The notes under the pieces are model-generated. The model saw nothing but the letters and a program-made list of their open reading frames with translations, ran no database searches and was not told the DNA's origin. The translations under genes were made by a program, and so were the position numbers. From an uncultured Bacilli bacterium (GTDB taxonomy: Bacteria; Bacillota_I; Bacilli_A; RF39; UBA660), in the NCBI GenBank assembly GCA_947581835.1, contig CANPVV010000010.1, positions 1 through 34,746 on the forward strand: a stretch of DNA of 34,746 nt. Reading direction: 5' to 3'. Below are positions 1 through 34,746 of the stretch, piece after piece (the first letter of the stretch is position 1; the number at the start of each line of letters is the position of its first letter).

Positions 1-261
1 TTAACAACTTACTTTCTTTTAATAATGAATTACCATATATTATTAATATTAATGATTATTTTTCTTCTCTTTTTTAAAAAAGATATAATTGTTTATTGAC
101 CCTTATATCTTTTATACTTTATAATATTATTAATTATTTAGTTTTTTGGTTTTTTCCAAATCTCCCCACTTTTTCTACACTAACATATTAAATATAATTA
201 CTTATTGTTAAATATTTAAAACGTATAAACTCGCACTTAATTTTAAAAAATGTTTAGTTTG
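1..261. other. AT-rich stretch without a gene
   Basis: I see no convincing open frame with a ribosome site here. A TTGACC (96-101) and TATAAT (120-125) pair 18 bases apart on the plus strand could be a promoter, but nothing recognisable follows it before the first toxin repeat. A 10-bp inverted repeat (AAAGATATAA with TTATATCTTT, about 75-114) overlaps it; on the minus strand it is followed by six T and could end a transcript coming from the right. Confidence 0.4.
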
Positions 262-314
262 TTATCTTTAACGATATATAAATGTATTTTCTTAAGTAAT
301 CCATTATAAAAGCA

Positions 315-343
315 TTGCATAAGAAACTTTTGTTTGATATAAT
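315..343 (+). promoter_or_regulatory. Promoter of toxin mRNA 1
   Basis: TTGCAT (315-320) and TATAAT (338-343) are 17 bases apart. The expected start, 349-350, is exactly where the 12-base sequence complementary to the mRNA 3' end begins. The same promoter is conserved in copy 2. Confidence 0.8.
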
Positions 344-379
344 ATTTATGGATACATTTGAAATATATCAGATGGTTTC

Positions 380-409
380 CCTTTCGATTATCAATAGATA
401 AAAGAAAGG
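380..409 (+). promoter_or_regulatory. SD-sequestering leader hairpin 1
   Basis: CCTTTC (380-385) pairs with GAAAGG (404-409). Inside, TTATC (388-392) pairs with GATAA (397-401) around an AATA loop, separated by a 2x2 internal loop. The outer stem takes up the start of the AGGTGG ribosome site (407-412). Masking of the SD is typical of type I toxin mRNAs. The stem is unchanged in copy 2 although flanking bases differ. Confidence 0.7.
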
Positions 410-421
410 TGGTGGTTAATT

Positions 422-499
422 ATGACAAAAAGAGAAAATTCTCTATTTATTATAATACTACTATTATTCTTCATAGTAATCACCTTACTATTTAGATAA
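422..499 (+). CDS. Putative type I toxin, 25-residue membrane peptide (copy 1)
   Basis: The peptide starts MTKRENS, runs through about 17 strongly hydrophobic residues (I, L, F, V, T) and ends LLFR. This is a single membrane span with basic ends, like Fst, TxpA/BsrG or Ldr toxins in size and shape, although I recognise no sequence homology to them. The ATG follows AGGTGG by 9 bases. Compared with copy 2 there are four base changes: two silent, N to T at residue 6, and I to V at residue 18. That pattern suits a translated frame. The likely role is membrane depolarisation or growth arrest when antisense control fails. Function is inferred from architecture only; an ordinary small membrane peptide is the alternative. 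Confidence 0.72.
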   Translation: MTKRENSLFIIILLLFFIVITLLFR

Positions 500-538
500 T
501 AAAAGCATCTGATTTCAACAATAGTTGATTTCAGATGC
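498..538 (-). terminator. Terminator of antisense RNA 1
   Basis: Read on the minus strand, GCATCTGA (538-531) pairs with TCAGATGC (512-505). An inner 5-bp stem closes a TATT loop, with an AA/AA internal mismatch between. It is followed by TTTTATTAT (504-496). It lies immediately after the toxin stop codon, so the antisense RNA would cover only the toxin 3' UTR. Confidence 0.7.
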
Positions 539-610
539 ACTCCATAAGGGATAGCATCTGATTCGTGCAATCAAATGTATCCTTTTTTATTTTATGCAAG
601 TTTCCTTGAC
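500..610 (-). ncRNA. Predicted antitoxin antisense RNA 1
   Basis: A minus-strand transcript of about 110 nt is bounded by the promoter at 617-645 and the terminator at 498-538. It is fully complementary to the toxin mRNA 3' UTR, including the 3' terminator hairpin and the segment that pairs with the mRNA 5' end. This convergent 3'-overlapping arrangement is that of known cis-encoded type I antitoxins such as SR4 (bsrG) and RatA (txpA). The boundaries are predicted, not measured. Confidence 0.65.
549..590 (+). terminator. Terminator of toxin mRNA 1
   Basis: The hairpin has three stems: GGATA/TATCC, CAT/ATG and TGATT/AATCA, around loop CGTGC (564-568), followed by TTTTTTATTTT. Its 3' arm (571-582) is also perfectly complementary to the mRNA 5' end (350-361), so terminator folding and end-to-end pairing exclude each other. 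Confidence 0.7.
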
Positions 611-616
611 ATATTC

Positions 617-645
617 ATAATAACACAAAAACACACTTTTTGCAA
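617..645 (-). promoter_or_regulatory. Promoter of antisense RNA 1
   Basis: On the minus strand, TTGCAA (645-640) and TATTAT (622-617) are 17 bases apart, with an extended -10 TG. Copy 2 keeps the spacing and the -10 and has TTGATA as its -35. The predicted start is near 610. Confidence 0.65.
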
Positions 646-710
646 GTTCCCTATATTAAAATCCAAACAAAACGTCTACTAATACCATAAAAGGAAAAGT
701 CCAAACACTA

Positions 711-1493
711 TTAATGTTTCTTTAAAACCCTAGAATATCCTTTATCCAATAAATTACTAAAATCATTAGGAATTTTTTTATTTGCTTCTTCTATTAATTC
801 CTTAGGAATTCCATATAATGACTCCGCCATTGAACCTACTATACAAGCATTAGTATCTGTATCACCACCAAAAGATATAACTTTTAGCAATGATTCTTCA
901 AAACTACTTGAAGTAAATAATGCATATAAACAATTATCAATTGTTTTATAACACGTTGTATTAAATTCTCCAAAATCAGAATAATTTAACTTTAAATTCA
1001 ATTCTTTTATTATTTCTTCTTTTGAAAAACCTAAACGTGCTAAAAAAATTATTAATACAACTTTAGTAGCAGAATTTATTGCTTCCCAAGAATTATGAGA
1101 TGGAATAGTTGCCAAACGAGCATTATTAATTATATCTTTTCTATTATTAAACAAATAACCAACTGCCGAAATTCTCATCATTGCCCCATTACCAATACTT
1201 TTGCCATTTTTATTGTCTAATACCCATTTTGTAAATCCAGGTGAAAAAATACCTTTAAAATAAGGTGTAAATTCTGGCTTATATGTCAAAAACTTTTTTG
1301 CATATTTTTTCAAGTAATACTCATAATTTCTATCATTTAATATAGCATCTAAAATAGCCATAGTTAATATAGTATCATCACTATAAAAACTTTTTTCATT
1401 AATTAGCTCTCCAGGATTTAATTTTGAATAATGTTTAGTTTGTTGATATTCATATATAGAACCCGCTAAATCTCCAATAACTGCTCCCCACAT
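711..1493 (-). CDS. ADP-ribosylglycohydrolase family protein (DraG-like)
   Basis: At 260 residues this is a full-length member. The N-terminus MWGAVIGDLAGS is typical of the family. SDDT (about residues 38-41) and GGDTDTN (about 208-214) supply the two-metal site that binds ADP-ribose, and GNGAMMR is a further family motif. Such enzymes remove ADP-ribose from proteins, nucleic acids or metabolites in the cytoplasm. An AAAGAGG ribosome site precedes the ATG. The gene stands alone between the two direct repeats, antiparallel to the toxins. No clear promoter or terminator is seen. The family call is firm; the substrate is unknown, and a defence or immunity role is only a possibility suggested by the setting. 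Confidence 0.92.
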   Translation of the reverse strand: MWGAVIGDLAGSIYEYQQTKHYSKLNPGELINEKSFYSDDTILTMAILDAILNDRNYEYYLKKYAKKFLTYKPEFTPYFKGIFSPGFTKWVLDNKNGKSIGNGAMMRISAVGYLFNNRKDIINNARLATIPSHNSWEAINSATKVVLIIFLARLGFSKEEIIKELNLKLNYSDFGEFNTTCYKTIDNCLYALFTSSSFEESLLKVISFGGDTDTNACIVGSMAESLYGIPKELIEEANKKIPNDFSNLLDKGYSRVLKKH

Positions 1494-1573
1494 AGTATTC
1501 CTCTTTCTTTAATAGTTGTCTTTGACGATATATAAATATATTTTCTTAATTGAAGTAATCCATTATAAAAACA

Positions 1574-1602
1574 TTGCATAATAAACTTTTGTTTGATATA
1601 AT
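1574..1602 (+). promoter_or_regulatory. Promoter of toxin mRNA 2
   Basis: TTGCAT (1574-1579) and TATAAT (1597-1602) are 17 bases apart. The predicted start, about 1609, coincides with the 5' complementary segment. Confidence 0.8.
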
Positions 1603-1638
1603 ATTTATGGATACATTTGAAATATATCAGGTGTTTTC

Positions 1639-1668
1639 CCTTTCAATTATCAATAGATAAAAGAAAGG
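1639..1668 (+). promoter_or_regulatory. SD-sequestering leader hairpin 2
   Basis: CCTTTC (1639-1644) pairs with GAAAGG (1663-1668), with the same inner TTATC/GATAA stem as copy 1. The only difference, A for G, falls in the internal loop. Confidence 0.7.
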
Positions 1669-1680
1669 TGGTGGTTAATT

Positions 1681-1758
1681 ATGACAAAAAGAGAAACTTC
1701 TCTATTTATTATAATTCTACTATTATTCTTTGTAGTAATCACCTTACTATTTAGATAA
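1681..1758 (+). CDS. Putative type I toxin, 25-residue membrane peptide (copy 2)
   Basis: Same design as the peptide at 422-499. It starts MTKRETS, has one hydrophobic span, and ends LLFR after an AGGTGGTGG ribosome site. The changes from copy 1 are two silent third-position substitutions, N6T and I18V. The stop codon runs straight into the antisense terminator. A minus-strand open frame over this locus (1650-1859) has no ribosome site or family resemblance and is not a gene. Toxicity is inferred. Confidence 0.72.
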   Translation: MTKRETSLFIIILLLFFVVITLLFR

Positions 1759-1796
1759 TAAAAACATCTGATTTCAACAATCGTTGATTTCAGATG
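1758..1796 (-). terminator. Terminator of antisense RNA 2
   Basis: CATCTGA (1796-1790) pairs with TCAGATG (1771-1765) on the minus strand, with the inner TCAAC/GTTGA stem, followed by TTTTTATT. One outer pair present in copy 1 is lost. Confidence 0.65.
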
Positions 1797-1870
1797 CAAT
1801 CCAATAAGGGATAACATCTGATTCCCACAATCAAATGTATCCTTCTTTATTTTATGCAAGTTTCCTTGAC
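1759..1870 (-). ncRNA. Predicted antitoxin antisense RNA 2
   Basis: About 110 nt, from the promoter at 1877-1905 to the terminator at 1758-1796, complementary to the 3' UTR of toxin mRNA 2. The two antisense RNAs differ in the loop facing the mRNA terminator (CGTGC in copy 1, CCCAC in copy 2) and could favour their own mRNA. Cross-regulation is still likely given the overall identity. Confidence 0.65.
1809..1850 (+). terminator. Terminator of toxin mRNA 2
   Basis: Same three-stem hairpin as copy 1, with loop CCCAC, followed by TTCTTTATTTT. The 3' arm at 1831-1842 is the exact complement of 1609-1620 at the mRNA 5' end. Confidence 0.65.
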
Positions 1871-1876
1871 ATATTC

Positions 1877-1905
1877 ATAATAACATAAAAACGCACTTTT
1901 ATCAA
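1877..1905 (-). promoter_or_regulatory. Promoter of antisense RNA 2
   Basis: TTGATA (1905-1900) and TATTAT (1882-1877) on the minus strand are 17 bases apart, with an extended -10 TG. Confidence 0.65.
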
Positions 1906-1948
1906 GTACGTTTTATTCTATCCTCGAAACTTCGAGTTAATATCCCTA

Positions 1949-2033
1949 TGGTGCACGTGAAGGGACTTGAACCCCCATGGAATTATCCGCTAGATCCTAA
2001 GTCTAGTGCGTCTACCAATTCCGCCACACGTGC
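1949..2033 (-). tRNA. tRNA-Leu (anticodon TAG)
   Basis: The 85-base gene folds as a class II tRNA. Acceptor GCACGTG pairs with CACGTGC, the anticodon loop CTTAGGA is closed by CTAGA/TCTAG, there is a variable arm, and the T loop is TTCAAGT. The discriminator is A and CCA is encoded. The 7-base gap to the next tRNA indicates one transcript with it. Confidence 0.95.
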
Positions 2034-2040
2034 TTATATA

Positions 2041-2117
2041 TGGTGGACCTCGTAGGACTCGAACCTACGACCGCCCGGTTATGAGCCGGATGCTCTAACC
2101 AACTGAGCTAGAGGTCC
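2041..2117 (-). tRNA. tRNA with anticodon CAT, probably tRNA-Ile2
   Basis: The 77-base gene has acceptor GGACCTC, an encoded CCA, and anticodon loop CTCATAA on a TCCGG/CCGGG stem. The GGACC acceptor and CTCATAA loop match what I recall of Firmicutes tRNA-Ile2, whose C34 is converted to lysidine to read AUA, better than elongator tRNA-Met. Heavy AUA use in this window makes such a tRNA necessary. Met remains possible. Confidence 0.9.
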
Positions 2118-2129
2118 ACTTGCCTATTA

Positions 2130-2158
2130 ATCATAACATAATCTTTATGTTCTTTCAA
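2130..2158 (-). promoter_or_regulatory. Promoter of the tRNA pair
   Basis: TTGAAA (2158-2153) and TATGAT (2135-2130) are 17 bases apart, with an extended TG. The predicted start lies a few bases before the first tRNA. Confidence 0.75.
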
Positions 2159-2323
2159 GAGGAAAATACAAAAAAATTACTTAAATGTTAATTACCATTT
2201 GAAATTTCATTTTAATAAAAAACTGCCACAAGTTTAAAATTGCCCTCCAAAATTACTTAAACAAAATTTAAATTTAAAAACTCTATTACCTATGCTTTTT
2301 ACCTACAAAAAACTAAAAATCCA

Positions 2324-2350
2324 TTAAAAAAAAGATTATTAATAAATCTT
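2324..2350 (-). terminator. Terminator after ylbL
   Basis: AAGATT/AATCTT stem with a 7-base loop followed by eight T on the minus strand, four bases past the stop codon. The rest of 2160-2323 is AT-rich with no feature I can support. Confidence 0.85.
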
Positions 2351-2353
2351 TCC

Positions 2354-3361
2354 TTATATTTCAGCCAATTTCTCTAATACTTCCGAAAAAGTATGAGCCT
2401 TAATTATTGTAATATCATATCCTTTATCTTCCTTTATTTTTACTGCTTCCTCATAATTTTCTTCTGGACAAATAAATATTTCTGCTTTCTTTTTAACTGC
2501 TCCAATTAACTTATATTTAACTCCGGCAATTTCTCCAACATTACCCTCAATATCAATTGTTCCTGTTCCAACAATTTTCTTACCCTTAGTTAAATCTTCT
2601 TCTGTTAACTGATTATAAATTGTAAGGCTCATCATTAAGCCACCACTACTTCCCATTTCACTAGCTTTACTTTTAACCTCAACTTTAGGCACAACCTCAT
2701 ATTCATACGTATTAATAAAACTTACCCCAATCTTTAAACCATCATCTGTTGCATAAACCGTCGCATAAGCATCCTTTTCTTTTCCATTTCGTAAAATCTC
2801 TAAACTAACCTTTTCTCCCTCTTTTTTATCTTGCACAACATTTTGTAAATCTATCAATGAAGTTATCTTGTTATCATCAGCCTCGACAATTATATCTCCA
2901 ACCTCTAAATTAGTTTTAGCCTCTTCTGTAATATAACCCACATTATTATTTACTTTTTTAATATCTATTTCTTTATGAGCTTGTAAATAAGCATTAACTA
3001 CCGCAGCATCAATTGATTCTTGTAAATAAAGTCTCTCTCTTTTAACCAATTCCTTCATATCTTCACCCTCAATAGTTAACTCATCTTTATCTACAATATC
3101 CCAATCTGGTATAACTTTAGCCATCAAAATAAAAGGAAGTGAACCTTTAACCATTGAAACATAAGCCATATTAAAAGACCCATCACTCTTATATCCATTA
3201 TCTACTTTAATTCTATCATTTAAATTTACTGCCCCACCTGGAGTATATATCGCATAAGGAAGTTCTATTGCAAATAATAAATAAATTATTACTATACCTA
3301 TTAAACTTTTATAATTTTCTTTAATAAATTCCTTCATCTTTTCATATATTTTAGTAAACAT
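2354..3361 (-). CDS. ylbL: YlbL/SepM-like PDZ-Lon membrane protease
   Basis: One N-terminal membrane span (about residues 18-38) is followed by a PDZ domain (about 140-205) and an S16 Lon-type protease domain to the end. The catalytic serine sits in EMGSSGG (about residue 239) and the lysine in GVKYK (about 282), giving a Ser-Lys dyad. Such enzymes cleave extracytoplasmic substrates at the membrane. The frame extends to a GTG at 3370, but that GTG is part of the AGGTGA ribosome site, so ATG 3361 (335 residues) is the better start. The gene diverges from ylbJ, its neighbour in B. subtilis, and a minus-strand TGATATAAT lies in the short gap between them. Confidence 0.9.
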   Translation of the reverse strand: MFTKIYEKMKEFIKENYKSLIGIVIIYLLFAIELPYAIYTPGGAVNLNDRIKVDNGYKSDGSFNMAYVSMVKGSLPFILMAKVIPDWDIVDKDELTIEGEDMKELVKRERLYLQESIDAAVVNAYLQAHKEIDIKKVNNNVGYITEEAKTNLEVGDIIVEADDNKITSLIDLQNVVQDKKEGEKVSLEILRNGKEKDAYATVYATDDGLKIGVSFINTYEYEVVPKVEVKSKASEMGSSGGLMMSLTIYNQLTEEDLTKGKKIVGTGTIDIEGNVGEIAGVKYKLIGAVKKKAEIFICPEENYEEAVKIKEDKGYDITIIKAHTFSEVLEKLAEI

Positions 3362-3402
3362 AACTATCACCTATTAGATTATATCATAAAATTGGAGTAA
3401 TT

Positions 3403-4311
3403 ATGAAAGAAAAAATCTTTAATTTAATTATTTTTTTATTTATCCTTTTAACTATCATTATTATTTTTACCAATAATAAAGAAATAGCTACCACCATTAT
3501 CTCTGGTCTAAACCTCTTTTTAACAAGAGTATTCCCCTCTTTATTTCCTATGTTTATCTTAAATGATTTACTAATATCTCTAAATATTCCCTATTATTTT
3601 TATATTTTATTTAACTATCCCTTTACAAAACTATTTAACACCAGTGGTATTTGTGCCTATATTCTTTTTATGAGCCTAATTAGTGGCACACCTAGTTCTG
3701 CCTATATCATTAAAAATCTAACTTCCACCAATACCATCTCCATTTCTGAAGGAAACTTCTATCTTTATTTCACCTATTTTTCCAATCCTTTATTTTTAAT
3801 CACAATGCTAACTCGAATTTTTCCTCTAAATATCACTCTAAAAATTATTTTAATTCACTATCTAAGCAATATTATTTTATTATTTATTCTAAAATCTAAA
3901 TCTCCTAAAATTACCACCACCAATCCTCCCATAAATCACTCTAAACTTACCTCTACTCTAATTAAAAGTATTTCTAAATCTATGTCAACCCTTCTTGTTA
4001 TTTTAGGAACCATCATTTTTTACTATCTCCTATTTTTTATTATTACCAATATCTTTCCTCTAAACTCTCTTTTTAAAACTTTAATCGCTGGCCTTTTAGA
4101 AATAACAAATGGTCTTAATCTTCTAAGCTATCTAAATATTTCTCTCAAACTAAAAGAAATAATCGCCGTTGCCATTATCTCTTTTGGAGGTCTAAGTATT
4201 AACACTCAAGTAAAAGCTATTCTTGAAGATACCCCTCTTAATTTTAACTATTTTTTTAAAGGTCGCATCTATCAAACTCTAATTAGTATTATTATCACTA
4301 TTTTCTTCTAA
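3403..4311 (+). CDS. ylbJ: YlbJ sporulation integral membrane protein
   Basis: A 302-residue polytopic protein with about seven hydrophobic spans, among the few plus-strand genes. The conserved stretch SLISGTPSSAY (about residues 90-100) and the VFPSLFPMFIL region are typical of YlbJ, a nucleoside-recognition/gate-type membrane protein needed for sporulation in B. subtilis. It is shorter than the roughly 400 residues usual there. TTGGAG precedes the ATG. CATAAAAT at 3385-3392, just before the ribosome site, resembles a sigma-E -10. The 3' end overlaps the convergent pseudopilin gene by 33 bases. Transport function is unknown. Confidence 0.8.
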   Translation: MKEKIFNLIIFLFILLTIIIIFTNNKEIATTIISGLNLFLTRVFPSLFPMFILNDLLISLNIPYYFYILFNYPFTKLFNTSGICAYILFMSLISGTPSSAYIIKNLTSTNTISISEGNFYLYFTYFSNPLFLITMLTRIFPLNITLKIILIHYLSNIILLFILKSKSPKITTTNPPINHSKLTSTLIKSISKSMSTLLVILGTIIFYYLLFFIITNIFPLNSLFKTLIAGLLEITNGLNLLSYLNISLKLKEIIAVAIISFGGLSINTQVKAILEDTPLNFNYFFKGRIYQTLISIIITIFF

Positions 4312-4779
4312 CCCCATAAAAGTCAAATTAATATCATCATTAACCGTTGTATTAACTCCCCCGATCAATACCAATATATCAATATTTATAACATAACAAT
4401 TATCTTCCAATTTTTCATACACATAATTAATATCCAAACTATAACTAGCATTATTACTCTCCAAACTATAATCTAACCCATCATAAACAATTTTTTTAGA
4501 TTCTACTATCAAAGTCTTTTTACTATCCCTAAAATTTAATACTATTTTAGTCTGTTTATCTTCTTTTTGAATATCTGCCTTAACCAACTGTTTATCCATC
4601 AAATCTTTTTCAATATTTTTAATCAAAGTTGCTCTTCCTATCTCATCACTTGATGCATAATCTTTACTATTATTTATTCCCTCCAGCGCTAAAATTGTTC
4701 TAATAAGCAATAAAACAATAATTGAAACAATCACCAAACTAACCAAAATCTCTAATATTGTCATTCCTCTTTTATTCAT
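4279..4779 (-). CDS. Type IV pilin-like (pseudopilin) protein
   Basis: The start ATG 4779 follows GGGG by 7 bases and overlaps the upstream gene by 8 bases. It gives MNKRG^MTILEILVSL, a class III prepilin signal with Gly at -1 and Glu at +5, then a 20-residue hydrophobic helix and a soluble domain of about 130 residues. Such proteins are cleaved by a prepilin peptidase and assembled into type IV pili, competence pseudopili (ComG) or type II secretion pseudopili. No peptidase or ATPase is in the window. An upstream ATG at 4818 would place the signal internally and is less likely. The tail overlaps ylbJ on the other strand. Confidence 0.85.
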   Translation of the reverse strand: MNKRGMTILEILVSLVIVSIIVLLLIRTILALEGINNSKDYASSDEIGRATLIKNIEKDLMDKQLVKADIQKEDKQTKIVLNFRDSKKTLIVESKKIVYDGLDYSLESNNASYSLDINYVYEKLEDNCYVINIDILVLIGGVNTTVNDDINLTFMGLEENSDNNTN

Positions 4780-5218
4780 AATTAAACCCCATATTTGCAT
4801 AGCTATAAATATTATCATTCTTATATTCTACTATAACTCGATACTGATAACTATCTTTATTACTTAAACTCTTAACATAATTACTAAAACCTGCCCCATA
4901 TTCTTTTGTATCAACATTCCTTAAATCATACTTTGTTATATATATTTTCTCTATATTATATAATGAAAACAATCTATCACATTTATTATCAATACTCCTA
5001 CAATCTACCTCTTCTATATCACTATCTATATAATACTTATCCAACTCTAAATATTCTTTAACAAAATAAGTCTTATATATATTACTTACATTATCATACA
5101 ATATATTATTTTTATTATTATTAACCATATCTGTAAAAGTTCCATAAAGCATTAATAACGAAACTGAAAGAACTGTTACTACAATCATTGTTTCTAGTAA
5201 CGCAAAACCCTGCCTCAT
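4772..5218 (-). CDS. Type IV pilin-like (pseudopilin) protein
   Basis: ATG 5218 follows AGGTGGTGG and gives MRQG^FALLETMIVV, again with Gly at -1 and Glu at +5, then a hydrophobic helix and a domain of about 115 residues with two nearby cysteines (CRSIDNKC). It is translationally coupled to the second pseudopilin. The pair may be minor pilins of a competence-type or adhesive pilus; the globular parts do not resemble a family I can name. Upstream lies the pair of RNA genes with adhesin-like blocks, which may or may not be functionally related. Confidence 0.85.
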   Translation of the reverse strand: MRQGFALLETMIVVTVLSVSLLMLYGTFTDMVNNNKNNILYDNVSNIYKTYFVKEYLELDKYYIDSDIEEVDCRSIDNKCDRLFSLYNIEKIYITKYDLRNVDTKEYGAGFSNYVKSLSNKDSYQYRVIVEYKNDNIYSYANMGFNYE

Positions 5219-5292
5219 CAAACCACCACCTACTATAACAATTGTATCAAATTTCTCCTAAAAAGTCTTTATTTTTTACCTAAATTTCTTCT

Positions 5293-5345
5293 AAAATAAA
5301 AAACACTATTATAGTTCTAAATACAAGACTTAAAACATTAGTGTT
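5293..5345 (-). terminator. Terminator of RNA gene A
   Basis: AACACTA (5345-5339) pairs with TAGTGTT (5308-5302), with an inner GTTTTAA/TTAGAAC stem, then TTTTATTTT on the minus strand. The outer stem corresponds to AATGCTG/CAGCATT in RNA gene B: the same shape with different, compensating bases. Confidence 0.85.
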
Positions 5346-5427
5346 ATTTCTTTTGGCCTAGCCATTGATTAATCTTGTATCCTAATTCTTCTATACCAAG
5401 CCTTGACTTTGATATTTGAGTTCTAAA

Positions 5428-5503
5428 AGGATATTGGGCGCACACCATTAGTGTCATTCACGTTGTTGTTGTTGAGGTTGCCATTAGTATTCACATAGAA
5501 CAC
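5428..5503 (-). repeat. AAC-rich repeat block A
   Basis: A 76-base block aligns without gaps to 5800-5875 with 12 differences. On the minus strand it has four consecutive AAC codons and a GC-rich invariant end. Nine of the 12 differences involve A in one copy, the kind of bias expected from adenine-directed mutagenesis. Confidence 0.85.
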
Positions 5504-5573
5504 GTTAGCATTACTGCCGTTAAAGTTATACGGAGACATGACAACGCACCAGATACTTAGATTAACCATATTT

Positions 5574-5602
5574 ATTATATATCAATAATTTTTAATAAAC
5601 AA
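5574..5602 (-). promoter_or_regulatory. Promoter of RNA gene A
   Basis: TTGTTT (5602-5597) and TATAAT (5579-5574) are 17 bases apart on the minus strand; predicted start 5567. Same elements and spacing as RNA gene B. Confidence 0.8.
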
Positions 5603-5663
5603 CAATAATTTTCTACCTAATGTAAATTTTTTTAATAATTAGTTGTGTTAAACATAATGACTG

Positions 5664-5718
5664 ATAAATAAAAAATGCTGTTTTAAGTTTCTATTCTAAG
5701 ATTTAAACTATCAGCATT
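5664..5718 (-). terminator. Terminator of RNA gene B
   Basis: AATGCTG (5718-5712) pairs with CAGCATT (5680-5674), with an inner AGTTT/AAACT stem, then TTTTTATTTAT on the minus strand. A second small hairpin, TTAGG/CCTAA (5726-5740), lies just upstream, matching TGGC/GCCA in gene A. Confidence 0.85.
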
Positions 5719-5799
5719 ATTTTTTTAGGAACTTCCTAAGATTAATCTTGTATCCTAATTCTTTCATATTAAGCCTTAACCAAATATATGAGTTTTAAT

Positions 5800-5875
5800 A
5801 GGATATTGGGCGCACACCTCGAGTGTTATCCACGTTGTTGTTATTGAGGTAGCCATCACTATCCACACGGAACAC
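5800..5875 (-). repeat. AAC-rich repeat block B
   Basis: Partner of 5428-5503. Four AAT codons of block A or their equivalents are GAT or AGT here, and AAT becomes CGA near the end. Changes cluster at codon positions 1 and 2, while the last 19 bases are identical. Confidence 0.85.
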
Positions 5876-5909
5876 CACTCCCACCTATGTAGCAGATTAA
5901 CCTAACTTA

Positions 5910-5938
5910 ATTATATATTACTACTTTTAATTAAACAA
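5910..5938 (-). promoter_or_regulatory. Promoter of RNA gene B
   Basis: TTGTTT (5938-5933) and TATAAT (5915-5910) are 17 bases apart on the minus strand; predicted start 5902. Confidence 0.8.
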
Positions 5939-6086
5939 GCCTAACTTTTAAATTTAACCCAATAAAAAAAGTTTTGCACTAAATTAAACATTAATTAACT
6001 TATCAAAACTTATCTTATATTTCCAAGTCATTCATTAATATAAATATCTCCATTTAATAATATATTTTCCATATTTATCCCCATAA

Positions 6087-6122
6087 TTAAAAAAAAGCAT
6101 TTACTATGCCTCGTAAACGCTT
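6087..6122 (-). terminator. Terminator of rplU-prp-rpmA
   Basis: A 10-bp stem AAGCGTTTAC/GTAAATGCTT (one G-U) followed by eight T. The hairpin contains the rpmA stop codon. Confidence 0.9.
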
Positions 6123-6388
6123 ACTCTTTTTTTGTCACGTCCTAATCTTTCAAAACGAACAACACCATTTATTTTAGCAAACAAAGTATGGTCTTTACCC
6201 ATTCCCACATTATTTCCTGGATAAATCTTTGTTCCTCTTTGACGATAAAGAATTGATCCAGCACTTACTACTTCGCCATCACTAGCTTTAGCGCCTAATC
6301 TACGACCTCTTGAATCTCTACCATTTTGAGTAGAACCTTGAGCCTTAACATGTGCGAATAATTGAATATTTAATTTCATAAAATTCAT
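6104..6388 (-). CDS. rpmA: Ribosomal protein bL27 with cleavable N-terminus
   Basis: L27 of the large subunit reaches the peptidyl transferase centre with its N-terminus. The protein begins [12 protein letters not shown] followed by [21 protein letters not shown]^H is the Firmicutes-type Prp cleavage site, so mature L27 starts at His. The frame opens at ATG 6394, but only two bases separate that ATG from GGAGG; ATG 6388, 8 bases away, is the likelier start. The gene overlaps or abuts the end of prp, whose product removes this extension. It is last in the rplU operon, with its terminator embedded in the stop codon. Confidence 0.95.
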
Positions 6389-6390
6389 GG

Positions 6391-6684
6391 TCATTTCCTC
6401 CTAATCTCTATATTTTCTTTATAAGTTAATGCTAATTCCTTAAGCATTTCAATCATATTTTCTATTATTAATAAACAATATTTATTATCACCTATTATCT
6501 TTATTGTAAGCTTATCCTTTTCTTCTTTATACTCTAAAAACTCTTTAGAAATCTTTAAAGCGGCATTAATACTTGTAATAACAATACTTGATGCACTAGC
6601 GCATACAATATCTTTTCCATACTCATCATAACCCGCATGCCCAGCAATAATAATCTTATCTTTATTAATATCTACTTTTATCAT
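6391..6684 (-). CDS. prp: Ribosomal-processing cysteine protease Prp
   Basis: A 97-residue protein of the YsxB/Prp family, encoded between rplU and rpmA as is usual in Firmicutes. The expected His lies in [11 protein letters not shown] and the expected Cys in VCASASS, about 12 residues later. Prp removes the N-terminal extension of L27 before assembly; the matching LNIQLFA site is present in the rpmA product. Its TGA stop overlaps the upstream rpmA ATG, and its last codons form the rpmA ribosome site. Confidence 0.93.
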
Positions 6685-6686
6685 AA

Positions 6687-6983
6687 TTAACTAATTTTCT
6701 TAACAACTAATTTAGTATATGGTTGTCTATGACCTTGAGTTTTACGATATTTTTTCTTTGGACGATATTTAAATACTTTGATTTTTTTAGCACGTCCATG
6801 CTTCTCAACTGTACAAACAACCTTTGCTCCACTTACATATGGACTTCCAACTTTATCACCTACAGCCAAAACTTCTGTAAAAGTAACTTCTGTTCCTGCC
6901 TCATTAGGTAATTTCTCAACATATATTATATCGCCTTCACTAACATAATATTGTTTGCCACCTGTTGTAAATACTGCTTTCAT
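6687..6983 (-). CDS. rplU: Ribosomal protein bL21
   Basis: A 98-residue bL21 beginning [18 protein letters not shown], with the family C-terminus [15 protein letters not shown] that binds 23S rRNA. The start ATG 6983 lies 7 bases after GGAGG; the frame is open further upstream, but those codons include the ribosome site. It is the first gene of rplU-prp-rpmA, preceded by a strong promoter and a leader of about 110 nt, suggesting ribosomal autoregulation. Confidence 0.96.
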
Positions 6984-7094
6984 ATTCATTCCTCCTTTAT
7001 AAATTTTAAGACGCACCATAATGGTAAAAGCAAAACTTTTTTAATTAACCATTTCTGAGTGGTTTTTTACGAATACACAAAAAAGCATTTCGCG
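6984..7094 (-). promoter_or_regulatory. rplU leader, probable L21-type leader RNA
   Basis: About 110 nt separate the predicted transcription start from rplU. It contains AACCA/TGGTT (about 7041-7058) and ACCAT/ATGGT hairpins near GGTGCG, then the GGAGG site. Firmicutes rplU commonly carries an L21 leader motif here. I could not match the full consensus. Confidence 0.5.
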
Positions 7095-7100
7095 TATATA

Positions 7101-7129
7101 ATTCTAGCAAAAATCCCTTATTTTGTCAA
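7101..7129 (-). promoter_or_regulatory. Promoter of rplU operon
   Basis: TTGACA (7129-7124) and TAGAAT (7106-7101) are 17 bases apart. The -35 overlaps the end of the upstream gene. Confidence 0.88.
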
Positions 7130-7912
7130 ACTATTTTCTCTATTTTCTCTAAATAACTCTTCAAATTTTTCTTTATTATCCAAAATAGTTGTAATATCAT
7201 TATTCTGATATAACTCTTCTAAAAATCTAAACCTTTCATCTTCCCCCATTACTCCTTCCTCTAACTCTCTAAGTTTTAAAGTATTACCAACCTTTAAGCT
7301 AAACTCTTCTCCTAAGTTATTTTTAAACCTCTTTTTCTCTAATTTATCCTTAAACTCTCTTAAAAACTTACTATTACTCGCATCTATTACTATCTCCCAA
7401 AAATACTCTCCATTACCTAACATTAACTCTTCTAATATATCGCCTCTATCTAAAACAAGCAATCTTTTAACTGCCTTCTTTAGTAATTCTTCCCGAACTT
7501 TATTAACATTTATCTCTTCCTGAGTTAAATCTAACTTTCCTCTCATCTTAAGTAAATAATCAATTACAAATCGTAAACTCTCCCCTTCTCCCTTATTTAT
7601 TAAGTAATCTAATATTAAAATTTTATCTTCCTGCATATTTTCTAAAAACAACTTTAAATAATAAATATCTTCTGTTTCAACTAAATTTAATCCTAATTTT
7701 CTAATCCTAACCTTAATCTCCAAGCAAGTCTTTTTATCTTTATTAATTCTCCCATATTCCTGCAAAACTAAAGCAACATTATATATATCCTTAGCATCCC
7801 TACTATTTAATCCTTCCCCTACTAAAGTATCTATATCAATTATTTCTAAACGAACTAACTCAACTGCCAATTCCCTTTTTTTATCCACCAATTCTTTTAA
7901 ATATTTCTTCAT
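7118..7912 (-). CDS. Unknown alpha-helical protein between spoIVFB and rplU
   Basis: 264 residues from ATG 7912, which follows AAGGTGG; a GTG at 7921 belongs to that ribosome site. The protein is rich in Lys, Glu and Leu and predicted almost entirely helical, with no signal peptide or membrane span, and short helix pairs that recall HEAT/TPR-like solenoids. I recognise no family. It occupies the spot where B. subtilis goes straight from spoIVFB to rplU, and probably belongs to the upstream spoIVF transcript (gap of 34 bases). Function unknown; a cytoplasmic scaffold is only a guess from composition. Confidence 0.7.
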   Translation of the reverse strand: MKKYLKELVDKKRELAVELVRLEIIDIDTLVGEGLNSRDAKDIYNVALVLQEYGRINKDKKTCLEIKVRIRKLGLNLVETEDIYYLKLFLENMQEDKILILDYLINKGEGESLRFVIDYLLKMRGKLDLTQEEINVNKVREELLKKAVKRLLVLDRGDILEELMLGNGEYFWEIVIDASNSKFLREFKDKLEKKRFKNNLGEEFSLKVGNTLKLRELEEGVMGEDERFRFLEELYQNNDITTILDNKEKFEELFRENRENSLTK

Positions 7913-7946
7913 TACTACCACCTTAAAATATATTTTAACTTAATAA

Positions 7947-8726
7947 CTATTTAAAGTCAAACTTTTTCCCTAATATCTTTTTCTCACTTATATAACTATC
8001 CTTATCTTTAAAATAATGATATGTTTCTTTCTTTAAATAATCAAGATTTTTCTTCTTATGATACTTAAATCTCTTATACTTAAAATCTCCTAAATATCTT
8101 TCCATCAAAAATCTCCAATACCTAAATCTAAAATTTTTCCATTCTTCACCTATTTTAAAAATTAAAAAACCGACAATTAAATAATTATTTACTGAATATA
8201 TCTGATTATAACTAATAAAAAAAACTAAACTTATTCCACTAATTATTAAACCCACATAAAAAGAAAGTTTATATGCTAAAAACTTTTCTAATAAACACCT
8301 AACTATTTTCTCCCCATCTAAAGGTATAATTGGTATCAAATTAAACATAAAAATAGCTCTATTATAAGTCTTAAACAATCTTAAAGTTCCATCTAAAATT
8401 AATCCACTACTTCTAAAGTAACTAAATATCCAACCTAAAATAATCTGAAAAATAAGTCCCATACTAGCAACAATTAACTCTTTATTAATACTATAATTTA
8501 TTTTTTTATCAACGGTTGTAACTCCTCCCATCGGATATATTTCAACTTTCTCTATTTTTATTCCAAAACTTTTAATTGCAACAATATGCCCTAATTCATG
8601 AAATACAACAATAAAATAAATAAGCAAAATATTCTTAATTAATCCCGTCATCAAAAAAGTTAATATTAAAAAATATGTCGCAGGATTTATTTTAAATAAT
8701 CTAAATCTGTTCTTGATATTCTTCAT
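7947..8726 (-). CDS. spoIVFB: SpoIVFB-like intramembrane metalloprotease
   Basis: An M50 site-2 protease with several membrane spans. HELGH (residues 43-47 from ATG 8726) and the NLIPIIPLDGEK motif (about residue 130) supply the zinc ligands. In B. subtilis the enzyme cleaves pro-sigma-K in the mother-cell membrane. About 90 residues after the membrane part are basic and tyrosine-rich, in place of the CBS domain of some relatives. Start choice is uncertain: ATG 8726 and ATG 8744 both lie inside the spoIVFA 3' end and neither has a strong ribosome site. Adjacent spoIVFA supports the call. Confidence 0.88.
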   Translation of the reverse strand: MKNIKNRFRLFKINPATYFLILTFLMTGLIKNILLIYFIVVFHELGHIVAIKSFGIKIEKVEIYPMGGVTTVDKKINYSINKELIVASMGLIFQIILGWIFSYFRSSGLILDGTLRLFKTYNRAIFMFNLIPIIPLDGEKIVRCLLEKFLAYKLSFYVGLIISGISLVFFISYNQIYSVNNYLIVGFLIFKIGEEWKNFRFRYWRFLMERYLGDFKYKRFKYHKKKNLDYLKKETYHYFKDKDSYISEKKILGKKFDFK

Positions 8727-9330
8727 AACTAATATATTTACCATCTTTATTAATAGTTAAAATTATAAACTCCCCATTACTAGTACCTAAAATAGAACCT
8801 GCCTCAACATAATCATAAATATTAATATCAGTATCTGTAATATTTGAATACCATATATCTACTCCATCATTTCCCTGAATAATAACAGTATTTCCAAGAT
8901 TATCTTTCTCTCCCTTAAATACTACAATTCCACTAGTTATAACACTTACTGCTTCCCCTAAATTTACATAAAGTTTAACCCCATTTTGATATTTCTCAAT
9001 ATTTGAATAATTAATTGTATTTAAAAAAACAGGTGTATCTTTACTATTCTTAACAATATCTACTCCCCCAAAATATTTCTGATACAAGTTATTAATCTTC
9101 TGAAACTCTAAAGAATCCTCTAAAACTATTTCTTTATATAACTCTTTATTTTCTTTACTTATATTTGTAAATATTACACTTAGTAAAACAAATATCACAC
9201 TAAGTAAAACTCTTGATACTAAATTTTTTAAATATTTAAACTTTCTATCACTAACTTTTTTACTACTTCCCATATTCATATAATTATTTCTTTTAAGTTT
9301 ATTTTTTCTAATTATTTCCTCTGCATCCAT
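8701..9330 (-). CDS. spoIVFA: SpoIVFA-like LytM-domain protein
   Basis: 209 residues: a basic N-terminus, one membrane span (about 37-55), a linker, and a degenerate M23/LytM domain (about 115-200; VITSGIVVFKGEKDNLGNTVIIQ start) lacking the zinc ligands. In B. subtilis SpoIVFA holds SpoIVFB in check and in place; the genes overlap here. AGGTG precedes the ATG. Just upstream, inside mreD, GTTATAAA-14-CATAAAAT resembles a sigma-E promoter. A SpoIIQ-like protein is the alternative, but gene order favours SpoIVFA. Confidence 0.8.
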   Translation of the reverse strand: MDAEEIIRKNKLKRNNYMNMGSSKKVSDRKFKYLKNLVSRVLLSVIFVLLSVIFTNISKENKELYKEIVLEDSLEFQKINNLYQKYFGGVDIVKNSKDTPVFLNTINYSNIEKYQNGVKLYVNLGEAVSVITSGIVVFKGEKDNLGNTVIIQGNDGVDIWYSNITDTDINIYDYVEAGSILGTSNGEFIILTINKDGKYISYEEYQEQI

Positions 9331-9334
9331 CTTA

Positions 9335-9739
9335 TCACCTAGCTAATTTTATGCGTTTTTCAAGTATTTTATAACTTAAAATATATATAGGTAAATTAAC
9401 TAAATAATACTTAAACTGGACCTTTAAAATATGTTTTAAACTATATCTATTAATAATCCCTAAAGCTCCTGTAAAAAAACCAAATATCAAAGTAATACTA
9501 AAAATATAATTCTTCCACCCTACTCTTTTTATAGGTAACTTTTTATAAATTAAAAATATTATCATATATATTAAAAATACTACCAAAGAACTATTTAAAA
9601 CTAATAAATCTAATATTAAACTATGAATTATTATCTTATCTATATCTTCTTTTTTTATAAGCAAAATATCTAACAAAAATAAATATATTGGATATCTACT
9701 AAAAAAAGATAATATAATATCACTAATTAATAGAATCAT
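9335..9739 (-). CDS. mreD: MreD-like membrane protein
   Basis: 134 residues with about four or five membrane spans and little else. The call rests on size, hydrophobic pattern and position directly after mreC (17-base overlap) and before spoIVFA, as in B. subtilis. MreD belongs to the membrane elongasome that guides lateral wall synthesis with MreC, RodA and PBP2. It is shorter than usual (about 165 residues). minC and minD, which follow mreD in B. subtilis, are absent. Confidence 0.65.
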   Translation of the reverse strand: MILLISDIILSFFSRYPIYLFLLDILLIKKEDIDKIIIHSLILDLLVLNSSLVVFLIYMIIFLIYKKLPIKRVGWKNYIFSITLIFGFFTGALGIINRYSLKHILKVQFKYYLVNLPIYILSYKILEKRIKLAR

Positions 9740-10364
9740 TATTAATTACTCCTACATACTTTATCTCTTTTAAATTAACTTTAGGTTCTATAACAAGCTT
9801 ATATTCTAATTCTAAATCATCTTTATTTATTTCCTTAACCTCTCCAATAAGTATACCTCTAGGACTATTAGTTAAACCCGAAGTATAAACATAATCTCCT
9901 TCTTTAATCTCTTCATTTAACTTAATATTTAAAACATTTATCTCTTCATCACTACTTTTTAATATCCCATAAGCATCATTTATTTTTACTGATAAATTAA
10001 TTTTATTACTTGTAAGCAAAACTACCTCACTATAATTCTTATAAACTTTATCTATCTTACCTATTACTCCATCTTGATTTATAACTAAATCTCCTTCCCT
10101 TATTCCTTTATTACTTCCTTTATTTATCGTTAACTTATTATAAAACTCATATATATCTCTAAGTATTACTTTACTATATACTACCTCATAATTAACCGGT
10201 TCTATATCTAATAATTTCCTCATATCTTCATACTCATTCTTATAATAAGTATCTGTATTAATATTTATATCATTTTTATTAAATAATCCCCATAAAGTAT
10301 CTTTACTTAAAAAAAGAATATAAATTATTATTAAACTAAAACAAAAAAACTTATTTTTCTTCAT
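9723..10364 (-). CDS. mreC: Rod-shape protein MreC
   Basis: 213 residues: one N-terminal span (about 5-24), a short coiled segment, then the MreC beta-barrel core with INKGSNKGIREGDLVINQ and GVIGKIDKVYKNYSEV, both typical. MreC links MreB to wall-synthesis enzymes outside the membrane. It is shorter than B. subtilis MreC (290), mainly in the coiled coil. GGGTG precedes ATG 10364. mreB is not upstream. Confidence 0.9.
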   Translation of the reverse strand: MKKNKFFCFSLIIIYILFLSKDTLWGLFNKNDININTDTYYKNEYEDMRKLLDIEPVNYEVVYSKVILRDIYEFYNKLTINKGSNKGIREGDLVINQDGVIGKIDKVYKNYSEVVLLTSNKINLSVKINDAYGILKSSDEEINVLNIKLNEEIKEGDYVYTSGLTNSPRGILIGEVKEINKDDLELEYKLVIEPKVNLKEIKYVGVINNDSIN

Positions 10365-10393
10365 CTTTAAGCACCCATTTTTATTATACCCTC

Positions 10394-10831
10394 TTAAACT
10401 TTTGTGATACTTCTAAAAAGTTCTAATAAAGAATTATTTAAAGACTCATAATAAGTTTTATCACTACTTTTAATTAATAATTCATAATTTTTGGCTGATT
10501 CCCTAAACTCTCCACTTATTCGCATTTTATTCTCACTAAAATTATATCCTAAATCTTTAAAATAACTTCGCATTAACTCCACTGTATCTTTATCACTATA
10601 AACTCCAATTATTACTTTATATAAGCCTTTGCTCTCATAAATAACCGCCGTTTTATAACTAGTACTCTTCTCTTTAGCCAGTTCTAAATTATTATAAGTT
10701 CCCACTGAAAAATAAGTAATACTTGGACTTAATGCTGATGCAATTAAATTACTATCAAACTTATTAACATAATAAGCTCCTCCTATTCCTATAATTAAAG
10801 CTACTAAAAATACTTTCATTTGTTTCTTCAA
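10394..10831 (-). CDS. Membrane-anchored SPOR-like protein
   Basis: 145 residues starting at TTG 10831 after GGTGA; ATG 10819 is an alternative. A single N-terminal span (about 7-22) is followed by a region reading TYFSVGTYNNLELAKEKS then YKVIIGVYSDKDTVELM, the two strand-helix units of a SPOR peptidoglycan-binding fold. A C-terminal helix follows. Gene position before mreC recalls septal or engulfment proteins such as SpoIIB, but sequence does not settle it. Confidence 0.65.
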   Translation of the reverse strand: MKKQMKVFLVALIIGIGGAYYVNKFDSNLIASALSPSITYFSVGTYNNLELAKEKSTSYKTAVIYESKGLYKVIIGVYSDKDTVELMRSYFKDLGYNFSENKMRISGEFRESAKNYELLIKSSDKTYYESLNNSLLELFRSITKV

Positions 10832-10891
10832 ATTTTCTTCACCAATTTTATTTTACCACCAAAAGTCTTTTCTTTTTGTCGAATAAACACC

Positions 10892-11413
10892 TCAAGTAAA
10901 AAAAATTATTGTAATAACAAAAGCTGCAATAATTCCCATTAAATCGGCAAATAATCCCACTGGTAAAGCATATCTAGTCTTACTTACATGAATACTTCCA
11001 AAATATAAAGCTAAAACATAAATAGTTGTATCCGTACAACCCTGCAGGGTTGATGCTAATCTTCCAATAAAACTATCTGGCCCAAAATTAACAAAAATAT
11101 CATTCATAATTGCTAAAGTTGCTGTTCCTGAAATCGGTCTTAATATTGCCATGGGAAGTATCTCAATAGGAATTCTTCCTAATCTAAAAAGTGGCTCTAA
11201 AAACTTTAAAGCTCCCTCTAAAAAATTACTATCTAAAAATATATTCACGGCAAAAACCATCGCAATAACTGTGGGTGTTATATGAAAAACCATTATTAAT
11301 CCTTCTTTAGCTCCTTCTAAAAAAGTATCATAAACATTAACTTTCTTCTTAACTCCATATAAAACAATTAATAATACAAATAAAGGAATAATTATTTTTG
11401 ATATGGTATTCAT
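10892..11413 (-). CDS. spmB: Spore maturation protein SpmB
   Basis: 173 residues with four to five spans and the nucleoside-recognition/gate domain, including ILRPISGTATLAIMND and LQGCTDTTIYVLALYFGS, which are strongly conserved in SpmB. In B. subtilis SpmA and SpmB contribute to spore core dehydration. The ATG overlaps the spmA stop by 4 bases, and the order dacB-spmA-spmB is as in Bacillus. Confidence 0.93.
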   Translation of the reverse strand: MNTISKIIIPLFVLLIVLYGVKKKVNVYDTFLEGAKEGLIMVFHITPTVIAMVFAVNIFLDSNFLEGALKFLEPLFRLGRIPIEILPMAILRPISGTATLAIMNDIFVNFGPDSFIGRLASTLQGCTDTTIYVLALYFGSIHVSKTRYALPVGLFADLMGIIAAFVITIIFFT

Positions 11414-11988
11414 TTTCTTTTTCTCCTTATAAAATAATCTAATAATAATCCCGATATACTTGATATACTTGTTGCAAGTACACTTGTAATAATTATCTCT
11501 GTTGGATTTTTAGAACCCGCCATCATTCTAAGTGCAATAACTGTCGTAGGTATTATGGTAACTCCTGCTGTATTTAAAACTAAAAAAGTAATCATGGCCT
11601 CCGTTGCTACTCCCTTATGTTTATTATCTTTATCTAATTCTTGCATTGCTTTTAAACCAAACGGAGTTGCTGCTGAACCAAGTCCTAACATATTCGCAGC
11701 AATATTAGAGGCTATATAACCTAAAGCTGGATGATTTTTTGGTAAACTTGGAAATAACTTACCCAACAAAGGATTTAAAAACTTCGCAAAAATTTTAAGT
11801 AAACCTGCTTCTTCAGCAATTTTCATAATTCCTGTCCATAATATAATTAAAGGCATCATTTCTAATATTAAATTAACTCCACTAGTCGCATGAGTAAGTA
11901 TCCCATTATTAATCGTCTCAATATTTCCTGTTAAAAAAGAATAAACTATCGCGATAAATATTAAACCAAACCAAATAAAGTTTACCAT
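11410..11988 (-). CDS. spmA: Spore maturation protein SpmA
   Basis: 192 residues, polytopic, with the gate-domain signature LILEMMPLIILWTGIMKIAE and the conserved block ASNIAANMLGLGSAATPFG. GGTGG precedes the ATG and the gene overlaps the end of dacB by 7 bases. It acts with SpmB in spore dehydration; the pair has been proposed to form a transporter, substrate unknown. Confidence 0.95.
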   Translation of the reverse strand: MVNFIWFGLIFIAIVYSFLTGNIETINNGILTHATSGVNLILEMMPLIILWTGIMKIAEEAGLLKIFAKFLNPLLGKLFPSLPKNHPALGYIASNIAANMLGLGSAATPFGLKAMQELDKDNKHKGVATEAMITFLVLNTAGVTIIPTTVIALRMMAGSKNPTEIIITSVLATSISSISGLLLDYFIRRKRK

Positions 11989-13073
11989 AACTTAATCCAC
12001 CCCCATAACTTTTTAAAAAACCCTTCTTTCTTCTCTTCCTTCTGATAATTTTCCTTAAGCCTTGCATATATACTTTCTTTATGCAAAACCGTATCATTAA
12101 GCATCACTTTTATTTCCCCAATTTTAATATCATCATAAACTTTATCATACTTAAAAATAGTTATATCTAACTTTAAGTTTTTCTTCTCTTCCTTAGTTAC
12201 TAATGCATAATAATCATCTTTAACATAAAATTCTTCATTTTTATAATAAGTATCATCTATCTTAAAGTTACTTTTATCTATCACTTTTACTGCTTCATAC
12301 TTTTGAAAATAAGTTTCATACAAAGCTTTATGATCATTAAAGTCATTTCCATCATCTAAAGTAACAATAACTAAATCTTTATTATCTTTTGATGCGGTTG
12401 TAACAAGTGTTCTTCTTGCTGCCTCCGTATATCCTGTCTTTCCACCCGTTGTATATTCATACATTCCAAAAAGTTTATTTTTCCCCGCCCAATTATATGT
12501 TTTTAAATTACTTTGTGCCTTATATTCTCTTGTTCCAAATATCTCTTTAAATACTTTATTTTGCATAGCCACCTTTGTTAAAAGAGCCATATCATAAGCG
12601 CTTGAGGTATTCCCAACCCCTTTTTCATCTAAACCATGAGCATTTACAAAATGGGTATTTTTCATTCCAATAGTTTTCGCATATTCATTCATTAAATAAA
12701 CAAAATTATCCATTGAACCCGCAACAGTATTTGCTATTGCTACTGCTGCATCATTACCACTTCTAAGCATTAATCCATAAAGCAAATCTTTAAGTTTAAT
12801 CTCTTCTCCCACCTCTAAATAAACACTTGAGCCATATGCCTTTAAAACGTCTTCATCAACTACTACTGTTTTTCCTAAATCACTATACATAATGGTAATT
12901 AAACAAGTCATAATCTTTGTAATTGAGGCAATTAAATGTTCATCATGACTATTATATTCATATAAAACTCTACCACTATTAAGATCCATAACTATGGCAT
13001 TCCTAGCACTCATCGCAAGAATTTGACCCGGAAATAAAAGAAGGCAAACAACAAAAAAAGCTAGTTTTCTCAT
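11982..13073 (-). CDS. dacB: D-alanyl-D-alanine carboxypeptidase (DacB/DacF-like)
   Basis: A class C low-molecular-weight PBP with signal peptide (about 1-21) and the three S11 motifs: SITK (residues 50-53), SGN (105-107) and KTG (about 209). It trims pentapeptides and lowers cross-linking; linkage to spmAB identifies the spore-cortex form. A C-terminal basic amphipathic stretch (FFKKLWGWIKLW) would anchor it. ATG 13073 follows AGGTGG; a GTG at 13082 is inside that ribosome site. CATAAAAT (13097-13090) is upstream. Confidence 0.94.
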   Translation of the reverse strand: MRKLAFFVVCLLLFPGQILAMSARNAIVMDLNSGRVLYEYNSHDEHLIASITKIMTCLITIMYSDLGKTVVVDEDVLKAYGSSVYLEVGEEIKLKDLLYGLMLRSGNDAAVAIANTVAGSMDNFVYLMNEYAKTIGMKNTHFVNAHGLDEKGVGNTSSAYDMALLTKVAMQNKVFKEIFGTREYKAQSNLKTYNWAGKNKLFGMYEYTTGGKTGYTEAARRTLVTTASKDNKDLVIVTLDDGNDFNDHKALYETYFQKYEAVKVIDKSNFKIDDTYYKNEEFYVKDDYYALVTKEEKKNLKLDITIFKYDKVYDDIKIGEIKVMLNDTVLHKESIYARLKENYQKEEKKEGFFKKLWGWIKLW

Positions 13074-13122
13074 GATATCCACCTAGCTAATTTTATGTCT
13101 TAAATTAATAAAAATTCCTAAA

Positions 13123-13683
13123 TCACAACTTTCTTTTTCTAACCCATACTAAATCATTTTCACTATCCATTAAGTTTTTTTGTTCTATGTCTTCTTGTTC
13201 AATACTATTATTTTTTTTATTATCTTCTTTTTCTAATATATCTTTTCTCTCCTCTAACTTTTTAATTTCATCCTCTAAACTATGACTATCTACCATTATA
13301 TTTTTTAATCTATTCTCTACCTCTAAAATCAAATCTTTATTTTTCTCTCTTAAACTAAAATAATAAGAGCTTATAGCTTTATCTCCAATATAATTAACTA
13401 CTATATTTCCGCCAACTACTCCCCAAAAACCTAAAAATAAACTTAAAAGACCAATCTTTTGAAATAAAGCAAGCCCTATTAACCCTAAAACCAATAAAGC
13501 AGTTATAAATGCTGAACCCCATATCAAAAAAGTTTTTCTTACATTTTCTGGTTCTTCTCTAATCAAACTATCATATAAACCAATATTTTTTTCATACTCT
13601 TTATTAAGTCTTCTTTTAACTTCTTCTTTTAATACTAAATCTTTTCTTATAGTATCTAATTCACAATATTCTTTCATATTCAT
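13123..13683 (-). CDS. Unknown membrane protein with coiled coil
   Basis: 186 residues: a charged N-terminal helix, two membrane spans (about 51-100), then a long Glu/Lys-rich coiled coil and a basic end (WVRKRKL). AGGTGATGG precedes ATG 13683. I recognise no family. The unrelated-looking protein at 27353-27949 has the same layout (helix, two spans, coiled coil). Confidence 0.65.
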   Translation of the reverse strand: MNMKEYCELDTIRKDLVLKEEVKRRLNKEYEKNIGLYDSLIREEPENVRKTFLIWGSAFITALLVLGLIGLALFQKIGLLSLFLGFWGVVGGNIVVNYIGDKAISSYYFSLREKNKDLILEVENRLKNIMVDSHSLEDEIKKLEERKDILEKEDNKKNNSIEQEDIEQKNLMDSENDLVWVRKRKL

Positions 13684-13740
13684 CAGCCATCACCTATTTT
13701 AACACAAATTTAAAATGTCTACAACCAAAAATTTAAAGCC

Positions 13741-13770
13741 AAAATAAAAGAAAGTCTAATCATTACTTTC
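13741..13770 (-). terminator. Terminator of the lipoprotein gene
   Basis: GAAAGT/ACTTTC stem around the stop codon, followed by TTTTATTTT on the minus strand. Confidence 0.8.
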
Positions 13771-14304
13771 CTCATAATTATATATCCCATGAATTTTTTC
13801 TAGTACGTCTTCATCTGGCTGTTCTACTTGCCATTTAGAATCTACTTTTACTGTTTTAAATACCACATTATAACTAACTGTTTCATTCATTTTCTTCATC
13901 TGTTCTAACTTATAATCTAAATATTTTTCTTTATCATAAGCTCCATTAGTTAAAAACTTATCAGGATTATCATTTAAATAACTATTAGCGTCCTTTTGTG
14001 ATTTATATAAATCATAAACTGTAATTTTTACTGTAACATTCGCAGTATCTCCATTATAACTTTCATTTTCAATAATATAATTTATATCTCGGTACTGTCT
14101 TTTTAAAACCTCTTTATAATCTTCTTTCTGTTTATCATTTAACTCTTCTCTTTCCACCATCTCATCAATACTTTTTAATACCTCATCACTAAGTCCCTTA
14201 TAATCATTAAGATACTTTTCTACTACATCTGCTGCCTTATCATTATTACAAGAACAACCCACTAAAAATAATACACATATCAAACCTAAAATAATTTTTT
14301 TCAA
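13756..14304 (-). CDS. Putative lipoprotein
   Basis: 182 residues starting at TTG 14304. The signal sequence ends in the lipobox LVGC (Cys at about 17), so the protein is lipidated and exported. The body is acidic and helix-rich (about 25-75), followed by a beta-rich part with TANVTVKITVYD and SYNVVFKTVKVDSKW, a pattern of the NTF2-like/DUF4878 type of secreted domain. Family assignment is tentative. It has its own terminator and diverges from the EIIB-like gene. Confidence 0.75.
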   Translation of the reverse strand: MKKIILGLICVLFLVGCSCNNDKAADVVEKYLNDYKGLSDEVLKSIDEMVEREELNDKQKEDYKEVLKRQYRDINYIIENESYNGDTANVTVKITVYDLYKSQKDANSYLNDNPDKFLTNGAYDKEKYLDYKLEQMKKMNETVSYNVVFKTVKVDSKWQVEQPDEDVLEKIHGIYNYEESND

Positions 14305-14408
14305 ACCTAATCATTCCTTTATCCTTATTATGACACTCAAATCCTTAAATTATACGAAAAATGTTTTATTTATTTTAAATTTGTAGTATAATTAATTTAG
14401 GTGATAAT

Positions 14409-14726
14409 ATGGAAACATGGTTACAATATCTAATTATAGCAATAGTTCTATGTATTTTATGTCTAATAGTTTTAAAATTAACTAAAAGAGATTTTCGTAC
14501 TGAAGCCAATAAATTAATTACTTATCTTGGTGGTAAAGATAACATTATTAGTGCGGAAGCTAACATGAGTCGTTTTAAAGTTATATTAAAAGATATTTCT
14601 CTCGTAAATAAAGATGCGATTGAAAAACTAGGAGCTAAAGGTATCGTTGAAATTGATAATCAATTAAAGATAATCTTTGGTAAAGAAGCCCATCAATTAA
14701 AACATTATATTGATGATATAATCTAA
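14409..14726 (+). CDS. Membrane-anchored EIIB-like protein lacking the phospho-Cys
   Basis: 105 residues. One N-terminal span (about 5-24) is followed by a domain matching the glucose-type PTS EIIB fold: LGGKDNI, SRFKV, LGAKGIVEI and IIFGKEAHQL align with the corresponding PtsG segments. At the active site, where EIIB has DACITRLR with the phosphorylated Cys, this protein reads EANMSRFK with Asn52 at the Cys position. It therefore cannot carry phosphate in the usual way. TATAAT at 14387-14392 and AGGTGATA lie upstream. A regulatory or structural role is inferred. It is monocistronic. Confidence 0.7.
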   Translation: METWLQYLIIAIVLCILCLIVLKLTKRDFRTEANKLITYLGGKDNIISAEANMSRFKVILKDISLVNKDAIEKLGAKGIVEIDNQLKIIFGKEAHQLKHYIDDII

Positions 14727-14727
14727 T

Positions 14728-14751
14728 TCTTCCATAAAAGGAAGTTTTTTT
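14728..14751 (+). terminator. Terminator of the EIIB-like gene
   Basis: CTTCC/GGAAG stem with ATAAAA loop, then TTTTTTTATTTT. It lies just past the convergent truB stop but has no T tract in that direction. Confidence 0.85.
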
Positions 14752-15601
14752 ATTTTACCATTATAAATGGTCTGTATTCAGCATCCTTTTTTTGATATAA
14801 AGCCACTTCTTCCCCCTTATAAGTAAAAAGTATTAAATCCTCTAAAAAATCATTATCTATCTTATTTCCATTAAAAACCTTTTTACCAAACTCATCATCT
14901 CTAATCTCATATTCTCTAACCTTTAAAATATCTTTAATACTTAAAACTTTATAATTTCCTTTTTTAATATCCTCTAAAGTATAAGCATCTTCCAACCTAA
15001 AATTACCCTGTTTAATTCTAACCAAACTATTCATAGTTCCAACAGTTCCTAATTTTTCACATATATCTCTTATTAAACTTCTAATATAAGTTCCTTTCTC
15101 TACTTTTACTCGAAATCTAATAATATCTCCCTTTAAACTCAATAATTCTATTTCTTCTATTCTAACATTTTTAATCGGAAGTTCAACCTTTTTCTTCTCT
15201 CTCGCATACTGATATAATCTCTTACCATCAACTTTTATCGCGGAATATAAAGGTACTTCCATATGATATTCTCCTAAAAACGATTCTAATACTTCTCTTA
15301 CCTTTTCTTTATCTACCAAAAAATCTTTTTTCTCTAATACTTCTCCTGTAATATCTAAAGTATCTGTCTTAATCCCTAATTTTATTTCCGCAATATACTC
15401 TTTATCTAAAGCTGTTAAAACATTACCTAACTTAGTATATTTACCCACTAAAACAACAAGAACACCTGAAGCAATGGGGTCAAGTGTTCCTGTATGTCCT
15501 ATTTTTTTATTATTAAATACTTTACATAAAATATTAACGATATCTCTTGAAGTATAATTAACCTCTTTATTTACTAAGACTATTCCTTTATTCATTTTCA
15601 T
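14750..15601 (-). CDS. truB: tRNA pseudouridine-55 synthase TruB
   Basis: 283 residues. The catalytic Asp lies in GHTGTLDPIASGVL (residues 36-49), and the conserved KVDGKRLYQYAR and GTYIRSLIRD motifs follow. The enzyme makes pseudouridine 55 in the tRNA T loop. It is the last gene of the nusA-infB operon and overlaps rbfA by 14 bases; ATG 15601 and ATG 15595 are both possible starts. Confidence 0.96.
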   Translation of the reverse strand: MKMNKGIVLVNKEVNYTSRDIVNILCKVFNNKKIGHTGTLDPIASGVLVVLVGKYTKLGNVLTALDKEYIAEIKLGIKTDTLDITGEVLEKKDFLVDKEKVREVLESFLGEYHMEVPLYSAIKVDGKRLYQYAREKKKVELPIKNVRIEEIELLSLKGDIIRFRVKVEKGTYIRSLIRDICEKLGTVGTMNSLVRIKQGNFRLEDAYTLEDIKKGNYKVLSIKDILKVREYEIRDDEFGKKVFNGNKIDNDFLEDLILFTYKGEEVALYQKKDAEYRPFIMVK

Positions 15602-15932
15602 GTATCTCTTTTATAATATTTTCTATTCTTTTGGCATATTCAATTGAAGTATCATAAACAAATTCTAATTCTGGAGTATGTCTTAAATCTAATCTTAAAG
15701 CTAACTCTGTTCTTATAAAAGAACTTGCTTCATTTACTTCTTTTTCTAATCTTTCTTTTGGTAAATCACTTAAAGAAGTAAAATAAACTTTCGCATAACT
15801 TAAATCTTTCGATACTCTAGCATCCGTAATTGTAATCGTCTTTAGTATTTCATCACGAGCTTCTTCAAATAAAATTTCACTTATAACCCGTACCATATCT
15901 GAGGCAATCTTTGCTAATTTATAGCTCGCCAT
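15588..15932 (-). CDS. rbfA: Ribosome-binding factor A
   Basis: A 114-residue KH-like protein that binds immature 30S subunits. Recognisable by the opening YKLAKIASDMVRVISEIL and by LDLRHTPELEFVYDTSIEYA near the end. Its ATG overlaps the infB stop (TAATG). Confidence 0.95.
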   Translation of the reverse strand: MASYKLAKIASDMVRVISEILFEEARDEILKTITITDARVSKDLSYAKVYFTSLSDLPKERLEKEVNEASSFIRTELALRLDLRHTPELEFVYDTSIEYAKRIENIIKEIHENE

Positions 15933-18034
15933 TATCTTTTCACCTCAACCATTTGATAGCACTCGATTATATCATTTTCTTTTATATCACTATAATTTTC
16001 TAAAGTTATTCCACATTCAAATCCTTTTTTAACTTCTCTAACACTTGTTTTCTCTCTTTGAATAGAAGCAATTTTACCATCATAAACTATTAAGCCATCT
16101 CTAATAACTCTTGCTTGCGCATTATTTTTAACTACTCCCTCAACTACATAAGAACCCGCTATATTTCCTACTTTTGAAAATTTAAATATTTTTCTAATCT
16201 CGGCACTTCCTAAAATCTGTTCCTCATATTCTGGATCAAGCATACCTTTCATAGCAAGTTCAATTTCCTCAATACATTTATAAATAACTGTATAAAGTCT
16301 TATATCTACATTATATTCTTTCGCCATCTCTTTAGTCGCAGTTGAAGGACTAACATTAAATCCAATAATTATCGCATTTGATGCATTTGCTAAAACTACG
16401 TCACTTTCAGTAATAGTTCCAATTCCTGAACGAATAACATTTACTTTAACCCCTTCTACATTTATTTTAAGTAAACTATTCTTAACAGCCTCCTCAGACC
16501 CTCTTCCATCAGTTTTTAATACCACATTTATTTCTTTAACTCCTTCATTTATCTTACTAAATAAATCATCTAAAGAAATAATATCTCTTTTATATTTATT
16601 CTCTTTTTGATGGATAGCTCTTTTTAAAGCAACTTCTTTAGCTTCTTTTTCGGTTTCAAAAGCCATAAATTTATCGCCCGCACTTGGATTTTCATTTAAA
16701 CCCGTAATTTCTACTGGAGTTCCTGGATGAGCCATTGTAATGCTTTCTCCTAAATCGTTTCTCATAGTTCTTACTTTCCCAAAAGTTGTTCCCACTACGA
16801 CTGGATCTCCTAATCTCAATGTACCATTTAAAATAAGTAAACTAGCCACTCCTCCAATATTTTTATCTTGTCTTGACTCAATTACTGATCCTACGGCATA
16901 TCTTGCGGGATTAGCTTTAAGTTCTCTCATTTCACTAATAAGTAAAATTGCCTCTAATAATTTATCTACACCTTCACCAGTTTTAGCTGATAAATCAATA
17001 AATGGATAATCTCCACCCCATTCCTCTGGGGTAATTCCAATCTCAGCCATCTCTGTTCTAATTTTTTCTTTATTTGCTCCTGGTTTATCAATCTTATTTA
17101 CTGCTACAATTATTGGTACATTTGCTTGTTTTGCATGTTCCACTGCTTCTTTAGTTTGAGGCATAACTCCATCATCAGCCGCCACAATTATAATAACAAT
17201 ATCGGTAACACTAGCCCCTCTAGCTCGCATCTCTGTAAAAGCCGCATGACCTGGTGTATCAATAAATGTTATCGCCTCATTCTGGTATTTAATCTGATAA
17301 GCTCCAATCGCTTGAGTTATTCCTCCACTTTCTGTATCAACTACGTGTGAATCTCTAATATAATCTAAAAGAGTAGTTTTACCATGATCAACATGACCCA
17401 TTATAGTTACAATTGGTGGTCTTTTAACTAAATCCTCTGGCTTATCAATAATTTCATATTCTTCAAAGTTAGCTACGTCTTGCGTTTCTTCTCTCTTCAA
17501 AGTTTTATTATACTCTAAAGCCATTATCTCAGCATTTTCAAAATCTATTGAATTATTTAAAGCAAGCATAAGTCCCATACTCATTAACTTTTTAATAATA
17601 TCTGTTCCACTTATATTAAGAGCACTAGCTAAATCTCCAACTGTCATGCCTTCCTTATAAATAATAACTTTATCATCTTTTGTATTCTTCATAAGCTTAT
17701 CTTTATTTTTATACATTTCTTTTCTAAGCTTTGAATAATCATTAATTTCATTAGAATCTTTTTTCTTCTTTAACTTTTGTTTTTTATCAGTTGTATTAAT
17801 ATTTTTAGTAATATTTGAACTCTCAACAATCGCATCTACTACCTCATCAATTGTATCTTCATCTTCAAATGTTTCATCTTCGGTAATTAAATTAATCGCA
17901 TTATCTAATATTATTACGTCATCATCAGTTAAAAAATCATCTCCACTTTTAACTTCAATTCCTAAATCAATACACTTCTTAATCACTTCTGCAACACTTA
18001 AATTAACATCAATCGCATATTCTTTAACTGTCAT
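15932..18034 (-). CDS. infB: Translation initiation factor IF-2
   Basis: 700 residues. A short N-terminal IF2_N motif, a Lys-rich linker and a second IF2_N domain (about 125-180) precede the GTPase: G1 GHVDHGKTT, G3 DTPGHAAF, G4 NKID, G5 SAK. Domains II to IV follow, ending in the fMet-tRNA binding part (GFECGITLENYSDI). It brings initiator tRNA to the 30S subunit. Plus-strand frames inside the gene are shadows. In the operon, ylxQ, which often sits between rnpM and infB, is missing. Confidence 0.97.
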   Translation of the reverse strand: MTVKEYAIDVNLSVAEVIKKCIDLGIEVKSGDDFLTDDDVIILDNAINLITEDETFEDEDTIDEVVDAIVESSNITKNINTTDKKQKLKKKKDSNEINDYSKLRKEMYKNKDKLMKNTKDDKVIIYKEGMTVGDLASALNISGTDIIKKLMSMGLMLALNNSIDFENAEIMALEYNKTLKREETQDVANFEEYEIIDKPEDLVKRPPIVTIMGHVDHGKTTLLDYIRDSHVVDTESGGITQAIGAYQIKYQNEAITFIDTPGHAAFTEMRARGASVTDIVIIIVAADDGVMPQTKEAVEHAKQANVPIIVAVNKIDKPGANKEKIRTEMAEIGITPEEWGGDYPFIDLSAKTGEGVDKLLEAILLISEMRELKANPARYAVGSVIESRQDKNIGGVASLLILNGTLRLGDPVVVGTTFGKVRTMRNDLGESITMAHPGTPVEITGLNENPSAGDKFMAFETEKEAKEVALKRAIHQKENKYKRDIISLDDLFSKINEGVKEINVVLKTDGRGSEEAVKNSLLKINVEGVKVNVIRSGIGTITESDVVLANASNAIIIGFNVSPSTATKEMAKEYNVDIRLYTVIYKCIEEIELAMKGMLDPEYEEQILGSAEIRKIFKFSKVGNIAGSYVVEGVVKNNAQARVIRDGLIVYDGKIASIQREKTSVREVKKGFECGITLENYSDIKENDIIECYQMVEVKR

Positions 18035-18054
18035 ATTAATTCCTCCTTTTATTT

Positions 18055-18315
18055 TTATTTCAAAACTTTTAGAGCTTCCTCATAAACTTCCTTCGGTATC
18101 TCTACATTTAATATTCTATCTAATACTTTATTATTTTGAGCTTTTTTTATGACTTCTTCATCTTTTTTTAAATATGCTCCTCGCCCATTAGCTTTCCCAC
18201 TTAAATCAACAATAACTTCCCCAGAAGGTGTCCTAACAATTCTTAATAGATCTCTTTTATCTAACTTTTCTTTTGTAATAACACAAGTCCTCATTGGTAT
18301 TTTCTTAATCTTCAT
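18055..18315 (-). CDS. rnpM: YlxR/RnpM family RNA-binding protein
   Basis: 86 residues with RTCVITKEKLDKRDLLRIVRT and the signature GKANGRGAYLKK of the DUF448/YlxR family. The B. subtilis homologue (RnpM) binds and modulates RNase P. AGGTGAGG precedes the ATG. The position between nusA and infB is standard. The RNase P RNA gene itself is at the right edge of this window. Confidence 0.93.
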   Translation of the reverse strand: MKIKKIPMRTCVITKEKLDKRDLLRIVRTPSGEVIVDLSGKANGRGAYLKKDEEVIKKAQNNKVLDRILNVEIPKEVYEEALKVLK

Positions 18316-18331
18316 AACCTCACCTGTTTAT

Positions 18332-19444
18332 TTATCTATTACCCTCTTCATTTATTTCTTGCATTGTTTTAACACTTATCTTATATTTTGTTAATTTACT
18401 TGCTAACCTAATATTATTTCCTGCTTTTCCAATTGCTAAAGCAAGTTCTTTTTCATCAACTACTGCCAAAGCCTCTTTCTTTATTGAATCTGTAATATTT
18501 ACAATCGCATTCTTAGCTGGACTTAAAGCATTCTTTATATATTCTTCTGGAATATCACTATATAATACTACGTCTACTTTCTCTCCATTAAGTTCCTTTA
18601 AAATATTAGCAATTCTTGAACCTCTCTCCCCAATACAAGTTCCTATCGCATCAATTCTTTCATTTGTACTAGATACTGCTACTTTACTTCTTACTCCTGC
18701 CTCTCTTACACAAGCATGCATAATTAAAGTTCCATCTTGTAATTCAGGAATTTCAAGTTCAAATAATCTCTTAACAAATCCATAATGTTTTCTTGAAAGT
18801 AAAATAAGTGGTCCTTTGGTATTATTCTCAATTTTTGTTACATAAACCCGAATATTAGAACCCATCTTAATAGCCTCACCTGGAATAATTTCTGATTTTG
18901 GTAATATTCCTCTTGTTCTTCCAAAATCAATATAATAATTCTTCTTATCTTCCATAGCTACTATTCCTAGTAACATTTCATCTTGTTTATCTTTAAACTC
19001 TTCAATAATACTATTCTTTTCAGCTTCTCTTATCTTTTGAGTTAAAACTTGTTTAGCCGTTGCTGCCGCAACTCTTCCAAAATCTTTAGGTGTTACCTCA
19101 TATTCAATTGTCTCACCCACTTTTATTCCTGGCACCATTTCCTCTGCTTGTTCCAAAATTATTTGAGCATCAGGATTTATTGCTGGTGGTATCTTCACTA
19201 CATTTCCTTCTTCATCTACTTCTTCACTACCAAAATCAACGTCTTCAACCACAATTAAATAAGAATAAATCTTAATTTCTCCTGTTTCTCTATTAATTTC
19301 TACTCTTGCATTAGTTTTACTATCAAAATTCTTTTTATAAGCGGTAAGTAAAGCTTGTTCCATTCCCTCAAAAACAATATCCTCACTTATTCCTTTTTCT
19401 TTTACTATATTTTTTACTGCTTTAATGAATTCCTCACTATTCAT
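18332..19444 (-). CDS. nusA: Transcription factor NusA
   Basis: About 370 residues, the usual Firmicutes length without C-terminal acidic repeats. N-terminal RNA-polymerase domain, S1 domain (about 135-200), then KH1 and KH2 with GERGSRI and GKAGNNIRLA. It controls pausing and termination. ATG 19444 follows GAGGTGA and overlaps the rimP stop by 8 bases; the frame runs further upstream, but that part is the rimP coding end and ribosome site. Confidence 0.96.
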   Translation of the reverse strand: MNSEEFIKAVKNIVKEKGISEDIVFEGMEQALLTAYKKNFDSKTNARVEINRETGEIKIYSYLIVVEDVDFGSEEVDEEGNVVKIPPAINPDAQIILEQAEEMVPGIKVGETIEYEVTPKDFGRVAAATAKQVLTQKIREAEKNSIIEEFKDKQDEMLLGIVAMEDKKNYYIDFGRTRGILPKSEIIPGEAIKMGSNIRVYVTKIENNTKGPLILLSRKHYGFVKRLFELEIPELQDGTLIMHACVREAGVRSKVAVSSTNERIDAIGTCIGERGSRIANILKELNGEKVDVVLYSDIPEEYIKNALSPAKNAIVNITDSIKKEALAVVDEKELALAIGKAGNNIRLASKLTKYKISVKTMQEINEEGNR

Positions 19445-19700
19445 TATCTTCACCTCTTTCTTTTGATACAACGTCTAAAATATATGCCTCATCCGTTAAA
19501 TCATAATCATCTACTACGGGATTAATTATATTTGTAGCCTCAACAATTTGCTCTAAATCAATTCCTCCCACTTTATCTAATACAACTGATAAAACATTAT
19601 AATTTCCACTATTTTTTTGATAAGTAACACTATCAACAATTATTTCTTTCTCTTTTAAAACTTCTTTAATTTTTTCTTTTAATATCTCTAAAGACTTCAA
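19437..19700 (-). CDS. rimP: RimP-like ribosome maturation factor, N-terminal domain only
   Basis: 87 residues from TTG 19700, which follows AAGGGTGA. The sequence matches the first RimP domain: helix, beta strands with SVVLDKVGGIDLEQIVEATNI and the final DVVSKERGEDNE. The C-terminal SH3-like domain (another 60-70 residues in B. subtilis) is absent. The nusA start overlaps the stop, so the short form is not an assembly edge. RimP helps early 30S assembly. First gene of the operon. Confidence 0.8.
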   Translation of the reverse strand: MKSLEILKEKIKEVLKEKEIIVDSVTYQKNSGNYNVLSVVLDKVGGIDLEQIVEATNIINPVVDDYDLTDEAYILDVVSKERGEDNE

Positions 19701-19717
19701 AAAATCACCCTTTCACA

Positions 19718-19748
19718 TAATAATAAAAGTGGGAAATTATGCCCACTT
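19718..19748 (-). terminator. Leader attenuator before rimP
   Basis: AAGTGGG/CCCACTT, a 7-bp stem with an 8-base loop, is followed by TTATTATTAT. It begins about 10 bases after the predicted transcription start and ends about 20 bases before rimP, so it would stop transcription before the operon. Confidence 0.7.
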
Positions 19749-19764
19749 AAAATCTGTCAAAAAT

Positions 19765-19792
19765 ATTATATCATAAAATATCTAATTGTCAA
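19765..19792 (-). promoter_or_regulatory. Promoter of rimP-nusA-infB operon
   Basis: TTGACA (19792-19787) and TATAAT (19770-19765) are 16 bases apart, with extended -10 TGA. Predicted start near 19758. Confidence 0.88.
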
Positions 19793-19901
19793 AAGTATTT
19801 TTACTTAAATTTTAAATTTATCTTGTTTATTTCAATTAATAAAACATTTATATATAAAAAAGTAATTCTAATCATACATAAGCTAATAATATAAGAAATG
19901 A

Positions 19902-20306
19902 CTAACCCTGCCCCATTGTAATCAAAGACCAATCCAAATTTTTATATAATTTACCATAATAAGCAGTATAATAATAATAAGTTTCATCTTTAGAAAATGT
20001 CATGCTATCTCCTTCACATTTAAAAGTAAAATTAATTACCATAATATCATAATATTCTACGTCTTCCCAATCTTTTATATTTTGATTAACACTATCATAA
20101 TCAATTGTTAATAAACGACAATTTGTGAAACTAGTAAATTCTTTTTTGATCTTTTTTATAACTCTCTCAATATCTTTTTCTTCATGAGTATTACTAGTAT
20201 TATTAATATTTATTTTAGCATCTTTAGTTATACCAGAATTAAAACAACCAGTCGAAACTAAAACTAATAAAATACCAATTAATAGTAATATATAATTTTT
20301 TTTCAT
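19902..20306 (-). CDS. Putative lipoprotein
   Basis: 134 residues with a lipoprotein signal ending STGC (Cys about 21), then a Lys/Glu-rich helix and a beta-rich C-terminal half with Tyr clusters (YYYYTAYYG). I recognise no family. Nothing in the flanks ties it to the nusA operon or to the three-repeat gene upstream. Confidence 0.7.
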   Translation of the reverse strand: MKKNYILLLIGILLVLVSTGCFNSGITKDAKININNTSNTHEEKDIERVIKKIKKEFTSFTNCRLLTIDYDSVNQNIKDWEDVEYYDIMVINFTFKCEGDSMTFSKDETYYYYTAYYGKLYKNLDWSLITMGQG

Positions 20307-20401
20307 AAATAACTTCCTAATCTATATTATTATATAGTATATCATAAAAAAGCTTATCCTCTAACTCCATTAACAAAAATACTTTCACCTATACTCTAAA
20401 T

Positions 20402-21538
20402 TTATCTCTTACTCTTATCCTTTGTTACTTCTAAATTAAGTTCTTTACTATACAAATACAACTGATAATATAATTTACTAAGTATCTTATCTTCTGCTAA
20501 ATTATACTTAATATACTTATCATAAAATACATTTACCTGTTCATTTACTCCTAACATTAAATCTCTAAGTATTTCATTAATCTTTAAATTCAAATTATTC
20601 TGTTTAATCTTTGCCTCTATCATTGTTAAATAATATTGATATACCTGAAAATCTGTAGCACTTACCAATTTTAAAATATAATAATATAAAGCTACACTTG
20701 CATCTTTAGAATCTTTTGCTTTCCAAATATTTAATTCTTCCATATTTATTGGTAATTTTTCTACGTCTTCTCCAAATATCGCATAATACTTATTTAATAC
20801 GTCTTCAACAAACATTCCATTTTCATCTTTTAATAAACTATATTTAAAAGGTTTATTATCTTTATGATAATCACTTTCATCTAAAAACTTAACTAAATAA
20901 TTTGCTTCACTTTCTTTTACTGTCTTAGCATTCGGATAATTCTTTGGCCATTCAATATAAGTTCGACAATATTTTCTAATATCTCTTACTCTAGCTAATA
21001 CAAAGTCTCTAGTTCCTTCCTTTGGTTTATAATATCTCTTATATAAATTTTTTAAAACACTATGAACTTCTTCTCCATTAATAACTAAATCTCTATATAA
21101 AAAAGCTTTTCTATCATCCCATCTAAACCGTACTTCTTCTAACCAATCTACTAACTTTTTAGCTTCCTTTTTTACTTCTTGAGAAACTTCCATATTATTA
21201 CTAGGAAACATATTATACTCCGCACAAAACTCTCTAATTCTTTTTAAATATTCTTCTACTTTTATTCTATTTAAAGTATTTTTCTCCCACTTTTTATAAG
21301 TCTCGTCTAATACTTCTTTTGTACTTCTCCCATCCGGCATCATTATATGACCATAAACAAAAGTTAAATTTCCCTTTCTATAACAAGTTCTTGTAAGCCA
21401 GTTATAATATAAATTACCCGCGATTTCATCATCATTTCTCGGTTTAGGAACATAATTTGGCCACATACCATTTCGATTAGCCCAATCTACAATATCATTT
21501 ACCCTTCTAATAACTTTACTTGTATCCATACTAGCCAT
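20402..21538 (-). CDS. Unknown protein with three tandem repeats
   Basis: 378 residues. Three divergent units of about 80-90 residues start near 7, 94 and 180. Each opens with a helix and an aromatic-Pro pair (IVDWANRNGMWPN, IREFCAEYNMFPSN, IRKYCRTYIEWPKN), then has a WLxxxxxR/LVKFLDE helix and ends before KxxYKKW-like ends (ETYKKW, LYKRYY, KYYAIF). The last 130 residues are helical and unrelated. The unit recalls helicase-associated (HA) domains in size and Trp pattern, but I cannot confirm that. No signal peptide. AGGTGG precedes the ATG by 7 bases. Function unknown. Confidence 0.7.
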   Translation of the reverse strand: MASMDTSKVIRRVNDIVDWANRNGMWPNYVPKPRNDDEIAGNLYYNWLTRTCYRKGNLTFVYGHIMMPDGRSTKEVLDETYKKWEKNTLNRIKVEEYLKRIREFCAEYNMFPSNNMEVSQEVKKEAKKLVDWLEEVRFRWDDRKAFLYRDLVINGEEVHSVLKNLYKRYYKPKEGTRDFVLARVRDIRKYCRTYIEWPKNYPNAKTVKESEANYLVKFLDESDYHKDNKPFKYSLLKDENGMFVEDVLNKYYAIFGEDVEKLPINMEELNIWKAKDSKDASVALYYYILKLVSATDFQVYQYYLTMIEAKIKQNNLNLKINEILRDLMLGVNEQVNVFYDKYIKYNLAEDKILSKLYYQLYLYSKELNLEVTKDKSKR

Positions 21539-21618
21539 TTTTTATCCACCTATTTATAATATTACCACAAAATAACTCCTCTTAAAATAATATTTCCTAA
21601 AAATTTTCTTACTTTACT

Positions 21619-21644
21619 AAAAAAACTCTAGTTAGTTACTAAAG
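21619..21644 (-). terminator. Terminator of the engB-exonuclease pair
   Basis: CTTTAGT/ACTAGAG stem (one G-U) containing the stop codon, followed by seven T on the minus strand. Confidence 0.8.
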
Positions 21645-22170
21645 CTTTCTTCTTACAATATTGATAAACATAATTAGTTGTTTTACAATCTTCTATACTT
21701 CTGTGAGAACCAAAATCTAACTTAAAATATTTCTTTAATGTCTCTAACTTACAATTATAAGCCTTTGGTATATATTTTCGTGCTAAAACTACGGTATCTA
21801 AATTAGTATTCTTAATCATTGGTAACTCTAACCTTTTAATAAATTCTTCAATAAAAGATAAATCAAAACTTGAATTATGAGCAACCAAAGGTAAATCTTC
21901 AATAAAACTAATAAATTTAGGCATAGCCTCTTCTATTGTTACCGCATTCTTTACCATTTCATCATCAATTCCTGTTATCTCTGTTATTTTATCAGGAATT
22001 AAAGCCTTAGGTTTAACTAAAATATCTAATTCTTCAATCAATTCATTATTACGATATTTTAAAGCTCCAATTTCAATTATCTCACAAACCTCCGGATTAA
22101 AACCCGTTGTTTCTAAATCAAAAACAACATAATCATCTACTAAATTCTTTTCCACATTTTCTACTATCAT
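21628..22170 (-). CDS. DEDDh-family 3'-5' exonuclease
   Basis: 180 residues. Exo I DLETTG (about 18-23), Exo II AHNSSFDLSF (about 97-106) and Exo III HRSIED (about 155-160) give the DEDDh metal site. This is the DnaQ/PolC-exonuclease fold as a stand-alone protein, so it could proofread, trim RNA or act in repair. The ATG overlaps the engB stop (ATGA), so it is co-translated with a ribosome-assembly GTPase. Confidence 0.88.
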   Translation of the reverse strand: MIVENVEKNLVDDYVVFDLETTGFNPEVCEIIEIGALKYRNNELIEELDILVKPKALIPDKITEITGIDDEMVKNAVTIEEAMPKFISFIEDLPLVAHNSSFDLSFIEEFIKRLELPMIKNTNLDTVVLARKYIPKAYNCKLETLKKYFKLDFGSHRSIEDCKTTNYVYQYCKKKALVTN

Positions 22171-22748
22171 AATAAACTTTCTATAAGTCCATAAACTTCT
22201 TCTCTTCCTTTTTTGGTTACTGTTGAAAAAGTTATAAACTCTTCCTCCTCTTCTAAATTTAATGCTTCTCTAATAATCTTATCTTGCTTATCTCTTGCAC
22301 TTTTCTTAACTTTATCATATTTGGTTGCTACTAACTTAACTTTCAAATTATAAAATTTCAAAAATTCATACATTAATACGTCATCATCACTTGGTCGATG
22401 GCGATAATCAATAAGCATAAACACACATTTTAAGTCTTCTCGACTTTTAATATATCCCTCAATCATAGCTCCAAACTTTTTTTGTTTCTCAGCACTTACT
22501 CCTGCATATCCATAACCAGGAACATCCACTAAATAAAAACTATTATTTACTAAATAAAAATTCAAAGTCTGAGTTTTCCCTGGTTTTGAAGAAGTATGGG
22601 CAAAATTCTTTCTATTTATAATTGTATTAATAAAACTTGATTTTCCGACATTACTTCTTCCTACCAACAAAAATTCTGGTCGCCTATCAGTTGGATATTG
22701 ACTCATTCTAACTGCAATACTTGCTAATTCTACATTATTAATTTGCAT
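22167..22748 (-). CDS. engB: Ribosome biogenesis GTPase EngB/YsxC
   Basis: 193 residues. G1 GRSNVGKSS, G2 region SSKPGKTQT, G3 DVPGYG and G4 TKYDK are all present. The enzyme is needed for 50S assembly. It is first in a two-gene unit with the DEDDh exonuclease. In many Firmicutes engB lies beside clpX or lon; neither is here. Confidence 0.96.
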   Translation of the reverse strand: MQINNVELASIAVRMSQYPTDRRPEFLLVGRSNVGKSSFINTIINRKNFAHTSSKPGKTQTLNFYLVNNSFYLVDVPGYGYAGVSAEKQKKFGAMIEGYIKSREDLKCVFMLIDYRHRPSDDDVLMYEFLKFYNLKVKLVATKYDKVKKSARDKQDKIIREALNLEEEEEFITFSTVTKKGREEVYGLIESLL

Positions 22749-22832
22749 AACTGCATCACCAATACCATTATATTATATTTTAGTAGTTTTTGCAAATAGT
22801 GCGAATAAAATTATATAGATAAGGAGGAATTT

Positions 22833-23189
22833 ATGAACAATACCAATGATTTTCCTCCTAATATTAATCCTCAAGTCTTTTCTTTTATTGCTGTTTTAAT
22901 CGGTTCTGCATGTGTAGGTAATTATTCTGCCGCTGAACAAAATAGTATTGGCAACTGGCTCATCCTTGTTGGTCAATTTATTCTTACTAATGCTGCGCAA
23001 CAACAATTAATTGAAGGTCGACTTGAAAATTCTAATATAAATATTAACAGTATGGAACATAAACAAGGAGGTAGTTACTACACTAATAACTCAAAAAGTA
23101 ATCAAAATCAACGTCCTGAAGTAGAATTTTTATTAGAAGCTATTAAAAACATTGAAAAAGAACTAAATGATTTAAAAAATAAATTATAA
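22833..23189 (+). CDS. Small unknown protein
   Basis: 118 residues starting after AAGGAGG. An N-terminal hydrophobic region (about 15-55, with GSACVGNYSAAEQNSIGNWLI) is followed by an Asn/Ser-rich linker and a C-terminal helix with coiled-coil character (VEFLLEAIKNIEKELNDLKNKL region). I recognise no named family. The layout, with hydrophobic start and Asn-rich centre, would suit a spore-associated or membrane protein, which is a guess. Plus-strand monocistron ending in a two-way terminator. Confidence 0.7.
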   Translation: MNNTNDFPPNINPQVFSFIAVLIGSACVGNYSAAEQNSIGNWLILVGQFILTNAAQQQLIEGRLENSNININSMEHKQGGSYYTNNSKSNQNQRPEVEFLLEAIKNIEKELNDLKNKL

Positions 23190-23193
23190 AAAA

Positions 23194-23212
23194 GCTTAAA
23201 ATCTAAGCCTTT
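23194..23212. terminator. Two-way terminator
   Basis: GCTTA/TAAGC stem with AAATC loop. T-rich on both sides: CTTTCTTT going plus, TTTTTT going minus. It overlaps the stop codon of the minus-strand gene at 23203. Confidence 0.75.
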
Positions 23213-23382
23213 CTTTGTTTTTCATGACACCCATTACTCTTCATAACTTTATCTGGATTATATTCGTCCTTTCTACAAGCATCTATATTATAACCTCGCT
23301 CATTAAATAATCCATACTTTAAATAATCAATTTTTTCTTCATCACCCCTAAAACCCTGAAAATATCTATTATTTAATCGCAT
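23203..23382 (-). CDS. Small unknown protein
   Basis: 59 residues from ATG 23382, 6 bases after GGGTG; a GTG at 23391 lies within that site. Hydrophilic, with two cysteines (CRKDEYNPDKV and NGCHEKQ). No family recognised. It sits between pbpB and the convergent 22833 gene and uses their shared terminator. Its ribosome site and terminator are the main support. Confidence 0.5.
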   Translation of the reverse strand: MRLNNRYFQGFRGDEEKIDYLKYGLFNERGYNIDACRKDEYNPDKVMKSNGCHEKQRKA

Positions 23383-23422
23383 TTTCTTCACCCATTTATA
23401 TTATGGGCTTTATTTTAAGAAT

Positions 23423-25522
23423 TTATGTATTATTTAAAGTTATCTCTAATGTTTTACTTAAATCTATATATTCACCTGGATTTATATTAAAAGACTCTAC
23501 TTTTCCATAACCATTAAATTTATATCTAAGACCTATTAAATTACAAAAACTTATAATCTCACTACTACTAAAGTTACTTATATCAGGCATTACATAATCA
23601 CTCTTATTAGTTACCAAAAATACTTTACTTCCCTGGAGTGCTTTATTATCTTTAAAAGGAAACTGATTGACTATTATATCTCCACTTCCTAAAACAATTG
23701 GTTCTAATCCTGCATCTTCTAATAAAGTTTTTACCTCTTCTACCCCTCTATTTTTATAATTATCAATTTTAATAATCTGGGATAAATCAACTTCTACCGG
23801 TTTATCCATTACATTTGCATAATTAGCAATACTATCCACTGCTTTTGTTACGGCCTCAGCTACTCCTTTAGCTCCTCCATCAATTTGTTTGGCAGAAGCA
23901 TAAATAATATATTTTGGGTCTTCACTTGGAAAAATACCTGCAAAAGATCTAATAAAATTACTACTTCCTGTTAAATAACCTCCATGTCCATTTGCAATCT
24001 GTGCTGTTCCTGTTTTTCCAAGCATTGTAACACTGTTAGGCCTCCAAATCTTTGATAGACCATTATATACCACATTATACATTAACTCTTGCATTTTAAC
24101 TACTGATTCATGTGATACTTTAACTCCTAATTCTTCTCTTCCTCCCTGATAAGTAACCTCCCCATTTTCATCAACTATTTTATCAACAATATAAGGTTTT
24201 AACTCTACTCCATCATTAGTTAAAATTGATAAAGCTTGTAAAGTTTGAATTGGTGTAGTTGTTATACCTTGTCCAAAAGATGCAGTTGCAAGTTCTGATT
24301 CATAATTCATTCTTATAACTCCAGCCTCTTCTCCTGGTAATTCAATTCCTGTTTTAGACCCAAATCCTAAAGATTTATAAAAACTTTGTAACTTTTGAGC
24401 CCCAATTTTCTTCGCTAAATAAGTTGCTCCAACATTTGATGAATAAGCAAAACCGGTATCATAATTAATTAATCCCCAACCAGAATTATTAAAATCATAT
24501 ATTGTTGCTCCTGCAACCTTTACTGAACCAGACATAAACTCTTCTGACCCATCATATACGCCTGACTCCATTGCTGCTAACCACGAAAATATTTTCATAG
24601 TTGACCCTGGTTCATAAGTATAACCCACTAAAGGATTAACATAATTAGTTAAACCCTCTAAAGTATTAGGATTAAAATTAGGACTTGTAGCACTTCCTAC
24701 AATAGCTCCTGTTTTTGCATCCATAACTGTAAAAGTAAACCAACTAAAATGATAATTTTCTTCCAAATAATGTACTGCATCCTCTAAAATTAATTGTATG
24801 CCCGTATCTAAAGTAAGATAAATATCACTTCCACTTACTGGCTCAATTACATACGGTTCTCCCATCTGATAACCATAAGCATCTTTTTGATATTCTGTAT
24901 AACCATTAGTTCCTTGTAAAATATCATTATAATGCTTTTCTATTCCCATTTCTCCAACCATTTGACCTTCATCATTACTTTTAGCGTATCCTACAATATA
25001 TGAGGCCATCTTTGATTGTTTATAATATCTCTTAGAGCCTTCCATAAATCCAATTCCTGGTAAAGCTAAAGCATCTATCTCTTGTTTTTTATTCTCTGAA
25101 ATATTCTTTCCCTTAGCCCCAAATTCTACTTGATAAGCTCCTTCTACATTTAATCTTTGTAAAGCATAATCATAATCCATATTTAAAACCTCTGCTAAAG
25201 CCTGTGCTGTTCTTTCTTTATCTACAACATGTTTTGGATTATCAGGATCAGTTGTTCTTGAAGGACTTAAAAAAGCAATTAAAGTATAAGAATTAGCATT
25301 ACTTGCAATTAAATCCCCATTAACGTCATATATATTTCCTCTTGGTGCATATAAAGTTTTCTTAGCTGTATTTCGATTATTAGCAAACTCTGTTAAATTA
25401 AGTCCATCAACGTCACTACTTATTGCAACATAAGCAAGTTTAATTATAGCCATTAAAAAAGAGCCAAAAAAGATAATGACAAAAAATTTACTAATTGTTA
25501 TTTTGTTATTTTTCTTTTTCAC
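23423..25522 (-). CDS. pbpB: Class B penicillin-binding protein with PASTA domains (PBP2B/SpoVD type)
   Basis: 699 residues starting at GTG 25522 after AGGAGG. One N-terminal span (about 12-32), the dimerisation domain with APRGNIYDVNGDLIA, then a transpeptidase with STMK (about residue 308), SSN (about 364) and KTGTAQ (about 510), and two C-terminal PASTA domains (about 585-698). It cross-links septal peptidoglycan together with FtsW and FtsL. Cluster position after ftsL identifies the division PBP; a SpoVD copy is the alternative in a spore former. Confidence 0.93.
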   Translation of the reverse strand: MKKKNNKITISKFFVIIFFGSFLMAIIKLAYVAISSDVDGLNLTEFANNRNTAKKTLYAPRGNIYDVNGDLIASNANSYTLIAFLSPSRTTDPDNPKHVVDKERTAQALAEVLNMDYDYALQRLNVEGAYQVEFGAKGKNISENKKQEIDALALPGIGFMEGSKRYYKQSKMASYIVGYAKSNDEGQMVGEMGIEKHYNDILQGTNGYTEYQKDAYGYQMGEPYVIEPVSGSDIYLTLDTGIQLILEDAVHYLEENYHFSWFTFTVMDAKTGAIVGSATSPNFNPNTLEGLTNYVNPLVGYTYEPGSTMKIFSWLAAMESGVYDGSEEFMSGSVKVAGATIYDFNNSGWGLINYDTGFAYSSNVGATYLAKKIGAQKLQSFYKSLGFGSKTGIELPGEEAGVIRMNYESELATASFGQGITTTPIQTLQALSILTNDGVELKPYIVDKIVDENGEVTYQGGREELGVKVSHESVVKMQELMYNVVYNGLSKIWRPNSVTMLGKTGTAQIANGHGGYLTGSSNFIRSFAGIFPSEDPKYIIYASAKQIDGGAKGVAEAVTKAVDSIANYANVMDKPVEVDLSQIIKIDNYKNRGVEEVKTLLEDAGLEPIVLGSGDIIVNQFPFKDNKALQGSKVFLVTNKSDYVMPDISNFSSSEIISFCNLIGLRYKFNGYGKVESFNINPGEYIDLSKTLEITLNNT

Positions 25523-25543
25523 AATGCCCTCCTAAATAACCAA

Positions 25544-25843
25544 TTAATCAGTTATATTTTTAATATTATTATTATTATACGACAAACCTGAAGAACTGGC
25601 AATATCTTGTATGTTATCTATACTAGCAAGCTCATCTATCTGCATTCCAAGTGCCTCATTTCGATCATTTTGTCTTTCTATCTTTGTTTTAATTTTCTCT
25701 AAATTAATATTACTCTCTGATAATAATGCTTTTGTATAAATCCAAGATGCTGGCATAATTACAAATCCAAATAAAACTACTAAAAAAGCCATAAACTTTT
25801 CTCCTTTAAGTAACTTTATTCTTTTAACCTTTTTAGTTCGCAT
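25544..25843 (-). CDS. ftsL: Cell-division protein FtsL
   Basis: 99 residues: a basic cytoplasmic N-terminus, one span (about 17-37), then a periplasm-side coiled coil and a final IDNIQDIASSSGLSYN, the usual FtsL pattern. Sequence conservation in FtsL is low; the place between rsmH and pbpB makes the call. It recruits and stabilises DivIC/FtsB and the septal PBP. Confidence 0.85.
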   Translation of the reverse strand: MRTKKVKRIKLLKGEKFMAFLVVLFGFVIMPASWIYTKALLSESNINLEKIKTKIERQNDRNEALGMQIDELASIDNIQDIASSSGLSYNNNNIKNITD

Positions 25844-25847
25844 ATTA

Positions 25848-26771
25848 TCATATCCTTTCTATTACTCTTAATTTAGCACTTTTACTCCTCGAATTTTCTT
25901 TTATTTCTTCCTCACTTGGAACTATCACTTTTTTATTAATTATCTTTATTAAAGGTTGATACTCTAAAGGAATATCAGGCATTCCCTTAAATATTTCATT
26001 AACCTCACTATATTTCTTAAAAATACTTTTAACTATTCTATCTTCTAAAGAATGAAATGTAATAACTACAATTCTTCCTCCCGACTTAAGCATTTTTATT
26101 GCATCATTAAGTGCTACCTCAATTGCTTCTAACTCTTTATTTACCTCAATTCTTATCGCTTGAAAAATAACTCTTTCCGGATGATTTTTAAAAAAGTAAT
26201 TAGCACCAACACTATTTTTAATTACCTCTACTAATTCTAAGGTTGTCTCAATTTCTTTTTTGCCTCGATATTTAATAATACCATCAGCAATCTCCTTACT
26301 TTTAGCCTCTTCTCCATATCGGTAAAAAATATCTGTAAGCTCCGTCTTTGAATAAGTATTAACCAATTCTCTTGCTGTAAACTTTTGAGATTGATTCATT
26401 CTCATATCAAGTGGTGCATCTTGCATAAAACTAAATCCTCTTGCTTTATCATCAATCTCTGGACTAGATAAACCTAAATCAAATAAAAAGCCATCTACTT
26501 TCTCTACATTTAAGTCTTGCAATTTTTGCTTTAAATCTTTAAAATTAGCATGAATAAGTTTAAAATTATTTCCTATTAAACTCAAAAACTGATGCGAATA
26601 ATTAATTGCTTCTATATCCGCATCAAAGGCGAATAGATACCCATTTTTTATTCTTTTTAAAATTTCCCTACTATGACCAGCATATCCTAGTGTGGCATCT
26701 ACATATACTCCGTCATCTTTAATATTTAACTCTCTTATTGCAATTTCCTTCATCACACTATAATGTTTCAT
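25848..26771 (-). CDS. rsmH: 16S rRNA m4C1402 methyltransferase RsmH (MraW)
   Basis: About 307 residues from ATG 26771, which follows GGAGAAG and lies inside the mraZ 3' end. It opens MKHYSVMKEI and has the SAM site DATLGYAGHS (family GxGGHS), GFLFDLGLSSPEID and FHSLEDRIVK. It N4-methylates C1402 in the ribosomal P site. Confidence 0.96.
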   Translation of the reverse strand: MKHYSVMKEIAIRELNIKDDGVYVDATLGYAGHSREILKRIKNGYLFAFDADIEAINYSHQFLSLIGNNFKLIHANFKDLKQKLQDLNVEKVDGFLFDLGLSSPEIDDKARGFSFMQDAPLDMRMNQSQKFTARELVNTYSKTELTDIFYRYGEEAKSKEIADGIIKYRGKKEIETTLELVEVIKNSVGANYFFKNHPERVIFQAIRIEVNKELEAIEVALNDAIKMLKSGGRIVVITFHSLEDRIVKSIFKKYSEVNEIFKGMPDIPLEYQPLIKIINKKVIVPSEEEIKENSRSKSAKLRVIERI

Positions 26772-27201
26772 AATCTTCTCCATTAAATAAGTGTTCAGCC
26801 ACATTTTCTAATTCTTCACTAATTTCTAAATTAAAGTTAACCCAATTTTCTTTTGACCAAACCTCAACTCTTTCATTAGCCCCAATTATTACACATTCTT
26901 TTAAAATTCCTGCATAATCTTTTTGAGTTTCAGTTAAACTAATGCGACCTTGTTTATCCAAATTACAATAAGCAGCAGCCGAGAAGAAGGCTCTTTGAAA
27001 TGTTCGGGCATCTTTTTTGGTAAATGGCAAGCTTGCTAACTTGTCGACGATTTTTTTCCATTCAACTTCGGTATAAATGTATAAACATTTTTCTAAACCT
27101 CTAGTTATAACAAACGTAGTTCCTAAACTATTGCGATAATTTGATGGAATTACTAATCTGTTTTTTTCATCAATATTATGATGAAATTCGCCCATGAACA
27201 T
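26758..27201 (-). CDS. mraZ: Transcriptional regulator MraZ
   Basis: About 147 residues beginning MFMGEFHHNIDEKNRLVIP, then a second AbrB-like half with YCNLDKQGRISLTE. MraZ forms a ring and represses its own division operon through repeated boxes upstream, which are visible here. ATG 27201 follows GGGGGA; the frame is open beyond, but that region is the operator. Confidence 0.95.
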   Translation of the reverse strand: MFMGEFHHNIDEKNRLVIPSNYRNSLGTTFVITRGLEKCLYIYTEVEWKKIVDKLASLPFTKKDARTFQRAFFSAAAYCNLDKQGRISLTETQKDYAGILKECVIIGANERVEVWSKENWVNFNLEISEELENVAEHLFNGEDYETL

Positions 27202-27206
27202 TTTTA

Positions 27207-27237
27207 TCCCCCACTTTCTACCACAATGTACCACTGC
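27207..27237 (-). promoter_or_regulatory. mraZ: MraZ operator, three boxes
   Basis: GTGG occurs at 27234, 27224 and 27214 on the minus strand, exactly 10 bases apart, in contexts CAGTGGT, TTGTGGT and AAGTGGG. Direct repeats of this type with helical spacing are the known MraZ target. They lie between promoter and start codon. Confidence 0.85.
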
Positions 27238-27245
27238 TTATTCTA

Positions 27246-27274
27246 ATATTACCAAAACTAACCATTTAAATCAA
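27246..27274 (-). promoter_or_regulatory. Promoter of mraZ operon
   Basis: TTGATT (27274-27269) and TAATAT (27251-27246) are 17 bases apart; start expected at the first MraZ box. Confidence 0.65.
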
Positions 27275-27330
27275 GTCTTAACTGTTCGCCACTATCCATA
27301 ACCCTAAAATTTTACAAAAAATTTACACAA

Positions 27331-27354
27331 CAAAAAAGACTTTAAACTAAGTCT
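27331..27354 (-). terminator. Terminator of the 27353 gene
   Basis: AGACTT/AAGTCT stem partly overlapping the stop codon, then six T on the minus strand. It insulates the mraZ promoter. Confidence 0.85.
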
Positions 27355-27949
27355 ATTTTCTAATTCTTAATCTCCCTTTATCTTCCAAAACTCCAGATTT
27401 TTGGGGCTTATCTATTCTTACTTTTTTTAAATTATTAAGTAAAACATATCTCTTTATTAAATCCATTCTCTCCGCATTAACTCTTGTGTCAAGACTAATA
27501 TCATGATATTCTTGCAAATTATATAATTGATTACTTTTAACTGATTGTTCTCTTAACTCTAATTTTCTTTGTCTAATTAAACTTAAATCTTTTCTTAATC
27601 TCTTAATTCTTTTTTGGCTAAAAAACCTAATCATATCCGTTATAACAAATTCATTTAATCCTCTTTTTAATCCATACTTTAATATAGGTGCGAAACCTAC
27701 CATCAAAACCAATACAACCGACCACTTATAATCTATTCCCTTTAAAGCTACATACGTAATAGAACCAAGATAAAAAGAACCAACCAATAAACCATACCCT
27801 AACAAAAATATTTTATTATTAAAATTATCAATCTTAATTTTTATTTTTCTTCTAAGTTTTTCCTCTTCTAAATCATTTAAATTTTTAACTATATTATTTT
27901 CTAACATTTCTAAATCATAATATTCTTGATTATTATATTTAATATTCAT
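27353..27949 (-). CDS. Unknown membrane protein with coiled coil
   Basis: 198 residues: an N-terminal helix rich in Lys/Glu, two membrane spans (about 47-90), then a strongly basic helical part (KRIKRLRKDLSLIRQRK) and a basic tail. GGGTGA precedes ATG 27949. No family recognised. Layout resembles the 13123-13683 protein without clear sequence identity. Confidence 0.65.
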   Translation of the reverse strand: MNIKYNNQEYYDLEMLENNIVKNLNDLEEEKLRRKIKIKIDNFNNKIFLLGYGLLVGSFYLGSITYVALKGIDYKWSVVLVLMVGFAPILKYGLKRGLNEFVITDMIRFFSQKRIKRLRKDLSLIRQRKLELREQSVKSNQLYNLQEYHDISLDTRVNAERMDLIKRYVLLNNLKKVRIDKPQKSGVLEDKGRLRIRK

Positions 27950-28015
27950 AAAAGTTCACCCATCAAGTTTTGTATTATATCTTAAAACAATCTTTATGTC
28001 AATTTTTATAAACTA

Positions 28016-28036
28016 AAAAGAGGCTTATAAAACCTC
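28016..28036 (-). terminator. Weak terminator after the YjcZ-like pair
   Basis: GAGG/CCTC stem with a 9-base loop, then TTTTT on the minus strand. Confidence 0.5.
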
Positions 28037-28037
28037 C

Positions 28038-28178
28038 TTAAAATATTAATCCGCCAAGAATAATTGCTAACAAAATATATAAAACTATTATTAAAAATGC
28101 GCTATTTTGTAATCCGAACCCTCCATTATTGCCATTATTACAAGTATTTTGAGAGTTCCCTTTACTACAACATCCCAT
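28038..28178 (-). CDS. YjcZ-like small spore protein, Cys/Asn-rich head
   Basis: 46 residues after AGGAGGTG. It begins MGCCSKGNSQNTC, has a Gly/Asn linker and ends in one hydrophobic helix with LYILLAIILGGLIF. The hydrophobic tail followed by almost nothing is the plan of the YjcZ/SscA family, small proteins found in spore coats. The three-Cys head is unusual. Co-transcribed with the next YjcZ-like gene. Confidence 0.75.
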   Translation of the reverse strand: MGCCSKGNSQNTCNNGNNGGFGLQNSAFLIIVLYILLAIILGGLIF

Positions 28179-28207
28179 GGGACACCTCCTAATAATTATT
28201 TAAAAGA

Positions 28208-28300
28208 CTAAATGAAAGCTCCGACAATAATAATTAATAAAATAAATAAAACTAAAATGATTGCTGCTCCAATGCCATTACCATATCCACAGTTATTCAT
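28208..28300 (-). CDS. YjcZ/SscA-family small spore protein
   Basis: 30 residues: MNNCGYGNGIG followed by a hydrophobic helix ending IIIVGAFI. This closely follows the YjcZ/SscA pattern (Gly/Tyr-rich start, LIVVLFILLIIVGA-type helix). GGAGG lies 8 bases or so before ATG 28300. In B. subtilis SscA assists late coat assembly. The gene is too short for most gene finders. A sporulation promoter is expected upstream but I could not identify one. Confidence 0.85.
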   Translation of the reverse strand: MNNCGYGNGIGAAIILVLFILLIIIVGAFI

Positions 28301-28385
28301 AAATCATTCCTCCTTTATTTGTCTTTTCATTATATATTACGTAGAATAATTTATTTGGTGCTAGGCATTTACTTCTCTTTTTAAA

Positions 28386-29396
28386 TTAATTTATTAAACT
28401 ACCTCCCCACTCAACTACTGTAAATCCCTCTCTTTTAGGAGTAATTAATTTTTGTTCTTTTACTTTTATTTCTTTATCTAATGGTTTATAATCCATTATT
28501 ACTCTAATTAAACTATCAGGTTTAGGATTAATATCTAAAGGCATATATTCATTTATTTCTTCTAATGTCTCAAATCTTATATAATTATATTTATTATGCT
28601 CTAACTTTGGTAACCAATATATTATAAATTCATTAGCTTCCCTATCACTTAAACCAAGTATTCTTAATTTATCTTCCAAAAATTCTATTGTATCGTCTCC
28701 CTTAATCACAAATCCCTCTTCACTTACTTCTTTTGCAGTTCCAATTCCTTCCCAATAAAGGCCATAAATTTCTCGATTAGTTTTTAAATCTTTAAGAGTT
28801 CCATCTCTTCTTGCTAAAACCTCCCAACCCCCATTATACTTAGGATAAGTGGTTGTAAGTTTATTAGGATTACCTAATTTAACCGTTACTTCCATATCTG
28901 CATCAGGATACAAATAAATTAAAGGCTTATCATAAGTAGTACAATTACTATCATAAAAATTTATAAAATTTAATGTATAATTTATTTCAACTTGTACCAT
29001 ACTTAAACTTTTATCTGCTTTAAACAAATAATAATTATAATTTACCTCTCCCTCTTCACATTCGGTATCCACTGCTATTTCTACCTCTAAATTATTTACT
29101 TTTAATTCATAACTAACAGGGGTAATATTTCTATCACTTAAAGGATTAAAAGCTGTTTCTAAAACTACATAATTATTATTTTCAAAATCTTCTTCTGTTA
29201 ATTTATCTGAATTAAATATCTTTTTATACTCATCATAACTTGTTAAAACAACATTTTCACTCTCTACCAAATCACTAGTATATTCTCCTATAAATATAAA
29301 TGTATCTTCATCATATTCATAATTATTATTTAATCCCAAAAAATGCTCTCCTATCCCCCATAACAACAACATTAAAATAGCTAAAATTTTCCTCAT
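28386..29396 (-). CDS. Conserved exported protein of unknown function
   Basis: 336 residues with an N-terminal signal or anchor (about 3-20). The core from about 155 reads KPLIYLYPDADMEVTVKL, then YPKYNGGWEVLARRDGTL and YGLYWEG; I recognise this as a widespread, uncharacterised secreted domain in bacteria. The first 150 residues are acidic and beta-rich. No catalytic motif is evident. It diverges from prsA. Confidence 0.75.
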   Translation of the reverse strand: MRKILAILMLLLWGIGEHFLGLNNNYEYDEDTFIFIGEYTSDLVESENVVLTSYDEYKKIFNSDKLTEEDFENNNYVVLETAFNPLSDRNITPVSYELKVNNLEVEIAVDTECEEGEVNYNYYLFKADKSLSMVQVEINYTLNFINFYDSNCTTYDKPLIYLYPDADMEVTVKLGNPNKLTTTYPKYNGGWEVLARRDGTLKDLKTNREIYGLYWEGIGTAKEVSEEGFVIKGDDTIEFLEDKLRILGLSDREANEFIIYWLPKLEHNKYNYIRFETLEEINEYMPLDINPKPDSLIRVIMDYKPLDKEIKVKEQKLITPKREGFTVVEWGGSLIN

Positions 29397-29507
29397 AATC
29401 TACCTCTTTTATTCATTATACTAAAAATCTATTATAAATTCTACACCAAAATTCTAACTATACACCCCCTAAACAACCACTTTTTTAAAGCAAAATACAT
29501 AAAAAAC

Positions 29508-29536
29508 TTGAGTTTTTAGTTTGTTATTGCTATAAT
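29508..29536 (+). promoter_or_regulatory. Promoter of prsA-like gene
   Basis: TTGAGT (29508-29513) and TATAAT (29531-29536) are 17 bases apart. Confidence 0.82.
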
Positions 29537-29561
29537 TAACTTATTGGAGGGAAAAAAACAA

Positions 29562-30578
29562 ATGAAGAAGAAAATTATTTTACTAGGAACTTGTGCCTTA
29601 CTTTTATGTGGGTGTGGTAAAATTCCAACATTATCAAATGGAGATGAAGCAGTTGTCGAATTTAAAGGTGGCGACAAAATAAGTGCTAATGATTTATATG
29701 CTCAAATTAAAGATACATATGGACTTAATACTTTAATAGGCATGGTTGATAAATATATTTATGAGAAAGAACTTAGTGACGTTGTAAGTGAAGCTAAAAG
29801 TTATTCTGAGGCTATCATAAAACAAATGCGTGAAAGTTATTCTACTGAATCTGACTTATTAAATATTATTTCTTACTATGGTTATTCTACAGTTGAAGGT
29901 TATCAAAATGCTTTATACACTAGCTATCTTCAAAATGAAGCTGTAAAAAAATATGTAAGTGATAACATAACCGATGATGAACTAAAAGATTATTATGAAA
30001 ATAATGTTTACCCTAATATGACTATCTCTCACATTTTAATTACTGCCGACGTAACTAGTGATATGGACTCTGATGCTCAAACTAAAGCTGAAGACGATGC
30101 CAAAGCTACCATCAATAAAATCATTGACGAATTAAAAACTGCTAAGAAAAACAATAATGTTGAAGAAACATTTAAAAAGCTAGCTAAAGAATATTCTGAA
30201 GATGATAGTAATAAGGATAATGGAGGAAGCTTAGGCGAAATTAATTTAGGAAGTCTAAACGGTGAATATGACGAACTAGTAGAACAAGCTAACAAATTAA
30301 AAGATGGTGAGTTCTCTACTGATTTAATTACCACTGAAGCTGGTTATCATGTAATCTTAAAAACCAAAACTGGTGAAAAAGAAACTTATGAAAACTCAAT
30401 TGAAAGCATGAAAGAAAAAATAACTAACGAAAAATTAGAAGATGATGCTAGTCTAATTCCAGATGCTTACAAGTACTATCGTGAAAAATATGAATTAAAT
30501 ATTATTGATGATGAATTAAACTCTCAATATGGTAAATACATGAATAATTTAATCAATTCATCTCGTAATCAAGATTAA
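29562..30578 (+). CDS. prsA: PrsA-like foldase lipoprotein (parvulin PPIase)
   Basis: 338 residues from ATG 29562, downstream of GGAGGG; a TTG at 29544 overlaps that site. Lipobox LLCGC (Cys about 17). A SurA-N-like helical part follows, then a parvulin domain (about 150-270) with ISHILI, KEYSEDDSNKDNGGSLG and TEAGYHVILKT. PrsA helps secreted proteins and PBPs fold outside the membrane. It stands alone between its own promoter and terminator. A minus-strand frame at 30077-30334 is a shadow. Confidence 0.93.
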   Translation: MKKKIILLGTCALLLCGCGKIPTLSNGDEAVVEFKGGDKISANDLYAQIKDTYGLNTLIGMVDKYIYEKELSDVVSEAKSYSEAIIKQMRESYSTESDLLNIISYYGYSTVEGYQNALYTSYLQNEAVKKYVSDNITDDELKDYYENNVYPNMTISHILITADVTSDMDSDAQTKAEDDAKATINKIIDELKTAKKNNNVEETFKKLAKEYSEDDSNKDNGGSLGEINLGSLNGEYDELVEQANKLKDGEFSTDLITTEAGYHVILKTKTGEKETYENSIESMKEKITNEKLEDDASLIPDAYKYYREKYELNIIDDELNSQYGKYMNNLINSSRNQD

Positions 30579-30584
30579 TAAAAT

Positions 30585-30608
30585 ATGTAGGGAAACCTAC
30601 ATTTTTTA
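30585..30608 (+). terminator. Terminator of prsA
   Basis: TGTAGG/CCTACA stem, GAAA tetraloop and six T: a textbook intrinsic terminator. Confidence 0.93.
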
Positions 30609-30614
30609 TTTGTC

Positions 30615-31373
30615 TTAATTATTTATATATAAATCTATATCAATATCACTATAACCTTTACTATATAAATAAGCCTTTATTTTATATTTAGTCATACTTA
30701 AATCATATTTCTTAATATATTTCTTATATAACTTTTGAACAATTTTTGTAATCTCTTCTTCATTATCTGAAATCTTTACTTTATCTAAAATCAAATTAAT
30801 ATCTTCATTTAAAAAACCCTTATTTACTAGCTCATTTAACACTTTTCTTTTAAACTCTTTCTCACTACTTTTATTCCCCTTCAATTTCTTTTCAATATAT
30901 TTCCTAATTTTTTCCCTATAAATCTCTCTATCTACTTTATCCAAATACTTATCTATTTCTTTTCCCTGAAAACCCAATTCCTCTAACTCATGTCTTATCT
31001 TAATTTCTCCCATAACTTTCAAATTTAAAGCATCATGAATATAAGCATCAATATAAATATCCCTTCTTAAATACCCTTCTTCTTTTAATCTATCTAATGC
31101 ATATTCCATTTCTTTATCTATATATTTTTTATTTAACAATGTCCTCAATTCTTTTTCTGATCGCATCTTAATATCAATTAACTTTAAAGCCTCATAATAA
31201 GCCTTAAATAAATTATTTTCTTTTAAAACATTATTAAACCAACTCTCATCTATTTCTTTTTTTAATAACAATTCATACTTAATAATAATATCATCAAATA
31301 ACTCATAGCATCCTTTATCTAATTCTAATTCATAAATATTTCCCCTCTTTTTTCTATATTTTAATATTTTCAT
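30615..31373 (-). CDS. recX: RecX regulatory protein
   Basis: 252 residues, mostly three-helix RecX repeats: YEALKLIDIKMRSEKELRTL, then ALDRLKEEGYL, YIHDALNLKVMGEIKIRHEL and a C-terminal TKYKIKAYLYSKGYSD repeat. RecX binds RecA filaments and modulates recombination. GGAGG precedes ATG 31373, and a strong promoter lies upstream. recA is not in the window. Confidence 0.9.
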   Translation of the reverse strand: MKILKYRKKRGNIYELELDKGCYELFDDIIIKYELLLKKEIDESWFNNVLKENNLFKAYYEALKLIDIKMRSEKELRTLLNKKYIDKEMEYALDRLKEEGYLRRDIYIDAYIHDALNLKVMGEIKIRHELEELGFQGKEIDKYLDKVDREIYREKIRKYIEKKLKGNKSSEKEFKRKVLNELVNKGFLNEDINLILDKVKISDNEEEITKIVQKLYKKYIKKYDLSMTKYKIKAYLYSKGYSDIDIDLYINN

Positions 31374-31392
31374 AAATACCTCCCTCTAAATT

Positions 31393-31421
31393 AGTATACC
31401 AAACATATATATGCTTGTCAA
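31393..31421 (-). promoter_or_regulatory. Promoter of recX
   Basis: TTGACA (31421-31416) and TATACT (31398-31393) are 17 bases apart. Confidence 0.88.
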
Positions 31422-31453
31422 CTTAAAAGAAAATGCTAGCCAAGCTAACATTT
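31422..31453 (-). terminator. Terminator of the HD-domain gene
   Basis: A 10-bp stem AAATGTTAGC/GCTAGCATTT with TTG loop, then TCTTTT; directly abuts the recX -35. Confidence 0.8.
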
Positions 31454-31455
31454 AA

Positions 31456-32007
31456 TCAATTATATAAGTTAATTCTTCTTCCCACAATTCGTCTTTCTTT
31501 TTTATCTGAAACTACTAAATTAGTAACTTTTTTATATGCACATTTACTAAAAGTTTCATATATACTACACATTTTATCTACTAAGCAAATAACCACACTT
31601 TCTCTATATTTAGGAGGATAAAAAGTTAAAGGAAACATATGCTTTGCAATTATATCTTCTTCTATACCATTAATTTCAAAATCTTTTCGAGCATTAAATA
31701 AAGCTATACGTGGATGAATAAAAGCATGTCTTCCAACGTCATCACAAGGTTTATACTTTTGATGCCAATCATACAAAAAATAATCATGCAATAAAGCCCC
31801 TCTAATTAATTCTTTTTCATGCACATTTAATCTTAATAATTTGCATAAGCGATAACTAAAATAAGCAACTGCAATTGAATGTAATAAACACGTCGTATTT
31901 CCATGCTGTAAATATCTATTCATCTTTAAAAACTTCTTTTTTTGTAACATTTCTTCCAAATAACTTACAAAAACAAGATCCTCAACTTCCCTCTTCTTAA
32001 TTTTCAT
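31456..32007 (-). CDS. HD-domain phosphohydrolase
   Basis: 183 residues. H in TTCLLHSIAVAYFSY, HD in GALLHDYFLYDWH, a later His in AKHMFPL and Asp in LVDKMCS give the HD metal site. AGGAGA precedes the ATG. Related stand-alone proteins of this length in Firmicutes are annotated only as HD family; substrate (nucleotide or other phosphate ester) unknown. Confidence 0.85.
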   Translation of the reverse strand: MKIKKREVEDLVFVSYLEEMLQKKKFLKMNRYLQHGNTTCLLHSIAVAYFSYRLCKLLRLNVHEKELIRGALLHDYFLYDWHQKYKPCDDVGRHAFIHPRIALFNARKDFEINGIEEDIIAKHMFPLTFYPPKYRESVVICLVDKMCSIYETFSKCAYKKVTNLVVSDKKERRIVGRRINLYN

Positions 32008-32057
32008 AATAAATCTCCTAATTTAATTATATTATAAATTTATAAAAAATACTATCA

Positions 32058-33284
32058 TTATTTTCTTATAAGTGTCAACTTCTTTTCTTTAAATAAAACC
32101 AAATTATCTATAACTGTCCTGTCAAATAAATTCTCTAATCTATATTTAAAGATAAAATTAATAACTTTTAAAATATTACTATATCCATCTAAATATAACT
32201 CATTAATTAAAACCTTAAAATAACTAACTCCCTTAATTTCTAACAATTTATTTAAGGCATAATCAAGATAAATATCATCTAAATTTCCCATTAAAAATCT
32301 AATATAATTATCATTACTTTCCAAAACAATCTTATCAATTAATTTATAAGTAATAACTCCCATGGTTGTTACTGCTAAAATAGTAATCTTCTCGTAATCA
32401 CAAGTATTTAAATATCTATCCCCAATTTCCTCTACTTCTTTATCATCTAAGAATCTCATTAATCTATTTATTACTCCTAATACCTTTAAATTAATCAATT
32501 CTTCAATTATTACTACTCGATAACGATTATCCTCCTTTAATTGAAACAAACTAAATAAATATTCACTTTTAAGCTCTAAATTACCCTCTAAATTTAAAAC
32601 TTCTTCAACTAATATATTATATATTTCTTTTTTACTATCAAACTTATCTTCTAAAAACTCTAAAGCTATCTCCTGTATATCCCCTATCTTAGGATAACTA
32701 TTAACAAATTCTCTAATAAAAACTCTAGCATCATTTACTCTATTTAAATAATTTATTATTCCCTTTAAATTTCCCTCATTTATCAATATTTTTCTAAATT
32801 CTTCACAATCAAAACCCTGCACTGCCATAATTTTAGCCAAACTAGCATTTAATCTAACCTTTAAAAAGTAATCTCTTAATTCTTCTAATTCTTTATCATT
32901 CTTATTTCTTATACAAAAATCAACCACAAAATCTATCATTTCATAATTAACATAATTTTTCTTAATTAACTCTATAAACTCCTCTAATCTCAAAAAAACT
33001 AATTTTTTCAAAAGGTCTCTATGATAACCCTTAAAATTAAAATATGAAACAACATCCTGAATTTTTACATATCCTGAATTAATTGCTAAAAGAATAATAA
33101 ATCTTTCTCTTCCCATATAAAATTGATATAAATAAAGAAGTAAATCATTAACACTTTCTCTATTTAATCCCTGAAAAATAACCTCAATATCTTTTTCATC
33201 CATTTTATTTAAAACTGCAACTAAATTTTTATAATTCTTAAATTTTATATATCTATTAATTTTTATTCTATCTAAAAAATCCAT
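32058..33284 (-). CDS. Unknown all-helical repeat protein
   Basis: 408 residues, Leu/Ile/Lys/Asn-rich, no signal or membrane span, with regularly spaced helix pairs suggestive of a HEAT-like solenoid. GGAGG precedes the ATG. No family recognised. The pgsA terminator separates it from the genes upstream, although some read-through is likely because no promoter is evident in the 24-base gap. Confidence 0.7.
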   Translation of the reverse strand: MDFLDRIKINRYIKFKNYKNLVAVLNKMDEKDIEVIFQGLNRESVNDLLLYLYQFYMGRERFIILLAINSGYVKIQDVVSYFNFKGYHRDLLKKLVFLRLEEFIELIKKNYVNYEMIDFVVDFCIRNKNDKELEELRDYFLKVRLNASLAKIMAVQGFDCEEFRKILINEGNLKGIINYLNRVNDARVFIREFVNSYPKIGDIQEIALEFLEDKFDSKKEIYNILVEEVLNLEGNLELKSEYLFSLFQLKEDNRYRVVIIEELINLKVLGVINRLMRFLDDKEVEEIGDRYLNTCDYEKITILAVTTMGVITYKLIDKIVLESNDNYIRFLMGNLDDIYLDYALNKLLEIKGVSYFKVLINELYLDGYSNILKVINFIFKYRLENLFDRTVIDNLVLFKEKKLTLIRK

Positions 33285-33294
33285 AATTCCTCCG

Positions 33295-33319
33295 TTAAAA
33301 AAAGTGCTTATTTAGCACT
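33295..33319 (-). terminator. Terminator of rodZ-pgsA
   Basis: AGTGCT/AGCACT stem around the pgsA stop codon, followed by eight T on the minus strand. Confidence 0.88.
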
Positions 33320-33901
33320 AAATGTATCTTTAGTATTAAAATAATATTGAACCCCACTTATTACCGAAAGAATAGTTGCAATAATAATTAAAGCATAAGC
33401 AACATTTATTCCAATTAATTCAAACGGTAAATTATAAAACATTGTAAGTGCCATACCTATCATCATACACATAGTCTTAGCTTTACCCATAAAAGAAGCC
33501 GCAACAACTTTTCCTTTATTTCCACTAGCCATTTTAAAAGCATCAACAAATGTATCTCTTGTAATAATTATAACTGGTATTGCAATACTTATAAATCCAT
33601 TAAAAGCTAAAATAATAAGAAGTCCATTAACTAATATTTTATCTGCAATCGCATCCATAACTTTTCCAAAATCCGTAACCATATTTCTACTTCTTGCAAT
33701 ATACCCATCTAAAAAATCAGTTAAAGCTGCTAATACAAACAATACTCCTGCAATAATATATTTTAAATCAACAATAACTTTCCCTGCTATATTAAAAGTA
33801 GGAAAATTAACTCCTAAACTATACCATGGCACAATAAGCATAACCAATATTACTATGGCTGTAATTATTCTTCCTAAAGTTAACTTATTTGGTAAATTCA
33901 T
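33308..33901 (-). CDS. pgsA: CDP-diacylglycerol-glycerol-3-phosphate phosphatidyltransferase
   Basis: 197 residues with about five spans. The CDP-alcohol transferase signature D-x2-DG-x2-AR-x8-G-x3-D-x3-D is complete in the segment starting DFLDGYIARSR (about residue 62). It makes phosphatidylglycerol phosphate, the first committed step to PG and cardiolipin. It sits 9 bases after the RodZ-like gene, a common Firmicutes pairing. Confidence 0.94.
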   Translation of the reverse strand: MNLPNKLTLGRIITAIVILVMLIVPWYSLGVNFPTFNIAGKVIVDLKYIIAGVLFVLAALTDFLDGYIARSRNMVTDFGKVMDAIADKILVNGLLIILAFNGFISIAIPVIIITRDTFVDAFKMASGNKGKVVAASFMGKAKTMCMMIGMALTMFYNLPFELIGINVAYALIIIATILSVISGVQYYFNTKDTFSAK

Positions 33902-33909
33902 ACTTCCTC

Positions 33910-34386
33910 CTAATTTTTAAAACTAACATAACTAATCACATTAGCTTTTTGATTATCAATAGTTATTTGTTTAATACTCCATAAAATCGCTAATAAAACT
34001 AATAAAATAATAACTAAATATATAGTTAAATAATATCTTCTACTATATTTATGAGGTCTTCTTGTATAAGGACTTACTACCTTAGCACTTTCCTCTTTAG
34101 CTTCTTTCATTGCTTTTTTCTCTATCTCTTTAATAGGAATTTTTGAAGTATATTCAAACATATACTCATTAAACTGATCAATTAATTTTTCACTATCAAG
34201 GCCTAAATATTTAGCATAACTAACAATATAGTCTTTAAGTACAAAAATATCTTTAAAACAACCTATTTTACCTTCTTCAATATTTAAAATAAATTCGGGT
34301 TTTATATCTAAATCTTCACTTACTTCTTCAATACTTACGCCTGATGATTCTCTCGTATCTCTAAGTATCGAGCCAATACTATCCAC
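33910..34386 (-). CDS. RodZ-like helix-turn-helix membrane protein
   Basis: 158 residues from GTG 34386. HTH_25 domain (about 3-75; IGSILRDTRESSGVSIEEVS), a basic juxtamembrane stretch (RRPHKYSRRYYL), then one span (about 122-142) and a short outer tail lacking the usual C-terminal beta domain. RodZ couples MreB to the elongation machinery. The pairing with pgsA supports the call. Confidence 0.85.
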   Translation of the reverse strand: MDSIGSILRDTRESSGVSIEEVSEDLDIKPEFILNIEEGKIGCFKDIFVLKDYIVSYAKYLGLDSEKLIDQFNEYMFEYTSKIPIKEIEKKAMKEAKEESAKVVSPYTRRPHKYSRRYYLTIYLVIILLVLLAILWSIKQITIDNQKANVISYVSFKN

Positions 34387-34420
34387 GAAATTTCACTCCT
34401 CTACTGTATTTAAAATAAAA

Positions 34421-34746
34421 AATAATCTCAATAAGCCATGTTCTGTTCCCACAACTGGGCGACAAATATTTATCTACTAAAAAAACTTTAGTCCCTTACG
34501 CCATTATCTTTCTTTTGTAAGAGCTCTCCTACCATATTTTGGATTTCTCACTCGTGGGGTTTACCGCGTTCCACTTCCTCCGTTTCCAGATTCTTCGTCA
34601 CTATGGCACTTTATAGCTACTCCAACCATAATTTCTTTTAGGTTGTTTCTCTGCCGTTAGAATTATCTACCTTAGGTTATTTTTTCCCTAAGCACGAACA
34701 CTATAATCATCACAGATTATGTGAGCATGGACTTTCCTCTACATAA
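34421..34746 (-). ncRNA. rnpB: RNase P RNA (type B), 5' end cut by the window
   Basis: Conserved elements on the minus strand, in order: GAGGAAAGTCCATGCTC near the edge, TAGTGTTCGTGCTTAG, AAAGTGCCATAGTGACGAAG, GGAACGCGGTAAACCCC, CCAAAATATGGTAGG, and ACAGAACATGGCTTA at the 3' side (34447-34433). These match B. subtilis-type RNase P RNA, which trims tRNA 5' ends. A T-rich run (34420-34411) follows. The 5' strand of helix P1 lies beyond 34746. Confidence 0.95.

Follow-up and report, generated by a model that had tools for sequence, protein, structure and literature searches.

The window analyzed here is a whole contig (C10, 34,746 nucleotides) of a 1.29-Mb genome that is 99% complete in 59 contigs. 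Between the rplU-prp-rpmA genes and two prepilin-like genes it contains two minus-strand RNA units, a and b (Table 1). Each unit is composed, in order, of a TATAAT box, the sequence GGTTAATCT, a leader, an AAC/AAT-rich core, GGTGTGCGCCCAATATCCT, a hairpin, AGGATACAAGATTAATC, and a terminator. Pattern, promoter, and covariation evidence bear out the first-pass annotation in its placement of two transcription units with a promoter, closing helix, and terminator, but not in the single 76-base core that it assigned to both, since the cores with their anchor span about 101 bases in RNA a and about 68 in RNA b. Its translation of the core into a protein ending GVRPIS is not an expressed product, since a stop codon in the same frame separates the helix from the core in 69 of 93 units; a protein-coding reading of the cores was rejected on these stops and on the lack of a consistent start. 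A stretch of 34–39 bases around TTTATTTATCAGTCATTATGTTTAACACAAC on contig C17 (two places, L028:1501-1534 and L030:1501-1539) is shared with the spacer between RNAs a and b; these partial matches were rejected as template repeats (TRs), the common stretch being short and outside the core. The two prepilin-like genes, which adjoin the RNA units, overlap and carry an N-methylation motif.

Table 1. Features of the window, with the evidence for each
Feature	Position	Strand	Basis
TR-RNA gene a, predicted transcript 270 nt	5298..5567	-	covariance-model match C10:5367-5446:-, folding
-10 box TATAAT, RNA a	5574..5579	-	promoter statistics over units
Closing helix P1 5' strand GGTTAATCT, RNA a	5559..5567	-	compensatory changes, 93 units
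Template core, RNA a	5447..5536	-	most A-rich among the genome's TRs; top match for several VRs
Anchor GGTGTGCGCCC, IMH-like 3' end of repeat, RNA a	5436..5446	-	shared with VRs
P2/P3 module, RNA a	5378..5433	-	TATCCT 5433-5428 with AGGATA 5383-5378, hairpin between; covariation
Closing helix P1 3' strand AGATTAATC, RNA a	5367..5375	-	compensatory changes, 93 units
Terminator-like hairpin and T run, RNA a	about 5298..5345	-	covariation of stem, folding
TR-RNA gene b, predicted transcript 232 nt	5671..5902	-	covariance-model match C10:5740-5818:-, folding
-10 box TATAAT, RNA b	5910..5915	-	promoter statistics over units
Closing helix P1 5' strand, RNA b	5894..5902	-	compensatory changes across units
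Template core, RNA b, 5'-truncated, starts at GTGTTC	5819..5875	-	sequence comparison
Anchor GGTGTGCGCCC, RNA b	5808..5818	-	pattern search
P2/P3 module and P1 3' strand (5748-5740), RNA b	5740..5805	-	covariation
Terminator-like hairpin and T run, RNA b	about 5671..5718	-	folding, sequence
rplU-prp-rpmA genes	6104..7019
Two overlapping prepilin-like genes	4279..5221	-	N-methylation motif
L21 leader	6999..7074	-	score just over the cut-off
Class B RNase P RNA, truncated where the contig ends	34427..34746	-

Eleven units are present in the genome, on contigs C9, C10 (two), C15, C23, C25 (five, in tandem and about 300 bp apart), and C36; the pattern AGGATATTGGGCGCACACC, allowing up to 3 mismatches, likewise has 11 occurrences, compared with 0 for a reversed control. 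A covariance model (R1) identifies 211 copies in 32 of the 36 genomes of the genus, all of which appear to be metagenome assemblies, with up to 25 copies in each, and 0 copies among 24 genomes of other genera. The site in the window is partly conserved, with units downstream of rpmA also in G027, G028, and G004. A perfect TATAAT ending 4–9 nt (mostly 6–7) upstream of the helix is found in 59 of 92 units, where 2.8 would be expected. Several units without a perfect TATAAT begin within a few bases of what appears to be the stop of the gene before them, which suggests that they are supplied by read-through.

Single-sequence folding of RNAs a and b is only mildly better than that of shuffled sequences (z of -1.5 and -2.0), and the case for structure therefore depends on comparing units. 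Pairing in the closing helix P1 is kept in 91–93 of 93 units at each base pair, with compensatory pair changes such as GGTTAGTTT/AAACTAATC, GGTTTATCT/AGATAAATC, and GGTATATCT/AGATATATC. The P3 hairpin has paired cells and a covariation score above those of every shuffle, and the terminator stem also covaries; P2 is invariant and therefore uninformative for covariation.

The first-pass annotation likened the cores to the TRs of diversity-generating retroelements (DGRs) and reported no reverse transcriptase (RT) nearby. That is correct for the window, but contig C38 encodes a DGR-type RT together with Avd. This RT (372 aa; RVT_1 E 2e-19; PHROG RT E 7e-82), the one RVT_1 protein in the genome, is intact, contains the motifs YMDD and IGNMTSQ, and has as its best solved match 8ub7, an entry titled just "Reverse transcriptase" that we take to be the BPP-1 bRT complex. 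It belongs to a three-gene operon, conserved in the genus, with a MutS domain I-like protein (135–140 aa) and an Avd-like protein (119 aa; bAvd PF22296 E 5e-10; PHROG "Avd protein of DGR" E 1e-15). The short MutS_I-like protein is encoded first (L031:7755-8162, minus strand, on C38) and is kept with Avd and RT genus-wide. A TR beside the RT operon is a usual, although not obligatory, feature of DGRs; pattern search, repeat search, and the covariance model gave none on C38 or in the RT flanks of relatives within the genus, covered to about 5 kb where the contig allows. In some genomes (G009, G013, and G033) TRs occur without an intact cognate RT. A retron was rejected as an alternative given that the RT scores 38 bits against retron_St85, whose cut-off is 235 bits, and that the RNA is apart from the RT and carries a TR core. 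Phage origin was likewise rejected, a pattern scan of viral contigs having returned no matches.

The first-pass annotation had also proposed a genome search for genes ending with GGTGTGCGCCC, and these were found as well. About 23 coding variable repeats (VRs) in about 20 target genes carry the anchor followed by GTAATAAA, and relatives have up to 42 coding VRs per genome by pattern. Eleven translated targets are 436–632 aa long, most with an N-terminal hydrophobic segment, and have the VR near the C-terminus, ending GVRPVINL; three of five targets tested have weak matches, below the cut-off, to DUF6273. As in DGRs, the VRs are located in a predicted C-terminal lectin-like domain and share a 3' anchor.

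We compared TRs with the VRs that carry their genome's TR anchor in three genomes (the window's own, G000, and G020 and G026), with a base-neutral score used to pick the best template for each VR. Of 742 TR adenine cells, 345 (46.5%) are changed, compared with 161 of 1692 (9.5%) for the other bases (C 62/578, G 50/505, T 49/609), and just 77 of the 506 mismatches have A on the VR side. VRs with a foreign or drifted anchor mostly have more non-A differences, as expected if homing needs the anchor. The anchor also co-varies between RNA genes and VRs, being GGTGTGCGCCC in the window's genome, GGTGTGCGTCC in G026, G021, and G030, and GGTTTGCGCCC in G019, G032, and G034. The VRs that prefer their own genome's TRs number 12 of 12 in G020, 2 of 4 in G026, and 3 of 7 in the window's genome; this last, weak preference may reflect a template missing from the draft assembly or old targeting. 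The non-A differences (8–11%) are more than a VR recently copied from its template would carry and count against the use of the units as trans templates. No stem over 6 bp occurs within 60 bp of 22 VRs, and the hairpins downstream are mostly no better than those of shuffled sequences.

Based on these comparisons, we propose, with a probability of roughly 0.87, that each unit is an autonomous gene whose product is a DGR template RNA, and that these RNAs act in trans as a dispersed, evolving set. Trans-acting templates were one possibility raised in the first-pass annotation, and the C38 RT and Avd together with the anchor-ending coding regions and their adenine-biased differences support it; the absence of both from the genome had been named there as grounds for refutation. 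The evidence, all of it at the level of sequence, consists of the parts, the TR-VR pairing, the adenine bias, the conserved structure, the separate RT, and the cis ancestors described below; from it we infer transcription, priming, homing, trans use, template switching, and the roles of the proteins, MutS_I included. The predicted system has the core attributes of a DGR, namely RT, Avd, adenine-biased TR/VR differences, and a shared anchor, and it departs from the DGR norm in the location, autonomy, and number of its putative templates and in lacking a phage-type VR hairpin.

In the cycle that we envisage, each RNA would begin with the closing-helix GG, giving the 5' end GGTTAATC, reach a length of 230–270 nt, and fold so that its 3' module (P2 TATCCT/AGGATA and the P3 hairpin) recruits a single RT-Avd complex, which the MutS_I protein probably joins, all three proteins being made from C38. 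Priming of cDNA would occur near the repeat end and random bases would be placed opposite template adenines, after which the cDNA would replace the matching segment in any of the dispersed genes for surface proteins, about 20 in number, that have a TCTCCG edge at the 5' side and the anchor GGTGTGCGCCC at the 3' side in common. Given eleven different templates, template switching could change the framework of a target and adenine mutagenesis its contact residues, and over time the template cores may themselves gain diversified sequence, either because cDNA also homes into TRs or because TRs and VRs exchange sequence.

In the BPP-1 DGR, bRT-Avd is recruited by a structured spacer RNA 3' of the TR, which also provides the adenine used for priming, a 5' motif stops cDNA synthesis (PMC12875486), and a hairpin is required downstream of the VR (PMC3240598). 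By analogy, the P2/P3 module would correspond to the spacer and the leader to the stop. The system described here resembles that of BPP-1 in its RT and Avd homologs, adenine-directed TR-to-VR differences, GC-rich 3' anchor, and structured RNA 3' of the TR. However, BPP-1 has one TR, located between avd and brt in a single transcript, whereas here each TR is a separate gene with a promoter and a terminator to itself, a genome has many of them, away from the RT, and the VR hairpin is not seen. Dispersed targets have been described in cyanobacteria (PMC7517822) and Treponema denticola (PMC4891356), and trans use of another locus's TR has been proposed for Thiohalocapsa PB-PSB1 (PMC10907252). These systems are similar in that one RT/TR set has several dispersed VRs; unlike the system in this genus, with its scattered templates and an RT locus that has no TR, they keep at least one TR in the DGR locus. 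Several TRs per DGR are also on record, within a predicted DGR (PMC6642488); in the parts of that study available to us dispersed autonomous RNA genes are not described, and the tandem cis TRs of L152 and L157, discussed below, are closer to it.

The nearest RTs from beyond the genus are arranged as in an ordinary DGR. A VR and a TR lie immediately upstream of the RT in L163; L160 has VRs and, beside the RT, a TR with the RNA module after it (R1 match of 47 bits, E 5e-8); and in L158 a TR and module are found upstream of Avd. Two loci have more than one TR upstream of Avd and RT: L152 has four tandem TR units (L152:360-1800), with a coding VR that matches unit 3 specifically (A changed 5/27, other bases 2/92), and in L157 three TR cores and a single complete 3' module are present (L157:488-1100), with TR/VR differences at 15/29 adenines and 3/76 other bases. 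The 3' module of the window RNAs thus has a homolog in the cis DGR RNA of relatives, which qualifies the earlier suggestion of a new RNA family: no Rfam family reaches the gathering score over the window units and the covariance model detects copies genus-wide, but this module is shared more widely. The arrangement suggests that the templates escaped from the RT operon in this genus. The simplest order would be a series from a single cis TR to a cis tandem array and then to dispersal in the genus, with the arrays of L152 and L157 as the likely intermediate.

The same relatives bear on whether the units could be regulatory small RNAs that borrowed a VR-like segment and have a role other than templating. 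Such RNAs would be autonomous, structured, multicopy, genus-restricted, and without an Rfam match, as the units are; however, the same module adjoins TR and RT in the outgroup DGRs, the core tracks the VRs, and no other target is apparent, and we regard this alternative as extremely improbable. Somewhat less improbable, although still quite unlikely, is that the units are relic templates, which formerly belonged to a functional cis DGR and are now scattered by duplication and unused. Several cores are truncated or poor in adenine (RNA b, and G030 units with VR-like adenine content), and some genomes keep units although the cognate RT is broken or absent. Disuse is difficult to reconcile with P1 and P3 pairing kept through compensatory change, promoters retained in 59 of 92 units, an anchor that changes along with the VRs across three groups of species, and an RT that is intact in the window's genome.

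The first-pass annotation also considered silent cassettes, which would supply variation to surface genes through standard homologous recombination with no RNA step, as in pilin and vls conversion. There, too, an unexpressed donor library feeds expressed surface genes, and in this sense the cores do act as a sequence reservoir; the short common ends, the tandem array on C25, and the derived states shared by vC4 with C25e and by vC9 with C25b are all compatible with recombination. Faithful recombination, however, would not yield 46.5% change at adenines and 9.5% at other bases, and it leaves the promoter, closing helix, covarying hairpin, and RT-Avd operon unexplained. Unlike pilin and vls donors, the units have RNA structure and adenine-directed change, and the genome has an RT system. 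The adenine bias, RT/Avd, and RNA structure argue for copying through RNA, beyond silent cassettes, and we consider recombination as the whole explanation very unlikely.

Within the framework of trans-acting template RNAs, the templates themselves appear to change. When TR cores are compared among themselves, consensus adenines differ in 28.7% of cases and other bases in 12.3% (odds ratio 2.9), whereas in the flanking RNA module the odds ratio for adenine versus other change is 1.3. The codon following GTGTTC is TAT, CGT, ATT, AAT, CTT, GTT, TTT, GCT, or others, nearly always with T in the third position, which is kept though the units are non-coding, while positions 1 and 2 take many states. 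The orthologous units G003_5, G014_4, and G015_2 have an identical leader and cores that differ only at the codon after GTGTTC and at the last two. Units 1 and 3 of L157 are identical in their leaders and 3' ends, and the core of unit 1 is changed at 18 of 40 adenines and 15 of 105 other bases. These patterns point to template cores taking up diversified sequence, presumably via retrohoming into TRs or recombination or exchange with VRs. We are tentative, at slightly less than even odds, in speculating that the retroelement itself rewrites the template set, with mutagenized cDNA or VR sequence entering the TR genes. If so, selected variants would be stored as new templates whose remaining adenines are still changeable, and this heritable, evolving repertoire would be combined with template switching.

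Because DGR surveys such as PMC8144416 search for repeats around the RT, they would overlook an RT that has free-standing templates and no TR close by, or would count it as incomplete. We found no description of dispersed autonomous template genes in the literature, which is weak evidence given that subscription papers and preprints were outside the search. Confirmation of our proposal would show that a DGR can separate its RNA from the operon and, in gut bacteria with very small genomes, expand it to a combinatorial set of templates, with one RT serving many templates and targets and with templates that evolve. As naturally minimal, stand-alone template RNAs with a covariation-supported structure, the units would also be useful for the study of RT-Avd recognition.

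Two genomes differ from this general picture. G030 contains 25 RNA units (C20 array, L245/L222) and few VRs, and the eight cores examined have adenines as few as in VRs; its units are perhaps exhausted templates or put to a different use. In G031 (L114-L121), nearly all template units are without a good TATAAT and the RT match is only distant (about 40%); these units may be served by another RT.
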